In this document: positions 1 to 64,000 of the stretch, in pieces
How positions within the stretch are numbered: the first letter of the stretch is position 1
How the letters are laid out: every line of letters begins with the position of its first letter
Assembly (NCBI RefSeq): GCF_014647155.1
Contig: NZ_BMOQ01000004.1
Location: 186,001-250,000 of the forward strand
DNA length: 64,000 nt
Source: Halarchaeum nitratireducens
Lineage (GTDB): Archaea; Halobacteriota; Halobacteria; Halobacteriales; Halobacteriaceae
Direction: 5' to 3'
Notes under the pieces: model-generated
The model's input: the letters and a program-made list of their open reading frames with translations, nothing else
Told to the model about the DNA's origin: nothing
The model's database searches: none
Made by a program: the position numbers and the translations under genes

Positions 1-1
1 C

Positions 2-301
2 GAGGTGGACGAGGTCCTGCTCGGGATGGACTGCATCGTCGACGACTTCCTCTACAACCGCGTCGGCACCTACCCGATCGCGGCGGTCGCGGACGACGCC
101 GACGTCCCCGTCGTCGTCACCGGGTCGTCGGCGAAGCTCGTCGACGGGGGCGGCTTCCGCTTCGAGAACGATTACCGGACGCTGACGGAGGTCCTGCTCG
201 AACCGCCCGAGGGCTTCGACGTCGAGAACCCCGCGTACGACGCGACGCCGGTGGACCTGCTCGATCGCGTCGTCACGGACGCGGGCGTTCGCCAGTTCTG
301 A
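2..301 (+). CDS. eIF-2B family protein, C-terminal fragment
   Basis: Only the last 99 codons lie in the window; the reading frame is open to the left edge. The segment GMDCIVDD followed by NRVGTYPIA and VVVTGSSAKL is the C-terminal Rossmann-like part of the eIF-2B alpha/beta/delta family, which in archaea also includes ribose-1,5-bisphosphate isomerase and methylthioribose-1-phosphate isomerase relatives. The fragment cannot separate a translation-related role from a sugar-phosphate isomerase role. It ends 8 bp before the convergent TrmB-like regulator gene. Confidence 0.75.
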   Translation, partial: EVDEVLLGMDCIVDDFLYNRVGTYPIAAVADDADVPVVVTGSSAKLVDGGGFRFENDYRTLTEVLLEPPEGFDVENPAYDATPVDLLDRVVTDAGVRQF

Positions 302-308
302 GCGCCGC

Positions 309-1361
309 TCACTGGGCTTCGTCGCGCGCGACCGTGATCTCGTAGGCCTCGATGTCCTCGTAGGCGGCGACGCGGCCGCCGACGGTGACGACGTCGCCGT
401 CCGCGGTTTCGACGTCGATGCTCGCCACCTCCTCCGTCTCCTCGTGTTCCGTGCTGACGATCCGTCCGCGGACGGTGCGGGTGTTCCCGCGTTCGACGTC
501 CCGCCCCTCGACGGTCGCGTAGAGGTCGCCTTCGAGGGTTTCGAGGTCCTTGACGCAACGCCGGATGGAGGCGTAGCGTCGCGGGAGCGCGGGCGCCTCG
601 CCGTCGGCGAGGAGCTCGGTCTCGGCGGTCGTCCAGAGGACGGTGCCGAAGAACCCGAGGACGAGGAAACCGAGCGCCGACCGGTTGAAGATGACGGCGT
701 ACTGATCGGGGTTCGACCCGACGGCGCCCTGCGTGGCGTAGATGGAGTAGTCGCCGTCGGCGACGGCGAGCAGCGGCGTCGTGACGCCGCGGCGGGCGCG
801 CGCCGCGCTGGCGATCCGGCCGTAGTCGTACGTCCGCCGGTCGGGCGCGTCGGCGGCCGGGGTGACGATCAACTCGATGTCGACGCCGCGTTCGCGCGCC
901 GCCGCGAGTTCGTCCTCGAAGCGCCCGACGAGCGACGGCGTCAGCGAGAGCGCGAGCTCGTATTCGGCGCGGGTGATGACCTCCTCGAAGTACCGCAGAA
1001 TGGTCGTCCGACTCTTGACGAGCGAGACGGCCTCGGTCTCCCGCTCGGGGGCGGTGTAGAGGCTCTCGAGGTCGTCGACGAGATCCGTCAGCGAGGAGCG
1101 AAGCCCCGCGAAGGCCTCCTCGGGATCGACGGCGACGACGGTCATCGGCCGGGACTCGCGGATCTCGACGAGCCCGCGGTCCCCGAGGCTACGGACGGTG
1201 TCGTAGACGCGGGGCTGTGGAACGTCGGTCCGGTCCGCGATCTCGCTCGCCGTCAGTTCGCCGTGTTCGAGCACGACGAGGTACGCGGCGATCTCGTACT
1301 CGCCGAGGTCGAACCCCTCTCCGACGTGTTCGAGGACGGTTCGGAGGTCGGACTCACTCAT
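309..1361 (-). CDS. TrmB family transcriptional regulator
   Basis: A 350-residue protein. Residues about 18-75 form a winged helix with a recognisable helix-turn-helix ([21 protein letters not shown]). After a short coiled segment comes the TrmB sugar-binding-type region (residues about 110-260), which contains the [10 protein letters not shown] and [11 protein letters not shown] stretches, and then a small all-beta C-terminal domain. TrmB proteins in archaea sense sugars or related ligands and repress or activate sugar transport and glycolysis or gluconeogenesis genes. The ligand cannot be read here. The gene is divergent from the MscS gene, with 92 bp between starts. The start is the ATG giving [12 protein letters not shown], the usual N-terminus for this arrangement. 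Confidence 0.85.
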
Positions 1362-1453
1362 GGGCGCACGTGCGCGTCCACCGGGCTAAAAACCCCCCGC
1401 TTCCGCGGGACGCCGAGGACAACCCTTTTCGCCGCGCCCGACGATCGACGCGT

Positions 1454-2359
1454 ATGCCGTGGCCGAGCACCCTCCCGGAGTTCGTCGCCCGCGTCGGGGC
1501 CCTAATGCACAACTTCGGACCCGTCGTCGCGGTGCTCGCCATCGTCGCCGGCTGGTACCTCGGTCGCGTCCTCACCGGCGTCCTCGGCCGCCGCGTCGCC
1601 CGCCGCTTCATGCGTCCGTCCGTGACGCGTACCGTCCTGCGGCTCATCCGCACCGGCGTGCTCGGGGTGGGCGTGCTCGTCGCCATCTGGTCGCTCGGGC
1701 TCGGCCTCGGGAACCTCGTCGTCTCCGTTACGGTCTTCTCGGCGGTGCTCGGCCTCGTGCTCGCGCCGATCGTCGGCAGCGTCATCAACGGCGTCTTCGT
1801 CCTCGCCGATCAGCCCTACGAGATCGGCGACATGATCGAGTTCACCGACACGGGCCAGCGCGGCTTCGTCGAGGACATCACGCTGCGCTACACGAAGGTG
1901 TTCACTCTCGACAACACCTTCCTCGTGATGCCCAATGGCGAGATGCGCGAGATGAACATCGTCAACTACTCCGCGGAGGACGAACGCACGCGGTGTTCGC
2001 TGACCGTCCAAGTCACCTACGAGAGCGATCTCGCGACCGCCCGCTCGGCCATCGAACGCGCCGCCGCCTCCTGCGAGGAGGTCATCGAGGGAGGCCCCGA
2101 CATCCGGATCGGAAGCGCGCGCTACCCGGCGAAACCGCGGTGCTACATCGACGAGTACGCCGACAGCGGCGTGACCCTCACGCTGCGCTACTGGGCGAAA
2201 CAGCCCTACCGACTCGGGGCCGTGCGTTCGACCGTCCAGACGAAGATCTGGGACGAGCTGCAGGCACGCGACGACGTCACGTTCGCGTACCCGCACGTCC
2301 AGCACGTCTTCGACGAGGAGAGCGGCGAGGCGAGAGTGGCGCTCAGACGGGAACAGTGA
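1454..2359 (+). CDS. MscS family mechanosensitive ion channel
   Basis: A 301-residue membrane protein. Three hydrophobic segments lie in residues about 15-35, 55-80 and 85-115. The last is the pore-lining type helix rich in Gly, Ala and Val. It leads into the MscS beta domain with ADQPYEIGDMIEF, a Phe-Val-Glu-Asp-Ile turn and MPNGEM, then the alpha/beta C-terminal domain. The family releases solutes on hypo-osmotic shock. The start chosen is the ATG at 1454, because earlier in-frame codons fall inside the regulator gene on the other strand. The 3' end overlaps the convergent UspA gene by 17 bp. Confidence 0.88.
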   Translation: MPWPSTLPEFVARVGALMHNFGPVVAVLAIVAGWYLGRVLTGVLGRRVARRFMRPSVTRTVLRLIRTGVLGVGVLVAIWSLGLGLGNLVVSVTVFSAVLGLVLAPIVGSVINGVFVLADQPYEIGDMIEFTDTGQRGFVEDITLRYTKVFTLDNTFLVMPNGEMREMNIVNYSAEDERTRCSLTVQVTYESDLATARSAIERAAASCEEVIEGGPDIRIGSARYPAKPRCYIDEYADSGVTLTLRYWAKQPYRLGAVRSTVQTKIWDELQARDDVTFAYPHVQHVFDEESGEARVALRREQ

Positions 2360-2744
2360 CGAGCTCGCAGTCGAGCTGTTCGCGGAGGTAGGACTCGACG
2401 TCGGGTTCGCCGAGGAGCGAGCGGAGGGCCTTACGCCAGCGCGAGACCTGCGCGCTCCCGATCACGACGACGTCGGCGTCCTCCGCGGCGACTTCGTCGA
2501 GGATCGTCTCCTCGACCATGAAGGAGCGACGGACGACGTACCGCGTTCGCTGGACGGTTCCGAAGGCGCGCTCGACGGCGCGTTTGAGATCGGTCCACGT
2601 GACGCGGCGATCGTTCTGGTAGAGATCGACGTGGAGGACGGTGAGGCTGGCGTCGCGTTCCGCTGCGAGGTCGATGGCGGCCCGGAGCGTCGCGCGCGAG
2701 TGTTCGGTGAGCGGGTAACGGACCGGCACGACGACGGTTGTCAT
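2343..2744 (-). CDS. Universal stress protein (UspA family)
   Basis: A 133-residue protein with one Usp fold. It starts with a beta strand (MTTVVVPVRYPLTEHS), has the TVLHVD strand near residue 40 and the VVVIGSA strand near residue 97, and ends with ELVTVPV. The ATP-binding G-x2-G-x9-G-S/T motif is poorly conserved (GSAQVSRWRKALRSLLGEP), so it may be a non-ATP-binding member. The start is the ATG at 2744, since a longer in-frame extension runs into the next gene. Its stop lies inside the convergent MscS gene. Confidence 0.8.
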   Translation of the reverse strand: MTTVVVPVRYPLTEHSRATLRAAIDLAAERDASLTVLHVDLYQNDRRVTWTDLKRAVERAFGTVQRTRYVVRRSFMVEETILDEVAAEDADVVVIGSAQVSRWRKALRSLLGEPDVESYLREQLDCELVTVPV

Positions 2745-2828
2745 CACCGTCCTCCAGGGTTCCCCCCGGCCTAAGCGTTCCCCACTGCGACGGGGAGAGT
2801 TAAGGGCACGACGCGCCGACGACGGTGT

Positions 2829-3065
2829 ATGATCGAGGTGGAGACCGACGACGGAACGTTCTACGCCGCGGAGGACGAGGGCGAGCGCGGCGACGAGGGT
2901 GCGTTCCTCGTCGTCTACCGGACGCCCGACCAGGAGACGCGGTACGGGTGGTACTGCACGAACTGCGAGTCGATCGACAACGCGATGGACGCGATGGGCA
3001 CTATCGTCTGCAACGTCTGCGGGAACTATCGGAAGCCGGACGAGTGGGACGCCGCGCACGAATAG
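2829..3065 (+). CDS. Small zinc-ribbon protein (DUF5816-like)
   Basis: A 78-residue acidic protein. Two knuckles, CTNC and CNVC, are separated by 19 residues and form a likely single zinc ribbon in the C-terminal half, after a beta-rich N-terminus (MIEVETDDGTFYAAEDE). It resembles a haloarchaea-specific family that I remember as DUF5816, with unknown function. It is transcribed away from the UspA gene, and the two starts are 84 bp apart. The call of a real gene rests on the cysteine pairs, the clean start and acidic haloarchaeal composition. Confidence 0.75.
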   Translation: MIEVETDDGTFYAAEDEGERGDEGAFLVVYRTPDQETRYGWYCTNCESIDNAMDAMGTIVCNVCGNYRKPDEWDAAHE

Positions 3066-3102
3066 CGTCGTTCCGAGCGTCAGCGAGGAACGACGGAGAG
3101 AC

Positions 3103-3199
3103 GAGCGGAGAGCGCTAGCGATCCGCGAGTAGCGTCGAACGTCGCTACGCTCCGTTGTCGGACAGATGAGCGGGGAGCGTTAGTGACCCGCGAGTGCCG
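3103..3199. repeat. Imperfect direct repeat in a 340-bp gene-free stretch
   Basis: Between 3066 and 3415 there is no convincing gene. It holds two copies of a 32-bp sequence, at 3103-3134 and 3168-3199, identical at 26 of 32 positions and 65 bp apart. The unit starts GAGCGG and contains CCGCGAGT. Such GAGCG-rich repeats are common between haloarchaeal genes; whether they act as RNA processing or termination signals is unknown. The right part of the gap must also hold the promoter for the LigM-like gene (AAGAATTACC near 3371). Confidence 0.5.
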
Positions 3200-3415
3200 C
3201 GACCGCGCCGCGTTCTGAGCGTGACAGCCCGCGCGGCGGTTTCGTGGCCGGGCTCGGCGGCTCCGCGACGCGTGGTGTGATAGTGGTGCGCGCCACCGCG
3301 AACGCCTGAGCCGTCTGGACGGTGCCGCATCGACGCTGAGGCGGGGAAAACGTCCCAACGACCCGGACACAAGAATTACCGTTTCTGAGAGAACACTTCT
3401 ACGCGGGTGACTTCC

Positions 3416-4789
3416 ATGACCGGATCACTATCGGACGCGATCGACGAGGCGGGGAGCGCGCTGGAGCTGGTGCGGGGCAACTACCTCTACCCGGAGGACC
3501 TGCTGGACCTCGGGGGCGACATCCCCTCGGAGTTCTCGAACTGGCGCGAGGAACAGCGGGCGTGGACGGAGGGCGCGACGCTGATGGACCAGTCCCAGCA
3601 CATGGTCGACCTGATCCTGGGTGGGCCCGACGCGATCGACCTCCTCGCGGACCTCGGGATCAACGACTTCGAGCGCTTCGAGCCGGGGAAGGCGAAGCAG
3701 TTCGTCGCGTGCAACCCCGAGGGCTACCTCATCAGCGACGCGATCCTGTTCTACCTCGACGAGGGGGAGCTCGATCTCGTCGGGACGCCGCCGGCGGCGA
3801 ACTGGGTCGAGTACCACGCCGAGACGGGCGAGTACGACGTGACGGCCGAACGCGAGGAGAACGCGCTGCGACGCGACGGGCCGCCACGGCGCTTCCGCTA
3901 TCAGGTACAGGGACCGAACGCCCTCGACATCATGCGGGAGGCGATCGACGGGTCGCTCCCCGACGTGGCCTTCTTCAACTTCGATACGGTGACGATCGCG
4001 GGACACGACGTCGAGGCGCTGCGCCACGGGATGCTGAACGAGGCGGGCCTCGAACTCTTCGGCCCGTGGGAGTACCGCGAGGACGTCCGCGAGGCGATCG
4101 TGGAGGCCGGCGAGGGGTACGGGCTCGTCCCCAGCGGGATGAAGGCCTACTTCACAAACAACGTCAACGGCTGGGTGCCCGCGCCGCTCCCCGCCGTCTA
4201 CGGCGAGAGCATGTCGGAGTATCGGGAGTGGCTCGACGACCGGGGGTGGGAGGCCGGTTTCTCCGTCGGCGGGAGCCTCCACGCCGACGACGTGAGCGAC
4301 TACTACCTGAACCCCGTCGAGGTCGGCTACGGTTCCTTCGTCGACTTCGACCACGACTTCGTCGGGAAGGAGGCGGTACGCGAGATGACGGAGCGCGAAC
4401 AGCGCACGAAGGTCTCGCTGATCTGGGACCGGGACGACGTCGTCGACGCCGCGGCGGGGCTCTTCGAGGACCCGACGACGAAGTCGATGGACTTCCCGCG
4501 CCCGCAGTACGCGCTGTCGATGTACGACCGCGTGGAGGTGGACGGGGAGACCGTCGGCGTCTCGAAGTGGCCGTGCTACCGCGATCACGTCCAAGAGATG
4601 ATGTCGCTCGGGATCGTCGATCCGGGGCTCGCGGACCCCGGGACTGAGGTCACGGTGGTCTGGGGTGAGGCCGACTCGCCGAAGGCGAACGTCGAACCCC
4701 ACGAGGAGGTCGAGATCGACGCCGTCGTCGAGTCCATCCCCTATCACGACGAGGACAAGCGCAAGTCTATCGATTACGGCGGCCAGTGA
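3416..4789 (+). CDS. LigM/DesA-like folate-dependent O-demethylase (GcvT fold)
   Basis: A 457-residue GcvT-superfamily protein. Its N-terminal signature (EFSNWREEQRAW, then DQSQHMVDL, then KAKQFVACNPEGY) and its length match LigM and DesA, tetrahydrofolate-dependent demethylases of vanillate, 3-O-methylgallate and syringate, much better than the shorter GcvT of glycine cleavage or DmdA. NYLYP near residue 22 corresponds to the LigM region holding a catalytic tyrosine. The C-terminal domain (residues about 340-457) is the usual beta-barrel. The substrate is therefore probably a methoxylated aromatic, but this is inferred. The gene stands alone, with no aromatic ring-cleavage genes nearby. The start could be GTG 3407; ATG 3416 gives the family-like N-terminus. 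Confidence 0.72.
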   Translation: MTGSLSDAIDEAGSALELVRGNYLYPEDLLDLGGDIPSEFSNWREEQRAWTEGATLMDQSQHMVDLILGGPDAIDLLADLGINDFERFEPGKAKQFVACNPEGYLISDAILFYLDEGELDLVGTPPAANWVEYHAETGEYDVTAEREENALRRDGPPRRFRYQVQGPNALDIMREAIDGSLPDVAFFNFDTVTIAGHDVEALRHGMLNEAGLELFGPWEYREDVREAIVEAGEGYGLVPSGMKAYFTNNVNGWVPAPLPAVYGESMSEYREWLDDRGWEAGFSVGGSLHADDVSDYYLNPVEVGYGSFVDFDHDFVGKEAVREMTEREQRTKVSLIWDRDDVVDAAAGLFEDPTTKSMDFPRPQYALSMYDRVEVDGETVGVSKWPCYRDHVQEMMSLGIVDPGLADPGTEVTVVWGEADSPKANVEPHEEVEIDAVVESIPYHDEDKRKSIDYGGQ

Positions 4790-4909
4790 GGTCGCGACGG
4801 CGACAACCGACGGGCGGTGACGCGGGTGCGGGCGGACGCGGGGACGCGCCGGTCGGTGCCGCCGGCGGTAGCCTTCACCTTTAGGGTCGGCTCGCGCGAA
4901 CCACGTGGC

Positions 4910-6346
4910 GTGACCATCACCGCAGCACGGATGGCGGCCGTGGACCGGAACGCAGCCGCCCTCGACGTCTCGACGAAGCAGCTGATGGAGTCGAGCGGGC
5001 ACGCGCTCGCCCGCGCGGTCCGCGACGTCGCCGCCCCCGGCGATTCCGTGACCGTCCTCGCGGGCCGCGGGAACAACGGCGGGGACGCCTTCGTCGCCGC
5101 GCGCTTCCTCGACGGCGATGTCGACGTCTCGGTCCGCCTCCTCGGACGCCCCGAGACGATCACGACCGAGATCGCCCGCGAGAACTGGGCGGCCCTCCAG
5201 TCCGCGGAGATCGACGCCGAGCGCGTCCTCGACTCGAAGTCGCTCGCACTCGGCGATCCGGATGTCGTCCTCGACGGCGTGCTCGGGACGGGCGTGACGG
5301 GCGCGCCGCGCGAACCCGAACGCTCGGCCATCGTTGCGGCCAACGAGGCGGACGCGACGGTGGTCTCGGTCGACGTCCCGTCCGGGATGGACGCGGACAC
5401 GGGCGAGGTGGCGGACGTCGCCGTCGAGGCGGATCGGGTCGTCACCTTCCACGACCTGAAGCCGGGTCTCGACGGCCGCGACGACGTCACCGTCGCGGAC
5501 ATCGGTATCCCGGAGGCGGCGGAGACGTTCGTCGGCCCGGGCGACCTCCTGTCGCTCGAACGCGACCCGCAGGCGCACAAGGGGGACTTCGGGCGCGTGA
5601 TGGTGATCGGCGGGGGCCCCTACACGGGCGCGCCGGCGCTCTGCGCGCAGGCGGCGCTGCGCGCGGGTGCGGACCTCGCGTACGTCGCCTGTCCGGACGC
5701 CATCGCCGACACGGTGCAGGGGTACGCCGAGGACCTCATCGTCGAGTCCTACGAGGGCGAACGCCTCCGTCCCCGCGACGTCGACGTCCTGCTCGCGGCC
5801 GCCGCCGACCGCGATGTCGTCGTCATCGGCCCCGGATTGGGCGGTGCGGACGACACGCTCGACGCGGTCCGCGACTTCCTCGCGGGCTACGAGGGGACGG
5901 CCGTCGTCGACGCGGACGCTCTCCAAGTCGTGCCCGACGTCGACACGGACGCGACCCTCGTCTGTACGCCTCATCAGGGCGAGCTCGCGACGATGGGCGG
6001 CCCCCGCGTCGACGACTGGGAGGAGCGCGCCGCGCTCGTCGCCGAGTTCGCGGCCGAACTCGACGTCACGCTCCTCGTGAAGGGCGCGTACGACGTGATC
6101 TCGGACGGCGACGTCACGCGCGCGAACCGCACCGGGAACCCCGGCATGACCGTCGGCGGGACGGGCGACGTCCTCGCGGGAATCACGGGCGCGATGGCGT
6201 CCACGCGAGCGCCCGTTCAGGCCGCGGCGATCGCGGCGTACGCCAACGGGAGCGCGGGCGACGCGGTCGTCGACGAGCGAGGATACGGCCTGCTCGCCTC
6301 CGACCTTCTCGGCGAGATCCCGCCGGCACTGTGGGGGGAGCGATGA
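4910..6346 (+). CDS. nnr: Bifunctional NAD(P)H-hydrate epimerase / ADP-dependent dehydratase
   Basis: A 478-residue fusion that repairs hydrated NADH and NADPH. Residues about 1-210 are the YjeF_N epimerase domain, with GRGNNGGDAFVAAR near residue 52 and VDVPSGMDADTG near 155. Residues about 220-475 are the ribokinase-like dehydratase domain, with CTPHQGE and, near the end, the diagnostic GGTGDVLAG. The start is GTG 4910, which gives the canonical MTITAARMAAVDRNA; the frame is open upstream but carries no family sequence. The stop overlaps the moaC start as ATGA, indicating translational coupling. Confidence 0.92.
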   Translation: MTITAARMAAVDRNAAALDVSTKQLMESSGHALARAVRDVAAPGDSVTVLAGRGNNGGDAFVAARFLDGDVDVSVRLLGRPETITTEIARENWAALQSAEIDAERVLDSKSLALGDPDVVLDGVLGTGVTGAPREPERSAIVAANEADATVVSVDVPSGMDADTGEVADVAVEADRVVTFHDLKPGLDGRDDVTVADIGIPEAAETFVGPGDLLSLERDPQAHKGDFGRVMVIGGGPYTGAPALCAQAALRAGADLAYVACPDAIADTVQGYAEDLIVESYEGERLRPRDVDVLLAAAADRDVVVIGPGLGGADDTLDAVRDFLAGYEGTAVVDADALQVVPDVDTDATLVCTPHQGELATMGGPRVDDWEERAALVAEFAAELDVTLLVKGAYDVISDGDVTRANRTGNPGMTVGGTGDVLAGITGAMASTRAPVQAAAIAAYANGSAGDAVVDERGYGLLASDLLGEIPPALWGER

Positions 6347-6870
6347 GCGACGACGCCGGACGTGACGTCGAGGCCGACGCCGACGGACCCGAACCCGACG
6401 AGTTAACGCACACGACCGAGTCGGGCGACGTCCAGATGGTGGACGTCGGCGGAAAGCCGGACACGGCACGTCGGGCGGTCGCGCGCGGCGAAATCCGACT
6501 GGGGGCGTCGACGATCGCGGCGATCCGCGGCGACGAAATCGGGAAAGGGGACGTGCTCGCCACAGCGCGCGTCGGCGCGATCCAGGCCGTCAAACACACG
6601 TGGGAGACCATCCCGATGTGTCACCAGATCCCGATCACGAACGTCGAGACGACGTTCGACGTGCGGGACGAGCGCGTCGTCCTCACCGTCGCCGTCGAGA
6701 CGACCGGGAAGACGGGCTGCGAGATGGAGGCCTTGGAGGGCGTGACGACCGGTCTGAACGTCGTCTGGGACATGGTGAAGGCCGCCGAAAAGGACGACAG
6801 CGGTCGGTATCCCGGGACCGCCGTCGAGGGAGTCGAAGTCGTCGAGAAGACGAAGCGGCCGATCGAGTAA
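6343..6870 (+). CDS. moaC: Cyclic pyranopterin monophosphate synthase MoaC
   Basis: A 175-residue protein of molybdenum cofactor biosynthesis. It converts the MoaA product (3',8-cyclo-GTP) to cPMP. Diagnostic motifs are MVDVGGKPDTARRA near residue 34, KHTWETIPMCHQIPI near 84, KTGCEMEALEGV near 125 and the C-terminal DMVKAAEK. About 25 acidic residues precede the conserved domain, a usual haloarchaeal extension. ATG 6343 overlaps the nnr stop by 4 bp. Other molybdopterin genes are not present in this window. Confidence 0.95.
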   Translation: MSDDAGRDVEADADGPEPDELTHTTESGDVQMVDVGGKPDTARRAVARGEIRLGASTIAAIRGDEIGKGDVLATARVGAIQAVKHTWETIPMCHQIPITNVETTFDVRDERVVLTVAVETTGKTGCEMEALEGVTTGLNVVWDMVKAAEKDDSGRYPGTAVEGVEVVEKTKRPIE

Positions 6871-6873
6871 CCC

Positions 6874-7500
6874 TCAGAGCGTCGTCGGATCGTCCCGGCC
6901 GCCGTCGAGGCAGTACCAGGCGAGCGCGAGCGCGCCGAGCGAGAGCAGCGGCGTCACCCAGGGGAGGGGGCCGGTCGTCGCGCTCCGGAGGTGCGGGTGG
7001 AGATCGAAGGCGTAGTCCGCGACGTCGTTCGCGACGAACCAGCACGCGGTGACGCCGAGCGCGAACCGACTCGTCCGCCCGTAATAGGGGAGGAGGAACG
7101 CCTCGGCGACCATCACGAGGTGCGTGAAGAGGATGCCCCAGTAGCTCCAGACGTCCGGGTAGTACGCGCTGAAGAAGTAGTTGAGTGTGAACGCCGTCCA
7201 GAGGCCGTACTTCACCATCGACGCGAACGCGATCGTGTTCAGCGCGTCGAGGAAGGGCGAGGAGGGGTAGTAGCGTCGTCCCAGCCCCCAGAGCGTGAGG
7301 AGGCTGGCGGTCATCCAGCACAGCGAGAGCGGACTGTCGACGAGCAACGGCCACGTGAGCGCGCCGCGCGTCGTCATCTGTCCGAGGTAGAAGTTCAGCC
7401 CGACGAGGACGCCGATGGCGTTCGCGGCGAGGAGGAGGAACCGCGAGAGCTCGACGTCGAGGTAGGGAGCGGCGATCCGCTCCGGGATGGGCGACCACAT
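6874..7500 (-). CDS. DUF1405 family membrane protein
   Basis: A 208-residue membrane protein with about six hydrophobic segments. Features include FLLLAANAIGVLVGLNFYLGQM near residue 21, SPLSLCWMTASLL near 57, KYGLWTAFTLNYFF near 95 and a conserved FTHLVMVAEAFLLPYY near 124. This matches the DUF1405 (YpjA-like) family of archaea and Bacillales, whose function is not known. It ends 3 bp from the convergent moaC gene. Confidence 0.85.
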   Translation of the reverse strand: MWSPIPERIAAPYLDVELSRFLLLAANAIGVLVGLNFYLGQMTTRGALTWPLLVDSPLSLCWMTASLLTLWGLGRRYYPSSPFLDALNTIAFASMVKYGLWTAFTLNYFFSAYYPDVWSYWGILFTHLVMVAEAFLLPYYGRTSRFALGVTACWFVANDVADYAFDLHPHLRSATTGPLPWVTPLLSLGALALAWYCLDGGRDDPTTL

Positions 7501-7574
7501 GGCGGGGCGCTACACCGCGCCGCGTTGTAGGTTTCCCGCCTTTCGTCGCCGGGTCGGGTCGCGTCCGTCGCCGC

Positions 7575-8879
7575 CTACGCCGAGGCGAGCGTGCTTGCCT
7601 TGTCCCGCGACTGCTCGACGATCTTCGGGCGCGCCTCGAAGGCGACGACGACCTCGTCGTCGCCGTACGTCACGTCCTCGACGTGGGCGTTGTCGTGGAG
7701 CCACGAGACGACGCTCATCGTCTCGTCGGTCATCGGGAGGACGAGACGCTCCTTCTCCCGCCGCGGGAGGGCGTACGTCACGCGCTCGCGGAGGTCGTCG
7801 AGTCCGGTTCCGGCGAGCGCGCTCACGGCGATTGGGTTCGGCGCGAGCGCCGAGAGTGCCTCGCGCTTCTCAGCCAGTTCGTCCTCGGAGATCCGATCGA
7901 CCTTGTTGAACACGGTGACGATCGGTGCCTCGTTGCGCTCGTAGAGCGTGTCGTGGGAGGTCGCGAGCTTCTCGCGGATCTCCTCGACGGGCTCGCTCGC
8001 GTCCACGACGAGCAGGACGAGGTCGGCCTGATACACCGAGTCGAGCGTCGACTTGAACGACTCGACGAGCCAGTGGGGGAGGTCGCTGATGAATCCGACC
8101 GTGTCCGTGAGGAGGACGTCGCGCTCGTCGAGTTCCATCCGGCGCGTCGTCGTCCCGAGCGTCGTGAACAGTTCGTCACGGGACTCGGCGGTCGTGTCGA
8201 GATCGGGGTGGAGCGCCTCGTTCTCGTCCAGGTCGAGGTCGGCGGCGAGCGCGCGCATCAACGTCGACTTCCCCGCGCTCGTGTAGCCCGCGAGCGCGAC
8301 GAGGTCGAAGCCGGACTCGCGGCGCCGGTCGCGGCGCTGACGCTCCGTCGTCTCGATCTGTTCGAGCTCGTCGCGGATCCGCGAGATCTGGGCCTTGATG
8401 TCCTGCTCGCGCGACTCGTCGTACTCCCCGAGACCCATGAACCCCGGGCGCTCGTCGCGCTTCGCCAGACTCGCCTTTGCCTCCGCGCGCGGCAGTTCGT
8501 AGCGGAGCTCCGCGAGCTCGACCTGGAGTTGGGCCTTGCGCGTCTGTGCCCGCTGGCCGAAGATCTCGAGGATCAGCGTGAAGCGATCCATCACGGTCAC
8601 GCCGTCCGGGAGGTGATCGCCGAGGTTGAACGTCTGGTAGGGGCCGAGGCGGTTGTCGAACACCACGGTCTCCGCGCCGGTCTCCGCGACGAGCGCCGCG
8701 AGCTCCTCGACCTTCCCCTCCCCGAGCTGGAGGGCCGGATCGGCCGTGCGGCTCTGTGTGACCTCGCCGGCGACCTCGTAGCCGGCCGCGCGGACGAGTT
8801 CGCGGATTTCCTCCGTGTCGGGTTCCCCGTCGTCGACGCGTTTCGCCACGACGGCGGAAGCGGTAGATGCGCCTGTCAC
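7575..8879 (-). CDS. hflX: GTPase HflX
   Basis: A 434-residue GTP-binding protein of the HflX family, which binds the large ribosomal subunit and splits stalled ribosomes after stress. Residues about 1-180 are the HflX N-terminal domain (GEGKVEELAAL, VVFDNRLGPYQTFNL) and a coiled coil. The G domain follows with GYTSAGKSTLM (P-loop), DTVGFI (G3) and FNKVD (G4). The start is GTG 8879 giving MTGASTASAVVAKRV; the upstream in-frame sequence reads into the acylphosphatase gene. It probably shares a transcript with that gene, which ends 60 bp upstream. Confidence 0.93.
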   Translation of the reverse strand: MTGASTASAVVAKRVDDGEPDTEEIRELVRAAGYEVAGEVTQSRTADPALQLGEGKVEELAALVAETGAETVVFDNRLGPYQTFNLGDHLPDGVTVMDRFTLILEIFGQRAQTRKAQLQVELAELRYELPRAEAKASLAKRDERPGFMGLGEYDESREQDIKAQISRIRDELEQIETTERQRRDRRRESGFDLVALAGYTSAGKSTLMRALAADLDLDENEALHPDLDTTAESRDELFTTLGTTTRRMELDERDVLLTDTVGFISDLPHWLVESFKSTLDSVYQADLVLLVVDASEPVEEIREKLATSHDTLYERNEAPIVTVFNKVDRISEDELAEKREALSALAPNPIAVSALAGTGLDDLRERVTYALPRREKERLVLPMTDETMSVVSWLHDNAHVEDVTYGDDEVVVAFEARPKIVEQSRDKASTLASA

Positions 8880-8938
8880 TCGGATCGACCGTACGCTCCG
8901 AACCCACTTAAGCCCAATCCGTCCCGCGGGCCGTGGGC

Positions 8939-9244
8939 TCAGCGCCGGATCTCGAACCCCGTGATCCCCTCCGGGGCCTCGGACGCCACGTCGACGCCCT
9001 CGACCGACGCGGCGGGGCTCCCGGTCTCGCACCACTCGACCATCGCCTCGACGGCGTCTCCGGGGCCCTCGAAGACGGCCTCCACGCGCCCGTCGTCGAG
9101 GTTCCGCACCCACCCGTCCACGCCGCGCTCGCGCGCCGCGTCGCGGGTGCTCGCCCGGTAGAAGACGCCCTGCACGCGCCCGGTGACGTGGACGTGCGCG
9201 CGCACTCGGCCGTCGTCACTCGTCGCTCGCTCGTCGTCGCTCAT
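8939..9244 (-). CDS. acyP: Acylphosphatase
   Basis: A 101-residue protein with a short acidic extension, then the complete acylphosphatase domain. It contains VTGRVQGVFYRASTRDAA, with the catalytic Arg, and GWVRNLDDGRVEAVFEG, with the catalytic Asn. It hydrolyses acyl phosphates such as carbamoyl or 1,3-bisphosphoglyceric phosphate. It lies immediately upstream of hflX on the same strand. Confidence 0.93.
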   Translation of the reverse strand: MSDDERATSDDGRVRAHVHVTGRVQGVFYRASTRDAARERGVDGWVRNLDDGRVEAVFEGPGDAVEAMVEWCETGSPAASVEGVDVASEAPEGITGFEIRR

Positions 9245-9269
9245 GGCCGGACGCTCGACCGCCGGCCAC

Positions 9270-10169
9270 TTAGCTCCCGTCCACGTCGTCGCCGCTCCGG
9301 AGATAATGGAAGACGTACGTCTGCGTGTATCCCGCGTTCGAGCCGAACGCCTCGCGGATCGCGCGCGATGTCTCGGCGTAGTTCCCCCTCGCGCAGTCGG
9401 GATAATACTCCTCGATGGCCGTGCGAATCCAGGTGTCCAGCGGGACGGCGTCGCGGTGGCCGAGCGAGAAGAGCGCGACGCAGTCCGCGACCTTGTCGCC
9501 GACGCCGACGAACCCCTTCAGGGCCTCGCGGGTCGTCTCGAGGTCCTCGCCGCGGACGTCCGACTCGGTCAGCTCGCCCGAGGCGACCAGCTTCGCCGTC
9601 CGGGCGACGTACGGCGCGCGGTAGCCGAGGCGTAACTCCCGGAGGTCGTCCTCGCTCGCGTCGGCGAGCGCGTCGGGCGTCGGGACGGCGTGATACGTCC
9701 GGCCGTCGAACGTTATCGTCTCGCCGTACGCCTCGCGGAGCGCCGCCTGCATGGCGAAGATCCGTCCGACGCGCATCTGCGCCGAGCAGATGAAGGAGAC
9801 GAGACAGCCGAAGAAGGGATCGCGGACGATCCGCAACCCCCAGTACCGCTCGTAGGCCGCACGGATCAGGTCGTCGTCGCTCGCCCCCTCGCGGATCGCG
9901 GGGAGGTCGTCGTCGAGCGCGAGGAGGTCGAACAGACGCGACTCGGCGTCCGTCGTGCTCTCCCACTCCAACAGGCCGTCGCGCTGGCGGACGCGGATCA
10001 CCTCCCCGTCGACGACGGTGCTGTACCACGCGTCACCGCCGCGGGCGCCGTCAGCGGCGTACGTCGCGTCGTCCTCACGGGTCCAGAGGTAGGTCTGGCC
10101 GCTCTCCAGCGTCGCCTGCAGGTCGAAGCCGCCGGCGAGGTCGGCGAGCGGCACCGAACCGGTTCGCAT
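9270..10169 (-). CDS. 8-oxoguanine DNA glycosylase / AP lyase (OGG1-type)
   Basis: A 299-residue HhH-GPD protein for base excision repair. The N-terminal OGG domain (FDLQATLESGQTYLW) is followed by the helix-hairpin-helix GFVGVGDKVADCVALF, with the catalytic Lys after VGD, and PLDTWI, with the catalytic Asp. Ile-Cys-Ser-Ala-Gln near residue 132 is the family signature. The start is ATG 10169 (MRTGSVPLADL). The gene is preceded by a divergent or unlinked short intergenic stretch and ends 25 bp before the acylphosphatase start. Confidence 0.9.
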   Translation of the reverse strand: MRTGSVPLADLAGGFDLQATLESGQTYLWTREDDATYAADGARGGDAWYSTVVDGEVIRVRQRDGLLEWESTTDAESRLFDLLALDDDLPAIREGASDDDLIRAAYERYWGLRIVRDPFFGCLVSFICSAQMRVGRIFAMQAALREAYGETITFDGRTYHAVPTPDALADASEDDLRELRLGYRAPYVARTAKLVASGELTESDVRGEDLETTREALKGFVGVGDKVADCVALFSLGHRDAVPLDTWIRTAIEEYYPDCARGNYAETSRAIREAFGSNAGYTQTYVFHYLRSGDDVDGS

Positions 10170-10272
10170 TGCGTACGCTCGGTTTCGCGGGGGCCAAAGC
10201 GTGTCGGTTTCGTCCGCGAGAACAGCCGTCGCTACGCGGTACGTGGATACGGACCCGGCTCGTCGTCGGGTT

Positions 10273-10515
10273 TCAGTCGGCCTGCGCCGCGACTTTCTCC
10301 GTTCCCTCCTCGGAGTCCATCGCGGTCGTGATGTCGTCGGCCAGCGCGAAAACAGCCGCCTTGTGGTCGGTCTTCGATTTGTGGATCGATGTCGGTCGAA
10401 TGCCCAGTTCTTCGTAGCCGTCGAGGTCCAGGGAGGTCTCGCCCTCACACTTCGCGTAGTAGTTACCTACCTCTGCGAGAAGCCCGTGAAGGTGGATGAG
10501 CTCCTGTTTCTTCAT
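10273..10515 (-). CDS. UPF0058 family protein
   Basis: An 80-residue protein with the family N-terminus MKKQELIHLHGLLAEV and the PTSIHKSKTDHKAAVF segment. UPF0058 proteins are small, archaeal, mostly helical and without known function. Haloarchaea often carry several copies. The promoter region upstream contains an unusual 15-bp perfect palindrome (10556-10570). Confidence 0.88.
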   Translation of the reverse strand: MKKQELIHLHGLLAEVGNYYAKCEGETSLDLDGYEELGIRPTSIHKSKTDHKAAVFALADDITTAMDSEEGTEKVAAQAD

Positions 10516-10555
10516 GACATCACTCCCTATCGCCCGGAGGGTTATAGTATTATCT

Positions 10556-10570
10556 TGATAACTGTTATCA
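10556..10570. promoter_or_regulatory. 15-bp perfect palindrome, candidate operator
   Basis: TGATAACTGTTATCA is a perfect palindrome with a single central base. It lies 41-55 bp upstream of the UPF0058 start, just outside an AT-rich stretch (ATAATACTATAA on the minus strand, 10541-10552) that looks like the TATA element. A regulator bound here would sit over the BRE/TFB site. It is also 89 bp upstream of aIF2-beta on the other strand. The inverted repeat is directly visible; its function as an operator is inferred. Confidence 0.45.
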
Positions 10571-10658
10571 CACGGTTATTCGGGCCGCAGAACGCGAGAG
10601 ACGGCGATCGGGTAGTCGGGCTGAAACGCTTTTAGGCCGCCGGCGTTTCGGTCCGTCC

Positions 10659-11057
10659 ATGGGATACGACGAGCAACTCGATCGGGCGATGACGGAGAAA
10701 TCCGAGATCGACGCCGACGAGTCGCGCTTCGACGTTCCGGACCCGAACGTCCGCATCGAGGGCAACTTCACCGTCTACGAGAACTTCCAGGCGACCCTCG
10801 AACGCCTCGACCGCCAGCAGCGCCACGTCCTCCAGTTCATCCAGAACGACCTCGGGACGGCCGCGCAGATCGACGAGAACGGCCGCGTGCGTCTCACCGG
10901 GGAGTTCGACGGCGACCGGATCGCCGAGGCGCTCGACGACTACGTCGAGCGCTACGTCCGCTGCCCGGAGTGTGGCCTCCCGGACACGAACCTCGTCGAG
11001 GAGAACGACACGACGCACCTGCAGTGCGACGCCTGCGGTGCACGCACGCCCGTCTGA
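10659..11057 (+). CDS. Translation initiation factor aIF2 subunit beta
   Basis: A 132-residue protein. It has the N-terminal helix, the central alpha/beta domain (NVRIEGNFTVYENF, then HVLQFIQNDLGTAAQID) and the C-terminal zinc ribbon with C-x2-C pairs at CPEC and CDAC. It is part of the heterotrimeric aIF2 that brings initiator tRNA to the ribosome. TTTTAG at 10629-10634 is a TATA-like element about 25-30 bp before the start, consistent with a leaderless transcript. Confidence 0.95.
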   Translation: MGYDEQLDRAMTEKSEIDADESRFDVPDPNVRIEGNFTVYENFQATLERLDRQQRHVLQFIQNDLGTAAQIDENGRVRLTGEFDGDRIAEALDDYVERYVRCPECGLPDTNLVEENDTTHLQCDACGARTPV

Positions 11058-11064
11058 ACGCGCC

Positions 11065-11250
11065 TTAGGACTGCAGCCGTTTCAGGTTCTCCAGGTCGCG
11101 CTCGGTGCGCATGAACTCGCTCGTCCGGTAGGTCGCCGCGCAGCCCGGACAGTCGAAGTTCTCATCGGACGCCGGGAGGTCGTTCGGCGACTCCTCCCAC
11201 TGCTTCGTGCAGTCGGGGCACAGCAGTTGGACGTAGGCTTCGTTCGGCAT
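11065..11250 (-). CDS. Small zinc-ribbon protein
   Basis: A 61-residue protein with CPDC near residue 11 and CPGC near residue 34, forming a single zinc ribbon. It ends with an Arg/Glu-rich helix (RTERDLENLKRLQ). Its family is conserved in haloarchaea, but I do not recognise a function. It is convergent with aIF2-beta (7 bp gap) and has a clean ATG followed by MPNEAYVQLLCP. Confidence 0.75.
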   Translation of the reverse strand: MPNEAYVQLLCPDCTKQWEESPNDLPASDENFDCPGCAATYRTSEFMRTERDLENLKRLQS

Positions 11251-11297
11251 ACCCGTGAACTGGGCGGGCTGGCGAAAAAAAGGTACTGGCGAACGGT

Positions 11298-11690
11298 TCA
11301 GTAGTACGACTCGTCTCCGAGGAGTTCGAAGAGGTCGTCGTAGTCGGCGGGGAGCTGCGCGGTGACGTCGTCGAGCTCCGACTCCGGGACGGCGTCCGCG
11401 ACGACGTCGACGACGACCTTCGCGTAGAAGGCCGCCTCGGCGGGGTCGACGCGAGCGCGCTGCGAGACGCGCGCGACGTACTCGTCGAAGTCGAAGAGCT
11501 GGCCGGAGTCGGCCGCGTGGAGGAAGCGGTCGATCTCCATCGGGAGCGGCCCGGCGAGGTCGGCGGCTTCGTCCGCTTGGAGGCGCTCGCCGAGCGTCTC
11601 CAGGACCGCCCGCGTCGCTCGGATGGCCTCGCCTCGGGAGGCGAGTTCGAGTCGATGCTGGACGTCGCCGACGAATTCGTCGTGGTCCAT
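11298..11690 (-). CDS. DUF2267 domain protein
   Basis: A 130-residue all-helical acidic protein. The start MDHDEFVGDVQHRLEL, the paired repeats of about 60 residues (RATRAVLETLGERL and EAAFYAKVVVDVVAD) and the RVSQRARVDPAEA segment identify DUF2267. In haloarchaea these small proteins occur near stress and membrane genes. No enzymatic motif is visible. Confidence 0.85.
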   Translation of the reverse strand: MDHDEFVGDVQHRLELASRGEAIRATRAVLETLGERLQADEAADLAGPLPMEIDRFLHAADSGQLFDFDEYVARVSQRARVDPAEAAFYAKVVVDVVADAVPESELDDVTAQLPADYDDLFELLGDESYY

Positions 11691-11755
11691 GCGCTTCGAC
11701 GATACCGGCGCGTCTCGCCTAAGGATGGCGGCCGTCGGGACACCTGTTCACCGAG

Positions 11756-12040
11756 TCACTCGGTGAACAAGTGTCCCTCCGTCGGGACGTCGAAGAGGCC
11801 GATCCGAGCCCCGGCGTCCAGCCACGCGTGGCCGTAGCTGAACGCGGCGAGGGCGTTCACGGGGTCGTCGTGCTCGCGGAAGTGGCGACCGTCCTCGAGG
11901 TACGAGCGCGCCATCTCCTCGTACTCGTCGGTGGCGTCGGCGAGCGGCGTCCCCTCGGGTGCGACCGGCTCGGCCGCCGCGAGCGCTTCGGCGAGCAGCG
12001 CCTCGTAGCGATCCGTCTTCTCGGCGAGGTCGGCGGGCAT
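11756..12040 (-). CDS. DUF357 family protein
   Basis: A 94-residue helical protein. It begins MPADLAEKTDRYEALLAEAL and contains the conserved ARSYLEDGRHF and DPVNALAAFSYGHAWLDAGARIG segments of DUF357. The second helix pair resembles HEPN/TPR-like bundles. Function is not established. The start is ATG 12040; an in-frame upstream codon would add 18 basic residues unlike the rest. Confidence 0.85.
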   Translation of the reverse strand: MPADLAEKTDRYEALLAEALAAAEPVAPEGTPLADATDEYEEMARSYLEDGRHFREHDDPVNALAAFSYGHAWLDAGARIGLFDVPTEGHLFTE

Positions 12041-12185
12041 ACCCCTACTGCGTCGCCCGCTCGGGGTAAGGATATCGTCGTGGCCTCCGTGCACTCGCTT
12101 TTTCCGCCTCGCTCGTGCGCACGCGACACCGGCCAGCCTCCCGGGTGGCGCAACCTACAAGCCCCCGAGCCACGTTCTAGCGGGT

Positions 12186-13511
12186 ATGAGCGATCATCCC
12201 CGCGTAGAGATTTACACGAAGACGGACTGCCCGTACTGTGAGAAGGCCAAGGACCTCTTCGACAGTAAGGGCGTGGACTACGTGACGTACAACGTCACGG
12301 GCGACGAGGAGCGCTTCGAGGAGATGAAAGAGCGCGCGAACGGCCGCGAGACCGCCCCCGAGGTCTTCATCGACGACGAACTCATCGGCGGCTGGGACGA
12401 CACCTCCGCGCTCGACGCGACGGGCGCCCTCGACGAGAAGCTCGGGATCGCCGAGGAGACCGACGACGTCGTCGAGCACCGGAACCTCATCATCACCGGG
12501 ACGGGCATCGCGGCGCTCACCGCCGGCATCTACGCGGCGCGCTCCGACAACGACCCGTTGCTCTTCGAGGGCGACGAGCCCGGGGGCCAGCTCACCCTCA
12601 CCAGCGAAGTCGACAACTACCCCGGCTTCCCCGAGGGGATCAACGGCACGACGCTCGTCAACGACATGAAAGAGCAGGCCAAGCGCTTCGGCGCCGAACT
12701 CGAACACGGGATCGTCGCCTCCGTCGACGACGGTGTCCGCCCCTTCCGCGTCACGCTGGAGAACGGCGACGTCTACACCGCCGACGCCGTCATCGCCGCC
12801 TCGGGCGCGTCGGCCCGAACGCTCGGAATCCCCGGCGAGGACGAACTGATGGGGTACGGCGTCTCGACGTGCGCGACGTGTGACGGCGCGTTCTTCCGCG
12901 GCGAGGACATGGTCGTCGTCGGCGGCGGCGACGCCGCGGCCGAGGAGGCCGTCTTCCTCACGAAGTTCGCCGAGACCGTCTACCTCGTCCACCGCCGCGA
13001 CGAACTGCGCGCGGAGGACTACTGGGAGAACCGCGTGCGGGAGCACGTCGAGTCGGGGGACATCGAAGTCCTCTGGAACACGGAGGCCACCGAGATCCAC
13101 GGGAGCCCGCAGGACGGCGTCGACAGCGTCGACCTCGTCTACCACCCCGAGGGGCACCCGACGGCGAAGCTCGACGACGCGCAGACCGAGGAGCGCGCGC
13201 TCGACGTCGGCGCCTTCTTCGTCGCCATCGGCCACACGCCGAACACGTCCTACCTCGAAGAGACGGGCGTCGAACTCGACGACGAGGGGTACCTCCGCAC
13301 GCAGGGCGGCCACGGCGCCGGTCAGACGAAGACCGACGTCGAGGGCATCTTCGGTGCGGGCGACGTCGTCGACTTCCACTACCAGCAGGCCGTGACGGCC
13401 GCCGGGATGGGGTCGAAGGCCGCGCTCGACGCCGACGAGTACCTCGAAGGCGCACTCTCCGGCGCCACCGGCGAAGCCGAGGGGAGCGCCGAAGCGCCCG
13501 CGGACGACTAG
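12186..13511 (+). CDS. Glutaredoxin-thioredoxin reductase fusion flavoprotein
   Basis: A 441-residue fusion. Residues 1-85 are a glutaredoxin domain with active-site CPYC (Cys15, Cys18) and the cis-Pro region TAPEVFIDD. Residues about 98-420 are a low-molecular-weight thioredoxin reductase. It has an FAD-binding GTGIAALTAG near 104, redox CATC (Cys229, Cys232), NAD(P)-binding VVGGGDAAAE near 245, HRRDELR (an NADPH-type motif) and C-terminal FGAGDV. The N-terminal module could be a built-in substrate of the reductase. Haloarchaea lack glutathione and use gamma-glutamylcysteine, and gshA is 2.6 kb downstream. The C-terminal tail is acidic and Ala-rich. Confidence 0.9.
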   Translation: MSDHPRVEIYTKTDCPYCEKAKDLFDSKGVDYVTYNVTGDEERFEEMKERANGRETAPEVFIDDELIGGWDDTSALDATGALDEKLGIAEETDDVVEHRNLIITGTGIAALTAGIYAARSDNDPLLFEGDEPGGQLTLTSEVDNYPGFPEGINGTTLVNDMKEQAKRFGAELEHGIVASVDDGVRPFRVTLENGDVYTADAVIAASGASARTLGIPGEDELMGYGVSTCATCDGAFFRGEDMVVVGGGDAAAEEAVFLTKFAETVYLVHRRDELRAEDYWENRVREHVESGDIEVLWNTEATEIHGSPQDGVDSVDLVYHPEGHPTAKLDDAQTEERALDVGAFFVAIGHTPNTSYLEETGVELDDEGYLRTQGGHGAGQTKTDVEGIFGAGDVVDFHYQQAVTAAGMGSKAALDADEYLEGALSGATGEAEGSAEAPADD

Positions 13512-13655
13512 CGCGGTCCCGACGACGAGAGGACCGCGTCGTAGAACGGGCGTAAGCGAGTGACGCGAGCAGCGCGATCGTTACGCGATCGCGTTTACGC
13601 GAACGACGAATCCGTGAACAGCGCGATCACGTAGCCGCCACCTTCGCGCGAACGG

Positions 13656-14234
13656 TCACGAACCGGGGAGGATGTCGCCGAGTGCGGCACCGACGGCGGT
13701 CGGCGCCCACGCGACCGCGACGACGCACGCCGAGAGCCACGGCTCGGCCGTCCAGTCGACCTGTCCCCACCCCGTGAAGAGGAGTGTGGTGACGCCCATC
13801 GAGATGGTGACGACGCCCGCGAGACGACGGGGGATGACGCCGAAAATCGGGTTCTTGACGCGGACGTCCTGAATCTCCGCGACGTAGAGGATGCCGTACA
13901 CCATCGCGACGGTCGCACAGAGGGTCCCGAACAGGTGGCCGACGTGCGCCGCCACGTAAGCGCCGACGTCGTGCGTTCCGCCTTCGACGACCATCGGGAT
14001 GGCGAAGAGGACGCTCCCGAGCGCGGCCTCCGCGGCGTCCGCGCGGTCGAATCCGCGGATGACGCGCCCGAACGTCCCGCCATATCGGAGCTCGACCGCG
14101 GTCTCCATCGCCTCCGCGACCGCCTCGCGGGCCTCCTCGCTCTCGACGTGCGCTTCGAGCGCTTCGAGGTCGTCCATGAGGTCGGAGACGTCCGCGCCGT
14201 CGTCATCGTCGTCGTCCGTCGCCGTATCGCCCAT
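13656..14234 (-). CDS. DUF2391 family membrane protein
   Basis: A protein of 192 residues when started at ATG 14234. An acidic coiled N-terminus (DDDDDDGADVSDLMDDLEAL) is followed by four to five hydrophobic segments in residues about 70-190, with RVKNPIFGVIPRRLAG and TTLLFTGWGQVDW between them. This matches the haloarchaeal DUF2391 integral membrane family of unknown function. An ATG at 14300 is in frame but would leave only 8 bp to the divergent gene, so the inner start is preferred. Confidence 0.82.
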   Translation of the reverse strand: MGDTATDDDDDDGADVSDLMDDLEALEAHVESEEAREAVAEAMETAVELRYGGTFGRVIRGFDRADAAEAALGSVLFAIPMVVEGGTHDVGAYVAAHVGHLFGTLCATVAMVYGILYVAEIQDVRVKNPIFGVIPRRLAGVVTISMGVTTLLFTGWGQVDWTAEPWLSACVVAVAWAPTAVGAALGDILPGS

Positions 14235-14308
14235 GTCCTCGATGACGGCGCGCCGATACAAAAAGTCGGCCGCCACGCCCTTGTCTCCCGAGCCGTTCAC
14301 CGCCGCAC

Positions 14309-14494
14309 ATGCCCGAGTATCCGAAGCCGCACGAACTGGAGACCGGGATGACCGTCGAGATCGAGCGCGGTGCGAACAGGGAACCGATCATCGGCGAGAT
14401 CGGTGCGGTGATCGGTGAGGCCGACCCGACGGGGGCGGACGTGAAGCTGAAGTCCGGCGCTCGCGGTCGCGTCCGGAAGGTCACGCACCAGTAA
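14309..14494 (+). CDS. YwbE-like protein (DUF2196)
   Basis: A 61-residue protein consisting of one small beta barrel: GMTVEIERGANREPIIGEIGAV followed by GADVKLKSGARGRVRKV. This is the YwbE/DUF2196 pattern. Function is unknown; the basic SGARGRVRKV face suggests nucleic acid contact, which is inference only. It is divergent from the DUF2391 gene and 63 bp upstream of nop5. Confidence 0.8.
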   Translation: MPEYPKPHELETGMTVEIERGANREPIIGEIGAVIGEADPTGADVKLKSGARGRVRKVTHQ

Positions 14495-14557
14495 CGTCCC
14501 GTCTCCGCCGCCCCGCGTTCGGGAACGCCTATACGACCGGGCGGCATAGCCCGGCGC

Positions 14558-15421
14558 ATGACCGAACAGACGCCCGCGGGTGACGCGGGCTGGTTCGCCG
14601 GTGTCGAGCGCGACGACACCGACGCCGCGGCCGCGGCGATACGCGAGGGCCGCGCGGACGCGCCCGCCGACTGGCCGGAGCGAGCGCTCGACGCCGGATT
14701 CGCGGCCGACGCCGACGACTACTACGACGCGCTTCACGAGGCGACGGTGGCGGCGACGCGCCGCGCCGTTCGGGAGGCCGAGTCTGCCGACGACAGGCAG
14801 CTCGTCCACGCGATCCGCGCGATGGACGACCTCGCGTCGACGACGAACGAACTCGCCGAGCGCGTCGCGGAGTGGGGCGGCACGCTCGACGACGAACCCG
14901 GGACGGGCGTGGCCTACGCCCGCGATCTGGCGGCCCGCGATCCCGAGACGGCGGCCGAGGAGCGCGTCGTCTCGCTCGCGGCGCGGGTCGTGGCCCTCGC
15001 CGACGAACGCGACGCCGAACGGGAGTTCCTCGAACGGACGGTCTCGACGGTCGCGCCGAACCTCGCGTCGATGGCCGGCCCGGTCCTCGCCGCGCGCCTG
15101 ATCGAACTCGCGGGCGGTCTGGAGTCCCTCGCCAAGATGCCCTCGGGCACCGTGCAGGTGCTCGGCGCGGAGGACGCGCTGTTCGCGCACCTTCGCGGAA
15201 ACGCCCCCTCGCCGAAGCACGGCGTCATCTACACCCACGAGTACGTCCGGGGCACCCACCCGGACGAGCGCGGGTCGGCCGCGCGAGCGCTCGCCGGCAA
15301 GCTGACGATCGGCGCGCGGATCGACCACTACGCGGGCGACTACCGCCCCGAGGTCGAGGCCGAACTCGACGAACGCATCGAGACGATCCGCGCGCGACGC
15401 GACGACGGAGGCGCGAAATGA
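14558..15421 (+). CDS. Nop5/Nop56/Nop58 C/D-box RNP core protein
   Basis: A 287-residue protein. An N-terminal fibrillarin-binding region is followed by a coiled coil (residues about 60-160) and the Nop domain, with APNLASMAGPVLAARLIELAGGL near 168 and the conserved PSGTVQVLGAEDALFAHL and PKHGVIYTHEYV. It lacks the Lys-rich tail of eukaryotic Nop58, as usual in haloarchaea. It scaffolds the box C/D RNP that guides 2'-O-methylation. Its stop overlaps the fibrillarin start as ATGA. Confidence 0.95.
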   Translation: MTEQTPAGDAGWFAGVERDDTDAAAAAIREGRADAPADWPERALDAGFAADADDYYDALHEATVAATRRAVREAESADDRQLVHAIRAMDDLASTTNELAERVAEWGGTLDDEPGTGVAYARDLAARDPETAAEERVVSLAARVVALADERDAEREFLERTVSTVAPNLASMAGPVLAARLIELAGGLESLAKMPSGTVQVLGAEDALFAHLRGNAPSPKHGVIYTHEYVRGTHPDERGSAARALAGKLTIGARIDHYAGDYRPEVEAELDERIETIRARRDDGGAK

Positions 15422-16062
15422 GCGACGACGACCCCGACCTCCCGGCGGGCGTCGCGCGCCGCGACTTCGGCGACGGACCCGCGCTCGCCACGCGCGGCGA
15501 GTCGGTCTACGGCGAACCCACTGGCGACGGCTGGCGGCGCTGGGACCCGCACCGCTCGAAGCTCGGCGCGACGATCGAGAAGGGACTCGACACCGGTCTC
15601 AGCGCGGACGCCTCCGTCCTCTACCTCGGCGCGGCGAACGGGACGACGGTGAGTCACGTCGCGGACGTCGCCGGACCGACGTACGCCGTCGAGTTCGCGC
15701 CGCGCTCCGCCCGCGACCTGCTCGGCGTGTGTGACACCCGGTCGAACCTCTTCCCCCTGCTGAAGGACGCCCGCAAACCGGAGACGTACGCGCACGTCGT
15801 CGAAGCGGATCTGGACGTGCTCGTACAGGACGTCGCCACCCGGGGCCAAGCGCGCGTCGCGGTCGAGAACGCGCGGTTCCTCGCCGACGACGGACGTCTC
15901 GTCCTCGCGGTCAAGGCCCGGAGCGAGGACGTCACCGCGGCTCCCGAAGCGGTCTTCGACGAGGCGCTCGCCGACCTTCGGGAGGCCTACGACGTGCTCG
16001 CGCGCACACCCCTCGAACCGTACCACGACGACCACCTCGCGGTGGTCGCGACCCCGCGCTGA
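15418..16062 (+). CDS. flpA: Fibrillarin-like rRNA/tRNA 2'-O-methyltransferase
   Basis: A 214-residue SAM-dependent methyltransferase, the catalytic subunit of archaeal box C/D RNPs. Motifs are RSKLGATIEKGL, VLYLGAANGTTVSHVAD (SAM binding), YAVEFAPRSARDLL and the LVLAVKARSED strand. The Lys-Asp-Lys-His type catalytic set is placed at positions consistent with the family (KLGA, EADLDVLVQDV, KARS, and YHDDH near the end). It is translationally coupled to nop5 through a 4-bp overlap. Confidence 0.95.
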   Translation: MSDDDPDLPAGVARRDFGDGPALATRGESVYGEPTGDGWRRWDPHRSKLGATIEKGLDTGLSADASVLYLGAANGTTVSHVADVAGPTYAVEFAPRSARDLLGVCDTRSNLFPLLKDARKPETYAHVVEADLDVLVQDVATRGQARVAVENARFLADDGRLVLAVKARSEDVTAAPEAVFDEALADLREAYDVLARTPLEPYHDDHLAVVATPR

Positions 16063-16078
16063 GGGCCGCCTTCGGTAC

Positions 16079-16085
16079 TTATAAA
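16079..16085 (+). promoter_or_regulatory. TATA box for gshA
   Basis: TTATAAA lies 26-32 bp before the gshA ATG at 16111, in otherwise GC-rich DNA. This spacing is that of a haloarchaeal leaderless transcript, so gshA probably has its own promoter although it is only 48 bp from the fibrillarin stop. Confidence 0.6.
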
Positions 16086-16110
16086 CTCGCCCCTCTCGAA
16101 GGCCGGGTGA

Positions 16111-17184
16111 ATGACGACGGGTTCGCCGGACGCGTTCAGTGAGCTCGGGACGCTCGGCGTCGAGGAGGAGTTCTTCCTCGTCGACGCCGGTGGGCGTCCG
16201 ACGGCGGGCAGCGACACGCTCGTGTACGAGGCCGACCCCCCGGAACTCTTGGCCGACCGCGTCGACCACGAGCTGTTCAAGTTCGTCGTCGAGACGCAGA
16301 CGCCGAAACTCGACGGGGTCGAGGACGCCGGTGCGGCGATCCGTGACGTCCGGGAGGCGCTCGTCTCCTACGCGGCCGAGCACGGGTACGGCGTCGCCGC
16401 CGCCGGCCTCCACCCGGGCGCGCGCTGGCGCGACCACGAACACGCCGAGAAACCCCGGTACCGATCGCAACTCGATCGCATCCAGTACCCCCAACACCGG
16501 AACACGACCGCGGGGCTCCACGTCCACGTCGGCGTCGACGACGCCGATAAGGCGATGTGGATCGCCAACGAGATCCGGTGGTACCTCCCCGTGATGCTCG
16601 CGCTCTCCGCGAACTCGCCCTTCTGGAACGGCCACGACACGGGTCTCGCCTCGGCCCGCGCGAAGGTCTTCGAGAACCTCCCGAACACGGGGATGCCGAC
16701 GGCGTTCGACTCGTACGCCGAGTTCGACGCCTTCGAGGAGCGGATGGTCGAACACGGATCGATGGAGGACCGCGGCGAGATCTGGTGGGACGTCCGCCCC
16801 CACTCGGGACACGGCACGGTCGAGGTTCGCGCGCCCGACGCCCAGCACGACCCCGCGGTCGTCGAGGCGTTCGTCCGCTACGTCCACGCGCTCGTGCTCG
16901 ACCTCGCGGAGCGCTACGCGGACGGCGAGACGGGGTACGGCCACCGACGCGAGCTCCTCGACGAGAACAAGTGGCGCGCGACGCGCCACGGCCACGACGC
17001 CTCGTTTATCGCCCGCAGCGGCGAGGACACGGTGACGCTCGGTGACGTCGTCGAGCGTGAGTGCGACCGCCTCGGCGTCACGGGCATCCGCGACGTCTAC
17101 GAGGCCGAGAGCGGCGCGGCGTTCCAGCGGCGCGTCCGCGACACCGAGGGGGCGCGCGCGCTCTACGACGCCATCCGGCTCTGA
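16111..17184 (+). CDS. gshA: Glutamate-cysteine ligase GshA
   Basis: A 357-residue protein of the GCS2 (YbdK-like) family that makes gamma-glutamylcysteine, the main low-molecular-weight thiol of haloarchaea. Motifs are [11 protein letters not shown] near residue 14, VVETQTP near 59, GLHPGARW near 95, the metal/ATP site [14 protein letters not shown] near 128, LSANSPFW near 166 and [19 protein letters not shown] near 227. The following step to glutathione is absent in this group. The fused glutaredoxin-reductase 2.6 kb upstream may act in the same thiol system. Confidence 0.93.
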
Positions 17185-17253
17185 GGCGAGCGAGGACGGG
17201 GCGAGCAGGAGGTTTTTACGCTCCCGGGGCTTGTGTTCTCCCGAGAACGACAT

Positions 17254-17799
17254 ATGTCCGAGGACACCGACACACCCGAGGAGGGAGAGCGAAGCGCGCG
17301 CGACCGACTCGGCGAGAGTGCGGATCGGGCGCGTTCGGGGTTCGACGAGCGCGTCGTCGACATCCTCTCGTGGATGCTCGACACCGAGACCCGCGCCCGC
17401 ATCTACGTCTACCTCCGCCAGCACCCGTGGAGCACGAGCGAGGAGGTCGCCGAGGGGACCGGACTCTACCCGAGCACGGTGCGCGAGGCGCTCGCCGAGC
17501 TCGCCGACGAGGACACCGTCGAGCGTCGCAAACGCGAGAGCGAGGGGGCCGGCAACAACCCCTACGAGTACACCGCGATCGCGCCGAGCGACCTCGTCGG
17601 CGGCGTCGTCGGCGGCGTACAGGACGAGCTGAACACGATCTTCACGCTGGGACGCGAGGACGAACGCGACGATCAACCGGTCCGTATCGAGGTCCACGGG
17701 GACGAGAGCGACGCCGACGCGTCCGACGACGCGGACGCCGCTGCGACGGGCGAGGACGCCGCCCCCGCGGGCGACGACGCGCCGGACCGGAACGCCTGA
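17254..17799 (+). CDS. Winged-helix transcriptional regulator
   Basis: A 181-residue protein. The winged helix spans residues about 45-110 (RIYVYLRQHPWSTSEEVAEGT, then YPSTVREALAELADEDTVER). It is followed by a wing ending in NNPYEYTAI, a small conserved segment, and a low-complexity Asp/Ala-rich tail of about 50 residues. The target is unknown. TTTTTA at 17213-17218 lies about 36-41 bp upstream of ATG 17254, and an in-frame GTG at 17233 would give a shorter leader; ATG is preferred. coaD follows 40 bp downstream. Confidence 0.8.
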   Translation: MSEDTDTPEEGERSARDRLGESADRARSGFDERVVDILSWMLDTETRARIYVYLRQHPWSTSEEVAEGTGLYPSTVREALAELADEDTVERRKRESEGAGNNPYEYTAIAPSDLVGGVVGGVQDELNTIFTLGREDERDDQPVRIEVHGDESDADASDDADAAATGEDAAPAGDDAPDRNA

Positions 17800-17839
17800 G
17801 AACCAAACTGCTAAACATGATGGAACCCTCGCCCGGTGT

Positions 17840-18319
17840 ATGAACGTTGCGCTGGGCGGGACGTTCGACCCCATCCACGACGGCCACCGCGCGCTCTTCG
17901 AGCGCGCGTTCGAACTCGGGGACGTCACCGTCGGCCTGACGAGCGACGACCTCGCGCCTCGGACCCGTCAGGAGGAGCGCTACGTCCGCTTGTTCGAGGA
18001 GCGAAAACGCGATCTCGCGGACGAACTCGAACGGTTCGCCGACGAGTACGGCCGTGACTACGAGATCCGTACGCTGACCGAGCCGACGGGTATCGCCGTC
18101 GAACCCCAGTTCGATGCGCTCGTCGTCTCCCCGGAGACCGAAGCGGGGGCCGAGCGCGTCAACGAGATCCGCCGAGAGCGTGGCTATGACTCCCTCCGAA
18201 TCGAGGTCGTCCCGCGCGTCGCGGCCGACGACGGCGGCGTCATCTCCTCCACCCGGATCGTGAGAGGCGAGATCGACGAACACGGCACCGTGACGCCCGA
18301 CGCGACGCCGCGCGAATAA
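17840..18319 (+). CDS. coaD: Phosphopantetheine adenylyltransferase, archaeal CoaD
   Basis: A 159-residue nucleotidyltransferase of CoA biosynthesis. The start MNVALGGTFDPIHDGHRALF contains the T/HxGH motif (DGH). TSDDLAPRTRQ and VSPETEAGAERVNEIR are typical of the archaeal/eukaryotic PPAT type, and ISSTRIVRGEI is the C-terminal signature. The short length is normal for archaea. Confidence 0.92.
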   Translation: MNVALGGTFDPIHDGHRALFERAFELGDVTVGLTSDDLAPRTRQEERYVRLFEERKRDLADELERFADEYGRDYEIRTLTEPTGIAVEPQFDALVVSPETEAGAERVNEIRRERGYDSLRIEVVPRVAADDGGVISSTRIVRGEIDEHGTVTPDATPRE

Positions 18320-18331
18320 CCACCGACCCCG

Positions 18332-18667
18332 CTACCACGACGGCGGTTCGAGACCCGCGTCCGCGAGGAGGTCCTTCCACCGGCTCTGTACGGCCTGCCG
18401 CGAGACGTCCGCGGCCTCTGCGACCGCCGTCTGCGAGCGCTGATCGCCCGCGACGAGCGAGCCCGCGTAGACCGCCGCCGCGAGCGCCGCGCGCTTCGAG
18501 CGCTCTTCCTCTGGAACCCCAGAGAGGAAGAGGTCCTCCGCGCTCGAACGCGCCTCGGCGTCGAGATCGAGTCTGTCCGCGACGCGGTCGAGTTTCGCCA
18601 CCCACTCGGCGTTCTCGAACGCATCGCCCGCGCGATACATGTCTCGCGTGAGGTGGTGAAGGGACAT
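18332..18667 (-). CDS. TFB-like protein (single cyclin fold)
   Basis: A 111-residue protein resembling one cyclin repeat of transcription factor B, without the zinc ribbon, B-finger or second repeat. EERSKRAALAAAVYAGSLVAG followed by the helix-turn-helix SQTAVAEAADVSRQAVQSRW is close to the TFB C-terminal core. It may bind DNA or modulate TFB. The start chosen is ATG 18667 (MSLHHLTRDMY), since the upstream in-frame part is basic and overlaps the tRNA-Leu region. It is convergent with coaD. Confidence 0.75.
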   Translation of the reverse strand: MSLHHLTRDMYRAGDAFENAEWVAKLDRVADRLDLDAEARSSAEDLFLSGVPEEERSKRAALAAAVYAGSLVAGDQRSQTAVAEAADVSRQAVQSRWKDLLADAGLEPPSW

Positions 18668-18722
18668 AAGCCCACGGCGAAGGCGACACGCTCTTAGGGA
18701 ACTCGGCCGTTCGTCCACGTGC

Positions 18723-18807
18723 GCACGGGTAGCCAAGCCTGGCCAACGGCGTAGCGCTTAGGACGCTATCCCGAAGGGGTCCGCCGGTTCGAATCCGGTC
18801 CCGTGCA
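18723..18807 (+). tRNA. tRNA-Leu (anticodon UAG)
   Basis: The acceptor stem GCACGGG pairs with CCCGTGC, followed by discriminator A. The anticodon stem TAGCG/CGCTA encloses the loop CTTAGGA, giving anticodon UAG. A long variable arm (class II) and a T-arm with GGTTCGAATCC follow. The gene is 85 nt, has no intron and does not encode CCA. A partial second copy of its 3' end lies 113 bp downstream. Confidence 0.95.
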
Positions 18808-18837
18808 TTTTCTGTCCGAGCGAAGCGAGGACGAAAA
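18808..18837 (+). terminator. Hairpin directly after tRNA-Leu
   Basis: TTTTC and GTCC at 18808-18817 pair with GGACGAAAA at 18829-18837, with one bulged T, around an 11-nt loop. It begins at the first base after the tRNA and starts with a T run, so it can serve as a terminator or 3' processing signal. The structure is visible; the role is inferred. Confidence 0.45.
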
Positions 18838-18897
18838 CCATCCGGGCCGGATTCGGGCCCTATCAGGCGCGCGCAGCAGCGCGAGCACGTCTGATTT

Positions 18898-18920
18898 CGG
18901 TTCGAATCCGGTTCCGTGCA
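18898..18920 (+). repeat. Partial copy of tRNA-Leu 3' end (possible att remnant)
   Basis: The 23 bases from CGGTTCGAATCCGG to CCGTGCA repeat the T-arm and 3' acceptor strand of tRNA-Leu (18785-18807) with a single difference. No 5' half of a tRNA is present. The 272 bp from 18808 to 19079 contain no convincing gene. A duplicated tRNA 3' end is what integration of an element into the tRNA leaves behind; a decayed tandem tRNA copy is the alternative. Confidence 0.7.
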
Positions 18921-19079
18921 TCCCCTCCATCTTTTCCCGACTCGGCTCGCCTCCGGCGACTCCTCGTCGCAGAAACATGGGTGAAAAAGACCCGCGCGAT
19001 TGAGTTCGCTGGCGAGTCCGCGACTGAACCGTCACAACCGTGGCGCATCCGACCGCCACTCCACCGCCCCGTTTCCGCC

Positions 19080-19475
19080 CTACTGACCGGTGATGACCTC
19101 GTCGGCCCGGATCCGCAGGAGGACGCGCTCGCTCTCGATGGGGACGGCGTAGTCGTCGCCGGTGTAGCGGTGCGCGAGGGCGTCGATGTGTTCGCGCGCG
19201 CCGTCGGTCGTGATCTCGGCGACCTCGCCGGTGACGGAGAGGAAGCGGTAGTCGTCGTCGGGGTCGGTCATGCTCGCGGCGACCGTCGGGTCGCGTTCGG
19301 CGTTGCGGGCCTTGCGGCGGTGGCGTTCGGTGTTGACGAGTAGGCGGTCGTCGTCGGCGTCGTAGCCGATCCAGACGGGCGTCGCGTGCGGCGTGCCGTC
19401 GGGGTTCATCGTGGTGACGTGTGCGATGGTCGCCTTCTCGAAGAGGTCGTGGTACGCGTCGGGGATCGTGGCCAT
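19080..19475 (-). CDS. PPOX-class (pyridoxamine oxidase-like) F420/FMN-binding protein
   Basis: A 131-residue split-barrel protein. It has HVTTMNPDGTPHATPVWIGYD near residue 19, RHRRKARNAERDPTVAASMTD near 51 and SVTGEVAEI near 79. This is the pattern of the PPOX-class F420-dependent reductases common in haloarchaea and actinobacteria. Cofactor choice (F420 or flavin) cannot be decided from the motifs. It is transcribed away from dacZ, with about 100 bp between starts. Confidence 0.85.
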   Translation of the reverse strand: MATIPDAYHDLFEKATIAHVTTMNPDGTPHATPVWIGYDADDDRLLVNTERHRRKARNAERDPTVAASMTDPDDDYRFLSVTGEVAEITTDGAREHIDALAHRYTGDDYAVPIESERVLLRIRADEVITGQ

Positions 19476-19576
19476 GCGCGTGAGTTCGGCGGCCGGCCAC
19501 GTAGTCCTTCGTCCCCCGGCAGACGGACGTCAGACGGGTCACAACCCTTTTTGCCGGCCCACGAGTCGTAACGCTA

Positions 19577-20398
19577 ATGTCTGCGCTGAAGGATCTTCTC
19601 GGCGAACTCGTGACGGACGTCGACGCGCTGGTGTCGTTCTCCCCCAGCGGGTCGTATTACGAGCGCGCGCGGGACGCCACCGACGGGGGCGACGTCGACC
19701 TGATCGTGGTGGGCGCGGAGAACACGGTCGGCGCGGACGCCTTCGTCGAGCTCCCCCTCGAGTTCGCCGAGGTCACGGAGCGCGTGCGGTTCGGGATCGA
19801 GGGGGCGCTCGACAACGAGTACCTCTCGGACGGCGACGACGTCGCCTGCGCCACCGCGGTGTTCGACGACGACGTCGACACGGTCTCGCGGGTGCGCGTC
19901 GACGCCGAGCGCCACTCGGGCGTCTACGACCTCTTCGTCAACTCGCGGGCCGATCCGGCGGTCATCCGCGACGTCCTCGACGTCGTGATCGAACTCGGAC
20001 AGAAGGGTCAGAAGGGCAAGCCGGTGGGCGCGCTGTTCGTCGTCGGCGACGCCGGGAAGGTGATGAACAAGTCTCGGCCGCTCTCGTACAACCCCTTCGA
20101 GAAGAGCCACGTCCACGTCGGCGATCCGATCGTGAACGTGATGCTCAAGGAGTTCTCGCGGCTCGACGGCGCGTTCGTCATCTCCGACTCGGGAAAGATC
20201 GTCTCCGCGTACCGCTACTTGGAGGGGTCGGCGGAGGGCGTCGACATCCCGAAGGGGCTCGGAACGCGGCACATGGCGGCGGCGAGCATCACGCGCGATT
20301 CGAGCGCGATCGCGGTGGTGTTGAGCGAGAGCGACGGGCTCGTCCGCGCGTTCAAGGGCGGTGAGCTCGTCCTCGAACTCGATCCGGAGGCGTATTGA
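19577..20398 (+). CDS. dacZ: Diadenylate cyclase DacZ (c-di-AMP synthase)
   Basis: A 273-residue protein. Residues about 140-265 are the DAC domain. The catalytic DGA motif is at 197-199 (LDGAFVISDSGKIVSAYRYL) and the second motif is GTRHMAAA at 229-236, where bacterial enzymes have RHR. The N-terminal 130 residues are the archaeal DacZ-specific domain, including FSPSGSYYERARD. It makes c-di-AMP from two ATP; the messenger controls osmotic homeostasis in Haloferax. The stop and the start of the downstream MscS gene share one base (TGATG), so synthesis of the nucleotide and the channel is probably coupled. Confidence 0.93.
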   Translation: MSALKDLLGELVTDVDALVSFSPSGSYYERARDATDGGDVDLIVVGAENTVGADAFVELPLEFAEVTERVRFGIEGALDNEYLSDGDDVACATAVFDDDVDTVSRVRVDAERHSGVYDLFVNSRADPAVIRDVLDVVIELGQKGQKGKPVGALFVVGDAGKVMNKSRPLSYNPFEKSHVHVGDPIVNVMLKEFSRLDGAFVISDSGKIVSAYRYLEGSAEGVDIPKGLGTRHMAAASITRDSSAIAVVLSESDGLVRAFKGGELVLELDPEAY

Positions 20399-21165
20399 TG
20401 GACGTGCAGACGCTCGTGACGCGGGACGTCGACTACCTGCTCGCGCTCGGCGTGCTCGTCGTCGGACTCGTCGCGGGCTACCTCGTCGGACGGCTGAACG
20501 CCCGCCTCCTCCGGGCGGCCGGCGTCCCGACGGCCGTCGAGGGGACGAGCGTCGAACGGACCGCGCGGCGGTTCGGCACGTCGATCGTCGCGCTCCTCGC
20601 GCGCTTCTCCTCGCTCGTCATCTACGCCGTCGCGGTCGTCCTGGCGCTCGCCATCACTGACCTCGTCGACCTACGCGCGCTCTGGTACCGACTCGTCGGC
20701 TACCTCCCCGCGGTCGTCTTCGCGGTCGCGGTCCTCGTCTTCGGCGTCCTCGTCGGCGACAAGGTCGAGGTGGTCGTCTCGGAGCGCCTGCGCGGGGTGA
20801 AAGTCCCGGAGATCGGCGTGATCCCGCTCGTCGTCAAGTACGGCATCGTCTTCGTCGCGGTGCTCGTCGCGCTCGGCCAACTCGGCGTCGCCACCCTCCC
20901 GCTCGTCATCGTCTTCGCGGCCGTCATGCTCGCGCTCATCGTCTTCGTCGCCGTCGCCGCGCAGGACCTCCTCGCGTCCGCCGCGGCGGGCGTCTACGTC
21001 CTCCTCAATCAGCCCTACGGGATCGGTGATCACGTCCGCATCGGCGAGACGAGCGGGATCGTCCAAGAGCTGGACGTCTTCGTGACCTACATCGAGGACG
21101 ACGGCACCGAACACGCCGTCCCGAACGCCCACGTCTTCGAGTACGGCGTCGTGAAGGAGCGCTAA
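20398..21165 (+). CDS. MscS-like channel coupled to dacZ
   Basis: A 255-residue membrane protein with four hydrophobic helices in residues about 12-170. They are followed by the MscS beta domain with VLLNQPYGIGDHVRIGETSGIVQELDVFVTYI, shown here only as its hallmark QPYGIGD plus the PNAHV turn. It lacks the larger C-terminal cage domain, ending shortly after the beta domain. ATG 20398 overlaps the dacZ stop. A role in c-di-AMP-linked osmotic control is inferred from the coupling. Confidence 0.85.
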   Translation: MDVQTLVTRDVDYLLALGVLVVGLVAGYLVGRLNARLLRAAGVPTAVEGTSVERTARRFGTSIVALLARFSSLVIYAVAVVLALAITDLVDLRALWYRLVGYLPAVVFAVAVLVFGVLVGDKVEVVVSERLRGVKVPEIGVIPLVVKYGIVFVAVLVALGQLGVATLPLVIVFAAVMLALIVFVAVAAQDLLASAAAGVYVLLNQPYGIGDHVRIGETSGIVQELDVFVTYIEDDGTEHAVPNAHVFEYGVVKER

Positions 21166-21188
21166 CCCCCCTACCCCTCCTCTACCCC

Positions 21189-21770
21189 TCACCCCTCGTC
21201 CTCCCGCCCCGCCTCGTCCGTTTCGCCGCCGCCAGCGTCCGCGCTGTCAGCGCGCTCGTCGCTCGTCCCGTCTCGCCCGCGTTCGAGCGGTTCCGCCGGA
21301 ACGCCCGCGACCGTCGTCTCGGGGGCGACGTCCTCGGCGACGAGCGAGTTCGCGGCGACCTGCGCGTCGCGGCCGATCGTGACGCCAGGGAGGACGATCG
21401 CGCCCGCTCCGATCATCGCTCGCTCGTTGACGACGACCTCGCCCGTCCGGTACTCGTCTTGGAGGAACTCGTGGCAGAGGAGCGTGGCGTCGTAGCCGAC
21501 GATGGCGTCGTCCGCGACGGTGACGAGCTCGGGGAAGAAGACGTCCGGCGTCGCCTCGAGTCCGAAGGAGACGCCGTCGCCGACGGTCATCCCGAGCAGC
21601 CGGTAGAGGACGACCTTCAGCCGGAGGCTCGGCGAGTGGCGCGCGAGCACGATACAGGCGTAGTTGAGCGCGACGCGAACGACCCCCTTCGCGTCCGGCC
21701 AGTGACGCAGCGCGTTCCCGGGTCCGGGCGTGGAGTGGCGCGCCAATCGGTCGTGGCGGCGATCGGTCAT
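21189..21770 (-). CDS. Hexapeptide-repeat acyltransferase
   Basis: A 193-residue protein. An amphipathic N-terminus (NYACIVLARHSPSLRLKVVLYR) precedes a left-handed beta helix of imperfect hexapeptides: VGDGVSFG, ADDAIVGYDATLLCHEF, ERAMIGAGAIVLPGVTIGRDAQVAANSLV. The substrate is unknown; related enzymes acetylate sugars or polysaccharides at the membrane. The last 35 residues are acidic and low-complexity. Confidence 0.82.
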   Translation of the reverse strand: MTDRRHDRLARHSTPGPGNALRHWPDAKGVVRVALNYACIVLARHSPSLRLKVVLYRLLGMTVGDGVSFGLEATPDVFFPELVTVADDAIVGYDATLLCHEFLQDEYRTGEVVVNERAMIGAGAIVLPGVTIGRDAQVAANSLVAEDVAPETTVAGVPAEPLERGRDGTSDERADSADAGGGETDEAGREDEG

Positions 21771-21844
21771 ACCCCGCGTTCGTCACCGTCTCCCGTGAAT
21801 CCCGCGCTCCGCCCACGGAATTTCGACGACTGTCGTAGCTAGGG

Positions 21845-21850
21845 TTTATG
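21845..21850 (+). promoter_or_regulatory. TATA-like element before small HTH gene
   Basis: TTTATG sits 31-36 bp upstream of ATG 21881. This position suits a leaderless or near-leaderless transcript and is the reason for preferring 21881 over the in-frame ATG at 21848, which is inside the element itself. Confidence 0.4.
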
Positions 21851-21880
21851 GTCGTCGTACCCATCACTACGCGTAACGAG

Positions 21881-22105
21881 ATGCAAGCGCGACAGATGCC
21901 GAAGGGAGTTCCCGAAACGGTCGAATCGGCGCGAGGAAAGCTCGTCTATCTCTTCTTGCAGTTCCACGAGGGGGCGACTCTCGACGAGCTCCGCGATGGC
22001 CTCGACCTCCAACGGATCACGCTGTTCAGTATCCTCAAGACCCTCAAGGAACGCGGCGTCGTCGATCGCGACGGCGAAGTGTACGTTACCGCTCGACCGG
22101 CCTGA
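21881..22105 (+). CDS. Small helix-turn-helix protein
   Basis: A 74-residue protein if started at ATG 21881 (85 if started at 21848). It is essentially one winged helix: RGKLVYLFLQFHEGATLDEL, then LQRITLFSILKTLKERGVVDRDGEVY. It resembles the DNA-binding part of TrmB/MarR-like regulators without a sensing domain. The last 20 bp overlap the convergent HEWD-family gene. Confidence 0.75.
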   Translation: MQARQMPKGVPETVESARGKLVYLFLQFHEGATLDELRDGLDLQRITLFSILKTLKERGVVDRDGEVYVTARPA

Positions 22106-22256
22106 ACTCGCCCGTTACGTCCCAGTCGTGGATACAGGCTACTTCCCCCTCGTTACCCTCGGGTACGCGCCACGCGTCGACGTCTTCGTTCCAGGCTTCC
22201 GTTCGTCCACATCGGACGCAGGAGCGCTCTTTCGGCGAGCGAATGGTGAGACTCAT
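22086..22256 (-). CDS. HEWD family small zinc-binding protein
   Basis: A 56-residue protein. CVRCGRTEAW near residue 14 and the C-terminal CIHDWDVTGEF match a haloarchaeal family named for its His-Glu-Trp-Asp motif (here HDWD). The two Cys near residue 14 and the Cys-Ile-His at 42 could bind one metal. The start is ATG 22256 (MSLTIRSPKER); the in-frame upstream extension is basic. Function unknown. Confidence 0.72.
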   Translation of the reverse strand: MSLTIRSPKERSCVRCGRTEAWNEDVDAWRVPEGNEGEVACIHDWDVTGEFRPVER

Positions 22257-22340
22257 ACGCACACGTAACGCGCCGATGTGTAAAAGCCTACGCTTCTTCG
22301 GCAACGATTGTCACCCGCGGCCACGGGTTCCTCACGGTCG

Positions 22341-24722
22341 TTATCCCCAGAATCCGTCCAACTTCGGTCCGAGGAACTCCGGCGTCATCCGGACGAACTC
22401 CTCGCGCTCCTCCCGGCCGAGGTAGCCGTGAACCGATCGGGGTGCGTCCGCCGTATAGCGCTCGTCGACGAAGGCGCGCACGCCGCGCTCGTCGCGTCCC
22501 CGCACGACGCGTCCGATGGCCTGTCGCGCGCGCCGGACCGCCGGTACCGTCAGCGCGTACTCGAAGGCGTTCTCCTCGCCGAACGCGTCCGTGTACGCCC
22601 GCTTCACCGCACGGATCCGCGGCGACGCGACGTTCACGAGCGGGACGCCGACGACCGCACAGCAGTGGAGTTTCTCGCCGTCGTAATCCACCCCCTCCGT
22701 CAGCGTCCCCCGCGTCGAGGTGACGAGCACCTTCCCCGGCCCCCGGAAGAACGCCCGCTTCAGCCGCTCCGTCTCCTCGTCGCTCGAACTCGAGTCCACC
22801 AGTACCTCCTTCTCCACCGCGTCGGTGAGGTAGTCGCCCGCCCACGCCGCCTCGCGGTAGTTCGGCATGCAGACGAGGACGTTCCCGTGGCTCCGCGCGA
22901 GCGTTCGGAGGACGTAGCGGTACTCCTCGCGGGTCGCGTTCGCGTTCTCGCTCGTCGGCGCACCCCGGTTCCGCGCGGTGAACGCCTCCGCCGCCACCGT
23001 CCACGACGCCCGGTTCTCCTCGGGGAACGGCAGGTCGTACGAGCGCTCCGCGACCGGCCGCGGGTCGTCCGGATCGTCCGCGAGCGCGTCGAGGCCGACG
23101 ACCTCGCGGAAGACGTCGAGCGGTTCGAGCGTCGCGGACATCAACACGCCGCCGCCGAGGCCGGCGAACACGTCGCGGACCGCCCCGCCCGGCATGCAGT
23201 TGTACGTCACGAGCCCCGCGGTGTACGTGGCCTCCCACGGCTCGCCGCTCGGGGCCTCCGTCGGCGCGTGTTCGAGTTCGATCTCCCGGAAGTGCGTCGC
23301 GTGATCCCGCTCCCACCAGTTCGTGAAGACGCTCCCGACGGCCTCGCAGACCGTCGCGCGGTCCTCCTCGTCGAGGACGTCCTCGACCGCCGTCCCGACG
23401 GCGCGGAGGCGCCGCCAGAGATCACCGGTGTATCCCTCCCGCTCCGCCCACCGGGTCAGCTCGTCGGGTTCGGCGACGTCCGGATCGCGCAGCGGGAGTT
23501 CGACGTCGTGCGCCGGCCAGTCGCGCTCGCCGTCGAACTCCGCGGCGAGGCGTTCGGTCACCTCGCCGGTCAGCCACGCCGCGACGTCGTCGTAGAAATC
23601 CCGGGCGCGCTTCACGTCGCCGACCGTCACGTCGAAGTCCGCGAGATGCGCCGCCACCTCCTCTTTCGCGCCTTCGCTCTGGTTCGTCCGCGCGACGAGT
23701 TCGCTCAGGTCGTTGCGCGCCCGCCGGAGCGTCTGGCGACCGATGCGCTCCGAGAGCAGATCGCGCACGCGCTCCTCGATCCGGTGGGCCTCGTCGACGA
23801 TCACGAACGTCTCCTCGCCGACGACGCCCTCGATCAGCGGTCGGCTCTGCGGATCGAAGAGGTGGTTGTAGTTCCCGACGATCACGTCCGCCTCGCCGAG
23901 GAGGACGCTCTGGACGCGGTGGGGACACGTCCCGGCCTCGACGGCGGCCGGCAGGAGATCGCGCGACGTGACGACGTGTTCGTCGCCCGCCGAGAAGTCG
24001 ATCGGCGACCCGCGATTGCGGCCGTACCAGTCCGCCTCGAACGGACAGAACAGCGGTTCGTCCTCGTCGAACTCTGCATCCGCACTCGGCTGGACCGGGA
24101 CGTACGGCGAGGCCGCCCCCGCCGTCTCCAGCGTCGACTGATCGATCGACTCCCGGCCCGGACGCGCGCTCTTCGCCAACGCACGGGCCGTCACCGGGTC
24201 CCACCACGCCTCCTCGATATCCTCGTCCGTCCGGATCGCCGTGAGGTCGTCGAGTTCCGCGCCGTCGTCGCGCGCCCCGCCGTCGCCCGCCTCGACCAGC
24301 TCGGCGGTCGTCTCCCGCAGGTCCTCACAGCGCTCGTGCGTGCTCGCGTCCGCGGGGAAGACGTCCTCGCGGCCGTACGGGCAGAGGTCGCGCTTACCGA
24401 CGAGCGCCACGCTCCGCAGGGGATCGTCGCTTTCGGCGTTCATCGTCCGCAGGTCGTCGACGAACTGCCGGAGCTGCTGTTTGACCGGCGTGACGACGAG
24501 GACGTTCTCGTAGACGCCACGATCACAGAGCGTCGCGGCGGCCGTCAGCGCCGCCATCGTCTTCCCCGTCCCACACGCCCCCTCCATGGCGAGATAGCCG
24601 CCCTCGCGCCCGACGTCGACCGCGGCCTCGATCGCGTCCGCTTGGTTCTCGTACGGCTCGTCGAAGCCGAAGCGCTCGCGCCACGCGGCCCCCGCCTCCC
24701 CCTCGACGTCGGCGTCGCTCAT
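22341..24722 (-). CDS. XPD/DinG-type iron-sulfur DNA helicase
   Basis: A 793-residue superfamily 2 helicase. Motif I is GACGTGKTM at 48-56 and motif II is DEAH at 310-313. Four cysteines (114, 132, 226, 266) in CPYG, RCED, CPFE and CPHR contexts fit the 4Fe-4S cluster of XPD/DinG/FANCJ helicases. C-terminal motifs include TSRGTLTEGVDYDGEKL and the motif VI sequence QAIGRVVRGRDERG. It unwinds DNA 5' to 3' in repair. The DUF5784-type gene lies 55 bp upstream on the same strand, so the two may be co-transcribed. Confidence 0.9.
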   Translation of the reverse strand: MSDADVEGEAGAAWRERFGFDEPYENQADAIEAAVDVGREGGYLAMEGACGTGKTMAALTAAATLCDRGVYENVLVVTPVKQQLRQFVDDLRTMNAESDDPLRSVALVGKRDLCPYGREDVFPADASTHERCEDLRETTAELVEAGDGGARDDGAELDDLTAIRTDEDIEEAWWDPVTARALAKSARPGRESIDQSTLETAGAASPYVPVQPSADAEFDEDEPLFCPFEADWYGRNRGSPIDFSAGDEHVVTSRDLLPAAVEAGTCPHRVQSVLLGEADVIVGNYNHLFDPQSRPLIEGVVGEETFVIVDEAHRIEERVRDLLSERIGRQTLRRARNDLSELVARTNQSEGAKEEVAAHLADFDVTVGDVKRARDFYDDVAAWLTGEVTERLAAEFDGERDWPAHDVELPLRDPDVAEPDELTRWAEREGYTGDLWRRLRAVGTAVEDVLDEEDRATVCEAVGSVFTNWWERDHATHFREIELEHAPTEAPSGEPWEATYTAGLVTYNCMPGGAVRDVFAGLGGGVLMSATLEPLDVFREVVGLDALADDPDDPRPVAERSYDLPFPEENRASWTVAAEAFTARNRGAPTSENANATREEYRYVLRTLARSHGNVLVCMPNYREAAWAGDYLTDAVEKEVLVDSSSSDEETERLKRAFFRGPGKVLVTSTRGTLTEGVDYDGEKLHCCAVVGVPLVNVASPRIRAVKRAYTDAFGEENAFEYALTVPAVRRARQAIGRVVRGRDERGVRAFVDERYTADAPRSVHGYLGREEREEFVRMTPEFLGPKLDGFWG

Positions 24723-24777
24723 TCACTTCGACTGGGGCCCGCTCGCATTTGAGTGTCGGGATCGTCGCGCCGACGGT

Positions 24778-25779
24778 TCAGAACCCGAGGTCGATGGGGA
24801 GCGCGCCCTTCGTGTATCCCTCGACGCGTCCGCTCGGACGCACGCGGAAGACCGCGGCGGGCCGGTGTTGGACGTCCGGCTCCGCCGCGAGGAGCGCGCG
24901 CCAGTCGTCGTCGGGGAAACTCGAACAGTCGACGAGGAGCGTTGCGCCGCCGCCGTGTTTCGCCAGCTGGCCGTCCGTCTTCGTCGCCACGGTGTCGCGG
25001 ATCGCGGCCGTCGGCGTCCCCGCGGAGCGCTCGTTCACCGGGAGCGGGCGCGTCACCTCGACGAGGTGGGCCGCCGATCCGTCGGGGCGCTCCGCGCGGA
25101 AGTCCAGCGAGTGACCGGTCGCCACCTCGATCTCCGGGGTGACGTCGTAGCCCGCCTCGTGGAGGAGCCACGCGGCGTCGAACTCGCCCATCGCGGCGCT
25201 CGTCCGCGTCAGATCGAGGTACTCGGAGGTGCCGAGCTTCCCCGCCATCACGTGCCGGTGCGGTTCGAGGATCCCGGTCTTCAGGAAGTCGTCGTAGAAC
25301 GCGAGCGCGTCGTCCCGGTCGGCGTCCGGGAAGCCCGCCGCGTGCTCGCGGAAGAACTCCCGGGAGGTCTCGCGGCCGTCCTTCGAGCAGAAGACCGGGA
25401 GGAAGAACCACGAGAGGTAGGTGTAGGGTTCGAGCCACGGGGCCTCGTCGTGGAGGCCGGCGAGGAACTCGCGTTGCGCCCACCGCGAGACGCCGTGCGG
25501 GGCCTCGTCGAACCCCTCCTTCTCCGTCCGCCAGAGCGCGCTCGGCGTCTCCGTGTTCCCCAGCCAGTACCCGCCGCTCCCGCTCTCGGCGTACGCGAAG
25601 AGCGCGACGTCGCCGTTGTCCATCTCGAAGCGCCGCGCCGCGTATCCCGACGGGGCGCGGTACCACGGCGACGTCGCCGTCGCGCCGATGTTCGCGTCGA
25701 GCGCCGCCAGCAGTTCGTCGCGGACCCGCCCCGCGCTCCACGTTTCGGTCGAACGCCTGAACCGGAGCGGTTGTGCCAC
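24778..25779 (-). CDS. DUF5784-type protein, possible nuclease-like fold
   Basis: A 333-residue haloarchaeal protein that I associate with DUF5784. The start MAQPLRFRRSTETWSAGRVRD, the middle SWFFLPVFCSKDGRE and the C-terminal part have no known function. In residues 216-271 the order Glu216, Asp226 (SLDFRAE), Glu241 (VEVTRP), Lys267 and Gln271 is reminiscent of PD-(D/E)XK nucleases, but the strict E-x-K is not present. Position upstream of the XPD-like helicase suggests a link to DNA metabolism; this is inference. Confidence 0.72.
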   Translation of the reverse strand: MAQPLRFRRSTETWSAGRVRDELLAALDANIGATATSPWYRAPSGYAARRFEMDNGDVALFAYAESGSGGYWLGNTETPSALWRTEKEGFDEAPHGVSRWAQREFLAGLHDEAPWLEPYTYLSWFFLPVFCSKDGRETSREFFREHAAGFPDADRDDALAFYDDFLKTGILEPHRHVMAGKLGTSEYLDLTRTSAAMGEFDAAWLLHEAGYDVTPEIEVATGHSLDFRAERPDGSAAHLVEVTRPLPVNERSAGTPTAAIRDTVATKTDGQLAKHGGGATLLVDCSSFPDDDWRALLAAEPDVQHRPAAVFRVRPSGRVEGYTKGALPIDLGF

Positions 25780-26002
25780 GACCGACGGTAGTCGATCTGT
25801 CCGTTTACGTCTTCCGTCGGTCGGTCTCAGGCCGGCGCGAGCGGCGGAGGGCGGGCCTCACCGAGCTTCGGGTACCGCGGCGGACGCCGGTCGGGTCGCG
25901 GATGCGGATCGATCGCCCGCCCCGCCGGACCGCCCGCATCGCTCGATCGCGGACCGCCGCGAGTGCGCTTCCCTTTTGCCGCCGCCGCCCCCAGACCGTG
26001 GC

Positions 26003-27385
26003 GTGCGCGACACCGTGAACGACCGCTGGCTCTACGCGTGGGCGGGTGCGAACGTCGCCGTCGGCGCGCTCTCGCTGCTCGTCCCGCTCTTCATCGTCGG
26101 CCTCGGCGGCACCGCCTTCGACCTCGGCCTCTGCTGGTTCGCCACCTCGATCGCCATGGTGCCGGGCGCGCTCGGCGTCGGCACGCTGGTGGATCGCACC
26201 GGCCGCCACCGCCCGTTCGCGCTCGCCGGCCTCGCCGGGATCGCGCTCGCCACGGCGATCCTCCCGTTCCTCGACACCGTGGCCGCCGTGATCCTCGTCG
26301 ACGCCGCCCTCTGGCTCTGCGTCGCCAGCGCCACTCCGGTGTTCACGACGCTCGTTCTCGCCGACGCGCCCGAACGCGAGTGGAACGGTCGCATCGCGCG
26401 TCTCAACCGCTATCAGGGGTACGGGTGGGCCGGCGGCCTCGTCCTCGGTGCGCTCTGGACGCGCCTCGCCAGCGGCGCGCTCGCCCCGCTCGCGTCCTCG
26501 TCGCTCGCCCTCCCCGGCGGCGTCGCCCTCGGACCGGTTACCCTGCCCGTCCAACGCTCGCTGTTCCTCGTCTGCGTCGCCCTCCTCACCGGCGCGACGC
26601 TCGCGGCCGCGCGGTGGCTCCCGACCAGCGACGCCGCGCCGAGCGCGAGCGCGCTCTCGCGCCGCCCGCGCCTCCTCGGCACCGCCCGCGGGGCGCTCAG
26701 CCCGCTTCTCCCGGGGCGACTCGTCTCGCTCGCGCGGACGTCGAACCCCCGCGCGCTCCTCCGCGGCGTCCGCCGCCCCCTCGCCGTCTACCTCGTCGCC
26801 GTCTCCGTCTTCTTCGCGGGGTTCAGCGTCTTCAGCGCGCCCCTCCCCGACTTCCTCGCGGGCGTCGGCTTCGGCGACGACGCCGTCTACGCCCTCTACG
26901 TCGTCTCCAGCCTCTCCTCGGCCGCGTTCTACGTCGGCGCGGGCGCGCTCGCTGACCGCTACGATCTCCGCCGCCTCCAGACGGGCGCACTGGGCTTCCG
27001 CGCGCTCGCGTTCCCCGCGGTCGCCGCCGCGGCCTCCGTGCTCGGCGCGCCCTCCGTCCCCAGCCTCGTCGGCGTCGCCGCCCTCAACGTCGTCGTCGGC
27101 CTCTCATGGGCCGTCGTCGCCGTCACCGCGAACACGCTCGTCGCGCGCTACGCCGCCCCCGACCGGCGCGGCGCGGCGCTCGGGCTCTACACCGCGCTCT
27201 CCTCGGGCGCCGGCGGCGTCGGCGGCCTCGTCGGCGGCTGGCTCGCCGCCCGCACCGACTACCTCCTCACCTTCGGCGTCGCCGGCGGCCTCGTCGTCCT
27301 CGGCGGCCTCGTCGTCTTCGCGCTCGGCTGGCTCGCGGACACGGGCCGCGTCGCGGGCGCGGCCGGCGCGGCGAACGCCGACTGA
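26003..27385 (+). CDS. Major facilitator superfamily transporter
   Basis: A 460-residue protein with about twelve hydrophobic helices. LVDRTGRHRPFALAG near residue 65 is the loop 2-3 motif of the family, and a long hydrophilic loop (residues about 205-255) separates the two halves. LADRYDLRRLQTGALG is the equivalent motif in the second half. Substrate unknown. The start is probably GTG 26003 (MRDTVNDRWLYAW) or GTG 26015; the preceding 220 bp to the DUF5784 gene contain no gene. Confidence 0.82.
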   Translation: MRDTVNDRWLYAWAGANVAVGALSLLVPLFIVGLGGTAFDLGLCWFATSIAMVPGALGVGTLVDRTGRHRPFALAGLAGIALATAILPFLDTVAAVILVDAALWLCVASATPVFTTLVLADAPEREWNGRIARLNRYQGYGWAGGLVLGALWTRLASGALAPLASSSLALPGGVALGPVTLPVQRSLFLVCVALLTGATLAAARWLPTSDAAPSASALSRRPRLLGTARGALSPLLPGRLVSLARTSNPRALLRGVRRPLAVYLVAVSVFFAGFSVFSAPLPDFLAGVGFGDDAVYALYVVSSLSSAAFYVGAGALADRYDLRRLQTGALGFRALAFPAVAAAASVLGAPSVPSLVGVAALNVVVGLSWAVVAVTANTLVARYAAPDRRGAALGLYTALSSGAGGVGGLVGGWLAARTDYLLTFGVAGGLVVLGGLVVFALGWLADTGRVAGAAGAANAD

Positions 27386-27433
27386 CCCCGGACGCGGGGA
27401 TGGGCTTTTCTTCGCCCCCGACGACGGGACAGT

Positions 27434-28951
27434 ATGGCACCGCACGGCCACTACGTCGACGGCGACTGGCGCACCGGACAGGGAACCGCGACCTTCGAGA
27501 GCCGCTCGCCGGCGACGCGCGAGCGTCTCGGCGAGTTCGCCCGCGGGACGCCCGCGGACGTCGAGGAGGCCGTCGCGGCCGCGGAGGCCGCTCAGGACGA
27601 GTGGCGCGCGCTCTCCTACATCGACCGCGCGGAGTTCCTCTGGGAGATCTATCACGAGCTCAGAGACCGACACGACGAGCTCGGCGCGGTCGTCTCGCGG
27701 GAGTGCGGAAAGGAGATCAGCGAGGGGAAGGCCGACGTCACGGAGGCGTGGCACATGGTCGAGTGGGCGGCCGGGAACGCCCGCCACCCGCACGGCGACG
27801 TCGTCCCGAGCGAGATCGCCGCGAAGGACGCCTACATGCGCCGCAAACCCCGCGGCGTCGTGGGCTGTATCACCCCGTGGAACTTCCCCGTCGCCATCCC
27901 CTTCTGGCACATGGCGCTCGCGCTCGTCGAGGGGAACACGGTGGTGTGGAAGCCCGCCGAGCAGACGCCCTACTGCGCGCAGATCGTCGCCGAGATGTTC
28001 GACGACACCGGGATCCCCGACGGCGTCTTCAACATGGTGCAGGGGTACGGCGACGCCGGGAACGCCGTCGTCGAGAACGACGCCGTCGACACCGTGCTCT
28101 TCACCGGGAGCGCCGAGGTGGGACACTCCATCGCGGAGAAACTCGGGGGCGTCCCCGGGCGCGACGTCGTCCTCGAGATGGGCGGGAAGAACGCCGTCGT
28201 CGTCACCGAGGAAGCCGACCTCGACATCGCCGTCCACGCCGCCGTGATGAGCGCGTTCAAGACGACCGGCCAGCGCTGCGTCTCCGCCGAACGGCTCGTC
28301 GTCCACGAGGACGTCTACGACGACTTCAAAGCGCGCTTCGTCGACCTCGCCGCGGACGTCGCCGTCGGCGATCCGCTCGACGAGCGCACCTTCATGGGCC
28401 CGCTCGCCGACGCCGATCAGGTCGAGAAGTTCCGCGAGTACAACGCGCTCGCCCGCGAGGAGGGCGTGGACGTCCTCGTCGACCGCGCGGAGCTCGCCGA
28501 CGGCGAGATCCCCGACGGCCACGAGGACGGTTTCTGGGTCGGGCCGTTCGTCTACGAGACCGACTACGACCCCGACCTGCGCTGCATCCGCGAGGAGGTC
28601 TTCGGCCCGCACGTCGCGCTCATCCCCTACGCGGGCGGCATCGAGCGCGCCGTCGAGATCCACAACGCCGTCGATTACGGTCTCGCGGGGGCCGTCATCA
28701 GCGAGGACTACCGACAGCTCAACTACTACCGCGACCACGCCGAGGTCGGCCTCTCCTACGGCAACCTCCCCTGTATCGGCGCGGAGGTCCACCTCCCCTT
28801 CGGCGGCGTGAAGAAGTCCGGCCACGGCCCCGCGTCGGCGCGCGAAGCCATCGAGGCCGTCACCGAGCGCACCGCGTGGACGCTCAACAACGCGACGGAG
28901 ATCGAGATGGCTCAGGGGCTCTCCGCGACCCTCTCGACCGACGACGGGTAG
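27434..28951 (+). CDS. Aldehyde dehydrogenase, probable 1-pyrroline-5-carboxylate dehydrogenase
   Basis: A 505-residue NAD(P)-dependent aldehyde dehydrogenase. Motifs are ITPWNFPVAIP near residue 150, KPAEQTPYCA near 176, FTGSAEVGH near 224, LEMGGKNAVVV near 248 (general base Glu) and GQRCVSAERL with nucleophile Cys282. EEVFGPHVALI is near the end. The family alone does not fix the substrate. The neighbouring convergent proline dehydrogenase makes glutamate-semialdehyde oxidation, the second step of proline catabolism, the most likely role. Confidence 0.85.
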   Translation: MAPHGHYVDGDWRTGQGTATFESRSPATRERLGEFARGTPADVEEAVAAAEAAQDEWRALSYIDRAEFLWEIYHELRDRHDELGAVVSRECGKEISEGKADVTEAWHMVEWAAGNARHPHGDVVPSEIAAKDAYMRRKPRGVVGCITPWNFPVAIPFWHMALALVEGNTVVWKPAEQTPYCAQIVAEMFDDTGIPDGVFNMVQGYGDAGNAVVENDAVDTVLFTGSAEVGHSIAEKLGGVPGRDVVLEMGGKNAVVVTEEADLDIAVHAAVMSAFKTTGQRCVSAERLVVHEDVYDDFKARFVDLAADVAVGDPLDERTFMGPLADADQVEKFREYNALAREEGVDVLVDRAELADGEIPDGHEDGFWVGPFVYETDYDPDLRCIREEVFGPHVALIPYAGGIERAVEIHNAVDYGLAGAVISEDYRQLNYYRDHAEVGLSYGNLPCIGAEVHLPFGGVKKSGHGPASAREAIEAVTERTAWTLNNATEIEMAQGLSATLSTDDG

Positions 28952-28954
28952 CGC

Positions 28955-29791
28955 TCAGGAGAGCACGGCGCGCGCGGCGAACACGAGGTTCTCGCGGCGC
29001 TCCGCGACGCGCCGGTAGAAGTACTGGAGCCACTTCCCGCCGTAGGGCACGTACTGCGCCACCGCGTACTCCTCGGCGAGCGCGAACTGGGCGTCCTCAC
29101 GGACCCCCATCAGCATCTGGAACTCGAAGTCCGTCCCGTGCTCGGCGGCGAGCGTCTTCGCGTGGTCGATCATCGCGGGGTCGTGGCTCCCGACCGCCAC
29201 CTCGCCGTCGTCGTAGTGTGCGAAGAGGTAGTCGAGGCCCGCCCGGTACTGCTCGTTCACGGCCGCCTTGTCCGTGTACGCGACGGACGCCGGTTCGTCG
29301 TACGCGCCCTTGACGAGCCGGACCGCCGCGGGGACGTCCGCGAGGCGTTCGAGGTCGCCCGCCGTGCGACGGAGGTTCGCCTGCAGCGCGACGCCGACCC
29401 GTCCCGGGTGCGTCTCCGCGGCGCGTTCGACGACGTCCAGCGTCACGTCCGTCGTCGCGTGATCCTCCATGTCGACCCAACAGAAGACGTCGCTGTCGGC
29501 CGCGGCGTCGACGATCCGCAGGAGGTTCTCTCTGAAGACGTCCTCGCTGACGCTCACCCCGATCTGGCTCGGCTTCACCGAGACGCGGGCGTCGAGGTCC
29601 GTCGTGGCGATGTCCGCGAGCAGGGAGACGTAGGCGCCCGCATCCACGTCCGCGTCGCGGCGATCGCGGTAGTGCTCGCCGAGGAGGTTCAGGATCGCGT
29701 TTACGCCGCCGTCGTCGAGCGACGCGGCGTGCGCGAGCGCGGTCGCTGGTGACTCGCCCGCGACGAACCGGTCCGCGATTGGCGGGATCAT
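28955..29791 (-). CDS. Proline dehydrogenase
   Basis: A 278-residue FAD-dependent TIM barrel of the monofunctional PRODH type. Motifs are SVKPSQIGVSVSEDVF near residue 77, FCWVDMEDHATTDVTLD near 104, VALQANLRRT near 135 and RLVKGAYDEP near 157. VGSHDPAMID and FEFQMLMGVREDAQ follow, with the C-terminal YGGKWLQYFYRRVAER. It oxidises proline to pyrroline-5-carboxylate at the membrane. The start is ATG 29791. The gene is convergent with the aldehyde dehydrogenase, 3 bp apart. Confidence 0.93.
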   Translation of the reverse strand: MIPPIADRFVAGESPATALAHAASLDDGGVNAILNLLGEHYRDRRDADVDAGAYVSLLADIATTDLDARVSVKPSQIGVSVSEDVFRENLLRIVDAAADSDVFCWVDMEDHATTDVTLDVVERAAETHPGRVGVALQANLRRTAGDLERLADVPAAVRLVKGAYDEPASVAYTDKAAVNEQYRAGLDYLFAHYDDGEVAVGSHDPAMIDHAKTLAAEHGTDFEFQMLMGVREDAQFALAEEYAVAQYVPYGGKWLQYFYRRVAERRENLVFAARAVLS

Positions 29792-30092
29792 GTCGCACTC
29801 TTGGTCGCTCGCGGGGATAAACGCACCTCCGGTTCGGAGGCGGCGCGATCCCGACTGCGCCGCTCGCGCTCGGAGCGTCGCCGAGACGGTGCACACAACG
29901 GTCGACAGGGCGGGCCAGCGGCGATCGCTGTCGGAACCCCCTCCCGATGAGAGAAGACCAGCGCTCGGGCTGACCCGCGGGTCTCCTGCTCCCCGACGAC
30001 GCTCGTGCCGTCACGGGGAGACACCGTAGGAAAAACCGACGGTCCTTTCGCTGGCGGACGTCTCAGGAGTGGACCCTAAGCACTCGGTCGGA
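29792..30092. other. Gene-free stretch between proline dehydrogenase and tRNA-Thr
   Basis: About 300 bp with no open frame of haloarchaeal composition; the frames present are Arg/Ser-rich and not acidic. It holds the proline dehydrogenase promoter on the left. I see no further structure that I can name. Confidence 0.5.
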
Positions 30093-30166
30093 AGCCAAGG
30101 GAGGGATTTGAACCCCCGAATTCTCGATTACAAATCGAGTGCTTGAACCGCCCAAGCTCCCTTGGC
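30093..30166 (-). tRNA. tRNA-Thr (anticodon UGU)
   Basis: On the minus strand GCCAAGG pairs with CCTTGGC, with discriminator T. The anticodon stem CTCGA/TCGAG encloses TTTGTAA, giving anticodon UGU. The T-arm reads GGGGGTTCAAATCCC. The gene is 74 nt with no intron and no encoded CCA. Confidence 0.95.
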
Positions 30167-30171
30167 GCGTC

Positions 30172-30690
30172 TCAGCGTTCGTCGCCCTCCTTTGTGTGCG
30201 TGTCGCTTTCCCCCGGCTTCTCCAGCACGCAGCGCTGTGGCCGATAGCCGCGGTCCTCGTAGAGGGCCCGCGCACGCTCGTTGTCGGCCATCACGGCGAT
30301 CGAGAGGACGTCGACCCCGGCGTCACGGAGCGTGGCCTCAGCCGCGTCGAGCAGCGCGCTCCCGATCCCGCGATCGCGATGTGCGGGGTCGACGTAGACG
30401 TTGTCGACCACGCCGCGTGAGACGTCCTCCTCGTAGAGGCCGCTCTCGGGGTGGAACATGACGAACCCGACCGGCGTCCCGGCCTCGGTGCGTCGCGCGA
30501 CGAGCACCCGATCGGTCGCCACGTACTGCGAGAGGACGTCACGGGCGGTCGTGCGGTTCTCGGCCGCGAGGAGATGCGTGCCGTGCGCGCGCTGGTCGGC
30601 GACGAGCGCGACCCAGAGGTCGACGAGCGTCTCGAGGTCGTCCATCGTCCCCGCCTCGATCACCACGCCGTCCGGTGCGCGTCGCGCCAT
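30172..30690 (-). CDS. GNAT family N-acetyltransferase
   Basis: A 172-residue protein with the GNAT fold. The acetyl-CoA site is DPAHRDRGIGSALLDAAEATLRD near residue 101, preceded by the strand VDNVYVD and followed by NERARALYEDRGYRPQR. The substrate cannot be read. The last residues are charged (DTHTKEGDER). The gene lies 5 bp upstream of tRNA-Thr on the same strand and may share a transcript with it. Confidence 0.88.
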   Translation of the reverse strand: MARRAPDGVVIEAGTMDDLETLVDLWVALVADQRAHGTHLLAAENRTTARDVLSQYVATDRVLVARRTEAGTPVGFVMFHPESGLYEEDVSRGVVDNVYVDPAHRDRGIGSALLDAAEATLRDAGVDVLSIAVMADNERARALYEDRGYRPQRCVLEKPGESDTHTKEGDER

Positions 30691-30736
30691 CGCCGAAATC
30701 GACGAGCGCGTCGGCCTTAGGGCCGTCGCCTCCGCC

Positions 30737-31063
30737 TCACTCGCCGGTCGGGCGGTAGTCCCAGAGGTCGCCGTCGCGCATCCCCTGACCGACCTGCCTC
30801 CAGAAGTCGACCTTATCGGAGTACTCGTCGGCCTCGACGTGCTCGAAGATGTCCGCGACGGAGACGACCTTCCGGTAGTTGATCCGGACGGGATCGTCGC
30901 CGTACTCCGCGACGAACGCTTCCTTTTCGAGGGGGAAGTCCTCGTCCTCGTCGACCTTCTTCGAGAGGACGGCCATCCCGTACTTGCGCCCGCCCTCGCT
31001 CCCCTCCTCGCCGTCGGGGTCGTGGGGCCAGTCGCGGCCCGACTCGTCGTACATGTCCTCCAT
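30737..31063 (-). CDS. Haloarchaeal DUF5785-type protein
   Basis: A 108-residue acidic protein with conserved DWPHDPDGEEGSEG and RKYGMAVLSKKVDEDEDFPLE. VRINYRKVVSVADIFEHVE and a C-terminal GDLWDYRP follow. It matches a small haloarchaea-specific family that I remember as DUF5785. No catalytic motif is visible; its charged composition suggests a cytoplasmic adaptor. The start is ATG 31063; the upstream frame is basic. Confidence 0.8.
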   Translation of the reverse strand: MEDMYDESGRDWPHDPDGEEGSEGGRKYGMAVLSKKVDEDEDFPLEKEAFVAEYGDDPVRINYRKVVSVADIFEHVEADEYSDKVDFWRQVGQGMRDGDLWDYRPTGE

Positions 31064-31185
31064 ACACGGACGTGCGGTAGGGGTACCCAAAACGGTTACT
31101 CTCCACGCGCGCGTCGGCGTCGTGCTCACGTCCGCGCGCTCGCCTCGGACCGCCGTGCACGTCTCGTCTCGGTTCGATCGGCAGA

Positions 31186-31210
31186 AACGGCGAGACCGGG
31201 GTTCGAACTG
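31186..31210 (-). repeat. Degenerate copy of tRNA-Ser 3' end
   Basis: On the minus strand this reads GTTCGAACCCCGGTCTCGCCGTT, compared with GTTCGAATCCCAGCCTCGCCGTT at the 3' end of tRNA-Ser (31279-31301), a match of 19 of 23. It lies about 95 bp downstream of the tRNA in the tRNA direction. No 5' half is present. As with tRNA-Leu, this resembles an attachment-site remnant or a decayed tandem tRNA. Confidence 0.6.
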
Positions 31211-31212
31211 GA

Positions 31213-31233
31213 CGAGACGGGTCGCCCGTCTCG
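31213..31233. repeat. Perfect 9-bp hairpin between tRNA-Ser and its partial copy
   Basis: CGAGACGGG, then TCG, then CCCGTCTCG form a perfect inverted repeat with a 3-nt loop. It starts 3 bp after the partial tRNA-Ser copy. It could be a transcription terminator for tRNA-Ser, a recombination feature, or both. Confidence 0.55.
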
Positions 31234-31280
31234 TATGCTCGCACCCAGCACGCCGGGCGTCTCACTCCGCTCGACAGCAA

Positions 31281-31363
31281 CGGCGAGGCTGGGATTCGAA
31301 CCCAGGAGGCTGAATGCCACCGGTTTTCAAGACCGGCGCGATAGGCCGCTCCGCCACCTCGCC
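31281..31363 (-). tRNA. tRNA-Ser (anticodon UGA)
   Basis: On the minus strand GGCGAGG pairs with CCTCGCC, with discriminator G as expected for archaeal tRNA-Ser. The anticodon stem CCGGT/ACCGG encloses CTTGAAA, giving anticodon UGA. A long variable arm (class II) precedes the T-arm GGGTTCGAATCCC. The gene is 83 nt with no intron and no encoded CCA. Confidence 0.95.
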
Positions 31364-31442
31364 GCGCAGCGTGTCGTTGTCGCTGGTCCCGTATGCGGCT
31401 TTCGGCATCGATCCGTGCCGGCCGTGGTCGTCGTCCCCGCGG

Positions 31443-31955
31443 CTACGCTTCGTCGGCGTCGTTCTCGGCCGGGGCGACGCGTTCGAGCGTCTCGACGAAG
31501 GTCTGTCGCCGGATGGGCTTCGTGAGATAGCCGTCGACGTCGTCCTCGCTCAGGACGGTGTCCTGCTCGTACGCGCTCACGACGAGGACTCGGCCGTCGA
31601 AGTCGGTCTCGTGGAGTCGTTCGACGATTTCGGGGCCCGTGAGGTCGGGCATCCGGCGATCGAGGACGAGCACGTCGACGTCGGCGTCGAGGGCGTGCAA
31701 CGCCGCCTCACCGTCCGCGGCCGTCCGGCAGTCCCACCGATCCCCCGAGAGCCAGAGCCGGAACGTCTCGCGGAGCTCGTCGTCGTCGTCGGCGAGCAAC
31801 ACGGTGTCGGTCCGGTCGACGCCGGCGTCCGACTCGGCGTCGGAGATCGGCGCGAGGAACTCCTCGCCGGCGCCGCACACCTGGCAGGTCGCGTCGGATC
31901 GCAGGATCGAGAAGTTCTGCGCTGTCGAACACGCCTCACAGATCATCAACGCCAT
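31443..31955 (-). CDS. Zinc-ribbon receiver-domain protein
   Basis: A 170-residue protein. Residues 1-30 form a zinc ribbon (Cys6, Cys9, Cys24, Cys27). After a short linker, residues 51-165 form a response-regulator receiver with acidic pocket DDDDE near 56, phosphoacceptor Asp99 (VLDRRMPD), a Ser in VVSAYEQD and Lys in YLTKPIR. There is no classical DNA-binding output domain, so the ribbon may be the output. No histidine kinase gene is adjacent. The start is ATG 31955 (MALMICEACS). Confidence 0.82.
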   Translation of the reverse strand: MALMICEACSTAQNFSILRSDATCQVCGAGEEFLAPISDAESDAGVDRTDTVLLADDDDELRETFRLWLSGDRWDCRTAADGEAALHALDADVDVLVLDRRMPDLTGPEIVERLHETDFDGRVLVVSAYEQDTVLSEDDVDGYLTKPIRRQTFVETLERVAPAENDADEA

Positions 31956-32123
31956 CGAGTCGCTCCTCCGGGCGCTCCTCGGACGCCCACGGTTCGGGAC
32001 ATATGCGCGTACTGATACAGTGGCGGTGGCCTCCCTAACCGTTTCGGTCACACCGACTCGCCGGGCCGTCGGTGGCGCCTCCCGCCAGCGCGGGCGTTCA
32101 CGCGGGGCGTCGGTGACGGTCGC

Positions 32124-32264
32124 TCAGAGGTCGCGCGAGCGCGAGAGACTCCGGAGCGGACCGCCGCAGCCCTCACAGACCCGGGTCGCCGGGGCGACGA
32201 CGCGCGCCCCACAGCGGAGGCACTCGTACGTTTCGCTGTCTTCCGTCTCCACGACTGGTCGCAT
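32124..32264 (-). CDS. 46-residue rubrerythrin-like zinc microprotein
   Basis: A small gene, easily missed because of its length. The translated protein starts MRPVVETEDSETYECLRCG and contains CLRC and CEGC, two knuckles spaced 15 residues apart, ending RSLSRSRDL. This is the composition of the haloarchaeal rubrerythrin-like domain proteins of 40-50 residues. Support comes from the paired cysteines, a TATA-like element 24-31 bp upstream and a clean ATG. It lies 168 bp upstream of the receiver gene on the same strand. Confidence 0.75.
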   Translation of the reverse strand: MRPVVETEDSETYECLRCGARVVAPATRVCEGCGGPLRSLSRSRDL

Positions 32265-32287
32265 GTCTATTGTTAACACGCTACCAA

Positions 32288-32295
32288 ACATAAGC
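32288..32295 (-). promoter_or_regulatory. TATA-like element for the zinc microprotein
   Basis: On the minus strand GCTTATGT lies 24-31 bp before ATG 32264 within an AT-rich stretch (TTAACAATAGAC follows). The spacing fits a leaderless transcript. Confidence 0.45.
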
Positions 32296-32310
32296 GTTTC
32301 TCCGACGCCG

Positions 32311-33072
32311 TCACGTTCGAACGAGCGTCCGCTCTCCGCCCCGGTCAGCGACGCGTACTGGAAGATCGTCGAGGAACGCGGCCGTGTGTGCCGGGACCGA
32401 CCGCCCGGCGCGGCGGCGCGCCGCGATCCGGGGGAGGAGCGTGCGCAGATCCGCGCCCGTCCGCACCGCCGTCGACGGCGGGATGAAGTCCACGTCGCAG
32501 TCGGCGTCGCGCGCTCGCGCCGTCAGCGTCTCCAACTCCGGGGTGGCGTACGCCCCCGCGAAGTCGATCGGCTCACCGAACGCCGCGTAGTGGACGCGGC
32601 CGTCCGCCGCCGGCCCGAGCACTACGTCGCGACGTCGCAGTTTCATCGCCGCCGCGTCGAGCGCCGAGCGATCGAGCAGCGGCGCGACCGGCTCCGCGAC
32701 CGCGACCGACGACCGCGCCTCCGTCTCCAAGAGGTGCGTCACCGTGTTCCCCACCCGTGCGTCGTAGCTCGACCCCACCTGGATCTCGAAGCGCGTTCCG
32801 TCCAGTTCGTCCCCGTCGAGCGCCTCGGCGACGAGTGCGCGCACCGCGTCCTCGCTGGTCCGCTCGCGCACGGCCGGCTCCGGCAGGAGGTCGTCCGGCC
32901 GGTAGTTCACGAGCACGTCGCCGCCGCTCTCCATGCCGGCGCGCAGGAGGTCCTTCGTCATCGCGCGGTAGAGGTCGACGACCTCCGCGGGCGTCAGCGG
33001 CGACGTGTCGGCCAACCGCGGGAGGACGAGTCCCTCGCGGGGCGGGTCGATCATGGCGACGAGGAGCGTCAT
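32311..33072 (-). CDS. DUF2064-like, glycosyltransferase-related protein
   Basis: A 253-residue protein. PREGLVLPRLADTSPLTPAEV near the start, DLYRAMTKDLLRAG, and VVLGPAADGRVHYAAFGEPIDF near residue 160 followed by YATPELETLTARARD follow the plan of DUF2064, a family with a nucleotide-sugar transferase fold. The usual Asp-Gly-Gly-Tyr is altered to Asp-Gly-Arg-Val, so catalytic competence is uncertain. The start is ATG 33072. Confidence 0.7.
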   Translation of the reverse strand: MTLLVAMIDPPREGLVLPRLADTSPLTPAEVVDLYRAMTKDLLRAGMESGGDVLVNYRPDDLLPEPAVRERTSEDAVRALVAEALDGDELDGTRFEIQVGSSYDARVGNTVTHLLETEARSSVAVAEPVAPLLDRSALDAAAMKLRRRDVVLGPAADGRVHYAAFGEPIDFAGAYATPELETLTARARDADCDVDFIPPSTAVRTGADLRTLLPRIAARRRAGRSVPAHTAAFLDDLPVRVADRGGERTLVRT

Positions 33073-33155
33073 AGCCCCTGATCCGCGTGCGCCGCCCTTC
33101 AACCCCCGCGTTCGCGGCCCGCGATTCGCCGACCCGTCCCCGTTCGGTGAGCGCC

Positions 33156-33788
33156 CTATCGCCCGCGCCGTCCCTTCGTCTGTCGGTAATCCGTATCGAG
33201 GAGGTCGAGGAAGGCGGTCACGAACGCGTCCGCCTGCTCGGTCGTCATCGACCCCGGGTGGATCATCGGCATCAGCTCGAAGCCGCGCCCGCGGATCCGC
33301 TCCGCGTGGTGTTCCACCACGTCGAGGTCGTCGGCCGGCGTCGTCGTGTACTCGGTGCCGATCTCCGCGAGCGCGCGTTCGCCGACCGGCACGATGATCT
33401 CGGGGTTGATCATCCGCAGGTCCGCGTTCAAGAAGGGCTCACACGTCGCCACCTCCGCGTCCGTCGGGTCCCGATCCGGGTGGCGACACCGCGTCAGATA
33501 GGTCAGATAGGCGTTCTCGATCTCCGGCTCGTCGCTCGTCGGGAGCGAGTGGTTCAGCCCGATCTGCCCGAGCACGTCCTGGAAGCGCTCGCCGGCCGCG
33601 TCGCCCGTGAACGGGACGCCGGTCCGCTCCGCACCGGCGCTCGGGCGCTCGCCGACGAAGACGAAATCCGCACCCGCGTCACCGTAGCCGTGGACGACGC
33701 GCTCGCGGACGTCGCAGAGGCCCTCGCAGTTGCGACAGTCCTCGTCCATCCCGAAGGGGTTGTACCGCGTCTCCTGTGCGGCGTCCAT
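33156..33788 (-). CDS. Uracil-DNA glycosylase, iron-sulfur family 4/5 type
   Basis: A 210-residue protein. Cys18, Cys21, Cys101 and Cys116 fit the 4Fe-4S cluster of thermophile-type UDGs. VGERPSAGAERTGVPFTGDAAGERF near residue 45 is the uracil-binding motif (GExPG...E...G-x-PF-x-G). TRCRHPDRDPTDAE and MIHPGSMTTEQA, with the HPG/S motif, complete the family pattern. It removes uracil from DNA. The start is ATG 33788. An additional Cys25 gives CRNCEGLC. Confidence 0.88.
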   Translation of the reverse strand: MDAAQETRYNPFGMDEDCRNCEGLCDVRERVVHGYGDAGADFVFVGERPSAGAERTGVPFTGDAAGERFQDVLGQIGLNHSLPTSDEPEIENAYLTYLTRCRHPDRDPTDAEVATCEPFLNADLRMINPEIIVPVGERALAEIGTEYTTTPADDLDVVEHHAERIRGRGFELMPMIHPGSMTTEQADAFVTAFLDLLDTDYRQTKGRRGR

Positions 33789-33830
33789 GCCGTGTCCGAC
33801 GCGGGCGTCCCGCAAAGACGTGCCGACTCC

Positions 33831-35208
33831 CTATCGCCGCCAGCGCCGCGGCCGCACCCGATCTCGGAGGAGCCATCCCACCCCGAGCAGGACCGCGAGG
33901 ACGCCGAACGTCGGGGCGACGCGTACGAGCCCGTCCGAGAGCGACCCCGCGGTCAGCGACCAACCGGGGCGCGCGAGCCCCGCCGCGGTCGTCGCGGTGA
34001 CGGCGACGAGGACGATCGGGATCGCGTACTTCACGACCGGGTACGCGCGACCGAGCTCGGCGCGCACGACCGCGGTGTCCGCGGCCCACGTGAAGACGAC
34101 GGCGAGGAGGAACGCCGTGACGGGAAGGGCGAACGTCCCGACGGACGCGTCAACGAAGTCGAGGAACGGGACGCCGAGGACCGCCGCGCCCGCGGGCGTG
34201 TAGCTCAGCGCCGAGGGGACGCCGAGGCAGAAGACGCCGCCCATCAGGACCGCGGTCGCGCGGGGGCGCGACCACTTCGAGGAGCGACACCGCGGACGTG
34301 AGCGCCGCGAGGAACAGCAGTCCGAAGAACGCGACCGCGACCACGCGCCCGAACGGCATCGCCGCGAACGCGCGCGGTAGCGTCGTGAACGCCAACTGGG
34401 TGCCGGCGCTCGGTTCGACGCCGAGCGTGAACACTATCGGAAAGACGACGAGGCCGGCCGCGCAGGCGACCGCGACGTCCGCCACCGCGATGACGCCCGC
34501 CGACTTCCAGAGCGACGTCCCCTCGTCGACGTACGCCGCGTACGTCAGCATGATCCCCTGTCCGACGGAGAGCGAGAAGAACACCTGCCCGAACGCCGCC
34601 GACCACACGCCGGGATCGGCGAGCACCGAGAGCCGCGGCGTCAGGAAGAAGGCGACGCCCGCCGCCCAGCCGGGGAGCGTCACCGCGTAGCACGCCAGCC
34701 CGCCCAACACGACGAAGACGATCGGCATCACGGCCGTCGAGAGCCGCTCGATACCGGCCTTCACGCCCGCGCTCACGACGACGGCGACGACCCCCGTCAC
34801 GACGACGAACGCGACGGCCGGCCAGTACGTCGCGGCGAACCCGTCGAAGGTGAGCGTGACGCCGGCCAGCGACGCGACGAAGAAGGAGAGCACCCACCCC
34901 GTGAGGACGAGGTAGTACGAGAGGATCACGAGCACGGCGCCCGCGACGACCCACCCGAGCGCCGCGTATCGCCGCCCGACCGTCCGGAAGGCCGAGACGA
35001 CGTCCGTCCGCAGCGAGCGTCCGACCGCGAACTCGAGGACGAGCAGCGGCACCGCGAAGACGAACGCCGCGAAGAGGTACGGGACGAGGTACGCGCCCCC
35101 GCCGTTCTGCCCGACGACCGAGGGGAACCGCCAGATGTTCCCGAGCCCGACCGCCGCGCCGATCGTCGCTAGAAGGAACCCGAGCCGGGACGACCACTGT
35201 TCTGCCAT
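33831..35208 (-). pseudogene. Sodium-dependent (NSS/SNF) transporter, disrupted by a small deletion
   Basis: The 5' part (35208 to about 34265) encodes MAEQWSSRLGFLLATIGAAVG, the first NSS helix with GLGNIWRFP, and helices up to SLLEVV. The 3' part continues in another frame from WSRPRATAVLMGGVFCLG to the C-terminus near 33831. Together they give about 460 codons, the usual size. The missing piece is about 9-10 residues of the loop between SLLEV and RAT, with a frameshift, so about 30 bp are gone. The junction (34254-34273) is GC-only and forms a perfect 8-bp inverted repeat. A sequencing artefact is possible; otherwise the gene is inactive. Confidence 0.78.
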
Positions 35209-35259
35209 ACTGACTCGGGCGCGTCCCGAGACCATCAACGTGCGCCCGATGCCGAGCGC

Positions 35260-36438
35260 TTACTCGACGTGCGTCTCGGCGTCGTCCGGATCGTTCTCCG
35301 GGCTCGCGGGATGGTAGTCGGTGTCGTACTCGCCGGGGTTCCCGTCCATCCGGTCGGGGTTGATCCGGCCGCCGAGGAGCATGAAGTCGAGGATCGTCAG
35401 CCGGCACATCGCCTCGACGACGGGGACGCCGCGGGGCGGCAACACGGGGTCGTGGCGGCCGATGACCTGCGCGGTCTTCTCCTCGCCCGTCTCCCAGTCC
35501 ACCGTCGTCTGCTCCGACGGGATCGACGTCGGCGCGTGCAGCGTCAGCTCGCCGTAGATCGGCTGGCCGGTCGTGATCCCGCCCTGGAGACCGCCGTGGT
35601 CGTTGCCCACCGGGACGGGGTCGCCGTTCTCGTCGAACGTCCAGTCCTCGTTGCGCTCGCTCCCGCTGTACTCGCGCGCCTCGCGCCCGAGGCCGAACTC
35701 GAACGCCGTCGTCGCCGGCACCGACATGAGCGCCTGCCCCAGACGCGCCTCCACGCTGTCGAATCGCGGCGCGCCCAGCCCCCGGGGAACGCCGCGGATC
35801 TCGAAGTAGATCGATCCGCCGATCGAGTCGCCGCGCTCCTGATACTCCTCGATGCGCTCTTGCATCGCCGCGGCCGCATCGGGGTCCGCACAGCGCACGT
35901 CGTTCTCCTCCGTGTGCTCGAGCATCTCCTCCCACGACACCTCGCCCGCCTCGATGTCGTCGATCTGGTTCACGTGCGCCTTCACACGCACGCCGTTCTC
36001 GCGGAGGACCTTCTTTGCGATCGCCCCCGCGGCGACCCAGTTCACGGTCTCGCGCGCGGAAGAGCGTCCGCCGCCGCCCCAGTTCCGCGTCCCGAACTTC
36101 GCCGAGTACGTGAAGTCGCCGTGCGAGGGGCGGGGCGCCGTGATGAACGGCTCGTACTTCCCCGAGCGCGCGTCCTTGTTCTCGATCGTCAGCCCGATCG
36201 GCGTCCCGGTCGTGTAGCCGTCCTGCACGCCCGACTGGATCGTCACCGCGTCCGGCTCGCCCCGCGACGTCGAGATCATCGACTGGCCGGGCTTGCGCCG
36301 GTCGAGTTCGTACTGGATGTCCGACGCGTCGAGTTCGAGGCCCGCGGGGACGCCCGAGACCGTCGCACCCATCCCCTTCCCGTGGCTCTCGCCGTACGTC
36401 GTCACCTGAAAGAGCCGCCCGAAACGGTTCCCGTTCAT
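35260..36438 (-). CDS. aroC: Chorismate synthase
   Basis: A 392-residue FMN-dependent enzyme that makes chorismate from EPSP. Motifs are FQVTTYGESHGKGMGATVSGVPAGL near residue 10, RRKPGQSMISTSRGEPD near 47, RPSHGDFTYSAKFG near 103, GRSSARETVNWVAAGAIAK near 123 and the late GGLQGGITTGQPI. The reductase partner for FMN is not visible nearby. The start is ATG 36438 (MNGNRFGRLF). It is downstream of aroA on the same strand; 183 bp without a gene separate them. Confidence 0.96.
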   Translation of the reverse strand: MNGNRFGRLFQVTTYGESHGKGMGATVSGVPAGLELDASDIQYELDRRKPGQSMISTSRGEPDAVTIQSGVQDGYTTGTPIGLTIENKDARSGKYEPFITAPRPSHGDFTYSAKFGTRNWGGGGRSSARETVNWVAAGAIAKKVLRENGVRVKAHVNQIDDIEAGEVSWEEMLEHTEENDVRCADPDAAAAMQERIEEYQERGDSIGGSIYFEIRGVPRGLGAPRFDSVEARLGQALMSVPATTAFEFGLGREAREYSGSERNEDWTFDENGDPVPVGNDHGGLQGGITTGQPIYGELTLHAPTSIPSEQTTVDWETGEEKTAQVIGRHDPVLPPRGVPVVEAMCRLTILDFMLLGGRINPDRMDGNPGEYDTDYHPASPENDPDDAETHVE

Positions 36439-36621
36439 TACTACGGGGTTCGACGGCGCGTGGTTAAAGGCCTTGCACAACGCGCAAAATCGGACCCGGA
36501 GCCGAGCGCGCGACTTCTTGATCCGGGACGCGACGACCCCGGGCTATGCACTGATCGACGCACTCGGGGCGGACGAGCGAAACTCGCCGGCGACCCGCCC
36601 CGGCGGACGGAGACCGGCGTG

Positions 36622-37914
36622 TCAGCCCTCTTCGCGCGAGACGCTCGCGCCGAGATCGTAGAGCGCGTCGAAGAACCCCGGGAAGGAGACGTCGACGTCC
36701 TCAGCGCCCGTGATCGTCGTCTCTCCCTCGGCGACGAGCGCCGCGACGGCGAGCGACATCACGACGCGGTGATCACCCAGTCCGTCCACGTCGGCCCCGA
36801 CGAGATCGCTCTCCCCGCCGTGAACGATCAGGGCGTCGCGTTTCTCCTCGACCGCCGCGCCCATCTTCGTCAGCTCCTCCGCCATCGCGCTCACTCGGTC
36901 CGTCTCCTTGTAGCGGACGTGCTCCGCGTTCACGATCTCGGTGGTGCCGTCCGCGGCCGCGCCGAGCACCGCGAGCGTCGGGAGGAGGTCCGGCGTGTCA
37001 CCGACGTCGACGGTCGTCCCGTCGAGGTCAGAGCGCCGCACGACCGCGAGCCCGTCGTCGCGGTGCCAGTCGAGATCCGCACCCATCTCCTCCAGGATCC
37101 CGAGGATCGCGCTGTCGCCCTGTGCGCTCGGATAGACGCCGCGCACCTCGACTTCCGGGTCGCCAGCGAGCGCGCCCGCCGCGAGCAGGTAGGACGCCGA
37201 GGAGAAGTCGCCGGGGACGGCGTACTCGCCCTCCGGCGGCTCGTACGTCTGGTCGCCGTCGACACGGTAGCCCGCCTCGGTCCGCGCGGCGTCCACGCCG
37301 AAGTCGTCGAGCAACTCGATCGTGATGTCGACGTACGGCGCGGACTTCAGCTCCGTCGAGAGTTCGATGTCGATCCCGTCGTCGGTCGAGGCGCCGGCCA
37401 TCAGGAGCGCGGAGATGAACTGCGAGGAGACGTCACCGGGAATCGTCACCGATCCCCCCTCGATGGGGCCCTCGACGACGAGCGGCGCCTGCCCGTTCCC
37501 GCGCGTCGATCGCGCGCGTCCGCCGAGCTGTTCGACGGCGTCGAGGAGCGGTGCTTGCGGCCGCGAGCGCAGCGAGGCGTCACCGGTGAGGACGGTCCCG
37601 CCGTCGACGAGCGCGGCCGCACCGGTGGCGAGGCGCATCGTCGTCCCCGAGTTCCCGCAGTCGACGACGTCTGGCGGGGATTCGGGGGTCCCTCCGAAGC
37701 CGTCGATTTCGAGGACGCCGTCGACCTCGACGACGTCGCCGCCGAACGCCTCCACGGCGCCCATCGTCTCGCGGGTGTCGGCCGATTTCAGCGCGTGCCG
37801 GACGAGCGCACCCTCCGCGTAGCCAGCGGCGAGGATCGCGCGGTGCGTGTAGCTCTTCGACGGCGGTACCTGCGCGTCGCCGTGTACGCGCGACTGCGGG
37901 ACCGTGACCTGCAT
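36622..37914 (-). CDS. aroA: 3-phosphoshikimate 1-carboxyvinyltransferase (EPSP synthase)
   Basis: A 430-residue enzyme of the shikimate pathway. It condenses shikimate-3-phosphate with phosphoenolpyruvate. Motifs are [15 protein letters not shown] near residue 17, [12 protein letters not shown] near 87, [28 protein letters not shown] near 158, the [17 protein letters not shown] stretch near 335 and [14 protein letters not shown] near 376. The start is ATG 37914. With aroC downstream it completes the last two steps to chorismate. Confidence 0.96.
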
Positions 37915-38006
37915 ACGCGAGCGGACGCGTGAGGCGCCCGTAAGCGTTCCGGGGCCGCCCGAGAGCGACGGCAAACCCTTTTGTCGCGGCGGGCGGACTC
38001 TCGCGC

Positions 38007-39191
38007 ATGAACGACGAACGCGACTACGGCGCGCTCGACGCGTTCCTCCGGGAGACGGGCCGCGACGGCTACCTCCTCCACGCGAGCGCCGACCTCGCCG
38101 ACCAGTACTACCTCTCCGGATTCGACGCGCCCGATCCGTTCGCGACGCTCTACGCGCCGGATCGGACGGCGATCCTCGTCTCTGGACTGGAGTACGGCCG
38201 CGCGACGAACGAGGCCCGCGCCGACGTCGTGCGCCGCTACGCCGACTACGACTACCACGCGCTCGCCGCCGACCACGGTCGCGAGGAGGCGTCCCGGCGC
38301 GTCCTCGCCGCCTTCCTCGACGAGTTCGCTGCCACGGACGTGGCGACGAACGAGCGCTTCCCGCTCGGCGTCGCGGACGCCCTCCGCGAGCGCGACGTGA
38401 CCGTGACGGCCGACCGCGACGACCACGTCGGCGGCGTGCGCGCGGTGAAGACCGAGGCGGAGGTCGAGCACGTCCGCGACGCCCAGCGCGCCAACGAGGC
38501 GGCGATGGCGGCCGCCGAGGACCTCCTCGCGGAGGCCGACGTCGTCGACGGCGTGCTCCTCTACCGCGACGATCCGCTCACGGCCGAGCGCGTGAAAGAG
38601 GAGATCGAGGTGACGCTCCTCCGACACGGCTGTGCGCTCGACGAGACGATCGTCGCCTGCGGGGCGGACGCCGCCGAACCGCACAACCGCGGACGCGGTC
38701 CGCTCCGGGTGAACGAACCGATCGTGATCGACATCTTCCCGCGCGAGAAGGACTCGAAGTATCACGCGGACATGACGCGAACGTTCGTGAAGGGCGAACC
38801 CACCGAGGCGGCCCGCGAGTTCTACGACGTGACCGAACGCGCGTTCGACGCGGCGTTCGACGCGCTCGAACCCGGCGTGACGGGCGCGACCGTCCACGCC
38901 GCGGCCTGCGAGGTGTACGAGAACGCGGGGTACCCGACGCTCCGATCCGATCCCGACGCCGAGACGGGGTTCATCCACTCGACGGGCCACGGGGTCGGCC
39001 TCGACGTCCACGAGGCGCCGCGGCTGAGCGAGGGCGCGGACGAGACGCTCGAACCGGGACACGTCGTCACGATCGAGCCGGGGCTCTACGATCCGGCGGT
39101 CGGCGGCGTGCGCATCGAGGACATCGCCGTCGTCACCGAGGACGGCTACGAGGACCTGACGGACTACCGCGTGGAGTTCGTCGTCGAGTAA
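38007..39191 (+). CDS. M24 family metallopeptidase, Xaa-Pro aminopeptidase-like
   Basis: A 394-residue protein with a creatinase-like N-terminal domain (residues 1-145) and a pita-bread M24 domain. Candidate metal ligands are Asp in VIDIFPR, Asp in YHADMTRTF, His in [13 protein letters not shown], Glu in [10 protein letters not shown] and Glu in VRIEDIAVV. It probably removes N-terminal residues before proline in peptides. It is divergent from aroA with 92 bp between starts, and its 3' end overlaps the convergent PAS gene by 28 bp. Confidence 0.9.
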
Positions 39192-40117
39192 TCCCACTCG
39201 TTGGCGAGCGTGATCGAGTGGGTGACCAGATCGTCCATCCGGTCGAGCGCGTCCTCCACGTCGTCGAGCCCGTCGATTCCGGGGTTCGACGCCTGCACCG
39301 AGTCGAGGGCGACACGCGCGTTGTCGATGGAGTCCGCGAGGTCGTACGAGAGGACGCTGGCGAGTTCCATCAGGTGATCGCCGCGCGTCGACTCGCCGGC
39401 GACGGTCTGGCGGAAGTGAATGGAGAGGCCGTCCTCGGAGGGGTACGCCCGGACCTCGAAGTGCTTATCGAGCGGGCCGAAGGACTCCTCGAAGGTCACT
39501 GGCTCCTGGATGGCGATCGCCCGGTGGAACTCCGTGTAGAACGTCGAGCCAACCGACTCGGGGAACACCTCCCAGACGTTCTGGCCGACGAGGCGCTCGG
39601 CGGTGACTTCGAGGAGGTTCTCGGCCTCCTGGTTGATGTAGGTGAACCGCCAGTCCCGATCGAGCGCGAAGAAGGCGTCCGTGATGCGTTCGTAGACGTT
39701 CCGTGCGAGGTCGTTCAGGAGCGCGACGTCCTGTTCGGCCTGATACCGCCGCGCGGCGGAGACGAGCGTCTCGACGAGTCGATCGAAGCTCTCCTCGGCG
39801 TCGGCGCGAACGTAGTCGGTGACGCCGGCGGAGATCGCGTCGGCGGCGAGCTTCTCGTCGCCGCCGGTCGCGTAGAGGACGAAGGGGACCGCGGGGTCCG
39901 CCTCGCGCACGAGTCGGAGCACGCCGAGCGCGTCGACGTCGGAGAAGCCGCTCTCACAGGCGATGCAGTCGACGTCGTGCTCGGAGAGGGTGTCGGCCAC
40001 GGACGCGCCGTCCGGTTCGGTGACGACCTCGGTAATCTCCGGGGACGCGTCGAGTTCGCGCACGCGTGACCCGTCGGCGCCGTCACCGACGTAGAGTACG
40101 CGGACACCGTCGTCCAT
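39164..40117 (-). CDS. Degenerate receiver-PAS-histidine kinase-like protein
   Basis: A 317-residue protein. Residues 1-125 have the receiver fold, but the phosphoacceptor position is Glu55 (CIACESGF) rather than Asp. Residues about 138-240 are a PAS domain (DAFFALDRDWRFTYINQEAENLL). Residues 245-317 resemble a histidine kinase dimerisation helix, but the H-box is SYDLADSI, with Tyr258 where His is expected, and there is no ATP-binding domain. It cannot autophosphorylate as written. The HalX regulator gene is upstream on the same strand, 49 bp away. Confidence 0.8.
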   Translation of the reverse strand: MDDGVRVLYVGDGADGSRVRELDASPEITEVVTEPDGASVADTLSEHDVDCIACESGFSDVDALGVLRLVREADPAVPFVLYATGGDEKLAADAISAGVTDYVRADAEESFDRLVETLVSAARRYQAEQDVALLNDLARNVYERITDAFFALDRDWRFTYINQEAENLLEVTAERLVGQNVWEVFPESVGSTFYTEFHRAIAIQEPVTFEESFGPLDKHFEVRAYPSEDGLSIHFRQTVAGESTRGDHLMELASVLSYDLADSIDNARVALDSVQASNPGIDGLDDVEDALDRMDDLVTHSITLANEWDYSTTNSTR

Positions 40118-40166
40118 ACACTATCGGAGAGTAGCAGTCGGACCGTCAAAAGCGCGTTGGCGGATC

Positions 40167-40742
40167 CTACTCGTCGCCGTGCGCGCGCAGCGAGCGGAAG
40201 ACGGCGGCGACGTCGTCGTCGTCGAGATTGCTGAGCTCCTCGTCGAGATCGCCCTCCAACGCCTCGATGTCGGCGACGAGGCGCTGGTACTCCTCGTTGT
40301 CGGCGAGCTGATCGGCGTCCTTCTGGGTTTCGAGCGCGGCGCGTTTGGCGGCGAGCGAGAAGTACTCGCGGACCTCGACCGTGTACAGCCGGCGGGCGAG
40401 GAGTCGACTGACCAGGTCGGTGAGTTCGTCGCGCGAGACCGGCTTGACGAGGTACGCGTCGAACCCCATCTCGATGATGTCGAAATCGGGGTCGACGGCG
40501 CTCACCATCGCGATCTGCACGTCGCTCCCGGTCTCGCGTAGCTCGGCGAGCACGTCGTCACCGGATGACTCCGGGAGTCGTCGATCCAGTAACACGACGT
40601 CGATGTCGCCGTCGAACTGGTCGAGGGCCTCCGCCGCGGAGTTGGCGGTGCGGACGTCGTGGTCGCCCTCGAGCCACGCGGCGTAGAGATCCGCGAGGTC
40701 CCGGTCGTCTTCGACGACGAGTACGGTCGGCCGGTCGGTCAT
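40167..40742 (-). CDS. HalX-domain response regulator
   Basis: A 191-residue protein. The receiver has acidic residues EDD at 11-13, phosphoacceptor Asp53 (VVLLDRRLP) and Lys100 in YLVKPVS. The C-terminal HalX domain (residues about 120-190) is a coiled helix pair, with YFSLAAKRAALETQKDADQL, found almost only in haloarchaea. It is presumed to be the output module. It is upstream of and probably co-transcribed with the degenerate sensor gene. Confidence 0.92.
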   Translation of the reverse strand: MTDRPTVLVVEDDRDLADLYAAWLEGDHDVRTANSAAEALDQFDGDIDVVLLDRRLPESSGDDVLAELRETGSDVQIAMVSAVDPDFDIIEMGFDAYLVKPVSRDELTDLVSRLLARRLYTVEVREYFSLAAKRAALETQKDADQLADNEEYQRLVADIEALEGDLDEELSNLDDDDVAAVFRSLRAHGDE

Positions 40743-40835
40743 TCACTATCCGGTTCGGTACCGCGACGCTTAAAACCTCCCGACGGACCGACGGGAACGA
40801 ACTCCTTTTGCCCGCGCGTGGGCTATCGATTCGCC

Positions 40836-41579
40836 ATGGACGTACTCGTCGTCGGCGCGGGCGAGATGGGCCGCTGGTTCGCGGCCGCCGTCACGCCCGA
40901 CGTCGCGTTCGCGGACGCGGACCCCGCGCGCGCCGAGGCCGCGGCGGACGCGCTCGGTCCGCGGGGGCGCGCCGTCCCCCTCGACACGACCGATTCGTTC
41001 GGTATCGTCTGTCTCGCCGTGCCGATGCGGGTGGCGAGCGAGGCGATCGCCGACCACGCCGGGAAAGCCCAGCAGGCCGTCGTGGACGTCACGGGGTCGA
41101 TGCGCGCGCCGCTCGACGCGATGGCGGCCGCGGCGCCCGCGCGCGAACGCGTGAGCTTCCACCCCCTCTTCGGCGGCGACGCCGCGCCCGGGACGGTCGC
41201 CGTCTCGACCGCCGCCGGCGGCCCCGCGACCGACGGGATCAGACGCGACATCGAGGCCGCGGGCAACGACCTCGTCGACGTCACCCCCGAGGTACACGAC
41301 GACGCGATGCGGACCGTCCAGGGCCGGACGCACGCCGCGATCCTCGCGTTCGCGCTCGCCGCCGCCGACGCCGACGACGACGTGCCGGACGAACTGCGGA
41401 CGCCGGTGTACGAGCGCCTCGCCGCGCTCGCCGAGCGCGTCCTCAACGGGACGCCCCGCGTCTACGCCGACATCCAAGCGACCTTCGACGGCGCCCGCGA
41501 CGTCGCCGCGGCCGCCGAGCGCCTCGCCGACACCGACCCCGACGAGTACGACGCCCTCTACGACGATGCCCGTAAATAA
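40836..41579 (+). CDS. tyrA: Prephenate/arogenate dehydrogenase family protein
   Basis: A 247-residue short TyrA. The NAD-binding site is VLVVGAGEMGRWFA at the N-terminus, followed by VCLAVPMRVASEAI near 60. The catalytic His region is ERVSFHPLFGGDAAPGTVAV near 100, and DDAMRTVQGRTHAAILAF near 150 is the prephenate-binding helix. It oxidatively decarboxylates prephenate (or arogenate) for tyrosine synthesis. The end overlaps the Rsm22-like gene start by 14 bp. Confidence 0.88.
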   Translation: MDVLVVGAGEMGRWFAAAVTPDVAFADADPARAEAAADALGPRGRAVPLDTTDSFGIVCLAVPMRVASEAIADHAGKAQQAVVDVTGSMRAPLDAMAAAAPARERVSFHPLFGGDAAPGTVAVSTAAGGPATDGIRRDIEAAGNDLVDVTPEVHDDAMRTVQGRTHAAILAFALAAADADDDVPDELRTPVYERLAALAERVLNGTPRVYADIQATFDGARDVAAAAERLADTDPDEYDALYDDARK

Positions 41580-42972
41580 GGACGAACTCCGATCGAACGC
41601 GAAGTACCTCCGGGGCGTCCGACCGATCGACCCCGAGGAGATCTGTGACTACCTCAGCACGCCGCGTCACCCCGCGGTCGTCCGACGGGCCCTCCGCGAG
41701 GAGGCCGCGTCGCTCGGGCTCGTCGAACGCGAGGACGGCACGTTCGTCCCGGTCGAGACCGGCCCGGCCCGCGTCGAGCGCGAGTCCGTCACGGCGCTTC
41801 CCGACGAGCACGCGCGCGTGCTGGAGGACCGCCTCGTCGAGACCTACGGCCCGGACTGGCACCGCGGCGAGAGCGGCGATGCCCTCCGCGAGGCGATCCG
41901 CCGCCTGAAGGCCGATTACTACTACGAGAACGCCGTCACCTACGACGCGACGGCGGCGCTCGGCTACGCGATCTATCACCTCCCCGATTACTACGCGGTC
42001 GGTCGGTACGTCGCCGCGGACCTCGCCGCTGACGGTCTCCTGCCGCGCGACGCGCGCGTCCTCGACCTCGGCGCGGGCGTCGGTGGACCGTTCCTCGGCC
42101 TCGCGGACGCCCTCCCGGACGACGGTCTCCTCGACTACCACGCCGTCGAGCCGAGCCCCGCCGCCGACCTCCTCACGGACTACTTCGACGCCGCGGATCC
42201 GAACGTCCGCGGGACGCTCCACCCCGAGACCGTCGAATCACTCGATCGCGGCGCGCTCACCGACGAGGGCGACTTCGACCTCGTCACGGCGTTCAGCCTC
42301 CTCAGCGAACTCGACGATCCCGTCGCGGTCGTCGAGTCCTACCTCGACGTGCTCGCGGACGACGGCACGCTCGTCCTCGTCGCGCCCGCGGACCGCAACA
42401 CGAGCATCGGCCTCCGGGACGTCGAGCGCGACCTCGAAGCGCGCGGCGTCACCGTCTACGCGCCGACCGTCCGCCTCTGGGACGGCGAACGCCCGACGGA
42501 CCGCGGCTGGTCGTTCGTCGAGAAGCCCGACGTCGAGGCCCCGGGCTTCCAGCGGCGCCTCGCCGAGGCGTCCGAGCGCCCCGCCGAGTTCCTGAACGAG
42601 ACGGTGAAGTACAGCTACAGCTTCCTGCGGACCGACGGCCGGCGGAACCACGACGTCTCGCTCCCCTCCTCGCGGTACGCGAAACTCGGCGACGCCGATC
42701 GACACGTCTCGAACCGCGTCGACCTCGTCGCCGCCAAGCTCTCCGGCGACCTCTCAGAGGGCGGCAATCCCCTGTTCAAGATCAGCGACGGGAGCGAGGA
42801 CACGGACTGCTACGCCGTCCTCGTCGACCGGAGCGCGCTCAACCGCGACCTCCTCGGTGCCGACTACGGGGACCTCCTCTCCTTCGAGTCCGTCCTCTGC
42901 CTCTGGAACGACGACGAGGGCGCGTACAACTTCGTCGTCGACGACGAGGTCGTCGTCGATCGCCTCGGCTGA
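41566..42972 (+). CDS. Rsm22-like methyltransferase family protein
   Basis: A 468-residue protein similar to mitochondrial ribosomal small subunit Rsm22/METTL17. An N-terminal helical region is followed by a Rossmann SAM site (RVLDLGAGVGGPFLGLADAL near residue 164, HAVEPSP near 190), FDLVTAFSLLSELDD near 236, and a C-terminal beta-rich domain (SYSFLRTDGRR, then SNRVDLVAAKLSGDL). Cysteines for the Rsm22 Fe-S cluster are not obvious. It overlaps tyrA, so the pair is likely co-transcribed. Confidence 0.82.
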   Translation: MPVNKDELRSNAKYLRGVRPIDPEEICDYLSTPRHPAVVRRALREEAASLGLVEREDGTFVPVETGPARVERESVTALPDEHARVLEDRLVETYGPDWHRGESGDALREAIRRLKADYYYENAVTYDATAALGYAIYHLPDYYAVGRYVAADLAADGLLPRDARVLDLGAGVGGPFLGLADALPDDGLLDYHAVEPSPAADLLTDYFDAADPNVRGTLHPETVESLDRGALTDEGDFDLVTAFSLLSELDDPVAVVESYLDVLADDGTLVLVAPADRNTSIGLRDVERDLEARGVTVYAPTVRLWDGERPTDRGWSFVEKPDVEAPGFQRRLAEASERPAEFLNETVKYSYSFLRTDGRRNHDVSLPSSRYAKLGDADRHVSNRVDLVAAKLSGDLSEGGNPLFKISDGSEDTDCYAVLVDRSALNRDLLGADYGDLLSFESVLCLWNDDEGAYNFVVDDEVVVDRLG

Positions 42973-43180
42973 GACCGAACCGCTTTCTCCATTCGGCTCA
43001 TCGTCATTCCGCTCGGTGGCTCTACCTATCCGTATCTACCGGCCTCACGTCGACATGAGGTGGATCCGACGTCGAATACGGAACGCGAATCAGAACTGAC
43101 GGCCCGGATATTCTCGCAATATCTAGCCGAGTAGGTGCTTCAGACGAGGAATATGCTATCTGGTTCGTCCTATACGAGAC

Positions 43181-43186
43181 TTTATG
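43181..43186 (+). promoter_or_regulatory. TATA box of the accessory cassette
   Basis: TTTATG lies 24-29 bp before ATG 43210. The 237 bp between the Rsm22-like stop and this ATG are distinctly AT-richer than surrounding DNA and contain no gene. The position fits a leaderless transcript and decides the start of the first cassette gene against the in-frame ATG at 43135. Confidence 0.55.
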
Positions 43187-43209
43187 TGGGTTGCTTTCGT
43201 GTTACGCTT

Positions 43210-43971
43210 ATGGATACTTCTCTCCCACGGCGGGCGAACCCGGAAATAGTGTACGAGATCTGCCGCGAGATGAAGGGTGCCGACGAATTCACCCGGAACG
43301 AGGTATACGAGGAGGTGTCGGGAAAGACGCGTGACCTCCGGCGTGGGCTCACGCTCGCCCGTCGCCTCGGGTTCTTGCGGGCGGTCGATAGCGGTACCGA
43401 CGACGTGTTCCGACTCACCACACGGGGGACCGGGCTCGGCTATCAGTCGTCCTACGAGGGCAATGGGACCGTCGAGGAACTGTTCCGTGAGGCGATAGAG
43501 GAGTTCCGACCATACCGGGAGATTCTCGTTCGGGCCCACGAAGGGAACGCGACGTCCGAAGTGATGGGGGACACTTGTGTCACGCAGAGCGCGTTTCGGG
43601 AGGCCGCGGGCTCCGTAATCGACGACGAGGTGAAAGACCGGGAGGTGAACCTCCTGATAAAGACCGCTCAGGCGGCGGGTCTCGGCGAGTACCGCACGGG
43701 AAAGCGGGGGTACGAGACACGCCTCATACTCTCGGACGACTACGCGCCCTTCGTTGAGTCCCTCAGCCGAGAACACCCGTCGCCGACAGCGGCCACAGAT
43801 CGGACGACCGATTCGGAACGGGAGACGGCGGCTGAGACGGAAGGTGCGGCGTCCGGGGACTCATCGGATTCGTCCGACGTGACCATCTCCGTCGAACTCG
43901 ACGTCGGCGACCGCACGAGCGAGGAGATCGCCGCAATCGTCGACGAAATCCGTCACGTGACGGACGAGTAA
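43210..43971 (+). CDS. Two-winged-helix protein of unknown function
   Basis: A 253-residue protein that I do not recognise. Residues about 10-75 look like a winged helix (ANPEIVYEICREMKGADEFT, then LARRLGFLRAVDSGTDDVFRLTT). Residues about 95-185 form a second helical unit ending in a wing (EVNLLIKTAQAAGLGEYRTG). A Ser/Glu-rich linker then leads to a C-terminal amphipathic module, DVTISVELDVGDRTSEEI. This plan, tandem winged helices with a tail of alternating hydrophobic residues, occurs in some defence-associated regulators. Base composition is lower in GC than neighbours. The next gene starts 1 bp after its stop. Confidence 0.7.
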   Translation: MDTSLPRRANPEIVYEICREMKGADEFTRNEVYEEVSGKTRDLRRGLTLARRLGFLRAVDSGTDDVFRLTTRGTGLGYQSSYEGNGTVEELFREAIEEFRPYREILVRAHEGNATSEVMGDTCVTQSAFREAAGSVIDDEVKDREVNLLIKTAQAAGLGEYRTGKRGYETRLILSDDYAPFVESLSREHPSPTAATDRTTDSERETAAETEGAASGDSSDSSDVTISVELDVGDRTSEEIAAIVDEIRHVTDE

Positions 43972-43972
43972 C

Positions 43973-44464
43973 GTGCCGGGGAACGACGTCAACGAGGAAC
44001 TCTCGCGCCTCGTTGCGCGGCGGGTGGCCGGCCTGTCGATGGTCCGCGGCGTACGGACGTTCCCGCCGGCGAAACCCGACAGAGTCGTCGCACGTCTGGA
44101 GCGCGAACACTACCCGCCGGTCGTCGAGGACGTCACGGTCGACTTCCGGTTCGCGCGAGCGGACGAGTTCAACGTCGTGTACGTGGAACACTGGTCCGGC
44201 GAAACGTGGTCGTGTCGGTGGGACCGTCACGAGAACCCACATAGCGACCGTGATCACTTCCACCCGCCACCGGACCCGAACAACGCGTCCCGAGACGCGC
44301 TCGCCGCCGTCTATCCCGATGGCCAGAGCGCGGTTGTCGGCGTCGTCTTCGACGCACTCCGTGAACGCTACACTGCGCTCTGGGAGAACCCCGACGAACC
44401 GACCTATCCATCCGAATACGGGTTCGATCCCGGCGACGGCGACTGGCCGTTCCTCGGCGACTGA
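43973..44464 (+). CDS. His-rich RWDRH/HFHPPP protein, TumE-like toxin candidate
   Basis: A 163-residue protein started by GTG 43973, one base after the preceding stop. Its core is a strand YVEHWSGETWSCRWDRHEN followed by SDRDHFHPPPD: a dense cluster of Arg, Asp, His and Pro. I know this motif from a haloarchaeal family found next to winged-helix genes. The order RWD-x-H...H...RDHFH resembles the TumE (DUF6516) toxin motif RYDN-x-H...H, suggesting a distant relationship; this is inference. The fold may be a small beta sheet with a metal or RNA site. The C-terminus is acidic (DPGDGDWPFLGD). Confidence 0.65.
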   Translation: MPGNDVNEELSRLVARRVAGLSMVRGVRTFPPAKPDRVVARLEREHYPPVVEDVTVDFRFARADEFNVVYVEHWSGETWSCRWDRHENPHSDRDHFHPPPDPNNASRDALAAVYPDGQSAVVGVVFDALRERYTALWENPDEPTYPSEYGFDPGDGDWPFLGD

Positions 44465-44486
44465 CGCGATCGGCCAAGACCACTCA

Positions 44487-44492
44487 TATATA
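44487..44492 (+). promoter_or_regulatory. TATA box of the DUF7342-type gene
   Basis: TATATA lies about 45-50 bp upstream of ATG 44537 and 18 bp upstream of ATG 44510. The expected start of transcription (about 44515) is after 44510, which favours ATG 44537 with a leader of about 20 nt. The regulator therefore can be expressed independently of the upstream pair. Confidence 0.5.
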
Positions 44493-44536
44493 CGCCCATC
44501 CGCAGATTAATGTACGTGTACGCCCGAGAGGGTAGC

Positions 44537-45079
44537 ATGACCGACGGGAGTGCCCCTCCGACCGACTTCTCCTTGACCGACGAGTGGGAGGACGTCGAGG
44601 CGAACCGGACCGTCCGCGAGCGGGTCTACGAGGTTGCCACCACGCTCACCGAACCGACCGCAGTCGGTGACGTCGCGGAGCGCGCCGACTGTGGGAAGGA
44701 GGGTGCGCGGACGCACCTCGAATGGCTCGTCGACCTCGGTGTGCTCGAAAAGGTCGCCGACAATCCCGCGCTCTTCACTCGACACGAACCGTACTTTGAG
44801 TTCCGCCGAGTGACCGAGCTCGCCCGTGACGCCGGCTCGGCAGATGCGCTCGACGAACGGTTGGACGCCTACCGCGAGCGCGCCGACTCCCTCTCTGAGC
44901 ACTTCGACGCCGCGACCCCGGACGCGGTCGTGCTCGACGACGTTCCGGACGCGGAGTTCGAGGACGCCGCGGACAAACTCGGCGAGTGGCGGACCGTCGA
45001 GCGTCGCCTCCGCGAGGTCCGGCTGGCGAAGCTCCGCTTCGAGGGCGGTCGCGGGGCGTCGTCGAGCGTCGGCCCCTGA
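44537..45079 (+). CDS. Winged-helix regulator, DUF7342 type
   Basis: A 180-residue protein. It begins with the family hallmark DFSLTDEWEDVEANRTVRERVYE and has a winged helix in residues about 30-90 (VGDVAERADCGKEGARTHLEWLVDLGVLEKV). It continues with a long helical region (EFRRVTELARDAGSADALDERL) that could dimerise. Haloarchaeal proteins of this type, which I remember as DUF7342, are often neighbours of small toxin-like genes, as here. GC content rises again toward its end. It may regulate or neutralise the upstream His-rich protein. Confidence 0.75.
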   Translation: MTDGSAPPTDFSLTDEWEDVEANRTVRERVYEVATTLTEPTAVGDVAERADCGKEGARTHLEWLVDLGVLEKVADNPALFTRHEPYFEFRRVTELARDAGSADALDERLDAYRERADSLSEHFDAATPDAVVLDDVPDAEFEDAADKLGEWRTVERRLREVRLAKLRFEGGRGASSSVGP

Positions 45080-45127
45080 TGCGGTCCGAATAGCAACATC
45101 GAAGGGACGCCTCCCCGACCGCCCGGT

Positions 45128-45892
45128 ATGAAGATCGTTCTGACGAACGACGACGGGATCGAGAGCCCCGGGCTCGCCGCGCTCTACGAGTCCCTTTCGG
45201 CCGTCGGCGACGTCACCGCGGTCGCGCCCGCCGAGGACATGAGCGCGACCGGCCGCGCACTCTCCCGCGAGGTCGTCGTCGACGGGCACGAGTACGGCTA
45301 CGCGGTCCGCGGGACGCCCTCGGACTGCGTCGTCGCGGCGCTGGAGGCGCTCGTCCCCGACGCGGACCTTGTCGTCTCCGGGTGCAATCGCGGGGGCAAC
45401 CTCGGCATGTACGTCCTCGGCCGGTCGGGCACCGTGAGCGCGGCCGTCGAGTCGGCGTTCTTCGACGTCCCCGCGATCTCGGTGTCGCTCGCGCTGACGA
45501 GCGCGGACTTCGAGTCCGGCGAGACACCGAAAGCGGACTACGCCGAGGCCGCGGCCGTCACGCGCTACCTCGTCGAGCACACGCTCGACTCCGGCGTCTT
45601 CGAGCGCGCGGACTACCTCAACGTGAACGCCCCCCGTCCGGGGACCGAAACGGGCGACATCGCGGTGACGCGGCCGACGCACGGCTACGAGATGCACGTC
45701 GAGCGCGCGGGCGAGCGCCTCCGGCTCCACGACGAGATGTGGGAGCGGATCGACCGGGGGATCGTCGCGAACGAACCCGACGACAGCGACCTCCGGGCGG
45801 TCGTCGAGGGGGAGACGAGCGTCTCGCCGCTCACGGCCCCGCACACGACCGAGCACCACGAGATCCTCGATCACCTCGCCGCGGACTACTGA
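45128..45892 (+). CDS. surE: 5'/3'-nucleotidase SurE
   Basis: A 254-residue survival protein E phosphatase acting on nucleoside monophosphates and related phosphates. The N-terminus has the metal-binding LTNDDGIESPGLAAL. VAPAEDMSATGRALS follows, then VVSGCNRGGNLGMYVLGRSGTVSAAVE, the haloarchaeal version of the SGxNxGxN motif. DYLNVNAPRP is near residue 161. The last 7 bp overlap the convergent arsenate reductase-like gene. Confidence 0.93.
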   Translation: MKIVLTNDDGIESPGLAALYESLSAVGDVTAVAPAEDMSATGRALSREVVVDGHEYGYAVRGTPSDCVVAALEALVPDADLVVSGCNRGGNLGMYVLGRSGTVSAAVESAFFDVPAISVSLALTSADFESGETPKADYAEAAAVTRYLVEHTLDSGVFERADYLNVNAPRPGTETGDIAVTRPTHGYEMHVERAGERLRLHDEMWERIDRGIVANEPDDSDLRAVVEGETSVSPLTAPHTTEHHEILDHLAADY

Positions 45893-46311
45893 CCGGACGG
45901 GTCGAGCTCGTCGACGAGGGATCGCACGCGCTCTTCGATCTCGTCGCGGATCTCGGCGACCGCCTCGGGATCGCGGCCGTCCGGGTCGTCGAGGTCCCAG
46001 TCGCGGCTCTCGCCCGCCCACCCCGCGGGGCAGACGTCGTCGGCCGAACAGCCCATCGTGATCACGTAGTCGGCGCGCTGGACCTCCTCGAACGTCACCT
46101 CCCGGGGCGCCCGGTCGCCGAGGTCGATGTCGATCTCGCGCATCGCCGCGACGACCTCCGCGTGGACGCGCTCGGCGGGGTCGGTGCCGCCCGTGACGAT
46201 CTCGATCTCCTCACCGAGACCGCGCGCGGCGACCTCGCGCTCGGCGAACGCGGTGGCCATCTGGGAGCGACCCGCGTTCTGAACGCAGACGAAGGCGAGC
46301 GTGACGGTCAT
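45886..46311 (-). CDS. Low-molecular-weight phosphatase / thioredoxin-type arsenate reductase
   Basis: A 141-residue protein with the LMW-PTPase loop Cys9-x5-Arg15 (CVQNAGRSQ). Cys88 and Cys94 (MGCSADDVC) correspond to the redox pair of thioredoxin-linked ArsC, here spaced C-x5-C rather than the usual C-x6-C. RDWDLDDPDGRD is the conserved C-terminal Asp region. Arsenate reduction is likely; a plain tyrosine phosphatase is the alternative. No other ars gene is adjacent. Confidence 0.82.
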   Translation of the reverse strand: MTVTLAFVCVQNAGRSQMATAFAEREVAARGLGEEIEIVTGGTDPAERVHAEVVAAMREIDIDLGDRAPREVTFEEVQRADYVITMGCSADDVCPAGWAGESRDWDLDDPDGRDPEAVAEIRDEIEERVRSLVDELDPSGQ

Positions 46312-46535
46312 CGGTGTCGCAGTCGTCGGTGAGCACTAACACCGTGTCGATCTGCGAGCACGGCGTCGGTGGGAGCCACGGGGGCGTGGCTGGCGGCGCG
46401 TTCGCCGGGGTCGTGCCTGTCGTCGGGGGACGCGCTCGCGCACTCGGCGACGGGACCGGAGCCCGCGGCGTCGCGCCGATTCCCGGAGTACGCGGAGGCG
46501 AAGTCCCTTTGCCGGTGTCGGGGTAACGATCCGAT

Positions 46536-47000
46536 ATGCCTGCCGAAGACGTCGACGAGGTCGATCGGGCGATCCTGTACGCGCTCCAGGAGGACGCGCG
46601 GAACCTCTCGTCGAGCGACATCGCCGAACGAACCGGGACGTCCGGGAGCACGGTCAGGAAACGCATCCAGCGCTTGGAGGAGGCGGGAGTCATCAAGGGG
46701 TACAGCGCCGAGGTCGACTACGAGCGCTCGGGCTACCCGATCCGGATGCTCCTCTTCTGCACGGCGTCGATCCACGAGCGCGGCGATCTCATCCCCGACG
46801 TGTTGGCTCTCGACGGCGTCGTCTCGGTACAGGAGCTCATCACCGGCGAGCAGAACCTCCTCGTGACCGCGGTGGGGACGTCGGACAGCGACATCACGCC
46901 CATCGCCGAGTCGCTCCTCGAGATGGGCATCACCGTCGCCGACGAAGTGCTCGTCAAGAGCCACGTCACGACGCCCTTCGGCCGCTTCGAGGAGGAGTGA
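46536..47000 (+). CDS. Lrp/AsnC family transcriptional regulator
   Basis: A 154-residue protein. The N-terminal helix-turn-helix (VDRAILYALQEDARNLSSSDIAERT, then TVRKRIQRLEEAGVIKGY) is followed by an RAM-type ligand domain (QELITGEQNLLVTAVGTSDSDI). It lies 140 bp upstream of dabB in the same direction and is the obvious candidate regulator of that operon. The 224 bp before it contain no convincing gene. Confidence 0.88.
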   Translation: MPAEDVDEVDRAILYALQEDARNLSSSDIAERTGTSGSTVRKRIQRLEEAGVIKGYSAEVDYERSGYPIRMLLFCTASIHERGDLIPDVLALDGVVSVQELITGEQNLLVTAVGTSDSDITPIAESLLEMGITVADEVLVKSHVTTPFGRFEEE

Positions 47001-47066
47001 GCCCGGCGACGAGTCGATAACGAAAGATCACACACTCACGCGAACGGACTGGGAACAGACGAAGGA

Positions 47067-47072
47067 TTTATT
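47067..47072 (+). promoter_or_regulatory. TATA box of dabB-dabA
   Basis: TTTATT is in the gap after the Lrp/AsnC gene, 69-74 bp before ATG 47141. It implies a 5' leader of roughly 45 nt, unlike the leaderless genes elsewhere in the window. The leader contains TATTGTGGGG and could host regulation. Confidence 0.4.
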
Positions 47073-47140
47073 GCCCGATCTGTTCGTATTGTGGGGTAGG
47101 TGTGACCGGGCCCGCTCGCCCGCGTCACGATTCACACACG

Positions 47141-48631
47141 ATGTCGGACACTCACCCCACTCGGACGGTCGGCGCACTCCCCGACGCGGCGTCGGAATCG
47201 ACCCGTGCCCCCGTGTGGCTCACCCGACTCGTGTGGCTGCTGTGGGCCGCGAGCCTCGGCGTCCTCGGGGTGCACGCGCTCACCGGCGCCACGTGGGCCG
47301 TCCCCGGCGTCGTCGCCGTCGACGGCCTCACCGTCGTCATGTGGGCCGCCGTCACGTTCTTCAGCGGCATCGTTCACAGCTACTCGCGGCGCTACATGGC
47401 CGGCAGCGAGCGCCTCCGTTCGTTCTTCGCGCGCATCTCCGCGTTCACGCTCGTCGTGATGGTGCTCGTCGCCGCCGCGAACACCGCGCTCTTCGCCCTC
47501 GCGTGGCTCGCCATGGGACTGCTCATGGCCGACCTCGTCGGCTACGCCCGCGGCTGGCCGCAGGCGCGCGCCGCCGCCTCGCTCTCCCGCAGGTACTTCC
47601 TCGCCAGTAGCGCGCTCGTCGGCGTCGCCGCCGCGACCCTCTGGACGACGACCGGCGCGTCCACGTTCTCGGGCGTCGCCGCCGTCGCCGACTCGCTCCC
47701 CACCACCGTGTGGCTCGTCGTCGCCGGGAGCCTGTTGCTCGCCGCGATGATCCAGTCGGCGCTCGTCCCCTTCCACGGGTGGCTGCTCTCGTCGATGACG
47801 GCACCCACGCCCGCGTCCGCGCTCATGCACGCCGGCTTCGTCAACGCCGGCGGCATCCTCCTCGTCCGCTTCGCCCCCGTCGTCACCGTCGAGGCGCGCT
47901 TCATGCTCCTGATCGTCGCCGTCGGTGCCGCGAGCGCGCTCGTCGGTAAACTCCTCCGCACCGTTCAGACGGACGTCAAGGGCCGCCTCGGGTGCTCGAC
48001 GACCGGCCAGATGAGCTTCATGCTCATGCAGGCCGGCCTCGGCTTCTTCGCCGCCGCGATCACCCACCTCATCCTCCACGGTTTCTACAAGGCCTACGAG
48101 TTCCTCTCGAACGGGAGCGACGTCTCGCGCACGACCCCCGGCCGCGGGCACGGCGAGACGCCGTCGCTCACCGCCGTCGGTGCCCTGGCGACCGGCGTCA
48201 CCGCCGTCGCGGGCGGGGCGGTCTTCGCCCGCCTCACCGGCGAGGGCCTCCACGCCGACAGCGGCCTCCTCCTCGCCGGCCTCGTCGTGTTGACCACGCT
48301 TCACGCCGCCCGGCAGGCGATCGGCCACGCCGGCGTCTCGCCCGCCGTCCGCTACGGTGCGGTCGCCCTCGTCTTCCTCCCCGCGATCGCCGTCTACGGC
48401 CTCGTCTACGCCGCCATCGGCGACCTGATGGCCGGCTCGGTGATCGCGGCCGCCCCGACCGACCTGACCGCCGTCCACGCCGCCGTCGCGCTCGCGTTCG
48501 CCGCGATCTACCTCGCTATCGAGACCGGCGTCTACCGCCGCAGCACGCGGCTCTACGTCGCGCTCCGCACCGTCGCGCGGCCGGACGGCCGGACCGTCCT
48601 GACGAACACGGAGGCCTACGATGAGTACTGA
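47141..48631 (+). CDS. dabB: DabB, NuoL-like membrane subunit of inorganic carbon transporter
   Basis: A 496-residue membrane protein of the proton-conducting NADH dehydrogenase subunit family with about 13 helices. Motifs are FFSGIVHSYSRRYMAG near residue 76, ALVPFHGWLLSSMTAPTPASALMHAG near 205 (PFHGWL, the hallmark of NuoL-type antiporters) and LGCSTTGQMSFMLMQAGLG near 285. No other Nuo subunits are present, and the next gene is dabA, so it is DabB rather than complex I. It is thought to supply the cation gradient driving CO2 hydration by DabA. Confidence 0.88.
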   Translation: MSDTHPTRTVGALPDAASESTRAPVWLTRLVWLLWAASLGVLGVHALTGATWAVPGVVAVDGLTVVMWAAVTFFSGIVHSYSRRYMAGSERLRSFFARISAFTLVVMVLVAAANTALFALAWLAMGLLMADLVGYARGWPQARAAASLSRRYFLASSALVGVAAATLWTTTGASTFSGVAAVADSLPTTVWLVVAGSLLLAAMIQSALVPFHGWLLSSMTAPTPASALMHAGFVNAGGILLVRFAPVVTVEARFMLLIVAVGAASALVGKLLRTVQTDVKGRLGCSTTGQMSFMLMQAGLGFFAAAITHLILHGFYKAYEFLSNGSDVSRTTPGRGHGETPSLTAVGALATGVTAVAGGAVFARLTGEGLHADSGLLLAGLVVLTTLHAARQAIGHAGVSPAVRYGAVALVFLPAIAVYGLVYAAIGDLMAGSVIAAAPTDLTAVHAAVALAFAAIYLAIETGVYRRSTRLYVALRTVARPDGRTVLTNTEAYDEY

Positions 48632-51131
48632 TACGACCCACGACACCGACGACGTCCGCGAGCGCATCAGCGACGCCGCCGAGACCGTCGGCACGAACTG
48701 GCCGCTCCACTCGTTCGTGACCGCGAACCCCCTCGCCGGCTACGAGGACCGCCCCTTCCACGAGGCCGTCGAGCGCGCGACCACCCTGCGCGGGGGCCGG
48801 GCCTACCCGGACCCGGACACGTTCCGCGCCGCGTGGGAGCGCGGCGACATCGACCCGTCGGTCCTCCGCGCCGAACTTGACGCGCACGGCTACTCGCTCG
48901 ACCCAGAGGCGGCACTCGACCGGCTGGCCGACGCGGCGGGAGACGACGCGCGCACCGTCCGCGACGAGGCGACGGCGCGCGTCGATCACGCGCTCGCGTC
49001 GTGGCTCGCGGCCTTCTGCGACGAGGGCGAGGCGTCGTGGCCGATGCCGAACCGCGAGGCCGGCTTCTACGACGCCTTCCGCGCCGTCGCGCGCCACGAC
49101 TCGACGATCCCGGACGCGGCCTCGCTCGCCGACGCGCCCGACGATCCCGCCGCCGCCATCGCCGACGTCCTCGCCGACCACCCGGGCGAGCGTCTGCCGG
49201 CGGTCTTCGAGGCGCATCTGAACGCGCTCCCCGGCTGGACCGGCCTGCTCAAGTACCGCGCCGAGCGCGGCGACGAGTGGCAGGACGCCTACCCGATCAC
49301 GCTCGTCGGCTATCTCGCCGCTCGCCTCCTGCTCGCCGAGCGCTTCGACGCGCCGATCGATCCGCTCGCCGACGCGGGCGACGAGACCGACGCGAACGGC
49401 GCCGGCGCGATCGACGGGAGCGACGACGAGACCGACACCGCCGACGACGGCGTGCCGCTCGCAGAAGTCTGGCTGCGCGCGTGGGAGCAGTCCTACCGCG
49501 GCGACGTCGTCGACGCCGTCGCGGACGCGAGCGCGGCCCGCGCGGACCCCGCGGACGACGGGAGCCCCGACGGCCGCGCCGACGCCCAGCTCGTCTTCTG
49601 TATCGACACGCGCTCGGAGGTCTTCCGCCGCCACCTCGAGGCCACCGGCGACTACGAGACGCACGGCTACGCTGGCTTCTTCGGCGTCCCGATGCGCTAC
49701 GAGGGGTACGACGAGGCCAGCGCGGACGCCTGCCCGCCGATCGTCGACGCCGAACACCACGTCCACGAGCGCCCCGACGGCGCACGCGCCGACGAGCACG
49801 CGATCTACGATCGCTGGACGGGCCGCCTCCGCGCGGCCGAGTCCGTGCTGAAGGCCGTGAAGTCCAACGCCGCGACGGCGTTCAGCTTCGTCGAGAGCGC
49901 GGGCAGCGCCTACGGGGCCGCGCTCGCCGCGCGCACGCTCGCACCCGAGCGCGTCCACGACCTCCGTGACGCCCTCGACGATCGCCTCCCGAGCGTCCCC
50001 GACTTCTGCACGCCGAGCGTCGAACGCGAGGGCGAGCGGGTCGGCGACCTCCCCGTCGGCATGACGCACGAGGAGCGCGTCGCGTACGCCGCCGCGGCCT
50101 TCGAGACGATGGAGTGGGACGAGTTCGCACGCCTCGTCGTCTTCACCGGCCACGCGAGCGAGACGACGAACAACCCCTTCGAGGCGAGCCTCGATTGTGG
50201 CGCGTGCGCCGGCAATCCCGGCGGGCCGAACGCCCGCGTGCTCGCCGCGATCTGCAACGACGACGCCGTCCGCGACGCGCTGGGCGAACGCGGGATCGAC
50301 GTCCCCGACGACACCGTCTTCCTCGCCGCCGAGCACAACACGACGACGGACGAGGTGACGCTCTACGACGGCGCCGTCCCCGAGAGCCACGAGCGCGACG
50401 TCGAGCGCCTCCGCAGCGACCTCGATCGCGCGCGCTCCGGCGCGGCCGCCGAACGGGCGGAATCCATGGGCGCCGATCCCGAACGCGCCGTCCGCGACGC
50501 CGAGCGCCGCGCCGCCGACTGGGCGGAGACGCGCCCCGAGTGGGGGCTCGCCGGGAACGCCGCCTTCGTGATCGGGCCGCGCGACCTCACCGCCGACCTC
50601 GATCTCGGCGGGCGCGCCTTCCTTCACTCCTACGACTGGACGCAGGACCGCGAGGGCGACGCGCTCGACGCGATCTTCGCCGGCCCGGTCGTCGTCACGC
50701 AGTGGATCAACGCCCAGTACTACTGCGCGACCGTCGACAACGCGGCTTACGGGAGCGGGTCGAAGATCACGCACAACCCCGTCGGAAACGTCGGCGTCTA
50801 TCAGGGCAACGGCGGCGACCTCGTCACCGGCCTCCCGCTCCAGTCGCTCATGGCCGCCGACGACGACCCCCACCACCAGCCCCTCCGCCTCTCTCTCGTC
50901 GTCCACGCTCCCGTCGAACGCGTCCGCGGCGTCCTCGCCCAGCACGAACACGTCCGCACGCTCTGCGAGAACGGCTGGCTCTCGCTCACCGTCGTCGATC
51001 CGACGCGCGGCCACGACGCGTACGCCTACGACGGAGGGTTCACCCTCGACGAACCCGAGGACTCGACGGCGGAGCGCGAGCCCGAACGCGAACCCGACCC
51101 GGAGGCGCGCGTCGCCGTCGCGGACGACTAG
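48621..51131 (+). CDS. dabA: DabA, carbonic-anhydrase-like subunit of inorganic carbon transporter
   Basis: An 836-residue protein of the UPF0753/DUF2309 family. The N-terminus NWPLHSFVTANPLAGYED is family-typical. The predicted zinc site is Cys327 and Asp329 (VFCIDTRSE), His511 (FTGHASETTNNPFEA) and Cys526 (LDCGACAGNPG). The 15-residue spacing of the last two equals that in characterised DabA. NAQYYCATVDNAAYGSGSK is near the C-terminus. It overlaps dabB by 11 bp and its stop overlaps the convergent helicase-nuclease gene by 4 bp. An acidic linker near residues 252-275 is a haloarchaeal insertion. Confidence 0.92.
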   Translation: MSTDTTHDTDDVRERISDAAETVGTNWPLHSFVTANPLAGYEDRPFHEAVERATTLRGGRAYPDPDTFRAAWERGDIDPSVLRAELDAHGYSLDPEAALDRLADAAGDDARTVRDEATARVDHALASWLAAFCDEGEASWPMPNREAGFYDAFRAVARHDSTIPDAASLADAPDDPAAAIADVLADHPGERLPAVFEAHLNALPGWTGLLKYRAERGDEWQDAYPITLVGYLAARLLLAERFDAPIDPLADAGDETDANGAGAIDGSDDETDTADDGVPLAEVWLRAWEQSYRGDVVDAVADASAARADPADDGSPDGRADAQLVFCIDTRSEVFRRHLEATGDYETHGYAGFFGVPMRYEGYDEASADACPPIVDAEHHVHERPDGARADEHAIYDRWTGRLRAAESVLKAVKSNAATAFSFVESAGSAYGAALAARTLAPERVHDLRDALDDRLPSVPDFCTPSVEREGERVGDLPVGMTHEERVAYAAAAFETMEWDEFARLVVFTGHASETTNNPFEASLDCGACAGNPGGPNARVLAAICNDDAVRDALGERGIDVPDDTVFLAAEHNTTTDEVTLYDGAVPESHERDVERLRSDLDRARSGAAAERAESMGADPERAVRDAERRAADWAETRPEWGLAGNAAFVIGPRDLTADLDLGGRAFLHSYDWTQDREGDALDAIFAGPVVVTQWINAQYYCATVDNAAYGSGSKITHNPVGNVGVYQGNGGDLVTGLPLQSLMAADDDPHHQPLRLSLVVHAPVERVRGVLAQHEHVRTLCENGWLSLTVVDPTRGHDAYAYDGGFTLDEPEDSTAEREPEREPDPEARVAVADD

Positions 51132-54100
51132 TCGCCGAGCAGGCCGGCGAGCGACTCGAACCACGCCGCGACCGACCGCCCGGGCGCCGTCGCGTCCCGG
51201 ACCGTCGGATCGACGCCGAGACGCGTGACGGTCGCCGACACCGGTCCCGCGCCGCGTTGTCGTTCGAGCACCCACGCGTACGTCGCCGCTTGGAGGTCGT
51301 AGCGCCGGCGCGTCTCCCGGTCCGAGGGGGCGAGCGCGACCTTCAGGTCGTCGACGTGCCACGTCCCGTCCGGGCCGCGCGAGACGACGTCCGCGACGTT
51401 CTGCGTCTCGACGGCCGCACCTTCGCCGACGCGGACGACGGCGTCCAGCGACTCCTCGACGAACACCGGATCGCTCGCGTGCAGGCGCGCCCACGTCTCG
51501 CTCGCGGCGAACTGCGGGCACACCCGATCGGCGACGAACGCCCGGACGGCCGCGCGCTCCGCCTCGCTCACGTCCCGCCCGGCGAGCGCCTCGTCGAGTC
51601 GTCTGCGCAGCGGTCCGGCACACGCCGCAAGCGTCTCCGTCTCGACGCCCGCGGAGACGGCGCGCGCGAGCACCGCGTGCGCGACGGTGCCGACCGCGTC
51701 CGGGCCGAGCGCATCCAACGGGAGTCCGAGGTCGTCGGACGGCGCCGCCCGCTCCGTGTGGAGCGCGCGCCGCTGGAGGTGTGCGAGCAGGTGTCGCTCG
51801 GGATCGCTCGCCAGCGGGTAGAGCGTGCTCGCGTTGACGTATCGCGGAGTCCAGCCGGTCCGCTCGCGCACCGCGGGCGTCGCTGCGGCCGGCGTCGGCG
51901 GCGATTCGCGCGACGGCACCCGATCGACGAGCGGGACGTCGTTGACGCCGACCGCGAACGCCCGCTTCGGGTCGCCCGGACGCGGCGACGCGACGGCGTG
52001 CGTCTCCCCGCGCGTCGCGCGCTCCATCTCGAACGCCTCGGCGAGCGCGTCCGCCCAGTTCTCCCGCGGTCGGCGCCGCGACGCGTCGCGGTCCGCGGGG
52101 AGCGGCACGACGAGGTGGTCGCGGGCGCGCGTCATGGCGACGTAGAGCACGCGCCAGCGCTCCGCGCGCTGTGCGCCCGCGGCGGCGACGAGCGGCGGCG
52201 GGCCGGCGAGTCGCGTCCCGTCCGCGACCCATCGCTCGCTCGCCCAGCGGAGGCCCGCGTCGCGGCGCGTGTCGTTATCGTCGTGGCCGCCGTCGCGCTC
52301 GTCGCTGATCGGGTCGCGCGCCGGGTGCGCGTAGACGCCGGCGTCGAAGCCGGCGAGCGGTGGGGCGTCGTCACCGACGCCGGCCGGTGGCGCGAGCGCG
52401 AGGTGGTCGGCGCGCGCGACGAACGCGTCGGTGTGCGGCCCGTGGAAGCCGAGCCACGCCCCGAGGTCCGCGAGAGCGATCACGTCGGCCTCGTCGCCCT
52501 TCATGCCGTGGACGGTACGGAAGACGACGTCGTGGGCCGCCGCGTCCGGGACGGGGACCGTCGGGCCGTCGCCCGGCGCCGCGAGGAAGCGTCCGAGCGC
52601 GTCCGCGAGGTCGTCGAGTCCCTCCTCGTCACTCGTCCACTCCGCGACGCCGTCGCGGAGCGCGTCGAGCGCCGCTACTCGGCGCGCCGGATCGCCCCCC
52701 GCGAGAGAGAGCGGATCGGCCGCGAGATCGAGCGCGTCGAGCACGTCGTCGACGGCGGCGACGGGCGCGGCGACGTGGCGTGCGCGCCGGGCCGCGAGCG
52801 CCGCGAGGCCGTCGAGAAACGCGTCCGTGGAGTCGTCGAGCGCCGACCCCGTCGCCACAGCGGCCGCGCGCACCGACCACTCGGCGTCGGCGACGGCGTC
52901 TCGGAGCGCCGCGGGGAGCGTCGTTCCGTCGCCGCCGAGGTCGGTCCCGAACAGCGCGCGCGTCCGGTCGGGGTCGAACGGATCGACCAGCCACCGGGCG
53001 ACCGCGGCGGCGAGACGGACGAGCGGCCGATCGAAGAGACGCTCGCTCGCGTCCGCGACCGAGAGCCCGCGCGCGTCCAGCTCCGCGGCGAACACCGCCA
53101 TCCGCGTCCGCCGCGGGAAGAGGACGGTCACGCTCGGCCGCTCGCCCTCGTCTCTGTCGCCCCCGTCGCTCCCATCGCCCTTCTGCTCTTTCCCGTCGCG
53201 TCCACCGCCGCTTCCGTCGTCGTCACCGCCCCCGTCGTCACCGTTCTCGAACGTCCCGCCATCGAACGCACCCGCGAGGTAGGCGGCGAGTGCCTGCGCC
53301 TCCGCTTCGGCCCAACCGAATTCGCCGGGCGACGCGCTCGCGCCGTGCGTGGCGACGTGGACGCTCGCCTCGCGTGTCGCCTCGCGGTCGGCGACGAGGT
53401 GCGGATAGTCGATGTCGAGCGATCCCGCGGCGCCGCGAGTCGGATCGTCGAAGGCGTCGGCGAACACGGCGTCCACGGCCGCGGCGACGTCCGGCCGCGA
53501 GCGATAGGTGCGCGCGGCGCGTTCGCGGACGTGCGTGTCCCAGTCGACGCCGAAGTACTCGCCCGCGGCGGCGGCGCGCGCGAAGCGTTCAGGGCTGGCG
53601 TTCCGCCACGTGTAGATGCACTGCTTCCGATCGCCGACGAGGACGACCCGCGTGTCGGCGTCCACGAACGGCGCGAGCGCGTCGTGCTGGGCGACCGAGA
53701 CGTCCTGCGCCTCGTCCACGATCAGCGTGTCGAGCCGGGCCGCGTACCGCTCGCGACAGTGCGTGCGGTAGTCGCTCGCGTACCGGTCGTCCTCGAAGTA
53801 CGTCGCGATCCAGTGCGCGACATCGAGGTGCGTGACGACCCCACGATCGCGCGTCAGGGCGTCGTAGCGCTCGGCGTACGTCCCGAGGAGCGCCCGGACG
53901 TCCTCGATGGCCTCGCGCCACGACGCGTCGCACGCGCGATCCGCGGCGACGAACGCCGCGCGCGCGTCGGCGTCGAAGCCCGCGTCGGTCTCGGCCGCCG
54001 TCCGTCGATCGACGAAGCGCTCGACGTCGCGCAGGACGTCGGCGAACGACCCCGGCGAGCCGTCCGGATACGTCCCGTCGACGACCGCGCGGAGGCGATC

Positions 54101-54736
54101 GGCGAAGGCGTCGACCGACAGTCGGCGCTGGCGGGCGGCCCGGAGCATCGCCGGGAGGAGGTCGTCGAGCCCCGCCGTGTGTTCGCCGCCGGGGTACGCG
54201 GCATCGAGGCGCTCGACGCGCGCCGCGTGCTCGGGGTCGGCGCGGAGGGCGTCGACGCAGTCCGCCTCAAGCGTCGCGAGGCGCGTCTCGTCGCCGACCG
54301 TCGGGACCCCGTCGAATCCCACCGCCGTCGCGACGTCCGCGAAGACGGTGTGGAGGACGCTGTCGACCGTCCCGAGCGTGTCGCTCCGGCGGAGACGCCG
54401 GGCGAGGTCGCTCGCGTCGTCGGCGTCGATGCGGACGTCGTCGTGCGCGGCGAGCGATTCGAGCGCGGCCGCGACGCCCGGCCCGACCGCCGCGGCGTCG
54501 GCGCGTGCGAACGAGGTGACACAAAGCCGCCGCTCGGGTGCGCGCTCCCCCGCCCCGCGGCCGCGGGCGAGCACCTCGGCGGCGAGCCGATCCGCGACCG
54601 TCGACTTCCCCGCTCCGGGGTTGCAGTCGAGGACGAACAGCCCGGAGTCGTGCGCGAAGACGGCGTCGCGGAGGCGACGCTGTGCGCCCCGAAGCTCGGG
54701 AGCGCCGCCGCCCGCCGCTTCCGATGCGTCGGTCAT
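51128..54736 (-). CDS. AddA-like UvrD helicase with RecB-type nuclease domain
   Basis: A 1202-residue superfamily 1A helicase. Motif I is CNPGAGKST at 38-46, motif II is IVDEAQDVS near 330, followed by VGDRKQCIYTWRNA, VFRTVHGMKGDEADVI (motif V region) and RVLYVAMTRARDHLVV (motif VI). Residues about 1040-1170 form a PD-(D/E)XK nuclease like that of RecB/AddA (HVDDLKVALAP, then YDLQAATYAW). A Gly/Asp-rich low-complexity insertion (about residues 495-530) splits the helicase core. The gene overlaps the upstream AddB-like gene as ATGA, and the pair resembles bacterial AddAB for double-strand break processing. Confidence 0.87.
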   Translation of the reverse strand: MTDASEAAGGGAPELRGAQRRLRDAVFAHDSGLFVLDCNPGAGKSTVADRLAAEVLARGRGAGERAPERRLCVTSFARADAAAVGPGVAAALESLAAHDDVRIDADDASDLARRLRRSDTLGTVDSVLHTVFADVATAVGFDGVPTVGDETRLATLEADCVDALRADPEHAARVERLDAAYPGGEHTAGLDDLLPAMLRAARQRRLSVDAFADRLRAVVDGTYPDGSPGSFADVLRDVERFVDRRTAAETDAGFDADARAAFVAADRACDASWREAIEDVRALLGTYAERYDALTRDRGVVTHLDVAHWIATYFEDDRYASDYRTHCRERYAARLDTLIVDEAQDVSVAQHDALAPFVDADTRVVLVGDRKQCIYTWRNASPERFARAAAAGEYFGVDWDTHVRERAARTYRSRPDVAAAVDAVFADAFDDPTRGAAGSLDIDYPHLVADREATREASVHVATHGASASPGEFGWAEAEAQALAAYLAGAFDGGTFENGDDGGGDDDGSGGGRDGKEQKGDGSDGGDRDEGERPSVTVLFPRRTRMAVFAAELDARGLSVADASERLFDRPLVRLAAAVARWLVDPFDPDRTRALFGTDLGGDGTTLPAALRDAVADAEWSVRAAAVATGSALDDSTDAFLDGLAALAARRARHVAAPVAAVDDVLDALDLAADPLSLAGGDPARRVAALDALRDGVAEWTSDEEGLDDLADALGRFLAAPGDGPTVPVPDAAAHDVVFRTVHGMKGDEADVIALADLGAWLGFHGPHTDAFVARADHLALAPPAGVGDDAPPLAGFDAGVYAHPARDPISDERDGGHDDNDTRRDAGLRWASERWVADGTRLAGPPPLVAAAGAQRAERWRVLYVAMTRARDHLVVPLPADRDASRRRPRENWADALAEAFEMERATRGETHAVASPRPGDPKRAFAVGVNDVPLVDRVPSRESPPTPAAATPAVRERTGWTPRYVNASTLYPLASDPERHLLAHLQRRALHTERAAPSDDLGLPLDALGPDAVGTVAHAVLARAVSAGVETETLAACAGPLRRRLDEALAGRDVSEAERAAVRAFVADRVCPQFAASETWARLHASDPVFVEESLDAVVRVGEGAAVETQNVADVVSRGPDGTWHVDDLKVALAPSDRETRRRYDLQAATYAWVLERQRGAGPVSATVTRLGVDPTVRDATAPGRSVAAWFESLAGLLGD

Positions 54737-56835
54737 CGTCCGGCCTCCCCGGCCGCTCCCAGCACGCCGGCCAGCGCGTCCGGCACGCGGCGATCGGCCG
54801 CGAGCAGGGACGAGAGGTCCTCCCCGTCGACGACGGGCGCGTCGGGCGCGACCTCGGCGAGGAACGGCGACCGGTACGCGGTAACGCCGTCGGCGCCGGT
54901 CGCGAAGCGCGTGCAGACGAGGCCCGCGCCGGCCGCGCCGACGGCGTCCGCGAGGTGGTCGCGCTCCCGGGCCTCCGTCCACGCCCCGCGCACCCCGAGC
55001 GCCGCGCCGCCACCGGGGCCGCCGTCGCCCGCCACGACCGCGTCGCGGAACGCCGGCGGGAACGCCCCGCTCGGGCGCTCGGGCCACTCGCCGTCGACGA
55101 ACCCCACGGCGACGACGTACGGGACCGTCCGCACCCACGCGTCGGTCGCGTCCAGCACGTCGATCCGCTCCGCGTTGTCGTGTTCGCGTCGACCCGGTCG
55201 GGTCGTCACGAGGGCGTCGAGGACGTCCGCGACGGCCGCCCACGACGCCTCGACGTACCCGCGCCCGCACCAGTCGCCGTACTTCGCGCGGACCTCGCCG
55301 AGCAGGTCGCGCGAGCGCGAGAGCGCCCGCGCACCCCGCGAGGTCGCGCCCAGATCTGACGTGTCGGCGTCGCGAACCGCCGGTAGGACGACGCGCTCGC
55401 ACGCGTCGAGTACCGGCCCGAGCGTCGGCTCGACGGTCTCGGGGCGCGGCGCGCCGGCATGCGTCTCGGCCCACGCCAGCAGTCGCCTGACCCCCGCACG
55501 CGCCGCCGCTTCGCCGTCCGTCGCCGGATCGAGCGCGTCGAGTCGTCGCCGCCACGTCTCGACGTCCCCCGAGTCGTCCGCGAGCGCGCGGCGGACGACC
55601 GCGACGTCACCGTGGTCCAGCGGCCAGACGCGCCCCCGGTCGGCGCGTGGGGGAACCCACTCGACGTCGAACGGCGCGAACAGGTCGGCGGGCGTGATTT
55701 CGCCCTCGCCCTCGTCACTCGTGGCGTCGAGGAGCGCGACGCAGGCGCTGAGGACGCGATACGGCCGCGTCTCGGTCACCGCGAGCTGCGTCCAGACGGA
55801 GAGGTGGCGGCCGTACTCCCGCCCCGCCCGCGTCAGGGCGCGCTCGTAGCGATCGACGTCGCGGGCGACGACCGCGACGTCGGCGACCGCGGCGCCCCGT
55901 TCGAGGAGCGCGTCGACGGCCGCCATCGCCGCGCGCGCCTCGGTCCGCCGGGTGGGCGCGACGACTTCGGCGACGGGGACGGCCGGATCGAGCCCGCCGG
56001 TCGGCGCGTCCGCGACCGTCACGTCCGCGCCGTCGACGGCCGGCCCCGCCGCGAGCCGGGACGCGAGCCGCTCGGCGATCCGCGGGCCCGTCCCCGCGCG
56101 CAGAACGCAGTGAACGTCGGTGTCCGTGTACGCCGCGACGGCGCCCAGGAGATCGAGCAGCGGGCTTTCGACGGTGCTCACGCCGGCGAGCGAGAGGCGT
56201 TCGATTCCGGGGTACGCGTCCGTCCACGCCGCTCCGTCGCTCCGGACGATCGCGTCCCGCGCCGCGCGCAGCGCCGCCGCCGTCGAGACGGGGCGATCCG
56301 CCCGTTCGGCGAGGGCCGCTTCGATCCCGTCGAGTCCGTCCAGCAACGCCCGCGTCTCGCGCGCCGCCGCGTCGGGGAGGGCACTCGCGACGGTGTCGAG
56401 CGCGTCGCGGCGTTCGCCCGCCCCGCCCGCGACGGTCGTCAGCTCCTCGCGCGCGGCCTCGATCGCGTCTGCGTGCGCGGCGAGATCCGGCCCGACCACC
56501 ACCCGGAGCGGATCGCCCGCCACGCTTCCGTCGTCGAGGACCCGTTCGAGGAGGCGGAGACGGTCCGCGCGGTCGAGCGCCCCCCGGTCGACGGCGTGCG
56601 TGCGAACGTCGCGCGCCACGTCGCCCGGCGAGGCGAGACGAAGCGAGCTCCGCGGCCGCGATCGCTCGGCGAGCGCGCGCTTCAGGTTGCGCTTGTGGAG
56701 GCGCTCGGGGGTGAGAACGAGGTCCGTCGCGGCCGCGCGTCGCATCGCCCGATCGAGGAGCGTCGCGGCCGTCCCGACGTGGACGGTCAGCGACGCCGTG
56801 CGGTCGTCGCGAGAACCCGAGTCGGCGTCCGTCAT
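54733..56835 (-). CDS. AddB/RecC-like inactivated helicase protein
   Basis: A 700-residue protein without Walker motifs. It has the plan of AddB/RecC: an N-terminal region with GTAATLLDRAMRRAAATDLVLTP, a strand-helix core (VVAPTRRTEARAAMAAVDALLERG) and PYVVAVGFVDGEWPERPSGAFPP near residue 590, the equivalent of the AddB segment before motif V. No iron-sulfur cysteines are evident, unlike bacterial AddB. The start is ATG 56835. The overlap with the helicase-nuclease gene implies a stable complex. Confidence 0.72.
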   Translation of the reverse strand: MTDADSGSRDDRTASLTVHVGTAATLLDRAMRRAAATDLVLTPERLHKRNLKRALAERSRPRSSLRLASPGDVARDVRTHAVDRGALDRADRLRLLERVLDDGSVAGDPLRVVVGPDLAAHADAIEAAREELTTVAGGAGERRDALDTVASALPDAAARETRALLDGLDGIEAALAERADRPVSTAAALRAARDAIVRSDGAAWTDAYPGIERLSLAGVSTVESPLLDLLGAVAAYTDTDVHCVLRAGTGPRIAERLASRLAAGPAVDGADVTVADAPTGGLDPAVPVAEVVAPTRRTEARAAMAAVDALLERGAAVADVAVVARDVDRYERALTRAGREYGRHLSVWTQLAVTETRPYRVLSACVALLDATSDEGEGEITPADLFAPFDVEWVPPRADRGRVWPLDHGDVAVVRRALADDSGDVETWRRRLDALDPATDGEAAARAGVRRLLAWAETHAGAPRPETVEPTLGPVLDACERVVLPAVRDADTSDLGATSRGARALSRSRDLLGEVRAKYGDWCGRGYVEASWAAVADVLDALVTTRPGRREHDNAERIDVLDATDAWVRTVPYVVAVGFVDGEWPERPSGAFPPAFRDAVVAGDGGPGGGAALGVRGAWTEARERDHLADAVGAAGAGLVCTRFATGADGVTAYRSPFLAEVAPDAPVVDGEDLSSLLAADRRVPDALAGVLGAAGEAGR

Positions 56836-56960
56836 CGAACGCCGCGTCGGTTCGCTCCGGTCCGTCTAAACGACGGCGGTTCCGCGACGACGCGCGTCTC
56901 GGGACGTGAATCCCACCGCCGGTCGGCGCTCTCGAAGGAGCGCGAACCGAGAGGCGCGCT

Positions 56961-57227
56961 TCAGCGGTTCTCGCGCTGTTGGATCTTGTTCAGCTCGATG
57001 AGTAGCCGAAACACCGCTTTCACGAGGTTCGAATCGAGGTCGAACGCCTCGGCGTTCTCGCCGGCGCGGGCCATCACGGCCTCCTCTTGGGCCTCGTCGG
57101 TCGTCGCCATCCCCTCGTCGGCTTTCACGTCGGCAACGGCGTCCGCGACGTAGGTGCGGCGTGCGATCAGTTCGACGATGTCGCGGTCGATTCCCTCGAT
57201 CTCCTCGCGGAGTTCGTCGAGGCTCAT
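56961..57227 (-). CDS. Chorismate mutase (AroQ type)
   Basis: An 88-residue all-helical protein. MSLDELREEIEGIDRDIVELIARRTYVADAVADVK contains the catalytic Arg and Lys pattern of AroQ. EEAVMARAGENAEAFDLD follows, ending with LIELNKIQQRE. It converts chorismate to prephenate. ATG 57227 overlaps the shikimate kinase stop as ATGA; an in-frame ATG at 57290 would add a poorly conserved stretch. Confidence 0.92.
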   Translation of the reverse strand: MSLDELREEIEGIDRDIVELIARRTYVADAVADVKADEGMATTDEAQEEAVMARAGENAEAFDLDSNLVKAVFRLLIELNKIQQRENR

Positions 57228-58078
57228 CTCGTCCGTGCGCCGTCGTGCTGTGTCGTCGTGCGAAACGTCGTTCCCGGTTTCGTCTCCCATGTGTCCTGTA
57301 GGTCCTCCAAAGCGCTCCGCTCCCCGACGGCGACGTAGCTCGGGCCGGTGCCCGAGAGCGAGACGCCGTCGGCTGCGGGCATGGCCTCGACGAGCGGGGC
57401 GAGCGGAAAGTCGAGCGCCCCGCAGAACGCGAAGCCGTTGATCGTCATCGCGAGGCCGTATCGCCCCGCGAACGTCAGCTCTTCGACGTGTTCCGCGAGC
57501 GGCGCGATCCGCGCGCAGCGCTCGGCGTCCGCGTCCGCGCTGAACGCCCGCTCGTCCGGCGTCCAGACGAGCACGTCCCAGTCGGGGTCGTCGCGCGAGA
57601 GCAGGACGTCCCGATCGTTGTCGGTCACGGTGAGCCCGCCGAGCATGCTCGCGCTCGCGTCGTCGTACGCGCCGGTGACGGTCACGCCGACGTCGCGAGC
57701 GGCCCGAACCCCGAGCAGTGCCGCGTCCTCGCGCGGAACGTCGTCGGCGACGCCGAGCGCGTCGAGCGCGGCGAGCACGGTCGCGTTCGCGGCCGCGCTC
57801 GACGACTTGAGGCCCGCCGCCATCGACACCTCGGAGGACGTCTCCACGTGCCCGCCCCGGACCCCGTCGCCGTACGTCTCGCAGGCGAGTTCGACGCAGC
57901 GCTCGACGAGGCGGGTGTCGGCGTCCGGCTCGCCGGCGACTGACCCCGTGACCGCCCCGCCGCCGCCGAGCTCGACGTCCGCACGGGTGTAGCGGTCGAT
58001 GGCGAAGGCGGCGCCCCGGCCAGTCGCGAGCGCGTTCAACACGGTGCCGGCCGCAGGGGCCTCGGCGCTCCCGTCCAT
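57224..58078 (-). CDS. Archaeal shikimate kinase (GHMP superfamily)
   Basis: A 284-residue GHMP-type kinase, not the bacterial AroK fold. The ATP-binding motif is SMAAGLKSSSAAANATVLA near residue 85. The N-terminal APAAGTVLNALATGRGAAFAID and SLSGTGPSYVAVGE near 245 are characteristic. It phosphorylates shikimate for EPSP synthase. It is the first gene of a two-gene operon with chorismate mutase, separate from aroC/aroA 20 kb away. Confidence 0.93.
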   Translation of the reverse strand: MDGSAEAPAAGTVLNALATGRGAAFAIDRYTRADVELGGGGAVTGSVAGEPDADTRLVERCVELACETYGDGVRGGHVETSSEVSMAAGLKSSSAAANATVLAALDALGVADDVPREDAALLGVRAARDVGVTVTGAYDDASASMLGGLTVTDNDRDVLLSRDDPDWDVLVWTPDERAFSADADAERCARIAPLAEHVEELTFAGRYGLAMTINGFAFCGALDFPLAPLVEAMPAADGVSLSGTGPSYVAVGERSALEDLQDTWETKPGTTFRTTTQHDGARTR

Positions 58079-58170
58079 ATCTGAGGGTCACCGACGCACC
58101 ACTTAGCGGTGGCGGTCCGCGCGACCGCATCGAACGCGGCGCTTTTGCGCGCGCAGACGTAGAACGGGAC

Positions 58171-58599
58171 ATGAGCTACCGGAACGACGTCGCCCCGGAG
58201 ACCCTCCCGGTCGAACTCACGTCCGACGGTGTCGTGCTGACGTACGCGGACGGCCGCGAGACGTTCTACAACGGCGTTCCCGAGCGACACGAGGGGACGC
58301 TGCGGACGAACCCCGGGATGCACGTCCAGGTGCTCGTCCTCGATCCGACGGAGACGGAGGGCGTGATGTGTTACGTGAACGATCGGGACACGCACGATGA
58401 GGTGCTTGAGACCACCGGCGTCGGACGCGTCATGCTCGATCCCGGCGAGACGACGGAAGTCTTCCCGGGCGTCACCGTCGAGATGGACGGCTACGCGGCG
58501 GAGATCACCGCAGATCCCGAGGTCGCGCGCGGTCGCGTCTTCGTCTTCGAGGAGGACGAGACGCGGGAGTACAGTTTCGAGTTGTTCGCCGGCGAGTAG
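58171..58599 (+). CDS. Haloarchaeal DUF5796-type protein
   Basis: A 142-residue acidic, beta-rich protein: DVAPETLPVELTSDGVVLTY, RETFYNGVPERHEGTLRTNPG, then VLDPTETEGVMCYVNDRDTHDE and MLDPGETTEVFPGVTVEMDGY. It matches a family I remember as DUF5796, found only in haloarchaea and without known role. It is divergent from shikimate kinase (92 bp between starts) and convergent with the zinc-finger gene. Confidence 0.82.
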   Translation: MSYRNDVAPETLPVELTSDGVVLTYADGRETFYNGVPERHEGTLRTNPGMHVQVLVLDPTETEGVMCYVNDRDTHDEVLETTGVGRVMLDPGETTEVFPGVTVEMDGYAAEITADPEVARGRVFVFEEDETREYSFELFAGE

Positions 58600-58600
58600 G

Positions 58601-58735
58601 CTACTGTAAGTAGGAGGGGTCCTCGGCGTCGCAGGTCTCCTCGTGTTGGGTCGCGTCGTCCTCCGAATCGAACATCAGTCCACATTTCTCACAGCGGTAC
58701 CACGTCATGTCGTCCCGCTGGGTTTCCTCGACCAT
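58601..58735 (-). CDS. 44-residue C2H2-like zinc-finger protein
   Basis: A microprotein with CEKCG near residue 15, then a helix ending in QHEETC, giving a Cys2-His-Cys finger. It starts MVEETQRDDMTWYRC, a recurrent haloarchaeal N-terminus (I remember it as DUF7128). An in-frame ATG 51 bp upstream would add residues unlike this family. It starts 1 bp after the convergent stop of the neighbouring gene. DNA or RNA binding is possible. Confidence 0.78.
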   Translation of the reverse strand: MVEETQRDDMTWYRCEKCGLMFDSEDDATQHEETCDAEDPSYLQ

Positions 58736-58813
58736 ACTCTCACTCTCGACGCCCGTCCTGTTAGGCGTTTTCCCCACCGTAGTCATTTATCCCCCGCTCA
58801 CCAACACGGGGAT

Positions 58814-60904
58814 ATGAGCGAGGACAGCGTCCCCCGCCTCGTCGTCCGCGAGGCCACCGCGCGCGACGCCGGTCGCGGGATCGTCCGCCTTCCCGACGCC
58901 GTCCGCCGCGATCTCGGCGTTCTCAGCGGCGACACCGTTCGCCTCGTCGGCGAGCGGGCGACGGTCGCCAAGGTGTGGCCCGACGCGGCGCTCGCCCCCG
59001 ACGAACTCCGTATCGACGGCGCGACCCGCGCGAACGCCGGCGTTCGCGTCGGTGACACGGTCCGCGTCGAGCGCGCGTCGGTCAGCGACGCCGAGCGCGT
59101 CGCCGTCACCCCGGCCGTCCCACCGGAGCGCGAACGCGACGCGGTCGTCGACGCCGTCCGAACCGCCCTCTTCGATCGCCCCGTTCGCGCCGGCGAGACC
59201 GTCCGCGTCGACTCCCTCGGCCGTATCGGCGAGTTCGAGATCGGCGACACGACGCCCGACGGCGACGTCGTCGTGACGGACGCGACGACCATCGACGTGC
59301 GCGAGCCCGAACCCGGCGACGAGGGGCGCGAGCCGTCGGCCGACGGCGATCGCGTCGGCGTCACCTACGAGGACGTCGGCGGCCTCGGCGAGGAGCTCGC
59401 GGCCGTGCGCGAACTCGTCGAACTCCCGCTGACCGATCCCGGGCGCTTCCGGCGCTTCGGCGTCGACCCCCCGAAGGGCGTCCTCCTCTACGGGCCGCCG
59501 GGGACGGGGAAGACGCTGATCGCGCGCGCCGTCGCCACCGAGGTGGACGCGCACTTCGTCAGCGTCTCCGGGCCCGAGATCACCTCCAAGTACAAAGGCG
59601 AGTCCGAGGAACAGCTCCGCGAGGTGTTCGCGGAGGCGCGCGAGAACGCCCCGAGCGTCGTCTTCTTCGACGAGTTCGACGCCATCGCGGGCGAACGCGA
59701 CGACGCCGGAGACATGGAGAACCGGATCGTCGGCCAGCTGTTGAGCCTCATGGACGGCCTTGAGGGCCGCGGCGAGGTCGTCGTCATCGGCGCGACCAAC
59801 AGGGTCAACGCCATCGATCCCGCGCTCAGGCGGCCGGGGCGCTTCGATCGGGAGATCGAGATCGGCGTCCCCTCGCGGGCGGGCCGCGCGGAGATCCTCG
59901 ACGTCCTCACGCGCGGGATGCCGCTCGCCGACGACGTCGACCTCGGGACGTTCGCCGACCGGACGCACGGCTACGTCGGCGCGGACCTCCGCGCGCTCGT
60001 CACCGAGGCCGCGATGGCCGCGATCCGCGACGACCGCGACACCGTGACGCGCGCGGACCTCGACACCGCGTTCGCCGCCACCGATCCCTCCGCGATGCGC
60101 GAGGTCGTCGCCGAGTCGCCGGACGTCTCCTTCGCCGACGTCGGCGGCCTCGACGAGGCGAAGGCGACGCTCCGCGAGGCCGTCCAGTGGCCCCTCCAGT
60201 ACGGCCCGCTCTTCGAGGCCGCGAACACCGACCCGCCGACCGGGATCCTCCTCCACGGTCCGCCCGGCACCGGGAAGACGATGCTCGCGCGCGCCGCCGG
60301 CCACGAGGCGGGCGTGAACGTCGTCCGCGTCGCCGGCCCCGAGCTCGTCGATAAGTACGTCGGCGAGTCGGAGAAGGCGGTCAGGGAGGTCTTCGAGCGC
60401 GCGCGACGCACCGCCCCCTGCGTCGTCTTCTTCGACGAGATCGACGCCGTCGGAAGCGCGCGCGGTCCCGAGACGAGCGAGGCGACCGAGCGCGTCGTCA
60501 GCCAGCTCCTCACCGAACTCGACGCCGCCGCGGAGAACCCGAACCTCGTCGTCGTCGGTGCGACGAACCGCCGCGACGCGCTCGATCCCGCGCTCCTCCG
60601 GCCGGGGCGCTTCGAGACACACGTCCACGTCCCCCGGCCCGACGAGGCCGCACGGCGCGCGATCCTCGCCGTCCACACGGCCGAGAAACCGCTCGCCGCC
60701 GACGTCGACCTCGATCAGGTCGCCGAGCGCACGGAGGGGTACACGGGCGCGGACCTCGCCGCGCTCGTCCGCGCGGCCGCCCTCGACGCCATCCGCGACA
60801 CCGTCGACGCCCACCCCGACGACGCCGCGTCTTACCCCGACGAGGTCCTGCTCCGCCGCGAGCATTTCGCCGCCGCGCGCGAGCGCTACGACGCCTCGCG
60901 CTGA
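58814..60904 (+). CDS. Cdc48/VAT-type AAA+ ATPase
   Basis: A 696-residue double AAA+ unfoldase. The N domain has the double-psi barrel (VVREATARDAGRGIVRLPD) and a second subdomain to residue about 180. Walker A motifs are GPPGTGKT at 227-234 and 482-489. Walker B motifs are FFDEFD and FFDEID, the first departing from the usual DEID. Second-region-of-homology arginines lie in RRPGRFD and LRPGRFE. It extracts or unfolds proteins for the proteasome. It is one of several paralogs expected in a haloarchaeon. Confidence 0.93.
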   Translation: MSEDSVPRLVVREATARDAGRGIVRLPDAVRRDLGVLSGDTVRLVGERATVAKVWPDAALAPDELRIDGATRANAGVRVGDTVRVERASVSDAERVAVTPAVPPERERDAVVDAVRTALFDRPVRAGETVRVDSLGRIGEFEIGDTTPDGDVVVTDATTIDVREPEPGDEGREPSADGDRVGVTYEDVGGLGEELAAVRELVELPLTDPGRFRRFGVDPPKGVLLYGPPGTGKTLIARAVATEVDAHFVSVSGPEITSKYKGESEEQLREVFAEARENAPSVVFFDEFDAIAGERDDAGDMENRIVGQLLSLMDGLEGRGEVVVIGATNRVNAIDPALRRPGRFDREIEIGVPSRAGRAEILDVLTRGMPLADDVDLGTFADRTHGYVGADLRALVTEAAMAAIRDDRDTVTRADLDTAFAATDPSAMREVVAESPDVSFADVGGLDEAKATLREAVQWPLQYGPLFEAANTDPPTGILLHGPPGTGKTMLARAAGHEAGVNVVRVAGPELVDKYVGESEKAVREVFERARRTAPCVVFFDEIDAVGSARGPETSEATERVVSQLLTELDAAAENPNLVVVGATNRRDALDPALLRPGRFETHVHVPRPDEAARRAILAVHTAEKPLAADVDLDQVAERTEGYTGADLAALVRAAALDAIRDTVDAHPDDAASYPDEVLLRREHFAAARERYDASR

Positions 60905-60945
60905 CGTCCCGATAGGTACAGGGGGTCCCGGGACGAAGCCGGCCC

Positions 60946-61596
60946 ATGGCCATCGAAGCCGTCGTCTTCGACATGGACGGCGTCGTCGTCGACTCCGAGC
61001 GTTACTGGGTCGCTGAGCTCTCCGAGATCCTCGCCACCGCCGTGCCGGGCGCCGACCTCGCTCCGGAGTCCGTGGTCGGCATCAACGTCTACGATCAGTA
61101 CGAACTGCTCGCCGCCGACCACGACATCGCGGTCACGCGTGATGAGTACTTCGACCTCTTCGATCGGCACGCCACGACCGTCTACACCGAGAAGGCGTCG
61201 CTCACCGACGGCTTCCACGACCTCCTCGCGGAGATCCGCGCCCGCGATCGCCCGCTCGCGCTCGTCACCTCCTCGTTTCCGAACTGGGTCGAGATGGTCT
61301 TCGAGCGCTTCGACCTCGACGACGCCTTCGACGTCGTCGTCACCGCCGCCGAGGAGGACGTCCCCGGCAAGCCCGAGCCCGACCTCTACGAACTCGCCGC
61401 GGCGCGCCTCGGCGTCGCCCCGTCGGACGTGCTCGTCGTCGAGGACTCGGAGCACGGCGTCGCCGCCGCGGACGCCGCGGGCGCGTACGTCGTCGGCTAC
61501 CAACACGGCGTGAGCACCGACATGGACCACGACGGTGCGGACGCCATCGCGACCGATCCCGAGACGCTCCGCGCGCGCGTCCTCGACGCGCTCTGA
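60946..61596 (+). CDS. HAD-superfamily hydrolase, beta-phosphoglucomutase-like
   Basis: A 216-residue HAD hydrolase with a C1 cap. Motif I is VVFDMDGVVVDSERYW, with nucleophile and acid Asp. Motif II is LVTSSF, motif III is the Lys in PGKPEPDLY and motif IV is VVEDSEHGV. This is the beta-phosphoglucomutase/phosphatase subgroup. The substrate is not determined. It follows the Cdc48 gene by 41 bp. Confidence 0.88.
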   Translation: MAIEAVVFDMDGVVVDSERYWVAELSEILATAVPGADLAPESVVGINVYDQYELLAADHDIAVTRDEYFDLFDRHATTVYTEKASLTDGFHDLLAEIRARDRPLALVTSSFPNWVEMVFERFDLDDAFDVVVTAAEEDVPGKPEPDLYELAAARLGVAPSDVLVVEDSEHGVAAADAAGAYVVGYQHGVSTDMDHDGADAIATDPETLRARVLDAL

Positions 61597-61607
61597 TCGG
61601 GCTCTGG

Positions 61608-61673
61608 CGGGACGAAACGAAAAACGTCGGGACGAAGCGGGACGGGGCGAAACGACGGAGGCGGGACGAAACG
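61608..61673. repeat. Short tandem-like repeats between convergent genes
   Basis: Four related 12-mers with consensus CGGGACGRRRCG occur at 61608, 61628, 61638 and 61662, between the HAD gene and the convergent histidine kinase. They make up most of the 87-bp gap. They may act in transcription termination on both strands; no other role can be read. Confidence 0.5.
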
Positions 61674-61683
61674 CGACGCCCTC

Positions 61684-62694
61684 TCAGGCCCGCGGGAGGG
61701 TGAGCGTGACCGCCGCGCCGCCGAGGTCGGACTCGTCGAACTCGACGCGCCCGCCGTACTCCTCGACGATCCACCGGACGAGCCAGAGACCGAGCCCGCT
61801 CCCGTGTTCGAGTTGCGTGATGTCTCGCTCCCCCGCGACGAGTTCGCGCTCGGACTCGGGGATCCCCGGGCCGTCGTCGGCGACGGTGACCGCGACCGAC
61901 CGGCCGTCGCGCTCGACGTCGATCTCGACCGTCGGATCCTCGCCGGCGTGTTCCGCCGCGTTCTCGACGAGTTCGTCGATCGCGTCGCGCAGGTACTCGC
62001 TCGCCCGCACGGGCGCCGACTCGGGGGCCGCGAGCGCCACGTCGAGGCCGTACGCCTCCTCCGCGTCCGCGACGACCCGCCGACAGGTCGCGGCGACGTC
62101 CACCTCCGTCACGTCGGTGTCGAAGGCCTCCTCGACCGCGCGGACGTTCTCGTTTATCTCCGTGAGGTCGTCGGCGACGGCCTCGACCTCCGCCGCCGTC
62201 TCGGGGTTCGACTGTCGGATCCGCTCGACCGCGAAGAGCAGGCGCTGGGCCTCGTGGCGGAGGTTGTGCCGGACGAGCGTGTTGAGGACGGCGAGGCGTT
62301 CGCGCTCCGTGGCGAGCTCCTCCGCGCGGATACGCCGGACGTCGTAGACGCCGATGATGACGTGCGCGACGGCACCCGCGGAGAGCGCGACGGAGAAGAG
62401 GAAGCCGGCGTCCTCGACCGGCCGGTACGTGAACACCAGAGTGAAGACGGCGCCGAGGACGACGATGCCCAGGAAGTTCCACCCCGCGATCCGGACCGCG
62501 TTCGTCTGCGAGACGTCCAAGCGATAGACGACCGCGCCGACGGCGACGAGGCCGAGCGAGACGAGCACTCCCGCGACGCCCAGGACGATGCCGAGCGGCG
62601 GCGGCCCGGAGAGCAGGTGCGCGAGGATCGGAACGAGGAGGACGACGCCGGTGAGCGAGAGCGACCCCGTCGCCGCGAGCCGGAGTGGTTTCAT
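61684..62694 (-). CDS. Membrane sensor histidine kinase
   Basis: A 336-residue kinase. Residues 1-115 have four hydrophobic helices, an MHYT-free membrane sensor region. The H-box is LVRHNLRHEAQRL near 143. The ATPase domain has the N-box LVENAAEHA near 243, G1 VADDGPGIPE and G2 GSGLGLWLVRW, ending ATLTLPRA-like. No response regulator gene is adjacent; haloarchaeal kinases often stand alone. A 300-bp gene-free gap lies upstream. Confidence 0.9.
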   Translation of the reverse strand: MKPLRLAATGSLSLTGVVLLVPILAHLLSGPPPLGIVLGVAGVLVSLGLVAVGAVVYRLDVSQTNAVRIAGWNFLGIVVLGAVFTLVFTYRPVEDAGFLFSVALSAGAVAHVIIGVYDVRRIRAEELATERERLAVLNTLVRHNLRHEAQRLLFAVERIRQSNPETAAEVEAVADDLTEINENVRAVEEAFDTDVTEVDVAATCRRVVADAEEAYGLDVALAAPESAPVRASEYLRDAIDELVENAAEHAGEDPTVEIDVERDGRSVAVTVADDGPGIPESERELVAGERDITQLEHGSGLGLWLVRWIVEEYGGRVEFDESDLGGAAVTLTLPRA

Positions 62695-62944
62695 CGTGTT
62701 CCTCGATTCATCGGACCGCCGACGGATAAATGATTAGTCATCACGGGTCGGTCCCGTCGGCACGCGCCGAGCGCGAACGCGGGGTCGAGCGGCCGGATAC
62801 GGGGCGACGCGTAGCGGTGCGGGACGGCGCGTGGCGGCGGCGCGGTAGTGAGTGAGGACGTGGGAGTAGTGAGGTGCGTGTGAAGCGGCACGTGGCGGCG
62901 CGGGCCGACCCCGCGGACCGCACCGCGAGCGACGGCGGCGCTCG

Positions 62945-63010
62945 CGGGAGTTTTTGGTGAAGCTTTTCGGCGCGAGCGGTCGCCGTAGGCGACCCGAGCG
63001 CGAAAACGGT
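62945..63010 (-). terminator. Hairpin after the Lhr-type helicase gene
   Basis: An inner stem GGTCGCC (62978-62984) and GGCGACC (62988-62994) with a 3-nt loop is flanked by partly complementary arms (CTTTTCGG-type and GCGAAAAC-type). On the minus strand it begins a few bases after the helicase stop and ends in T-rich and A-rich runs. The rest of the 62695-63013 gap has no gene; the histidine kinase promoter lies at its left end. Confidence 0.5.
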
Positions 63011-63013
63011 TCT

Positions 63014-64000
63014 TTACCAGAAGGCCTTCGTCCGGGCGTACTCGCGCTCGCGTTCGAGGATGTCGCGGTAGAAGTCCGCGTCGTCCTCGCGGTGGTTGTT
63101 GATCACGCGCGCGGCGTTCTGCGGACCGACGCCGCGTGCGGCGAGCGCGATCACGGCCTTCTTTCCGTGGCTCTGGACGATGCTGGCGTTCCGGTAGGCG
63201 CGCTCGACCGTCTTCTCCTGTTCGTCGTCGCGGTCGGCGGGGTCGGCGTCGAGGGCCGTCAGGACGTCGTCGGCCCACGGCGAGAGCGCGGCGATCCGCG
63301 TGGAGCCACAGCGGGGACACTCGGGCTGCTCGCGCACCCTGCGGACCTTCGTCTCCTGCTCCCACTCCCCGCAGTGCAAGCAGACGAGGTTCACGCGGTC
63401 GTCCATGAGGCGCTCCCGGACCGCTTTCACGACGCTCGCGTCCGCGTTCTCGGGCGTGAGGAGTTCCTTCCCCGAGGAGCGCCCGCCGACGCCGATCGGG
63501 GTGCGCTCGCCGTGACGGGCGACCGCGAGATCGTCCGACTGGACGCGTTCGAGCACGCGCGCGGCGCCCTCGGCGTCGAGGTCGGTGTGGAACACCTCGC
63601 GCAGCGCCTCGTCGTAGACGGGGGTGTCCTCCAAGGCGCTCAGGATGCGCGAGAAGCCGACACCGTCGCGGCTCTTCGAGCGGTCGAGCGCGCCGAACTT
63701 CGCGGCCACCTGCGCGAGCGTGAACTTCAGCGTGTCCGAGCGCTTCAACGAGAGTTCGAGGACGGCCGCGACGTGGCCGGGGTCCGTCTCGTGGAGCACC
63801 GCCTCGACCTCGCTCGCCCGCACGCGCTGGGGGACTTCGAGCTCGATCCGGTACGGTCCGGCGTCGAGGCCGACCGACGAGCCGGTACGTTGCCCGACGA
63901 GCGCGGAGAGCAACCGCCCGAGCGTCTCGTTCACCTCGTGGCCGAACGCGGTGTTCAGCGTGATCGCGCGACCCTGCGCCTCGATGACGAGTCGGTCGTC
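63014..64000 (-). CDS. Lhr-type DEAD/DEAH helicase, C-terminal part
   Basis: The frame is open to the right edge; 329 codons are visible. The visible part is the Lhr-core C-terminal region: QGRAITLNTAFGHEVNETLG, then LKFTLAQVAAKFG, then a zinc ribbon with CLHC and CPRC. It ends with a helix-hairpin-helix-like segment (ALAARGVGPQNAARVINNH), KAFW at the end. The helicase motifs lie outside the window. Lhr helicases unwind DNA/RNA in repair. Confidence 0.88.
   Translation of the reverse strand, partial: DDRLVIEAQGRAITLNTAFGHEVNETLGRLLSALVGQRTGSSVGLDAGPYRIELEVPQRVRASEVEAVLHETDPGHVAAVLELSLKRSDTLKFTLAQVAAKFGALDRSKSRDGVGFSRILSALEDTPVYDEALREVFHTDLDAEGAARVLERVQSDDLAVARHGERTPIGVGGRSSGKELLTPENADASVVKAVRERLMDDRVNLVCLHCGEWEQETKVRRVREQPECPRCGSTRIAALSPWADDVLTALDADPADRDDEQEKTVERAYRNASIVQSHGKKAVIALAARGVGPQNAARVINNHREDDADFYRDILEREREYARTKAFW

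Follow-up and report, generated by a model that had tools for sequence, protein, structure and literature searches.

A putative folate-dependent O-demethylase of the LigM/DesA family in the haloarchaeon Halarchaeum nitratireducens

The window analysed here is a stretch of 64,000 nucleotides (C4:186001-250000) from the 3.14-Mb genome of Halarchaeum nitratireducens. The gene under study, whose product we call P0001, lies between genes for a universal stress protein (Usp) and a small DUF5816 protein on one side and the Nnr-MoaC pair on the other, with no catabolic cluster around it (Table 1). Both signatures on which the preliminary description was based, EFSNWREEQRAW and KAKQFVACNPEGY, were found in this open reading frame, and the reported length of 457 residues was confirmed. 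In Halarchaeum rubridurum, an orthologue with 91-92% identity has the same neighbours and begins at the equivalent ATG; for this reason, the start at 3416 is preferred over the in-frame GTG at 3407. A long antisense frame (3428-6469, minus strand, 1013 aa) was rejected as a shadow, given that codon usage and homology favour the plus frame. The gene had been described as standing alone, which holds for its immediate surroundings but not for the genome, where a second copy is located elsewhere. In a third Halarchaeum genome and in four genomes from other genera of its family, AcyP precedes Nnr and no demethylase gene lies between them, whereas in the two Halarchaeum genomes that carry P0001 AcyP is found on the opposite side; P0001 thus occupies a rearranged spot. 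Elsewhere in the window (47213-51131), a DabB/DabA-like pair (DabA Pfam match, 866 bits) probably encodes a haloarchaeal inorganic carbon transporter.

Table 1. Features of the P0001 locus; positions are those of the window, and residue equivalences refer to LigM.
Feature	Position	Strand	Evidence
Universal stress protein (Usp), flank, outside the system	2343..2744	-	Pfam PF00582
DUF5816 small protein, flank	2829..3065	+	Pfam PF19133
Predicted LigM/DesA-type THF-dependent O-demethylase gene, P0001, 457 aa	3416..4789	+	Profile, PDB match, tree, fold, residues
GCV_T folate-binding domain, residues 35-245	3518..4150	+	Pfam PF01571, E 7e-35, 120.9 bits, cut-off 25.6
Q59-H62, equivalent to Gln57 and His60	3590..3601	+	Alignment to PDB 5x1i
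T124, at the position of Arg122 (replaced)	3785..3787	+	Alignment
E213, equivalent to Glu215	4052..4054	+	Alignment; present in all 57 haloarchaeal and all 14 bacterial rows
Y245, equivalent to catalytic Tyr247	4148..4150	+	Alignment; invariant
NAD(P)HX epimerase/dehydratase (Nnr), housekeeping flank	4931..6346	+	Pfam PF03853 and PF01256
MoaC, housekeeping flank	6343..6870	+	Pfam PF01967

P0001 is a real gene, as its similarity to known proteins is far above chance: the DesA model of NCBIfam matched with 504.1 bits (E 2.7e-151), and a phmmer search of the PDB returned LigM with an E-value of 1.5e-110, compared with 1e-17 for T-proteins. Among the NCBIfam models, DesA was followed by LigM (431.9 bits), GcvT (78), TMAO demethylase (52), sarcosine oxidase (42) and DmdA (36.6). 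The DesA/LigM match spans the full length of P0001, ahead of every other GcvT-fold family. Nevertheless, the scores fall below the cut-offs of both curated equivalogs, DesA (NF047633, 800 bits) and LigM (NF047885, 580 bits); these profiles place P0001 outside LigM and DesA in the strict sense. It also scores below the cut-offs of the gcvT model (62.2 versus 235.85 bits) and of the DmdA model (410 bits). GCV_T is the sole domain above the Pfam cut-off in the 457 residues, and the fused FAD oxidoreductase domain of sarcosine oxidase and DMGDH was not detected in P0001.

In a tree that included GcvT/DmdA-type rows, the LigM/DesA-like rows formed a single group at 100/99, so that P0001 does not fall inside the GcvT or sarcosine-type proteins. 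In a first tree, P0001 was grouped weakly (89/59) with bacterial LigM/DesA; this was a sampling effect that disappeared once seven more bacterial rows were added. In the final tree, built like the final alignment from 57 haloarchaeal and 14 bacterial rows, P0001 groups with the haloarchaeal proteins (98/98), from which it is set apart by a long branch (0.63), and the haloarchaeal/bacterial split is supported at 100/96. With this bacterial sampling, the haloarchaeal side suggests one or a few old transfers followed by paralogy. A distant relative, L059:8480-9808 (genome G257), lacks the catalytic tyrosine and His60 and was for this reason left out of the final tree; it probably has a different activity.

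The AlphaFold model of P0001, built from 33 relatives, reached a pLDDT of 88.4 and a pTM of 0.90. In a Foldseek search with this model, the top 16 matches were all LigM structures (TM 0.85-0.92, rmsd 2.0-2.5), followed by T-protein (TM 0.65) and DmdA (TM 0.60). The best LigM superpositions (TM 0.90-0.92, rmsd 2.0-2.2) cover about 457 columns, that is, the whole length, including the parts outside the GcvT domain. Profiles, PDB match, tree and predicted fold all agree with the preliminary assignment to the LigM/DesA type rather than to GcvT. Based on these lines of evidence, P0001 is a member of the family of folate-dependent aryl O-demethylases, which in bacteria transfer methyl groups from lignin-derived aromatics to folate, and identities as GcvT, DmdA or a sarcosine/dimethylglycine enzyme are rejected.

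LigM residues are numbered from the alignment to PDB 5x1i as the chain index minus 3, an offset that we inferred. The catalytic tyrosine of LigM is Tyr247, and Arg122 is the residue that holds the aryl carboxylate of the substrate. The equivalents of Tyr247, which P0001 retains, and of Glu215 were each found in 71/71 rows, and that of His60 in all rows reaching the position, across the 57 haloarchaeal and 14 bacterial sequences. In contrast, the Arg122 equivalent is present in 10/14 bacterial rows, including all the bacterial proteins above the curated DesA or LigM cut-offs (L103, L105:2294, L012), and in 0/57 haloarchaeal rows; in P0001, Arg202 is likewise replaced, by Glu. Because the Tyr, His, Gln and Glu residues are conserved and Arg122 and Arg202 are replaced, P0001 is predicted to have kept the chemistry and changed its substrate contacts. 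Neither of the outcomes named beforehand as refuting the preliminary description, placement among GcvT or sarcosine-dehydrogenase-like proteins and loss of the tyrosine, was observed. Given the missed cut-offs and the threonine at the Arg122 position, neither vanillate nor syringate can be presumed to be its substrate. These data give no support for them or for any plant compound in this role, so the possibility of a new methyl donor, raised in the preliminary description, still holds.

The second copy in the genome, at C2:383211-384536, shares 47% identity with P0001. Its neighbours include the C1 and pterin genes FolD, MetF, PurU, MptA and PabA/B/C, together with an IclR regulator, a catechol 2,3-dioxygenase/HpaD-like extradiol dioxygenase, an HpaI-like aldolase, a CoA ligase and a thioesterase. 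In the dioxygenase, His157, His219/220 and Glu271 are spaced like the metal ligands of the extradiol family. MetF of this cluster is the sole MTHFR of the genome; its best PDB match is 7xg9/7xlf (E 1.3e-36), which we believe to be the MTHFR enzyme of SYK-6. All the enzymes needed to convert 5-methyl-THF to formate are encoded in the genome, as is SHMT, another C1 source. The context of this paralogue backs the tie to folate C1 metabolism put forward earlier, and its position among folate and ring-cleavage genes points to a putative, undescribed archaeal use of methoxylated compounds. Another region of the same genome (G000), C6:30000-69999 (L050, L051), is a large, partly duplicated region for betaine, dimethylglycine and sarcosine degradation that contains BCCT transporters, a Rieske protein, two DMGDH-like proteins, PurU, a FolD-like fragment and SHMT. 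A DmdA-like protein at L051:15566-16924 (241 bits, cut-off 410) may be a haloarchaeal demethylase of DMSP or betaine.

Searching other haloarchaea, as the preliminary description had advised, identified the LigM/DesA-like family in 22 of the 392 sampled Halobacteria genomes and 11 of the 86 genera, with at least four copies in Halobellus among the matches listed. MTHFR is present in 21/22 genomes with the family versus 81/370 without it (Fisher p 1.7e-12, a value overstated since the genomes are related). Neighbourhood clustering revealed recurring partner genes: CoA ligase, IclR, thioesterase, MetF, 2-hydroxyacid dehydrogenase and a liv-type ABC transporter, as well as extradiol dioxygenase, HpaI-like aldolase, FolD, PurU and PabA/B. 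A similar gene set, plus FolP, is carried on annotated plasmids of Halobellus limi, Halosolutus and Halostagnicola, and a comparable one was found on plasmids of Agrobacterium and Rhizobium and likewise in Novosphingobium and Rhodococcus. Two Halobellus subfamilies have other fixed surroundings. One (L061, L083, L085-L087, L091, L093) lies between a DUF7110 gene and the gene of a conserved protein without a Pfam match that reads as ACT-domain-like. The other (L069-L071, L073, L075-L078) is accompanied by genes that, from our reading of the sequences, encode a polyamine-type ABC transporter, an HAD-type phosphatase and an FGGY-type kinase.

Family, fold, catalytic residue and co-occurrence with a C1 route are established at the level of sequence. 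On this basis, we consider it likely that P0001 is a cytoplasmic THF-dependent O-demethylase that would hand methyl-THF to MetF, acting on a substrate that is not by default vanillate or syringate because the LigM Arg122 is missing. The GcvT-type domain would bind THF, with the methoxylated aromatic docked beside it; Y245, as general acid, would donate a proton to the ether oxygen, and the methyl group would pass to N5 of THF, presumably yielding a phenol and 5-methyl-THF. MetF of the C2 cluster would then oxidise 5-methyl-THF to methylene-THF, a direction that we infer for Halarchaeum and that has been described for the MTHFR of SYK-6 (PMC12585457). FolD and PurU could convert methylene-THF through formyl-THF to formate, or the C1 units could be used in biosynthesis, and the extradiol dioxygenase would cleave the phenolic product. 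The orphan copy P0001 would presumably feed the same MetF route as its C2 paralogue.

A serious, although tentative, alternative keeps this chemistry and changes the donor: the haloarchaeal branch would demethylate a methoxy compound that lacks a carboxylate, is bound to CoA or is not aromatic, such as a halophile metabolite, and lignin aromatics would be the wrong class. The loss of Arg122 throughout the haloarchaeal rows and the missed LigM/DesA cut-offs argue for it, as do the frequent CoA ligase and thioesterase neighbours and the several haloarchaeal subfamilies in unrelated contexts, such as that of the polyamine-type transporter and phosphatase. P0001 itself, outside any catabolic cluster and on a long branch, may have shifted to a different methyl donor. 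Nevertheless, the catechol-type extradiol dioxygenase and HpaI-like aldolase beside the paralogue point to aromatics for at least one subfamily, and a carboxylate could be bound by other residues. It is improbable that P0001 is an orphan relic, inactive or moonlighting, left among housekeeping genes: its solitary position between Usp/DUF5816 and Nnr/MoaC and the empty site in the five genomes with AcyP before Nnr would fit such a relic, but the frame is intact in two species and all the tested catalytic residues are conserved. A DmdA-like DMSP demethylase acting on a sulfonium compound would suit the saline habitat, and DmdA is likewise a GcvT-fold THF methyltransferase; this identity is very unlikely given the score of P0001, a DmdA fold match ranking under that of T-protein, and the better candidate in L051. 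Least probable of all, and refuted at the family level by E-values, tree and fold, is a divergent GcvT or sarcosine- or dimethylglycine-type aminomethyltransferase, which would account for the common GCV_T domain and fit the betaine-degradation genes but would sit in a genome without a P-protein or an above-cut-off H-protein.

The glycine cleavage P-protein is present in 370/392 Halobacteria genomes. When the three Halarchaeum genomes were compared (G000, G222, G237), neither a P-protein nor an above-cut-off H-protein was found in the two that have demethylases and MetF, whereas both proteins are present in the third, which lacks demethylase and MetF. A GcvT-like match at C1:195202 is not GcvT, as it carries the YgfZ motif KGCYVGQE. 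A class-wide link between the demethylase and glycine cleavage loss is unsupported, the P-protein being kept in 20/22 carrier genomes; in Halarchaeum, the absence of glycine cleavage alongside demethylase and MetF is probably one event. The Halarchaeum pattern resembles that of SYK-6, in which LigM and an MTHFR replace the glycine cleavage system (PMC12585457), although SHMT is encoded in the genome studied here. A broader scenario, which we regard as speculative and rather unlikely in full, is that folate-dependent demethylases have radiated separately in haloarchaea, with an altered pocket that may accept CoA-bound or carboxylate-free methoxy substrates, and that in one Halarchaeum lineage the methyl groups passing through MetF took over C1 supply after the loss of glycine cleavage.

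In the literature searched, archaeal O-demethylation is corrinoid-dependent or relies on a Bathyarchaeial methyltransferase (PMC8630106, PMC8359953, PMC10989822). A search of the literature outside subscription journals returned no report joining LigM and haloarchaea, or folate-type O-demethylation in Archaea, and the eLignin entries consulted list five haloarchaea growing on aromatics, with O-demethylation named there for none. The pathway is invisible in databases because its products are annotated as 'aminomethyltransferase family protein' or 'hypothetical protein'. If our reading is correct, Archaea would possess an aerobic, folate-based demethylation of methoxylated compounds, where the literature search gave just corrinoid-dependent or other anaerobic methyltransferase systems. 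Halophiles would be tied to the cycling of methoxy compounds, from plants or other sources, that enter salterns, and the haloarchaeal branch would offer natural LigM-pocket variants and salt-adapted enzymes.

Compared with LigM, the vanillate/3-O-methylgallate O-demethylase of Sphingobium SYK-6 (PDB 5x1i, 5tl4), P0001 shares the full-length fold (TM 0.90-0.92), 40% identity and Tyr247, His60, Gln57 and Glu215 (as Y245, H62, Q59 and E213), but has Thr and Glu in place of Arg122 and Arg202, scores 432 bits against the cut-off of 580 and has no adjoining LigAB. DesA, the syringate O-demethylase, is its best curated model (504 bits, under the cut-off of 800), whereas the plasmid-borne DesA of N. 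pentaromativorans reaches 850. The SYK-6 LigM-S6MTHFR module (PMC12585457) resembles the Halarchaeum genome in combining a demethylase with an MTHFR homologue, the P-protein being undetected in the latter; the Halarchaeum case differs in being archaeal, in having MetF next to the paralogue rather than P0001, and in the presence of SHMT. The DesA-like aminomethyltransferases of thermophilic MAGs (PMC9296663), for which a methyl-transferring catalytic tyrosine has been stated, share the DesA-like branch, the conserved tyrosine and a putative function, but are bacterial. Finally, the corrinoid-dependent aryl demethoxylation of Methermicoccus and Archaeoglobus (PMC8630106, PMC8359953) and the methyltransferase of Bathyarchaeia (PMC10989822) likewise represent use of methoxylated aromatics by Archaea, but these anaerobic systems differ from P0001 in their protein families and methyl carrier.

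What the first reader, a model, noticed from the sequence alone, without database searches (positions are those of the whole stretch)
43000..45090. Lower-GC three-gene cassette: two winged-helix proteins around a His-rich toxin-like protein
This is the best candidate in the window for an undescribed system. Base composition departs from both flanks, the upstream 237 bp are non-coding, gene 1 and gene 2 are one base apart, and gene 3 has its own TATA box. Gene 2 has a dense RWDRH...RDHFHPPPD motif that recalls TumE toxins; gene 3 is of a family frequently found beside such genes. Gene 1 has tandem winged helices and a beta-tail typical of defence-linked regulators. The layout suggests a toxin with two possible antidote or sensor proteins.
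Basis: partly seen in the sequence, partly recalled or inferred. Interest (0 to 1): 0.75.

Follow-up and report, generated by a model that had tools for sequence, protein, structure and literature searches.

The report
Rearranged haloarchaeal toxin–antitoxin-like gene cassette
A small block of three foreign-looking genes in a salt-loving archaeon probably holds a growth-stopping toxin and its antidote, a pair that recurs across many salt-loving archaea without being recognised, plus an extra gene of a family seen beside defence genes.

Summary
Three genes (43210-43971, 43973-44464, 44537-45079) fill 2,155 bp between a methyltransferase gene and surE, the most G+C-poor stretch of its length in the window. 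Two other species of the genus have 41 and 70 bp there, so it is an insertion.

Gene 2 is TumE-like. 10 of 32 family members match Pfam TumE (one over the cut-off), but the window protein does not. They share an R-[WY]-D...H...HxH motif, and the model (pLDDT 90) has the two helices and seven strands reported for TumE. Gene 3 is DUF7342. A gene-3 relative lies directly upstream of the gene-2 relative in 53 of 58 distinct loci, and the two diverge in step (Mantel r 0.90, 29 loci). Gene-2 relatives occur in 285 of 391 haloarchaeal genomes. Genes 2+3 are most likely a toxin-antitoxin module.

Only in two Halarchaeum species is the order reversed, with gene 1 in front. Gene 1 has tandem winged helices; relatives are fused to or sit beside OLD, HerA, restriction-nuclease-like and Ymh proteins. 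Its role here is inferred. Toxicity and neutralisation are untested.

The parts
42973..43209 (+). 237-bp A+T-richer non-coding leader; TTTATG TATA-like box about 25-30 bp before gene 1, kept in H. rubridurum
   Evidence: sequence; 52% G+C; alignment with L004
43210..43971 (+). gene 1: 253-aa tandem winged-helix protein with disordered linker (194-223) and C-terminal helix; no Pfam, NCBIfam or PHROG family, weak PADLOC hit only
   Evidence: no family; model pLDDT 84.5, pTM 0.72; FokI and other winged-helix proteins; 24 of 391 genomes; dN/dS 0.13
43973..44464 (+). gene 2: 163-aa TumE-like putative toxin, GTG start one base after the gene 1 stop
44216..44275 (+). conserved R-W-D-R-H...H...HFHPPPD motif, residues 82-101 of gene 2, candidate active site
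   Evidence: R82, W83, D84, H86, H90 invariant in 32 sequences
44465..44536 (+). gene 2 - gene 3 spacer with TATA-like CATATATA near 44486; last ~45 bp identical in H. rubridurum; candidate separate promoter/operator of gene 3
44537..45079 (+). gene 3: 180-aa DUF7342 winged-helix protein, putative antitoxin of gene 2
   Evidence: (PF24033 E 2.1e-24, 86.7 bits against cut-off 31.6)
41566..42972 (+). left flank: methyltransferase-domain gene; its stop codon is the left edge of the insertion
45128..45892 (+). right flank: surE; its start is the right edge of the insertion

Best explanation
The cassette is a horizontally acquired type II-like toxin-antitoxin module inserted between a methyltransferase gene and surE before two Halarchaeum species split. 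Gene 2 is a TumE-like toxin, probably an RNase that stops translation using the conserved Arg/Asp/His cluster. Gene 3 (DUF7342 winged helix) is its antitoxin: it binds gene 2 and represses its own promoter. Relative to the usual order (antitoxin then toxin), the pair is inverted in order, gene 3 appears to have its own promoter, and the toxin is placed one base behind gene 1, so toxin synthesis is tied to gene 1. Gene 1, a tandem winged-helix protein, most likely acts as a third component: a DNA-binding regulator or sensor that sets when the toxin is made. Shown: insertion, gene order, recurrent pairing and co-divergence of genes 2 and 3, remote TumE resemblance, purifying selection. Inferred: toxicity, RNase activity, neutralisation, promoter use, and everything about how gene 1 works.
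For: Insertion: empty site in 2 other genomes of the genus, lowest G+C in the window. Pairing: 53 of 58 distinct gene-2 loci have the gene-3 relative directly upstream on the same strand, 2 have it downstream (both Halarchaeum), 3 have none at threshold: L006 at a contig end, L008 beside a run of N, L119 (correcting a script error for L033). Mantel r 0.904, p 0.0001 for 29 loci. TumE resemblance: 10 of 32 members match PF20126, best E 5.4e-5 and 23.5 bits against a cut-off of 23.4; a relative on a Halarchaeum plasmid matches at E 0.0014; three gene-2 family loci (L003, L091, L092) were found by the TumE model in whole genomes at E 0.002-0.0033; shared motif; 2 helices and 7 strands in the model, as reported for TumE (passages of PMC10584680). 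Distribution like a mobile TA: 285 of 391 genomes, up to 8 matches per genome among those listed, 111 plasmid records. The highest-scoring DUF7342 genes also stand before a remote gene-2 relative: 7 of 8 loci at profile E 1.8e-5 to 0.052 in a small ORF set. Constraint on all three genes.
Against: No activity has been measured. The window protein has no Pfam, NCBIfam, PADLOC or PHROG hit. Only 1 of 32 members passes the TumE cut-off, and marginally. hhalign between the family and canonical haloarchaeal TumE gives 5% probability (P 0.0077). With a canonical TumE profile, 6 of 32 family members reach 5 bits against 4 of 640 shuffles, but the best shuffle (7.9) equals the best real score (8.0). 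Five DUF7342-partner proteins have no TumE hit. No solved structure resembles the model convincingly, and no superposition on a TumE model was made. The trio is one event in two species, so gene 1's tie to the pair could be chance.
Confidence: 0.65

Rival explanations
1. Genes 2+3 are the toxin-antitoxin pair and gene 1 is only a passenger or an unrelated regulator that happened to be inserted in front; it contributes at most a promoter.
For: Gene 1 is absent next to gene 2 in the 56 other distinct gene-2 loci examined, and gene-2 relatives are far commoner (285 of 391) than gene-1 relatives (24 of 391). Gene 3 may have its own promoter. Several gene-1 relatives (for example L168, L170) have no obvious partner.
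Against: One-base spacing to the toxin, conservation in both species and dN/dS 0.13. The two closest relatives outside the genus overlap a downstream gene by 4 nt (L166, L167), so the family tends to have a downstream partner.
Confidence: 0.25
2. Gene 1 and gene 2 form a sensor-effector defence unit, with gene 3 as the safety antitoxin.
For: Gene-1 relatives are fused to an OLD-type AAA/TOPRIM protein (L172: PADLOC Old E 6.9e-30; Pfam OLD-like TOPRIM just under its cut-off), fused to Hypoth_Ymh and next to a GHKL ATPase (L178), next to a HerA-type ATPase (L174; L175, L176, L177 and L180 by my reading of the sequence), and overlapping an HSDR_N nuclease gene (L167).
Against: No PADLOC system is called for genes 1-3 (best gene-1 hit E 0.009). 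Most of these partners belong to distant gene-1 relatives (19-24% identity in A3). No virus data.
Confidence: 0.25
3. The pair is not toxic: DUF7342 is a transcription factor and gene 2 its ligand-binding or co-regulatory partner.
For: No toxicity data; remote TumE similarity only; the pair is very widespread in the class.
Against: Patchy multi-copy and plasmid distribution, conserved polar R/D/H cluster, TumE-like fold elements, partner layout as in experimentally shown TumE-TumA pairs.
Confidence: 0.15

Closest known systems
TumE-TumA toxin-antitoxin superfamily (PF20126/DUF6516; PMC10584680)
   Same: Two-gene layout with a DNA-binding-type partner mostly upstream, seven-stranded sheet plus two helices, R-[YW]-D...H...HxH motif, weak Pfam hits in 10 of 32 members.
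   Different: The window protein is under the Pfam cut-off and longer (163 aa against about 90-115 aa for most canonical haloarchaeal members); the partner is DUF7342; in the window the order is toxin first, with an extra gene in front.
Canonical haloarchaeal TumE with a downstream winged-helix partner (L071-L100)
   Same: Same class of organisms; both kinds are present in the window's own genome.
   Different: Toxin first and a different HTH protein behind it in most of the loci checked (the family name HVO_A0114-like is recalled, not from a call).
DUF7342 (PF24033)
   Same: Gene 3 is a member (86.7 bits against 31.6).
   Different: DUF7342 has no assigned function; here it is proposed as antitoxin.
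paaR2-paaA2-parE2, a TA operon with a third regulator gene (PMC8630535, abstract seen)
   Same: A separate DNA-binding regulator gene in front of a TA pair.
   Different: Unrelated proteins; regulator function of gene 1 not shown; order there is regulator, antitoxin, toxin.

Membership tests
TumE toxin (PF20126) | window protein over the Pfam cut-off | tested here: not met
   no hit for gene 2; so it is called TumE-like, not a TumE member
TumE toxin (PF20126) | family relatives recognised by the model | tested here: inconclusive
   10 of 32 members at E <= 1, one at 23.5 bits against 23.4
TumE toxin (PF20126) | two helices packed on a seven-stranded antiparallel sheet | tested here: inconclusive
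   element count agrees (against passages); topology was not superposed
TumE toxin (PF20126) | profile-level homology to canonical members | tested here: inconclusive
   hhalign P 0.0077, probability 5%; small excess over shuffles
TumE-TumA module | conserved two-gene arrangement, partner mostly upstream | tested here: met
   53 of 58 loci; in the window itself the partner is downstream
TumE-TumA module | toxic alone, translation inhibited, neutralised by partner | not testable with these tools
   needs expression experiments
DUF7342 (PF24033) | gathering score | tested here: met
   gene 3 86.7 bits, cut-off 31.6
Known anti-phage defence systems (PADLOC) | model match of genes 1-3 | tested here: not met
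   best E 0.009 (CARF3) for gene 1, 0.0026 (JetB) for gene 3, none for gene 2
TA module with third regulator (PaaR type) | third gene regulates the TA operon | not tested
   position fits; no expression data

The most novel reading that the evidence does not exclude
Gene 1 belongs to a haloarchaeal family of tandem winged-helix sensors of foreign or modified DNA that plugs into interchangeable effectors (restriction-type nucleases, OLD nucleases, Ymh proteins), and here it has captured the toxin of a TumE-like/DUF7342 pair, giving a three-part abortive-infection unit in which the original antitoxin is kept as a separately expressed brake.
Probability: 0.25. Interest if true: 0.65.

Novelty: new variant of a known kind. 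Interest (0 to 1): 0.45.

Why it matters
If right, a protein family present in about three quarters of the sampled haloarchaeal genomes, and named 'hypothetical protein' in the 20 plasmid records listed, is a toxin. DUF7342, found at E <= 1e-3 in all 391 sampled genomes and over its cut-off in 352, would be its antitoxin family. That gives a function to two unassigned archaeal families and a testable example of a TA pair rebuilt around a third, defence-linked gene. In the papers searched I saw only one that describes TumE as a toxin-antitoxin, and none naming DUF7342; the supplements of that paper could not be read, so its haloarchaeal members are unknown to me.

Tried and rejected
Solved structures: phmmer of gene 2, no hit; Foldseek of gene 2, best E 0.54; VIA-align best Z 6.5 to frataxin, which the tool's own note treats as common; BFVD best E 0.083. 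None is used as evidence.

Virus carriage: one scan of viral contigs with the gene-2 alignment used a single peptide pattern and confirmed no relative; this is weak evidence of absence.

Gene 1 as a DUF5343-type protein was an idea from memory. No DUF5343 hit appeared among 16 relatives, so it was dropped. RraA-like (E 0.087) is below cut-off and ignored. Five of 16 relatives hit AAA_assoc_C, not the window protein.

Bacterial promoter and terminator scan: no promoter-like site and 2 terminator-like sites against 0.9 expected, not informative for an archaeon. Short repeats at the cassette ends: no clear duplication or inverted ends. tRNAs: three, none near the cassette.

My own gene caller is crude; its output was cut, and gene neighbourhoods of gene-1 relatives rest on it. 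I fetched 15 gene-1 regions out of 22 outside the trio. I had Pfam and PADLOC scan 10 proteins each, so HerA in L175-L177 and L180, the OLD-like fusions in L054 and L056, and the nuclease-like look of the L166 partner are my reading.

Mantel test: seven loci were left out (L003, L007, L010, L012, L015, L025, L032) as duplicates or near-duplicates, truncated or very divergent. Rows dropped from alignment A1 include L008 (run of N).

Full report
What is there. Three genes on the + strand lie between a methyltransferase-domain gene (41566-42972) and surE (45128-45892): gene 1 43210-43971, gene 2 43973-44464 (GTG start) and gene 3 44537-45079. The 2,155 bp from the methyltransferase stop to surE are 64.3% G+C against 70.9% (sd 2.5) in 1151 other windows of that length in the 64 kb, none lower. 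Third-position G+C is 0.78, 0.81 and 0.85 in genes 1-3 and above 0.92 in both flanking genes.

It is an insertion. The genus search held four genomes. In two of them (G632, G237) the methyltransferase and surE genes are neighbours, 41 and 70 bp apart. In the fourth, G222, the cassette is present; its contig has the same length as the Halarchaeum rubridurum contig of L004 and I take it to be that species. Between the window and H. rubridurum, dN/dS is 0.134, 0.197 and 0.049 for genes 1, 2 and 3, against 0.173 and 0.129 for the flanking genes, so all three are under purifying selection. Gene 3 has unusually low dS (0.10, others 0.21-0.41), which suggests recombination or extra constraint there.

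Gene 2. It has no match in Pfam, NCBIfam, PADLOC or PHROGs. Relatives occur in 285 of 391 sampled Halobacteria genomes and 78 of 86 genera, and on 111 of 72,556 plasmid records; the 20 records listed all show 'hypothetical protein' under the match. In a phylum sample of 294 genomes, 43 had a match and all 43 were in the window's own order. Among 32 family members, Pfam TumE was matched by 10, best E 5.4e-5, one over the cut-off by 0.1 bit; every other Pfam family matched one or two members. M1, Y70, R82, W83, D84, H86 and H90 are invariant. Canonical haloarchaeal TumE proteins show R-Y-D-N...H...HxH at the equivalent place. The AlphaFold model (pLDDT 90.2, pTM 0.86) has two helices and seven strands; the TumE paper (passages read) describes two helices packed on a seven-stranded antiparallel sheet.

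Limits of the TumE link. Direct profile comparison is weak: hhalign P 0.0077 with 5% probability. A canonical TumE profile gives 5 bits or more to 6 of 32 members, 0 of 32 reversed, 4 of 640 shuffled and 1 of 152 other genes, and the best shuffle scores as high as the best member. The reciprocal test gives 2 of 22 against 3 of 660 shuffles. I therefore call gene 2 TumE-like and do not file it as a member of PF20126.

Gene 3 and the pairing. Gene 3 is DUF7342 (E 2.1e-24). I took the gene-2 loci held after (L001-L038, L101-L130; the best hits, capped at 30 per search), removed identical proteins, and found 58 distinct loci. 53 have a gene-3 relative directly upstream on the same strand, 2 have it downstream, and 3 have none at E 0.001. 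The two reversed cases are the window and H. rubridurum. The three without are at a contig end (L006), beside a run of N (L008), or lack it (L119). A Halarchaeum plasmid carries the usual order with touching genes (L184). Distances in gene 2 and gene 3 correlate over 29 loci (Mantel r 0.904, p 0.0001); shared descent along the species tree contributes to this. DUF7342 itself is found in 391 of 391 genomes at E 1e-3 and over its cut-off in 352. For the eight highest-scoring DUF7342 loci, 7 have a remote gene-2 relative directly behind at profile E 1.8e-5 to 0.052 in a small ORF set, though five of these had no TumE hit in Pfam. Canonical haloarchaeal TumE genes have another arrangement: toxin first and a different winged-helix partner behind it.

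Gene 1. The model (pLDDT 84.5) shows two winged-helix units, a disordered linker and a C-terminal helix; Foldseek's best hits are FokI and other winged-helix proteins. Relatives occur in 24 of 391 genomes; the weakest, L062, reads as a glycosyltransferase. None of the 22 loci outside the trio has gene 2 within 1.5 kb. In L176 a gene-3/gene-2 pair lies about 0.85 kb away on the opposite strand. Neighbours are suggestive: an HSDR_N nuclease overlapping by 4 nt (L167), a 191-aa protein overlapping by 4 nt that looks nuclease-like to my eye (L166), a fused OLD-type protein (L172), a fused Hypoth_Ymh domain beside a GHKL ATPase (L178), HerA beside it (L174), and a CDC48_N fragment (L169).

How it most likely works. 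Gene 2 is the toxin, perhaps an RNase acting through the Arg/Asp/His cluster; the TumE paper shows that bacterial TumE toxins stop growth and protein synthesis, are neutralised by their partners, and that RNase activity is still unproven. Gene 3 neutralises it and represses its own promoter. In Halarchaeum the toxin has been moved behind gene 1, so gene 1 or its promoter controls when it is made, while gene 3 keeps a promoter of its own. The recurrent pair is shown by comparative data; toxicity, neutralisation and the role of gene 1 are inferred.

Verdict. It is a new variant of a known kind: a TumE-like module with a DUF7342 partner, widespread in haloarchaea and rearranged here with a third gene. 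Whether the trio works as one defence unit is open.

Noticed in passing
L063-L069 (DUF7342 loci): The highest-scoring DUF7342 genes have a ~145-aa protein of no Pfam family directly behind them that is a remote relative of gene 2, so DUF7342 may be a general antitoxin family.
   Followed up: partly
L172:4281-7304; L178:2917-5555; L174:4818-7616: Gene-1-type tandem winged-helix domains fused to an OLD-type ATPase/TOPRIM protein, fused to Hypoth_Ymh beside a GHKL ATPase, and beside HerA: possible undescribed haloarchaeal defence loci.
   Followed up: partly
window 44537-45079: Gene 3 has dS 0.10 to H. rubridurum against 0.21-0.41 in neighbouring genes, and the ~45 bp before it are identical: recombination or unusual constraint.
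   Followed up: no
L071-L100: Canonical haloarchaeal TumE genes come first with a different winged-helix partner behind, opposite to the gene-2 family; in L089 toxin and partner appear fused.
   Followed up: partly
L176:3250-4335: A gene-3/gene-2-like pair sits about 0.85 kb from a gene-1/HerA locus, on the other strand.
   Followed up: no
L169:4468-4983: A stand-alone CDC48 N-terminal domain protein (171 aa) directly behind a gene-1 relative.
   Followed up: no
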